Shown here in pieces: positions 1 through 23,059 of a stretch of 23,059 bases of DNA. The DNA lies in NCBI GenBank assembly GCA_002270565.1, contig NQMI01000281.1:1-23059 (forward strand), given 5' to 3'. A model generated the notes under the pieces. The model saw nothing but the letters and a program-made list of their open reading frames with translations. It made no database searches and was not told the DNA's origin. Origin of the DNA: Stenocarpella maydis. Lineage: Eukaryota; Ascomycota; Sordariomycetes; Diaporthales; Diaporthaceae. Position 1 is the stretch's first letter. Every line of letters begins with the position of its first letter. The translations under genes were made by a program, and so were the position numbers.

Positions 1-20
1 CCTGGTTGGGCCTTGGGTTT

Positions 21-44
21 TGTGCGTGTGTATGTGTGTGTGTG

Positions 45-77
<33 letters not shown>
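21..77. repeat. (TG)n microsatellite
   Basis: An almost pure TG dinucleotide tract of 57 bases, interrupted by two TGCG steps and one TATG step. It has no coding meaning: the open frames across it translate to alternating Val/Cys runs. It opens a region that is unusually rich in simple repeats. Confidence 0.95.
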
Positions 78-1509
78 ACACTTGTACAATACTTGCCTAC
101 AGATACGTGCGCAACTATTATCTTGTGTGTCTGGCATGAGACGGGAGGCTGTGCGAGACAGGACAAGAGCTTGCCTGCCGGTGGCCACTGCCCTGTCGCT
201 TTCGCTCTGCGATGGGCAGGATTCTCATGTAACCTCTCATCTTGGCGATCCTTGTTTCAATATCACTCCTACAACGTCTGGTAGAGAACCAAGCGGCTGT
301 GGTTGGCGGGGTGGGTGGGTGTACCATGGGCACAGGGCTCCGCCCTGGGTGAATCAGATATCTACCGCACGTAGCGGGCAGGTGGGCAGGGCTGTCCGGT
401 TGGGTGGCAGCGAGGCAGGCCATGCCCTCCATGACATGTTGCAGCGTGTGGTGAGGAGAAGGGGGACACGAGTTACAGGACTGCGAGAGCCGTGAGACAA
501 AACATCTCACTGCCACACGGACAGGTGCATGGGCAGGGTCGTCGGTACGGCAGGGCCGGGAACTGAAGGCAAAGGCGGGGTGGTGGTCTCGCAGGCCCCT
601 GAAGCCGGTTGTGGAGATTCTCTTGGGGTGTGTGGTGATGCCCGAGGGAGACATGCGGGAGATGGAACGACGTCTCCCGGTGCAAATCAAGGAGGAGCAG
701 GCCGACTGCGGGATGCCGGCCCCATCCCGTCACATCGGCCGCCGGCGTGTGATGCATACGTGTGGGAGCCCGCAGGACACGATGGCACGGGTCTCGAGCG
801 GCCAGGCAAGGACGGGAGCTGCATAGCCATGACTCACTTGGTGTCAGATGGTCGTTGCAGAAACAGCCTAAGATAAGATTTGTTCGCATCGCGGGCAGTC
901 GAGAATTCTGGTCCGGCACGCGGTTGACGGATGATCCCAGGAAGAAGCGGCGGGCAACAGAGGACATGACCGCGTGAGGAGGCCTCTGGGGGTGCAATGC
1001 TTGCCCGTGCTGCTCCTGTGCGGCGTCCGTGTCTCTGGACCTGAATCAGGGACGCTGGTCTCTTGTATGGCTTGCTCGTTTTGATGCAGGATAGAGGATC
1101 ACCAAGTCAGTGCGAGATGAGAGATCTCGGGCCAAGACGTCAGTGGGCATCACCTGGTTCGTCTCTTCGCACCACCCACACTTGCGAGAGATGTATGTAT
1201 GTAGTCAAGAGCAGCCCGCATATAGATTGTAGACTCACATTGTCACATAGGCCCCGTCCAGCTGGGAAACGCGCATGCGCACGTACAAGTCCTGGTCGAC
1301 TATCGAAGCTTGCTCATCATCTGATACATGAGGCCGGCCATACGCCAGACAAGCGTGCTTCACACGTTGGCATTGGGCTCAGCCAGCCCTAGGCAGCCCT
1401 ACCTAACCTCTCTCCAACCGGCCTAGGCGAGCAGGAACCGCCACTGCGCGTGTGGCTCAGGGGCCTCTGCGTGCCAAGACTCAGCTTCTCGCGGGCGGTC
1501 CAGGGGGCT

Positions 1510-1555
1510 CCACACACACAGACACACTCTCACATATACGAGCACACACAAACAG
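1510..1555. repeat. CA-rich simple repeat
   Basis: A degenerate CA dinucleotide tract (CACACACACA blocks separated by GACACACTCT and CATATACGAG). It is part of the simple-repeat load of the left third of the window. Confidence 0.85.
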
Positions 1556-3540
1556 CCAACAAAGGGCATTGACTTGTTCCGAGTGCGTCCGTCCCATCTT
1601 GATCCCTGACAGTGGTCGCCGGCCCACTCTCAACCTCACATCTACTACTGCGTATGTACGTCTAACTCCCAAGGACGGAGGCGGCATGTGTACAGTACAT
1701 ACTTGCAGAGTATCACCGAGCGAGCGAGCGAGTGAGTCGATTGTTCCCAGTCCAAGCAACACCCGCCACCGAGTCGCTTTCTGCACAGACACTGGCTGAC
1801 ACGTTACCCGGGCCTTCTGATCCATCGATGTACAGGCTCTCCGCGCGCGATGCACCGTCGTGGGGGCATCTATCTGTCTAGAGGCAAACATGACCTGGGT
1901 GGGAATGCCGACTCAGCGGCACACAAACACCGCACCATGTCTCTGTGATCATGTCCCAGGAAAGTATTGTGACACCCCAGGACCGACACAGAAGCCCGTA
2001 CCACCGGGGGACAATGCATCGTTTCCCACCCGGTGTTCGGCTCTTGGGTTTAGGCCTGGCTATGCCTCCCTATAGGGCAAACGCTCTGTGCCACCAGGCC
2101 AGAGATGGAGCCGGCCGTCGATGAGATTTCCGTCTCCACGGCGGTACGAGTCGCCTGGTCTTGGTAGTGTATGGGCCGCATCCCAACGGCCAGCCGCGTC
2201 CGCTGGCACACACGTGAAATATTCTCGCGCATGTGTTGCCCCCCCCCCCTTCCTGTGGCACGTTCCATCGCCCTCTCTAGGTCGGCCACCAGCGCTGTTG
2301 GGGCCCCGAGGCAACGACCCACCGGGCCAGGGAGCATTGAGGAGGATCGAGGAGCATGCGCGCCTCGTCCTGGGCGCGGTGCAGAGGACCTCGGGCTCGT
2401 GTCATGCCGCACCGCATGGCGACGCTGGCCAAGTCTCCCTGTGCCTGTGGACAAGTGAGCTGGGGGTGTCTGTGTCTGTGTACTGTGTCTGGGCCGGCCT
2501 GATCGGCGGGGCTTCCTTCCCACGGCGCTGTGAAGAATGAGGCCAGGAGGGTGCCATCTCGACGATGTCGCCCAATTGGAGGCGCGGGGCTACGGATTAC
2601 GGCCGAGGTGTCCCCAGCAATGGGCGCCTACATTCGCCCTGGGGCTGTCTCGTAGGGCCGACTCAGACACGCCTGCTGCCGGCCTCATAGGTCGTGCGGC
2701 CCATACGCAGGTTTGAGCGGGAGAGGATCTCGCGTAACGCGTCTTGCCCACGGCCGCATCGATGATCCCAAGACGGTCTGATGGTTCCGGTGGCACGACA
2801 GCCTCTCGGGCCTTGGGACGGGGCCCGGGCAGCTGGCCCTCAGGGCTTCTGGTGTAGACGCACGCAGTCTCGGCGTCAGCTTCTGCCCAATGATGTTGTT
2901 GTTCTGCCTGCACAGATGCAATGGCCTCAATCTGGCCTGTTCTCAGGCGAGCGTGCTGCGGCTCTACTGGCCCCACCGGCGCTGAACTCATGTGGGATCG
3001 AGGAGATTGCTTCAACACAAGAACGTTATACAGATTGCTCCATAATGGTGATGTCGTTGCCCGGGCAGTTCCACCGCCCCGAGTTTTCCGCGCTGTGTTC
3101 ATGAGTGGGTGGCACTGCGCGATGATCAACTTGCTTTGCTCGAAGCGAACAATCCACAAGACCGTCATATGCATCAGCAACGAAACACGGCCCCAGCCTC
3201 GCGTCGAGCACCAACCAGCATATACGCCTTGAGAATACAGGATTGACGTCAGGCATTAACGCCCCACTGAGGGGGCGGCCGGCTTCTCTGGCACGCTGGG
3301 GACTTGCCCCCTTGACAGAAGCTTCATCTCCGGGAATAAGACATCGCCGCTGATATGTAGAGGCACCGGAGTGGGCCACTCAGTCGCCTGGCCACTGCCC
3401 ATCCATCCACATGCCCACATGACATCTCCTCCCCTTCTCCGGTCATGTACATGGAGATACGCCATAGCGGGTACCCGACGGGACTACTACAGCCTCCGCC
3501 GATCCCAGCCTGAGTAAGCTGCCACCTGCCAGTCAGCCAT

Positions 3541-3576
3541 CAGTCAGTCAGTCAGTCAGCCAGCCAGCCAGCCAGC
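3541..3576. repeat. (CAGT)4(CAGC)5 tandem repeat
   Basis: Nine perfect tetranucleotide units. The first four are CAGT and the next five are CAGC, so one T/C change in the unit was itself amplified. More CAGTC/CATCAGTCA copies lie just outside on both sides (about 3530-3540 and 3580-3590). Confidence 0.95.
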
Positions 3577-6500
3577 CCGTCATCAGTCAAGCGGGTCAGA
3601 AATAGCTCAGCGGTTGAGCCTCAAATCTTTGTCCTAGTACTCTACCGGCCGACGCCAACTACAGCGACTAGGCGGTGCCAGTTGCTGAACGAGCGCTGCT
3701 CCTTGGGCAAAGAAACCAGACAGAGACACACTTGCCGGCCGGCCTCTTGTGGCTTGTGTGGCTGCGGCCGGTCAGATGTCGCGCGACGGGAGGAATATGC
3801 GATCACCCATCACGTTGGCGATCCCTTCATGCACGTGGTGCATCCAAGGCAGCGCGCGTGATGGCGTTCCCTCGTGGTCCCCCGAGGGCGGCGGCAGCAT
3901 ATGCGGCCCTGACAGGCGAGCCCGAGGCTGATGCTACTGTTGATGGAGGGGCCGCAACATGCCGGGAGAGGGAGCTTCATCTGGCACGAGGGGCCGGTGG
4001 ACCGGTCCCCGAGACTGGCATTGATTCGCCTTTCCTTCTTCTCCTCCCTGTTTCCACCCCCGCGGGCCATCTCGACGCGTGGGCGAGGGTGATGGGCCGC
4101 CCGCCTTGCATGCCAGGTAGCGAGGCCATCTCACGGGGACGGGCAGAGGTGAACATGTCATTTCGGCTCGACCAGGCCGGCGCAGTCCTGGCACTGCTCT
4201 CTCTGACACACCATCCGTCTACCCACCCACACGCCCACGGCTGGCTGTGCCTCCCTTGTGCAGCTGACCCTGCAGGTATCGTACGGGGCTTTATGTCGAG
4301 AGTGCGAGGTGTCTGTCCGAGCCTCGGTGCCGCATTGGCTGCTCACCACCATGCTACCAGGAAAAATGAAAATACAAGAGGGGAGAGAAAAATAGCCACG
4401 ATTATACGTGGCCGTGGTGACCAGGCTGCGTCGCATTGCATGCGCCTGGCTCTATGTCATCCACCTCCGGGGAAGGGGAGGTGGCCAGCGAGATGCAATA
4501 CAAAAAGACCTTGGACAACTCCGCTCGTCGTGCCGGCTCTCTTTTCCCACACGTGCAATGCAGCAAGCAAGGAGAGGAGCAGGAGACGCCGGCCGTCATC
4601 GGACTGCCGATCCGGATCTGCCCCTACGGGGAAAACCCAGAAGCGTCCTCTCCCCACAGGGCTGACACAGGGCCCCGGATCTTCCCTCCTGCAGGAGAGC
4701 GGCGTAGCGGTACCCTGTTTACGTCCGGGGTGTAGTGTGTGTATAGCTGCCAACAAAAACCGCTGGCTGGCTGGCACACACTTTGAACAACTGCACGAAA
4801 ACGCCGTGTGACGTGCCGAAGGCTTGCTCACCTGCTGCATGCCTCTGGTGCGTAAGGCTGCAACAAGGGCTGGCAGCGAGACGAAACGAATCACCTGATG
4901 ACGTCCGGCGGGGCCTTGATAGGGCCCGGATGCAGGGCGCCGCAGCGTCCTGCGCTTCAGAGGGTGTTGACCGGTGGTGGCCGACCGCTCACTGGGCCGC
5001 CTAATACTGCGTAATGGTAACAAATGACCTATCCGGTCTAGCCCATCTTCGTCCGCTGCTTACCAGTACACTAATTCTCACATTTGACACCCTGCCCTCA
5101 CATAATCCCTCACTGGCCACACAGGCGCGCGACAAGGGCTGTCACGCCCGCCCGGCCAGGACGATACAATAGTCGCCCATCCGGCGTCTCCCTGACTGGC
5201 ATTCTCCGAGGGGGGGCCACAGGGGGGGAGAGTGTGCGTGCGAGTGGATATGGTGTGTCTACAGCACGTGCGTGCATGCGTGCTGACGGCCCTGTGGTCC
5301 CCAGGTCCTGATCTACACTTGCAAGCTGCTGGCGGCGCGACCGTAGCACAACCAATCAGGCCCAGTGGAGGGACGTCTTCACGCAGAGCATCGGCTGGCC
5401 TGGGCGACAAGATGCCCACTCTCGGACCCGGTGTGGCTACACAGTCCCAACGGGTAATGTCCGCCCACGGTTCGGAGGAGGCAAACTGGCATCTTGACGT
5501 GTCTCGTGACGCGAATTTCGGGTGCCGAAAGGGCCGGTCCGCGAGAGCTATGCTCCACGGGGAAGACGGAGGTTGCTATTACTCTGGCCCATGTCCTCGG
5601 GTCGGTCTCCAGTGCCGGTTTGAGTAATTGCGTAGTATGCCTGTCTCGATGCGCGTGCGACATTTGACGTTATTGCGATGCTTCACATGGCGCCATCGTA
5701 TTGTCCTGAGCACTCGGGCCCCCGGACCTGAACAGCACCGCAGGCCCGTCAGCCCTGGTAAGCTCAGGAGACCCAAGGTCGGTACCAGAGAAATCCTGTC
5801 GCGGCCTGCTCAGAAGAGGCGATCACCATTCGCCTGGCTGTCAGTCAGGAGTCGCCAGGATGGCGCGGTCATGCCCAATGACATGCCGGCGACTCACTGA
5901 CTCCATCGCTACCACGGAATCGCCAGGAGCTGATGCATGCGCACTGATCATCACGACCATACTACTAAGTACATGGCAGTCAAGATGGCGGCTGATGATG
6001 GCCCAGACTCCGGATCTGCCAGCCCGTGGCCAGTCAAGATCGGCAGCGCTAGCGTTGATATGCTGCTATTGGGCACGCCGGACACAGCCAACCCCCTGAT
6101 TATCGAGCAGACTCCAGCGTCTGCTCTTCCGCCAGCCCGAGAGAGTGGGTACGGAGCAGACGGGCCTGTCGTCGGCCGCGAGGTTGCGTCGTCGCGGGTG
6201 CCCTGGGTGGATTTTGGAATTTGTTGGCGCCGATCCCCCTGAACAAAAGCCGGCTGTCGCTTTATTACACAGCAGTGTACACTAGCAACAAGGGCAATAC
6301 TGCTGCTTGCTTAGTACCTCTCACCAGCCACGGGGCAGGGGAGGGGAAAACCTTGCTCGTGCGTGTGCCTGACGCCTGCGACGCCACGGATGAGTGCTTC
6401 AGCTGGGCCAGCCAACACCTCCTTCACCGCGCCAGTGGCGGGAATGCAACTTGTTAAGCGCGGCTGACGCCGTGGCGGACGCGGCAAGCAGAGCCTGACT

Positions 6501-6631
6501 CGCCCCTCACCCGGCGCTGGGCGGTGAGGTGAGAAGAGGTTTGGGAACCTGCCCACTGCCAAGCGCCACTGTTGCAGAGCTTGCGTCGTCGCTGGCGTGG
6601 GAGGATGGTGCTGTACGGCGTGGTGGACATA

Positions 6632-6680
6632 CAGAGTCTGTCAGAGTCTGTCAGAGTCTGTCAGGTCTGTCAGAGTCTGT
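6632..6680. repeat. Five tandem copies of CAGAGTCTGT
   Basis: Five head-to-tail copies of a 10-base unit. The fourth copy has lost one base (CAGGTCTGT). Such units often vary in copy number between strains. Confidence 0.95.
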
Positions 6681-7847
6681 TTCCAGAAGACTTCTAGAAG
6701 GTTTCTAGCGCCATGCACGAGGAAAAGCCGTCGTCCATGGCGGCGGCTTCTCACTCGCCTGCCCTTCTGCCAGGCGAAACAATGGCCAATTTACCCCGAG
6801 GGCCGGGCCCTGGACGCTGGACCAGCAGCCAACCTGCCATGCTCATCTGGCCACAGCCGTAGCAGACGACCAGCCTTATTCCAAGGCCCTGTCGGTCCTG
6901 TCCCCTGCGCCATACGGCGACCCTGACATTACCATGGCCCGGATGGGAGAATTGGCGAGCATAAGACCTGCCCTAGGGCTAACAGACGCTGGTTGGCATC
7001 TTGAAATCGTCACCCTATTTCGACTAATTTAGCTGCTTCGGGTCTTGACCCCGCCCCAGGTTCCGGGCCAAGCAGGTGAATGAGAAAGGGCAGATCTTCA
7101 GCCCGAGGCCGTGCGCCCCTCCGTCAGGTTTAGGAATGACCTGGGATGGGCTGGCTGGTTGGCACGTCGATCACCGCGTGTCGCCCTTGCACATCTCTGC
7201 CTCTTTCTACTGTAGCCCCCTCAGGCCGGACTGGGGGCATCACCGGCCATCACCCGGGCTGAGGTAGCGCCCTGGAACGACACGTTACAGCTGGAACGGC
7301 TCGTCTGGACTCTATCTGGCGTTCAAACCTACAAGTCCCCAGCCCGGAACAGGGCGTGCTGCCTGCCCTTGTGGCCCCTCCCCATAGCCCTTCCCAATAG
7401 ATTAGACCGAGACGGACCGGGGCGGCTTGGGACGGGCATCAGAAGGGCCCTTGCTGTCATGCTTGCTGTTCGGCGAGCACATGGACCCTCTCGAACAGGG
7501 CCCCGAATGGCTTGGTCCGGTACGCGACGGGGTCGCCACAGTGCTGAATCCTCCGCGCGGCCACTCAAAGTTCGAGCCAGGCTAAAGTGCCTCATCTACC
7601 CCCATCTCCCCCTGACCTTGCCAAAGCGCCGGATACACGTATGTACTGTAGTGTATTACGTGCTCCGTCAGGTGGGTGCGGTACAGCGATCCAAGGGCGC
7701 CCTTCCGGAGTCCGTGCAGTGTCCCAGACGGCCAAGAAGCCGAGTAGCGAACGATCGCAAGGGGCATGGAGGGGTTGCTCAAGGGGCAGAGGACAATGAT
7801 ACGCCCTCAATCTGGCCACTCACTCCGGCCGCTTGTGGATACCGTAC

Positions 7848-7913
7848 CTCTCTCTCTCTCCCTCTCTCCCTCTATCTCTCCCTCCCTCTCTCTCTCCCCC
7901 CCCCCTCCCTCTG
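7848..7913. repeat. CT-rich pyrimidine tract
   Basis: About 65 bases of nearly pure C and T on the plus strand, with a run of nine or ten C near the end. Such tracts are common in promoters and 5' leaders of filamentous fungi, but no gene downstream can be identified, so no function is assigned. Confidence 0.9.
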
Positions 7914-8093
7914 CTACTGGCTAGGCTGTCGTACATTTCCTCGAGTCCAGCCTGCCCTTTAACCACGCAGTGGACGGGACAGTTACCCGGCCGTCCACCG
8001 AGTCAGTCCTTCGCCATGTGGGGACCCTCTTTGACAGCAAAGTGGCCCCCCTGATCTCCCACACTCCCAGCCCATGCCGATATTAGTGTTGTA

Positions 8094-8142
8094 TAGTACA
8101 CTACCCTAAAGACTGCCCTACAGCGAGTAGTGTAGTGTACTA
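8094..8142. repeat. Inverted repeat TAGTACACTAC
   Basis: TAGTACACTAC at 8094-8104 is matched perfectly by its reverse complement at 8132-8142, with a 27-base spacer. With a small bulge the match continues outward into GTA on the left and CGTAC on the right. It could form a hairpin in DNA or RNA. No neighbouring gene suggests a terminator or operator role. Confidence 0.7.
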
Positions 8143-8689
8143 CGTACTATGTAGTAGCAGAGAGTGGGTGCACACTGAACGGCGTCCAACTCCCCACCCA
8201 ACCGTGTCCCTCATCCAGCCCCGCCCTGGCCTTGTGTATGAATTTTCCAGTGGGTTTCCCAGAACCCACAGGTGCGTCCCACTCTCTGGCCCCCTCCCGT
8301 CCGCCCCAATGTATCCTTTTGCAAGGCTGAAAGAAGGCACCATGTGTCGACAAGGGCCCAGTCGCGTACCGGTACCTGAGGGCTGGGCATGGGAGGGGCC
8401 CACCATACCCGGCCATGGGTGCTGGGCCTGCGTGTGTGCTACGGGCCTCACGGCCCAACGCCTTGCCATGCGATTCGCCGACGGCGTTTGCGCCGGTGGG
8501 GACTTTGAAAAATCCCCACTGCGGATTTCTCTCCGGCCGGGGCGGGAAGAGTGCAGGAAAGAAACACGAGACTTAGTTTGTTCCAACTCGTCCCTCTGGA
8601 TCGACTGCTGGTTGCCGCTTGACGTCTTGGTGCCCTTGTCCCATGCGCATGTGTGCCTGTAACAGGCGGATGAGTGATGTGACTCGGCC

Positions 8690-8721
8690 GTGTGTGTGTA
8701 TGTGCGTGTGCGTGCGCGCGC
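8690..8721. repeat. GT/GC simple repeat
   Basis: A tract of alternating purine and pyrimidine (TG blocks passing into CGCG blocks), of the type able to adopt Z-DNA. It is non-coding. Confidence 0.85.
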
Positions 8722-10007
8722 AAAAGTAAGCGAGCTTCCTTCTTCAGAGGACAGAGTCCCCACATCGTGTAAGGCTGACTCGGGGTTGAGAAACTTTTGT
8801 GCGGCTGCCTGGCTGGTGGGCATGCACAGTACATACTGTCAGGATCATTCGGCGCGACTTGAATTTAGGATGTGCACTAGGCCTGACGGTGAGAACATTG
8901 TCAGACTGCGCCTTAGTCTCTTCTATGTATTGGCGGGGGAGCGAGCCGGTGCTCTGTAATCGCCCACGCCCATCTCCGGTGCGCCTGGTGTGTCTAAGCT
9001 CCACTCAACTACGAGGCTCGGGAGGAGACATGTGTGTTGAGGCTCAACACAGGGGGGCAAGGCCGTATGGATTGCGCAGCCTGGGCACCTCGCCGGTTCA
9101 GACACGGCGCGGGGAGCTGATCAGGTCTTGTCAGCACGGGGTGATCCGGCCCAGAGCCCACTTGAGCAGTCATTGCATTCAGGGTAGATTCTTGACGCCA
9201 CCCCCGTCGGAGTCTTTGAAGCACGCAGGGGATTAATACAAGAGTCATGGAAGCCAGAAGACTAAATACTGCGCTGAAGGAAAGGTTACCAAAGACAACA
9301 AGTGTTTGGCACAGTTGCAAGATCAGACCGCTGCCAGGCACCCCTTTCCGCTGCAGAAAATGTCTTTGGCGTGATGTGCCGTTGGCATGGCTGACCATTG
9401 GGTTACCAAGACTCAGACAGACTGTGCCTCTGTGGCGGGTGAAGTATTGTCGAGGCCTACCTAGGTACGACCACATGCATGGCACTCTGGGAGCATCTCA
9501 ACAGCCTATGCCCAGCGTGATCCAGAGAGAGGGAAAGAACCTATGCCCTGTTGGATATCTTCGTATGGCTGAAGCTGCTTCAAATAGACTCTATGACTTT
9601 GTGGCTCTATTGAGGTACAACTGTTCTTGGCCCTAGTGCTGCTTGCTCCCACAATGTCCAAGTATTCATGCCCGAAAAGTTGGGATTAAATACAAGGTCG
9701 GTAGTTTGAATTCGTCAATCCATAATTTATAGTCGTTCACTTCATTACCAAAAGGTCTAGAATTGACAAGTTTGGCCGGTTTAAACAACCACCAATGCAA
9801 ACTTCCATGGCCGGCCGGGATATAACTACTCTCCTGGTGCTGTGACCGGCGAGCTACGCAGACCCGAGCAGCAGCCCTTGCTGTAATATAAATCACAGTG
9901 AGAGCATCATTCTAAAATTTTAAGGGGTCCTTCATTTGACAATGCCATATGGATGATGCGTCGGCGAAGATGATGGGATCTTTCTCAACTACGATACATG
10001 GTCTCTG

Positions 10008-10022
10008 AAAAAAAAAAAAAAA
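10008..10022 (+). repeat. A15 homopolymer
   Basis: A run of fifteen A. It could be the poly-A tail of a retroposed sequence, but no target-site duplication or coding remnant was found beside it. Confidence 0.9.
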
Positions 10023-13000
10023 CCAATGGTAATCACGATTTAGCTACATACTGAAATGTCCAGATGTCATCACGATTCAAATGCTAGTTGATAGGTACTT
10101 ATCGACTTTTTGACGAAGACCCGCTGAGGAACAGGACGGACCGTCTCTGGACTGCTGCAATAAGGTAGGAGACACGGCCTGAATAAGTGAGATAATTCGT
10201 ATAAATATTTAATGGACCCTACACTCGTCCTTTAATGGCTTCGTATTACGGTCTACACACGGATGACGGGTGTTACCGCTGCATACCTTATCCTCTAACT
10301 AGCCCTCTGCATAATATCAAGCTTAGAATACCGTCCGGGTGGTTAACCATGGACCAAGCCACGCTGAGAAGCCCCATCGATGGTCGAATACAGTGGATTA
10401 GTCTGTGTCTGCTTTCGTAGCAACCTCATAGCTCAATTAAGTACATGCAAATAACAATTTTACAGCCTGCAAGCGGAGGTTAGCCTACTAATTTGAAGCA
10501 ATGGGAAGCAGCATCCACACTCCGTGAGAGGCATACTCACAATCAACACTAGTGTATTTGCTACGTGGCAACCGGAGCCCAGTGTTTATATGGTTTATGC
10601 TGGGGAATTTGACCACGACATTCCGGCGCCGTCCTGCAGTGAAATCCTGACGAGAGATACCGGGTCCCAGGCGGCACTGGACCAGCCATGTTGGTACGCA
10701 CTGTACCTGGTGGAGGAATATAAGCTGATATATACCGTAGGGGACAGGAGCCTCTGCTTAGTCTGGCGTATCATGTTTGATACCCACGGAGGAACTGGGT
10801 GCCAACTTCATAGTGAGGACTCCGGAGGACTTTGACCGCGAGCAGAATTGGCTTTTCTTGAGTCGAGCGGTTGGGTAATCGACCCAGGCAAAGACTCTGT
10901 GACGGCACGGCTATATAAGCTACACTGATTCGCTAGAAGCGGTTCTAGAGAATTTTTGGCATTTTGGCTCATTGTGGCTATCATGTAGCGGCAGCGGAGC
11001 CCATCTCAGGTTCAAACTAAGCGTTACGAATGATACATATGTATGAGAAGGGGCCGAGGTAGGGAGGCATCACAATGAGTTTGGTCACATCTTATTTCCT
11101 CTAAGTGGTTGAAACACAGCCAGCCAGCACTGCAGAAGGCAGTGTATTCTCTGCTTTCTTGCACAGGTATTCATGTCTTTGTTGCCCCAACAAGCCTGAG
11201 ATGTTTCTGCAGTGCAGACTCTTCTTTTCGCTCAGTCCCTCGACGATAGTTTACATGTATCTTGACCTGGCCGTGTAATCCGCTATTCTATATCACAATA
11301 TTGCCTTTCGTTCGGTTTACTGGTTAGAGACCGGCATACTCCTTAAATCAACCGGGTCAAAGGTGATTTGGCGATGACCGCTTGTCTTCGCAACTAGGTG
11401 GTCAAATTGAATCGGGCCACAAGCTCGCACTTCAGTTTCATGGCAGCACTTGGGATCCTCAAAATATGACCTATGTCAGAGAGTGGCCCGCCGTTACCAC
11501 TGTACTAACAGAACCCAAAGATCGAGCAATGACGGGTCTCCCTCGCCACCCGGCGGGACCGCCTATAGCCCCATGGCACGCACTTTTCTGACAACCTATC
11601 TACAATAACTGCCCTCAATGAAATAGCGGTATTGCTTTTTCCTCCGCCCCATTCCCAGAAAACGTGAGGTGACCACGTCAGGTTTCTCCTTCACCCAGGA
11701 TGCGTCCGCGTCCGGCATGCTGCCGTAAGACACACGCCTGACCTTGTCAACATTCCACCGAACGGGCAAGATAGGAGACCGAAATCTTCCACCGGTCGGG
11801 GGCCGGAGGTGCGACATGGGGGCCGGATCCAAGACAAATTTGCGTCGGCCCCCAAAGTGATACTCACACATAGCCTATCAATCCTCCCGTGATAGACGAT
11901 GCCCGGCCCGCCCTCGACTGCGGGACTGCCCTCTTGGGCCATTGGGTAGCATCGCCGCGCGACTCACCTGCTTACTCAAAGCAGCCAGGTGTAACGATCA
12001 TGCGGGGGACAGTTGTTATAGTTCAAGCAGGCGAGGGTAGTCGTGGTAGTAGTACTGCGGTTTAGTATGCCTCCGCCTAGGAAGGTTTTATGCATGTAAG
12101 ATATGCAGGTAATACGCACGAGTATCTTTGGCGGGATCGAGCAAGGGAGAGGGAAAAGGCACAGCGCGTCATTCTCACCGCACCTATCTCACCTTACCTT
12201 CCTACCTTATCCTGTTGTGCCCCCTCCAAGCCGAGTATCTCGTCAGCCCCGTCGCTCAAGGTCGGGCCCCGTCCCAGACCTGCGAACCTCTGATGACCGG
12301 CGGGAGCAGCGACACTGCAGCCCTACGCATGTCGACTTGTCATATCCAGGGTGTCACGAGTGAGTACGCTGCTTGCATGCATCGGCATCCAATGGCGTGA
12401 TGATGCCCGCCACTATTCGCCCAGGCCCCCGGCCCAATTGGCTAAAGTTGAACCTGCCACCCCCTCTCACCCCGACCCCCAAGGTATTCTCGATAATTTG
12501 GTGCCGCTGTCGCCGGCAGCATCAGGCGCTATCTGAAATATGCCCACGAGGTGTATTTTCAGCACCCGCATGCGTGCTGACCGCGCCGGCTCGGTACTGG
12601 TGGGTCGATCTCTCGATGCAGAACACGTGGTTTACTGGCGAGGTGCTGCGAGCAACATGAGACTTGCCGGCATGTGATGCACCTGGCTAAAGTGTACATT
12701 GGCTGTATACCCCCGAGAAACGTGTGCGGACTGGCATTGATTGCCTGCCCAAGGGGCTGCAAGATTGCCATGCCTCAGTGCGCCGTCCCCGGCACACCGG
12801 TCACGTATCAGCCTCGAGAATGCGGTTGGGTGCGGCGTCAGTGAGGTATAATCTCCCCTTGTTTTTGGCTTTTTATTCGCGTTCGTGCTACGGCTGTGGC
12901 TGTATTGGTTGCCCCATGCATTGTGATAGATCAACACCTTGCAACCGGCCTTTTCCATTAGCTAGTAGCGAGTGCGTTTGACTCTAGTGCTAGGAGACAA

Positions 13001-13802
13001 TTGGTCATGCTCCGTGTTCTAGCATGCAGCCTTGAGGGGACAAGCTGGCCGTCCCAGTCCGGCATTCATACTAATATAGACCGGGTTGATATCTCGCAGA
13101 GGGTTTCGCGAATCGCCTGGGACAGCCACAGAAATATGCCACCTACCTGCATGAGCATTTCGAAGAAGTAAGGGAGCAATGAGCTATAATTCATCACGGG
13201 ATGTTCCGCAGCAAATGAGGGCCCACATCTTCAAAAGGTTGGCGCATCTCCCTATGATGAACCAAGCACTAATTCCATGCCGCACCTTTAGGCGAAAGCG
13301 GGGTCACTACCTAAATAACACCATATCATCCCTCTGGTCTGCGTGTTGGGTGTGACGAAGCCGGCCCCGGGGAACCGTGGGTGGCACAGCAAGAGCGTAA
13401 GCACTTGGTCTGAATAGGGTAATGCGTATCTGGAATCAGCTCCCAGCCAACGGGAAGATCATGATCGCCAAGGAGCAGCCGATGGCGGCGGGCGCCTGAG
13501 GGGGTGGGCGCGCTCGCCATGTCGGGGTTTTCAACGAGTCCGCTTCAAACAGAGCGAGGACGTGGGAGCGAGGCAGGCGAACCTACACCTGCCATTCAGC
13601 GTGGTGCGGATGCACAGCGCAAGCCGCGCTGTCATCGAGGCGCCTGCGGTGAGAGGGGGCTCGGCGAGGTAAACGTGTCAGTCTCTTTTGGAGATTTGTT
13701 TTGGGGACATCGGATGATGCGAATACGCGCCACGTACCTACATTGGTGCACATGTGACATACAATACATGTGTCTCTTGACTCTCGGATCCGCTTAGCCA
13801 GG

Positions 13803-13837
13803 GACATCAGACATCGGACATCAGACATCAGACATCA
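13803..13837. repeat. Five tandem copies of GACATCR
   Basis: Five perfect 7-base units, with the second reading GACATCG and the others GACATCA. A run of twelve G follows at 13864-13875, so two kinds of simple repeat lie within 75 bases. Confidence 0.95.
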
Positions 13838-14250
13838 GAGATGCCAGGGCCGAATTACGGTCAGGGGGGGGGGGGCTGGCGTTGGTATCAGGTTTTGCGA
13901 AATCGGGGCGTAAGGCGGGCTGGGTCAGGGATGGTACTTTGATATGAGCTCAGGTGAGACCCGGCATATGTATTCCGTGACATTGCGGTACAATGGCGGC
14001 ACGGATATAGGGTACCGTAGAATAGAACCCGGGACCTCTGTGTCAAAGCCTCATCTAGAAAGTTTTGTAATATGATTGATGATGCACGTTAGGCCCAGAA
14101 ACCCGCGTCTCGGCGCCACCCTAGCCGTTGCCCTTCCTGGGCATATCTTTCGACGCTGACAAGACCCCAATAACTCCTCGGGGCTGATTTTCGATGAGGT
14201 GCATGCATGCATGATCGCGATCAGGGAAATCAAGTATTGACTGCATCTGC

Positions 14251-15141
14251 TTACAAATCGCCAGACCGCTCCCAGACAAAAGGACCAGGTCTCCTTCCAG
14301 ATGTCTCAAGGGTTACCCTTGGGTACGGATGGGAAGAAATTTGGGTTCTGAATCCGTTCACGGTTCCGTTTAGCCATGTCGGCCTGGCGTTTCTGGTATA
14401 CTCTGTTTTGATGGAATGTCCTGATTTCATGTCAGATGTTATCTTGGAAAGCGCTAAGCGTTGAAAGCCACGACTGGAGGGTGGTTGGCCAGACCTGTGC
14501 AAGGCAAAGACGCGAGGCTCTTCCTCCGCTGGTGGCTCTTCCTCAGCCTTCTATAGTAATATGATCAGCGACTCAGATGATATTCCCGGGCTTCCTTGGG
14601 TCCCAGTGGGCACGATGCAGATACGCAACATACCTTCTCGACCTTTGACTCGTCGGCCTTCTTGTCGTCATCGCCTTTTTTGTCCGCTGCATCCTTCTCC
14701 TTGCCCTTGCCCTTGGACTTCTCACTCTCCTCCTTCTTCTTGCGCTGGCGTTCCTCATACTCCTTCTTCACCCTCTCAACCTCAGCTTCCATCTCCTTCT
14801 TCTTCTTGGCGTCGATCGCGGCCTGATCGACGATGGGCGAGCAGAACCCACGGTCCTTGAGATGGCTCGGGCAGACAAAGAAGAAGTCCTGTTGAGAGGC
14901 TGAGTTAGGGACGAGCTCCTGGTGGCAGTTTGCCCAAGAGATGTGCTCTGCATCTGGGAAGGTGGGACCCGAGATGCATGAGCGGGCGTATGAGTGAGGC
15001 TGCCACTTGAGCGACGGTGAGACGGACCTGCTTGTCGGGCGTCACCAGCACGCTTGTGCTGGGCTTGAAGCAGATCTCACATCGTTTAGAGGCCGCTTCG
15101 GCCACCTTTCGGTGTGTGTAGACATTGGGAAAGGAGGCCAT
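14251..15141 (-). CDS. VFA1: VFA1-like Vps4-associated protein, C-terminus replaced
   Basis: Homologue of yeast Vfa1, a small cytosolic/endosomal protein that binds the AAA ATPase Vps4 of the ESCRT-III pathway. Three exons: 15141-15028 (38 codons), 14888-14634 (85 codons) and 14550-14251 (99 codons plus stop). The predicted protein is 222 residues. The start is the ATG opening MASFPNVYTHRKVAEA, which begins the family's conserved N-terminus. Two Cys pairs fit a zinc-binding fold: CEIC (residues 21-24), then the VCP and GFC segments early in exon 2. Exon 2 continues as a charged coiled coil (KKKKEMEAEVERVKKEYEE) and a Lys/Asp/Glu-rich stretch. Exon 3 keeps EEPRVFAL and then leaves the family: the usual C-terminal helix rich in Gln/Arg and the ending with a Tyr-Phe-Pro motif are absent. 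They are replaced from about 14500 by some 80 unrelated residues. Family identity is firm. Whether this copy still works is doubtful, because the C-terminal end is where I recall the Vps4 contact lying. Confidence 0.85.
14551..14633 (-). other. VFA1 intron 2
   Basis: An 83-nt intron with donor GTATGT, branch point GCTGAT and acceptor CTATAG. Splicing keeps the frame from VEK into KAEEEP, as expected for the family. Confidence 0.85.
14889..15027 (-). other. VFA1 intron 1
   Basis: A 139-nt intron with donor GTCCGT, branch point CTAAC at 14908-14904 and acceptor CAACAG. Its removal joins codon 38 (Gln) directly to GAC TTC TTC and restores the conserved DFFFVCP stretch. Confidence 0.85.
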
Positions 15142-17462
15142 GGCCGTGTTGCGTGGTTGCTTCGGCTGGGCAGCGTTGGCCCTGTGGTCTGAAGATGAAG
15201 TGGAAGGTCTGGTGGGGCCTACAGTGTCAGAGGAGATAGTTCCGGACTTCGTACTGTAGACTTTAGTCATGAGGGCACGTGACTCCCTCCGGCAGACCAG
15301 ACCAGACCAGAGGTTGATAACTCGGGGTTGCCTCCAGATGTAAGGTGCGATTACGATTTGATTGAAAGTTGAGCCGAGTTTCACATTGTGTATTGTGGCT
15401 CACCATGAGAGTCTCCACTGACCAATAAAAGGCTGATTCGATGCCCTTGTGAGAAGGCAGGAGGCCCTCATTTGCCACAAACAGACAGTTTCAAATCAGC
15501 AGGGCATCAAAAGACAAACAGATAAAGTTGTTCTGCGACAAAGTATTTCTCTACTAAATTTTCCACTCCCTCGACGATCGACGACTTCCAAGGTTCTAAT
15601 ACGGCAAGCATCCCCGATTGCGTGTGGTCCTTTCTCCTTGCTCCTTACTTTTAACTATGCGTCTTCCGAGTTAAATCCCAGGGGTCTACATCCCACAAGT
15701 TATTTTCCAGTAACTTCAGTCCTGCTTCACCAAATGTTCCATGTACCTATGGATACCTGCCTGGCTCTTGTATCTCGCTTTGCTGCCTTTGGACATATCA
15801 AGAAGAGGGATGCTTAGAGAAAACGGGAAAAGCTTCAGATTGTTGACAAGTAATTGAGGCATCCTCGGTATCTTTACATCCAGCAGGTAGAATATATATG
15901 CAAGTTAATAGTGGAGCATACGAGGTCTTGATCGTCATGGTCAACGTCACGTGGGCCCCTCTGGAACGCCCAGGGGCTTTCAGGGATGGTTATATAAGCC
16001 GAGTAGCTACTATATAGCTTCTTCGGCGTAGCGAGGATGCTATCAGACAGGCTTAGACATCAGGTTCAACTATCCGTTTCGGGCCCGCAGGGGACGAAGA
16101 GCCCACTTGTTCTGCCTTTGTACGACGGCCTTTACATTGATGAATCCATTCAAGCAGCCGCTCTCATATGTCCACCAATATACAGCGTCCATTTCTCTCC
16201 ATCACTCGTTTTTCTGGTCTGCACCCAAGATGGAATTGGGCAACTTGAGCGATGTTAGGCAAGCATAATTCTAAAGCAACTTGAAAGCCAGAAAAATAGA
16301 CGGACTGTAGGAGGTCATCAGGGCAGTCCGATTCAGATTCCTACATGTGCTGCGAAGCTCTTAATCTCTTACATAGTTAACAAGAGTCGGCATTCAGCCA
16401 CTGAATGACAATACAATTCTTTGGCAATAATATGCGCATCCGTCCACACCAAATCCCAAGACTATGTTGGAACAGTCTTTGCGCCAAGCTATGGAGATCG
16501 GCAGCTCGAGGTACGATGCGAAATAGATTTGGTACCAGGTAGCTGAGCACCTACCACAGTCCACCTGCCCCAGCGGGTACCAATTAGAAGACATATATAT
16601 TTTCGAAAATATTATCTGGTGAAACCGTCGCATCATCGGCATTAGTGCTAACTTGGATACCTTGCCGCCAGAATTGACCATAAATATTCAGAGTGTGTGA
16701 TATTGATTCCTTGTACTCGGCGCCTGCAAATTGCTAGTCAGTCACCTTTCGGAATCGCTAAGAATCGGCAATTCGGGCCATGTTGTACTTGACCTGTGGT
16801 TGCTTTATCGTTGCTTGGAAATCCGCACCTCCCTGCACGGCCCTAGTTACCTAGGTAGCTGGCTTCATTTTAATCCGATATACCTAGGCAGACAATTCCC
16901 CAGGAAATCCTCCTCGAAGAAACCGCACTCTGTGACCCTGCAGTCAAAATGCTGGTACGACTCGGGCTGGTGACTCCGGCCCGCTAGTCACTCGGAGAGT
17001 AATTCGTGCAAAAATTTCAACATTTGGACAGGCTTCGCTCTCCCCCGAGGAATCCGCAATCACTGGTTCTTTGTATGCTGCAGCTACCCGAAACCGAGGC
17101 ACGGAGTGAGACACTGTTGTCTCGAAAGAACCACGGACCCAATTTGGTGGCGGTGGTGAGTTAATTAAGTCGGCAACGGTGGCTGAGTGTGCCAGGCAGG
17201 GGTTCCGGACGCACCACCAGCCAGGTATCCAAGGCGAGCGAGTCTCACTCACATTTTCTCAGTCACGCGATTAATCAAGTAGACGAGAGAATATTTCGAC
17301 CTGTATATGACAAAAATAATCGCGCCGTTGTAATATATAATATGGGGGAAATTGGCAGCGCCGACACACGCTTGATTCTGAGGTCGCAGCTGCATGACAC
17401 TGGTTCTCGTGGACAGATCCTGTGGTCTGTATAATCACGTCAAGCAGGGCTTCCCAACAACT
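15142..17462. other. Intergenic, no gene recognised
   Basis: The stretch between the VFA1-like gene and the tRNA. It holds the presumed VFA1 promoter (no clear TATA box seen), a TATATAAG box at 15991-15998, and several open frames of 70-122 codons that match no family known to me. A 73-codon frame (16037-16258) starts 39 bases after that TATA-like box, but it has no homology I can name. Confidence 0.5.
15998..16026 (+). repeat. Imperfect hairpin after a TATA-like box
   Basis: GCCGAGTAGCTA at 15998-16009 is followed by the imperfect reverse complement TAGCTTCTTCGGC at about 16014-16026. It lies immediately 3' of TATATAAG, where a transcription start would be expected. Confidence 0.4.
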
Positions 17463-17469
17463 GGCCTGG

Positions 17470-17480
17470 TGGTCTAGCGG
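17470..17480 (+). promoter_or_regulatory. tRNA A box
   Basis: TGGTCTAGCGG fits the Pol III A-box consensus TRGYNNANNNG at every fixed position. Confidence 0.85.
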
Positions 17481-17498
17481 TATGATTCGCGCTTCGGG

Positions 17499-17527
17499 TG
17501 TTTCATCCAGCATGTCTAACATGTTAA
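17499..17527 (+). other. Canonical tRNA intron (37/38)
   Basis: A 29-nt insert one base 3' of the anticodon, as in most eukaryotic nuclear tRNA introns cut by the Sen endonuclease. It contains a short hairpin, CATGT-CTA-ACATG (17511-17523). The 3' anticodon-stem strand GTGCG follows at 17529-17533. Confidence 0.85.
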
Positions 17528-17536
17528 TGTGCGAGG

Positions 17537-17593
17537 GTAAGCGGCTCCACCTCCAAGTCATTCCAACAACGAATATCACTAACAATTAAGCAG
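17537..17593 (+). other. Spliceosomal-type (GT-AG) intron inside tRNA
   Basis: A 57-nt insert. It begins GTAAGC, carries CACTAAC at 17577-17583 (branch A expected at 17582) and ends AAGCAG, with the AG ten bases after the branch-point motif. Donor, branch, spacing and length all match short introns of filamentous fungi. Exact removal yields the variable loop AGGTC and an intact tRNA. No helix within it suggests an endonuclease-type (bulge-helix-bulge) substrate. Confidence 0.8.
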
Positions 17594-17598
17594 TCCCG

Positions 17599-17609
17599 GG
17601 TTCAATCCC
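17599..17609 (+). promoter_or_regulatory. tRNA B box
   Basis: GGTTCAATCCC overlaps the T arm and matches the consensus GWTCRANNC. The two inserts push it about 119 bases from the end of the A box, longer than usual but still workable for TFIIIC. Confidence 0.85.
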
Positions 17610-17632
17610 CGGCCAGGCCCAAATAATAATTG

Positions 17633-17639
17633 TTTTTTT
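17633..17639 (+). terminator. Pol III T-run terminator
   Basis: T7 starts 13 bases after the tRNA 3' end, followed by further T4-T6 runs separated by single C to about 17660. This is ample for Pol III termination and suggests the gene is still transcribed. Confidence 0.85.
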
Positions 17640-17660
17640 CTTTTCTTTTCTTTTTTATTT

Positions 17661-18482
17661 CACCCTACTGCGGTACTCCTGATTCTGGTCTTGTTTCTCA
17701 ATCGGCTACCGAATTTTGCACCGTTCCAGTCATGTGAGGGCAATGCTGATGACCTAGGTAATGAGCTGATGGTCTCCCCTAGTGGAACTCTTCAGGATTG
17801 AGGATGGGAATCCCATTGTGATGAAAATGCCCAAACTTAGTGTGAGAGTAGCTAGATGCTTAAGCAATGAGCCTTTAATTATAATAAGAGCAGGAAAAGG
17901 AAAAAGAAGTCTACGAATTGTCGGGCAGGCGTCTGCGTTTATATGCCGGGTCGTCAGACTGGGTACCATGACAGCTGCCCAGGCTATAATGCCATAACCG
18001 ACCTAGGTACAGCCTCATCATAAGGCTACCACTATTTTATTCGTAGCTATTATATTTTGAAACTGTTTGTTAACAATATCATATTGATTATTTAACGCTG
18101 GGCCGATAAGAGTTTATACCTGCATCAAGGGACTGCTGCAGTTCCTTTAGATCTTCCGAAGCTTTTTGAACGGGTATTGTGACCGGATTAAAAACGAGAC
18201 CAAACGGTAGCTTTACTACCTATGGACCTTCGATATGTAGAAGATCTCAGAAGTCACTCATCTACATAGAGATCCAGGAAATACCGTCCATTTCTGGAAT
18301 CCGAGGAACCCCAACCACCTACAGTAATGTAGTTAACAGCGGCGTGGAACTTCAGCGCACTTGCATAACCAGGTAGGTGTCCCGGCTAAGTTGACTATAT
18401 TTCTATTAGCTAGATACTATCACAGATCTCAGTACACACCTCCTACCTACTAGTACTCTGCTTTACTCAACACTACAAGATC
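17661..18482. other. Intergenic, no gene recognised
   Basis: Between the tRNA and the chitinase remnant. A 71-codon plus frame (17782-17997) has a fairly protein-like composition (IVMKMPKLSVRVARCL) and is preceded by a possible 3' splice site (CTGAT then CCTAG). I do not recognise it and found no partner exon. Confidence 0.45.
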
Positions 18483-20932
18483 CTAAGACGACGGGCTGCC
18501 CAGTTTGACCGTGGCACCGTTCACGTCGACAGTATACGCCATCTACGCACGCGCGCCGTACGCACCACCGCCGCCCTGGGGCCGCGGCAGCCTCGGCGCC
18601 ACACACCAGTTCCCCGCGCCAAACGCGCTGGCCGCTCACGCCGCATTGGCCGCGTTGCCCGTCGAGACGAGGTACTCGGGGCTGGGGCTCGCCGCCGTCG
18701 CGACAAAGTGCTGGCTGGCGGCCGTGCAGTAGCCCCTGGCGTCGGCCTCGATGGTCGCGGGCGGCGCGTTGATGAACGGCTTCCACAGCCAGCGCATGTT
18801 GCCGACGCTCCGCGCCTGCGCCGGGGGGTCCGTGGAGACGGGCTCGCCGTTGAAAACCCCAGGATGCCGCCGCCGGCCGCGGCGCGCGCGGTGAGGTACC
18901 GGGTCTGGAAGTCGGCGCTGATGAGGTCGATCCAGTTGGAGCTGCGCATGAACTTGTTCCATATGGCCTCGTCGACCGTGTTGGTTGTTGCCGGGGCGTA
19001 GTTGAGGCATGAAACACGGCGTTCACGTTCTTGGCGTAGACCATGGTGGCTGCGGCCGACGGCTTGTCCACGCCTGGGCTGTGAATGTCAAACAACGTCT
19101 CCTTTTGCAGGTTCATCTTGCCGTCGGCGAGCACGAGCTGTTGGGCATTGCACGCCCCGTTGAGACCGTGGATACAGTAGTCGAGGTGGCCCCGTGAATC
19201 GGTTGTGTCGCCGCCTAGGCGCGCCGTGTTCTGTGGAGGCCCGTGGCTCTGGGCACGCCCATGATGGCCATTTCGACCCAGTTGAACTGGTCTGGGGCGT
19301 GCAGCTTGACATACAGGTCGGCGACCGTGTTGGCGCCGTAGCAGACTGAGGCGCCCGTGTCTGACGAGGACCAACCGCTCGCGCGCGCGCGCGCGCACAT
19401 AGGCTTGCATGTAGCCATCCAACACATGATCGACGTCGCAGTTGTCAAGGCTACTATACACGGACCCCCACGTGATGCCAAAGCTCTCTTGAGGCTTCAG
19501 GTGTGCCGTGATCTGGCCCTGGGTCTGGACGGACCAGTCGAATGAGGCGTTGCCGGGCTGTGTTGTGTCCGACGGGGTCCTGAGGTCCTGAGGATTGTAG
19601 TTACCGGACGTGCCCGGGTCGGGGAATGACACTTGCATGTCCTAATCCGCTAGCGTGATAGAGGCCTCTAGGGAGCCCGAGAGGCTGACTTCCATCTCGA
19701 TGCTTCTAAACAGCCTAAGGTTCGGCCCAACCGTTATGATGCCGTACATGCTGAAGAGGGCGTTGAAGTTTGGCAGACCAGACAGCTCAATGTCGCCCCG
19801 TAGCTGGCCTGTGCAAGCGCATCGATCCTAAAGATGGCCTCGATCTTGCCCTTGTTGCGAGAGGTTCGGAGCATACCCATGGTGGTGATGATGGTCAGCC
19901 CAAACGACGTGCCGACAGTCAGATCCAGGTCGGCCTGTACGTCCAGCTTGGCCTCAACGTCAACGGCCTCGATGTTGCAGCTGTACTACTCCTGCATCAG
20001 CAAGACAGAAAGAGTCTCCGATACCGTATGCGGGACAGACGGCGCCGCCTTGGCCACACCAAACAGCCCCTGGAGCCACTCGACAATCTCGCTGCCAAAC
20101 CCGCGCGTGTGTAGCTCCTCGCGCGTTACGAGCCCGCCCTCGTGGTCCTCGGCCCATGCGTGCTCCAGCCAACGCTGGTGGTCGCCGTTAAAGTCCTCTA
20201 GTGACCGGGCTCGGCGCCGCTTCTTGGCGGTAGCCTTGTTCACAATGGCATCCCAGTAGCCCTCCTCATGCGAGTAGTTGATGCGCACCTGTGTCTACTC
20301 GCCGTTGTTGCGCCTGGCGCGGGTGAGGTCAAAGTCAAAAGTCAGGTCATATACGATGTGTTTCTTGGACCCCGACAGGTTGGACCGCTTGGCGATATGT
20401 TGGGGGGTCTCCTGTGATGCAGCGGGCCTCGTCTCCTTGGCAACGGCATACCGCATCGGCCCACAGTCCTTGGGCAGCTCGAGGATGGTGCCGGGAACAC
20501 CGCTGCCTAGGCCAATCTTGTGGCAGTTGCTTACAGTTGTAGACATCCCAGTGCGAGCCATCACGCTTGTCCAGGCTCGTCTGGACCGTCTCGGGCGAGG
20601 CCAGAATCACGAAGCCAAATGTGCGATTGTTGGGCTCGTGGTTGCTGTCGTCATCAGACTTCCGCCATACGTCTTGTCCCTTTCGAGTTGGAAATCCGTG
20701 TTAATATTATCGCCCGTCGGTGGATTGGGAAATAGGTGGGCCAAGTCGACAGGAAGGAAGAGCGCCTTTTCATTGGGACGCGTACAGCAAAAGACATGCT
20801 GCCGGCTCATCTGCCAGCCGCAGTTCTCATCGCCGCCATCATACGATTCGCCAGCTGTACCTCGGTCCCGAATTTGCAGTTGTCGCAGCAGCTGCCCGGC
20901 TTGCCCTGCCAGCAGCAGTCGGAAAAACCCAT
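18483..20932 (-). pseudogene. GH18 subgroup-C chitinase, C-terminal half, decayed
   Basis: Remnant of the region that follows the catalytic domain in large killer-toxin-like fungal chitinases (GH18 subgroup C). In order on the minus strand: a Cys-rich module (SDCCWQGKPGSCCDNC, from about 20926); KALFLPVDLAHLFP; DKRDGSHWDVYNC; GVPGTILELPKDCGP; IVYDLTFDFD; INYSHEEGYWDAIVNKA; the beta-rich segment with FGLTIITT; GQITAHLKPQ; and a C-terminal part ending at TAG 18483-18485. In-frame stops are TAG at 20295-20297, 19986-19988 and 19642-19644, and TGA at 18636-18638. Frame breaks lie near 20850, 20668, 20530, 19797, 19390, 19255, 19005 and 18858. The chitin-binding, LysM and GH18 catalytic domains are absent. 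The first Met used here is probably internal to the original gene, and an in-frame TAG lies 18 bases before it. The frame breaks are beyond what introns explain, so it cannot make a functional protein. Family assignment is from remembered motif order. Confidence 0.8.
19380..19396. repeat. CG dinucleotide run inside the pseudogene
   Basis: Seventeen bases of alternating C and G in the chitinase remnant. Reading frames on either side differ: DGYMQAYV before it and CYGANTVADLYVKL after it. Repeat slippage here therefore explains one frame break. Confidence 0.85.
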
Positions 20933-20984
20933 GGCAGGTGTTATGGGCTAATACTCTGGATGCAACTGCGCTAAGGAGCCAATA

Positions 20985-21560
20985 GGTAATTATATAAAGC
21001 TAAGGAAGGAGGAAGTCTAGTACCCCTCCTGGTATTATACCAAAGCCTACTCATAGCCAGAAGTCTGCTAAGGCTACCAGCCACATAATACATAGGCCTA
21101 ACGGCTTATATTATAACAATAGGGTTGCAAATTAGTTTAGTTTCTTTACTGAAGACTAATTTACCTTTTACTCAGTTTTAATTAGTAAAAAGAAATATAA
21201 TTAATTTTATCAGTTTTTCTTTTTTTTTTAAAAAAAAAAAGAATCCTAAATAATAATATTATCTAAGTATTATATATTATAATATATAAAGAGTTATAAT
21301 AAACCTATAGTCTTTTTAAGACATTAATTATATATAATTAATAGCTGATATATAAGCTATTAAGTAATATAAATCTAAAGACTGCTTATATAATAAATTA
21401 GCTAGCTAAAAGACTATTAGGATTTATTAAATTATTAATATAAAGAATTTAAATATATAACCTAGGAATAAATTCTACAAACAAATTAACTATAAAATAA
21501 GTATTACTAATATATAATATAATAAGAATCCCTACTTATAATAATAATTGTTGAATGGCC
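20985..21560. other. AT-rich island, probable RIP relic
   Basis: About 575 bases that are strongly AT-rich and dominated by TA steps, with no open frame of note. It contains a T/A homopolymer junction around 21230, an imperfect inverted repeat and a perfect 20-bp palindrome (listed separately). In filamentous ascomycetes such blocks usually come from repeats heavily mutated by RIP. It abuts the chitinase pseudogene on the side where its catalytic domain should be. Confidence 0.7.
21297..21429. repeat. Imperfect inverted repeat in the AT island
   Basis: The arms at 21297-21320 and 21406-21429 match over about 22 of 24 bases allowing two gaps (TAATAAA-CCTATAGTCTTTT against TAATAAATCCTAATAGTCTTTT). 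They enclose about 85 bases. Within the loop, 21323-21342 is a perfect 20-bp palindrome (ATTAATTATA and its mirror). This could be a short MITE-like insertion or a chance feature of AT-rich DNA. Confidence 0.5.
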
Positions 21561-21695
21561 TTTGCCATATGGCGATAGTGTGTATGTACGTGAGGTTCTT
21601 GTTCGATGGGTCTGTAATTGCTTTTTTTTTTAACTATCTGGAGGAAGCGGGGGTGTTTCATATAAAGAAGAAAAGTAGCCTCTTCCCCTGCCAAG

Positions 21696-22244
21696 TGTTA
21701 TGATCACACCAAACCTTTATGGGGTTCAGTAGGTAACCTGTAGGGTTTATGTTAGCAGAGCGGCGCAGAGGCGGCACGTGACTGAGTTGCAGTGCAAGAT
21801 AAAGAAAGACAACTGATTAAGATAGGTAGATCAGAAGCTTGAGGCTATCACAGATTTGTAGACTGGAATACCTTAGATTTGGACGACTTGAAGAGTCCTG
21901 TATGCTAATGAGAGCTATCTTATTGAGGATGGATGACATGGTCTATAATAAAATATTAACGACCTCTTCAACACATACACTTATAGGATGGATGAGACAG
22001 TATGAGACCGCTTCGTACGAACTACAGCAGTCCAGCATAGTAAGTCCGACTGACCGCTCCCGTCGGTTCGCTGTCGGGTCCACCCTGTCAGAAAATAATG
22101 GGTCCCATGACTAACCGCTATGAGTTATCTGAGCGTCCACTGTTGGCCTCGGGCGGAACGCTTCTGGATTTCCGACCGTGGCGCACTGGGGGTTGTCCAC
22201 TCCTGCGGTAGGTAGCAGACCCGATGGTGCGGTGTTCAATAACA
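21696..22244. mobile_element. Candidate non-autonomous element with terminal inverted repeats
   Basis: The left end TGTTATGATCACACC (21696 on) and the reverse complement of the right end, TGTTATTGAACACCGCACC (22244 back), share TGTTAT, then GA, then ACACC, with small gaps. The interior has no transposase or reverse-transcriptase frame. CACGTGAC at 21776-21783 is a motif often found in fungal LTRs. Flanking bases (CCAAG on the left, CATAG on the right) do not form a clean target-site duplication, so this may be a decayed solo LTR, a MITE or a coincidence. Confidence 0.3.
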
Positions 22245-22250
22245 CATAGT

Positions 22251-22520
22251 TGGGTGCAGGTAAACTAAGTTTAATAATTTACTAGAATAGCTACTTCTTA
22301 GTCCAAGTTACTTCTTAGTACCCTATGTTGTACTTAATTCTTTTATATTACTAGCTTCTTAATCCTATATTTAGTAGTATATATAAGGCACTCATAGTAT
22401 ATAAGCTACTAGGTGCACATAAAGTCTAGTAAATATATAGAAGGCCTACTGGGTGCATAAAGACCTACCTTAAATCTCTGGGCCTAGGTCCCGTGGCTTA
22501 TGCACTCAGAGGAAGGCTCT
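22251..22520. other. AT-rich block with duplicated motif
   Basis: AT-rich, TA-rich, non-coding. CTACTAGGTGCACATAAAG (22406-22424) recurs as CTACTGGGTGCATAAAG (22446-22462) 40 bases later, which looks like two diverged tandem copies. No gene. Confidence 0.55.
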
Positions 22521-22540
22521 TGACTCACCTATAAAAAGGC

Positions 22541-22760
22541 TATCCACGGGCCCTCTCCATGCCCCTCTAAAGGGCCCTCCATATAACTAGGGGAAAGGCC
22601 TTTAAGGGGCGTGAAAAGGGGCACGCAAATGGCCTTCCTCTGGGCGTGCAGAGGGCCCTTTGGAGGGCCTTCCTCTAGGTATAGGAGGGCAGGGCAAGAG
22701 CGGCGCCATTTGAAGGGGCCCTTTGAGGGCGTATTGAGGGGCTTGAGAGTAGGGGAGGCG
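22541..22760. repeat. GGGCCC palindrome cluster
   Basis: Four GGGCCC sites (22548, 22572, 22653 and 22717) sit in about 180 bases, several extended to AGGGCCCT, plus the perfect palindrome AAAGGCCTTT (22594-22603). GGCCTTCCTCT is repeated exactly at 22631-22641 and 22666-22676. GCACGC (22621-22626) can pair with GCGTGC (22644-22649). Long open frames run on both strands (22529-22885 minus), but they are Gly/Pro-rich translations of the repeats. It stands out sharply from the AT-rich DNA on its left. Confidence 0.75.
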
Positions 22761-23059
22761 CAAGAATTTGTAGTGTGCTGCATGCTTAATTCCTTATAGG
22801 GGCGGTGAACGAAATTGGCCGCTAGAGCCCCACGTAAATAGAGATAGCCATGTGATGCACATCCTTCTTTACTACCCCATGGCATGCTACAAAGCCTCTG
22901 TTATCCATTTTCGAATCCTTATCGTCGATATTGATGCACACCGTCCCTCAAGAAGTTCCAGGTGATTTCCAGGCACGTCAATAGTGACGTCGGCTCGCGG
23001 CCAAGATGGACGCCACTCCTCTCCGTTTGTTGGCATATTTGACGTGGGGCAAAGGGGGC
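22761..23059. other. Right edge, no gene seen
   Basis: No recognisable gene or RNA. A small perfect inverted repeat ACGTCA-ATAG-TGACGT lies at 22975-22990 and contains a CRE-like TGACGT, but no gene start is visible nearby. Confidence 0.4.

Follow-up and report, generated by a model that had tools for sequence, protein, structure and literature searches.

rRNA is a product of Pol I and U6 snRNA a product of Pol III. Introns of the GT-AG type with a CTRAY-type branch site have been described in small structured RNA genes of fungi, namely those for U6 snRNA and U3 snoRNA, where according to the accessible part of the report their presence varies between copies within one genome (PMC5832005), and a title from 1993, cited in PMC11782384, speaks of mRNA-type introns in the nuclear rRNA genes of ascomycetes, another structured non-coding host. 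A 2026 review deals with the splicing of tRNAs and the spliceosome as two distinct systems in the sections available (PMC13149111), whilst non-canonical tRNA introns of eukaryotes were supposed in 2014, in the portion of the source at hand, to be rare and pseudogenic with the exception of those in nucleomorphs and a red alga (PMC4090602). The ectopic introns of Cyanidioschyzon and of nucleomorphs can occur several to a tRNA gene, lie in the D and T arms and are tied to bulge-helix-bulge processing, with GT-AG or CTAAC signals not mentioned in the available text of these papers (PMC3978253, PMC4090602).

Here, we describe 17 inserts in 16 nuclear tRNA genes of Stenocarpella maydis that have the length, ends and branch motif of spliceosomal introns and that, judged from sequence and with a probability somewhat below nine in ten, are removed by the spliceosome. 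Spliceosomal introns in small RNA genes were thus already known; what is new is the tRNA host, together with three tRNA families for which no intron-free copy was found. Compared to the U6 and U3 introns as far as these are covered by the accessible part of PMC5832005, the inserts differ in this host, in their spread over five families and nine positions, in the second, endonuclease-type intron that accompanies them in 12 of the 16 genes (all but those for initiator Met and Ser) and in the three families without a found intron-free copy; the ascomycete introns named in the 1993 title likewise have a different host, rRNA. Like the canonical introns at position 37/38, which are the province of the tRNA endonuclease and Trl1 and which the Pro, Lys and elongator Met genes possess alongside their GT-AG inserts, the inserts are found in nuclear tRNA genes and their removal gives a mature tRNA. 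Unlike canonical introns, they reside in the D stem, between nt 32 and 33, in the anticodon, the variable loop and the T arm, measure 53–63 nt and bear splice and branch signals; in the Guillardia nucleomorph, introns are 3–24 nt long according to the text available (PMC4090602). No earlier description of spliceosomal introns in nuclear tRNA genes was encountered in the literature searched, which lay outside subscription papers and preprints and was in part accessible as excerpts.

A tRNA-Pro(CGG) gene with a canonical intron and a GT-AG insert

The window, which is the entire 23-kb contig C200 of an assembly of 53.5 Mb in 312 contigs, contains a tRNA-Pro(CGG) gene split into three exons (Table 1). 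The sequence-only reading had assigned to the second interruption the layout of a short fungal mRNA intron and had claimed that its precise removal affords a perfect tRNA. Direct reading bears out the layout (the insert opens with GTAAGC, has CACTAAC ten bases ahead of its end and closes with AAGCAG), and excision of both introns indeed gives a tRNA-Pro(CGG) of 72 nt in which the acceptor stem (7/7), the anticodon stem (5/5) and the T stem (5/5) are fully paired and the variable loop reads AGGTC. When permitted to place introns, ARAGORN takes the uncut gene for Arg(tcg), but returns Pro(cgg) with a canonical intron once the GT-AG insert has been taken out. Neither ARAGORN under default settings nor Rfam at its gathering score called a tRNA in the window, and between 17300 and 17800 a tRNA match was absent even at E values up to 10. 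Across 100000 shuffles of the insert, GT..AG arose at a frequency of 0.0029 (with two equivalent placements counted) and CTAAC at 6–36 nt from the end at 0.076: taken together with the same signals in the other 16 inserts of the genome, this shows that the splice signals of the window insert exceed chance. Elsewhere in the window, an open reading frame on the minus strand (14905–15384) matches Pfam Vfa1 (PF08432; E 6.6e-11, residues 87–119).

Table 1. Coordinates of the window tRNA-Pro(CGG) gene and location of the interrupted U6-like loci.
Feature	Location	Strand	Basis
tRNA-Pro(CGG) exon 1 (nt 1–37, anticodon CGG)	17463..17498	+	sequence reading, cloverleaf
A-box-like TGGTCTAGCGG	17470..17480	+	sequence reading; box consensus
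Canonical tRNA intron, nt 37/38, 29 nt	17499..17527	+	cloverleaf; ARAGORN intron of 29 nt
Exon 2 (nt 38–46: loop T38, anticodon stem GTGCG, variable-loop AGG)	17528..17536	+	cloverleaf
GT-AG insert, predicted spliceosomal intron, 57 nt, nt 46/47, variable loop	17537..17593	+	
CTAAC, predicted branch site (A at 17582, then 11 nt to insert end)	17579..17583	+	
Exon 3 (variable-loop TC, T arm, acceptor 3' strand, discriminator C)	17594..17620	+	cloverleaf
B-box GGTTCAATCCC, unbroken	17599..17609	+	
Stretch of seven T, probable Pol III terminator	17633..17639	+	
U6-like loci with inserts: L154, L155, L157, L158	C167, C301, C21, C68		

Interrupted tRNA genes across the genome

Whilst the insert of the window gene is real, its portrayal as one odd gene does not stand, as the gene is a member of a set of 16. 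Searches of the same genome revealed the 17 GT-AG inserts at nine positions (23/24, 32/33, 34/35, 35/36, 36/37, 46/47, 48/49, 53/54 and 59/60, in our own numbering), with none of them at the eukaryotic endonuclease-type position 37/38, and by gene and place they form six groups: Pro, initiator Met, Ser, Lys anticodon, Lys T arm and elongator Met. Interruption affects every copy found of initiator Met (3/3, in the D stem at GA^GC), of Pro(AGG) (5/5) and of Ser(GCU) (1/1, between nt 32 and 33), five of the six Lys(CUU) genes found and one of the three elongator Met genes found (in the T loop, TTCAAG^TC). Together with the window gene, a spliced-exon query thus gave 6/6 interrupted genes for Pro(AGG/CGG). 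Intact Pro(CGG) genes elsewhere, which would have spoken for a silent copy, did not appear: the window gene is the sole CGG gene found. Genes lacking a GT-AG insert comprise Lys L030, which has a 66-nt canonical intron only, elongator Met L019 and L020, and L016, the only Pro(UGG) gene found.

Thirteen of the 16 genes were first met by searches blind to splice signals: the window gene by reading, L002–L004 by DNA similarity, L135, L137 and L144 by exon query, and L035, L036, L046–L048 and L050 by the tRNA covariance model. The remaining three (L054, L060 and the Ser gene L066) came from a pattern that demanded CTAAC and AG and are hence biased. When the whole window gene served as query against its own genome, three further full-length copies were retrieved and a pattern search added two, all of them Pro(AGG). 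The place of the insert is not fixed within a family: in Pro L060 it lies two bases downstream (AGGTC^CCGGG as against AGG^TCCCGGG) with an identical mature tRNA, and in the Lys genes it follows nt 34 (L036), nt 35 (L035, L137 and L144) or nt 36 (L135). The tRNA-Lys(CUU) gene L144 (C44:53637–53831) is interrupted twice, by a GT-AG insert in the anticodon and by a second at 53/54.

The covariance model gave 62 matches in the genome, 15 of them on C312, which is taken as mitochondrial; the nuclear loci, when read, yielded three interrupted genes for initiator Met, one for elongator Met and two for Lys(CUU). A tally by hand arrived at a minimum of about 86 nuclear tRNA genes including the 16 with GT-AG inserts, a figure drawn from lossy searches, one of them confined to the first 100 places, with some genes judged by match length and not read; the covariance search, for instance, passed over an intronless Gly(GCC) gene that another search found. 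Neither this model nor the spliced-exon query returned an intron-free copy of initiator Met, Pro(AGG/CGG) or Ser(GCU) from the genome, although such copies may exist given the lossy searches and a possibly incomplete assembly. Queries for Phe, Trp and Cys tRNA genes gave no match in the genome. Val(CAC) L107 was not counted: by eye, its canonical intron happens to start with GTGAGT and to end near CAG, but removal from GT to AG leaves four bases too many. Outside this genome, the Pro-gene pattern matched two viral contigs, seemingly the same tRNA gene without the insert, two other patterns had no match in viral contigs, and a single scan of genome contigs gave one match, a bacterial record.

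Splice signals and constraint on the exons

The inserts, at 53–63 nt, fall within the length range of Sordariomycete mRNA introns. All 17 start with GT and end with YAG at sites that are set by restoring the tRNA, and all contain CTAAC with its A 9–13 nt before the insert end; the base 5' of this motif is A or G in 14/17 and T in L002, L048 and the second, distal motif of L036. According to the part of PMC5832005 available, the fungal norms are GT-AG ends, RCTRAY and a branch-to-end distance of 6–36 nt, and CTAAC at this distance from the 3' end is present in 17/17 inserts. Shuffling each insert 100000 times produced GT..AG at 0.0015–0.027 (to be multiplied by how many equivalent placements there are) and CTAAC at 6–36 nt from the end at 0.011–0.076. 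The strict full signature had 30 distinct matches in 589,242 strand-bases of loci fetched from the genome (overlaps counted repeatedly), of which 15 are tRNA inserts, five overlap the same tRNA genes and ten lie elsewhere; some of these ten may be ordinary mRNA introns.

Ectopic introns of the endonuclease type exist in the red-algal nucleus and in nucleomorphs, as the accessible text of PMC3978253 and PMC4090602 describes. The inserts could likewise be ectopic tRNA introns that the tRNA splicing endonuclease removes, with incidental GT-AG signals, and canonical introns are indeed present in these very genes; such an origin, however, predicts neither GT, CTAAC and YAG at fixed distances in 17/17 inserts nor their moving together with the insert, and we regard it as very improbable. 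Bulge-helix-bulge scores at the insert ends were within those of shuffled sequences (fractions 0.21 to 0.96), and the same applied to 11 canonical control introns, so that this comparison has little power. We know of no need of the tRNA endonuclease for the position, the length range or the splice and branch signals of the inserts.

The reading of the window insert as a spliceosomal intron, in which splicing itself is inferred, is supported by the sequence tests: the signals are kept in the otherwise diverged inserts of six Pro genes, recur at different sites in four further tRNA families and remain at the insert ends when the position shifts, and the exons co-vary across the insert. Between copies, insert identity is 44–60% for Pro and initiator Met (27–37% when shuffled) and 66–89% for the Lys anticodon inserts, whilst the gene outside the insert is 89–99% identical; comparisons with the window gene, which has a longer canonical intron, give 72–75% outside the insert. 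Paired changes across the insert are seen in initiator Met at 6:67 (T-A, T-A, C-G) and 7:66 (A-T, G-C, A-T), and in Pro at 3:70, where the window gene has C-G and the others T-A.

Removal of the GT-AG inserts also restores the tRNAs as judged by ARAGORN, which recognises the expected tRNA in 16/16 genes after removal but, with introns allowed, in only 2/16 of the uncut genes (Ser L066 and Lys L135): nine uncut genes are named wrongly or differently (amongst others as Arg, twice as Leu, as stop-reading, as Lys(ttt), twice as Gln and as His), and several yield no call. The cloverleaf stems are fully paired after removal (for Ser as assessed by ARAGORN and by eye) with the exception of one T-T in L050, whose anticodon stem has 4/5 pairs; by reading, the identical mismatch is present in the intact L019. 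Read with a single long canonical intron, the Lys genes would display the anticodons CGU, CUG and CUU on one Lys body, whereas excision of the GT-AG insert leaves every one of them with CUU and a canonical intron of 20–22 nt at 37/38. Copies thus differ in the place of the insert (Lys 34/35, 35/36 and 36/37; Pro 46/47 and 48/49) and share the same mature body.

Could the 16 genes be pseudogenes broken by insertions, with intact copies doing the work? Non-canonical introns in eukaryotic tRNA genes have been ascribed to pseudogenes (PMC4090602, in the part available), the tRNA searches are lossy and the assembly possibly incomplete, and L144 is itself maybe faulty, as its 53/54 insert breaks the B-box and its joined T loop has 6 nt. 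Set against this are the likeness of the exons, their pairing and the paired changes across the inserts, as well as the failure to find intron-free genes for initiator Met, Pro(AGG/CGG) and Ser(GCU), of which the initiator tRNA cannot be missing; pseudogenes are consequently the least probable of the explanations that we weighed.

As to the origin of the inserts, an introner-like source was not borne out: 11 inserts queried against the genome matched only their own places and L004, a near-copy of L003, so that the spread of one recent mobile intron is unsupported for the inserts in this query, which left out five Lys anticodon inserts. Insertion through reverse splicing, reportedly proposed earlier for U6 introns, is a guess.

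Proposed transcription and processing of the interrupted genes

Spliceosomal splicing is usually coupled to Pol II, and the inserts could be spliceosomal introns of genes that are read by Pol II or lie within longer Pol II transcripts that first undergo mRNA-like splicing and then release the tRNA. The B-box, broken in L050 and L144, would fit this, yet it is intact in the other 14 of the 16 genes, four or more consecutive T begin within 31 nt in 16/16 (as against 14% of random 45-nt stretches with such a run), and the genome also contains U6-like genes with GT-AG inserts, which offer a Pol III precedent; transcription by Pol II is accordingly most unlikely, if not quite as remote as a set of pseudogenes. 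The U6 model gave seven genome matches, two of them above the cut-off, and of the six loci read four have an insert or its 3' end (L153 and L156 are without). In L154, L155 and L158, a GT-AG insert separates GAT from TAGCATGG and has CTGAC or CTAAG close to its end; in L157, of which only the 3' part is seen, an apparent insert 3' end (CTGACTCCCAG) directly precedes CAGAGA. The inserts of these four loci contain B-box-like stretches such as GAGTTCAACTC or GAGTTCGATTC. By comparison, the 5S rRNA model had 35 matches, and no inserts are evident amongst the 29 above the cut-off, each of which measures 115–121 nt; the U3 model had one genome match. Trl1, the tRNA ligase, is encoded by an open frame whose product is 85% identical to that of Diaporthe amygdali (up to 87% with other records) and 75–76% to those of Cryphonectria and Cytospora.

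Pol III, the preferred polymerase, would read the window gene by way of its internal boxes and stop at the T run; with GTAAGC at 17537 as the target of U1 and CTAAC at 17579 as that of U2, two splicing steps would join nt 46 to nt 47. Excision of the canonical intron at 37/38 would fall to the tRNA endonuclease, and Trl1 would seal the gap. In the Lys genes, where the insert interrupts the anticodon or borders on it, the anticodon loop exists only after GT-AG removal, so that the spliceosome would need to come first for the endonuclease to find this loop. As no intron-free initiator Met, Pro(AGG/CGG) or Ser(GCU) gene was found, translation would depend on the spliceosome. On the basis of these gene structures, we thus consider it quite probable that the spliceosome serves here as a tRNA-making machine for the initiator, Pro(AGG/CGG), Ser(GCU) and most Lys(CUU) tRNAs, rebuilding the split Lys anticodon, and that translation including its start hangs on pre-mRNA splicing.

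Single tRNA genes, the window gene amongst them, here combine two kinds of intron, tRNA-type and apparently mRNA-type. If the spliceosomal reading is true, these genes offer a natural system in which to test how introns are gained and change place and how Pol III and the spliceosome are linked, the spliceosome copes with tRNA precursors whose exons reach down to 22 nt (initiator Met), spliceosomal introns were gained in tRNA genes several times, and genomes of this kind have wrong or incomplete tRNA annotations, as ARAGORN, even with introns allowed, gave a wrong name or none to 14/16 uncut genes.

Several further tRNA-like loci were observed. The 3' halves of tRNA-His are parts of a repeat: L162–L169 comprise a repeat that ends in such a half, the L162 copy being preceded by tandem GGCCGAAGAAACCTCGTT units. 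A recurring tRNA-like stretch that ends GGTTCAACCCCACGCCTGGGATTTT (L090, C2:692573, C56:386925 and C64:81822) is perhaps a tRNA-derived short repeat. At L049/L067 (C236:45090–45170), a tRNA-like 3' half made up of T arm and acceptor strand has CCTAAC..CTGCAG upstream; its 5' half and isotype were not found. Finally, L076 (C1:400179) and L114 (C37:68014) are tRNA-like genes with long inserts between the anticodon and the T arm, that of L114 ending in GGCTAACAGAG.
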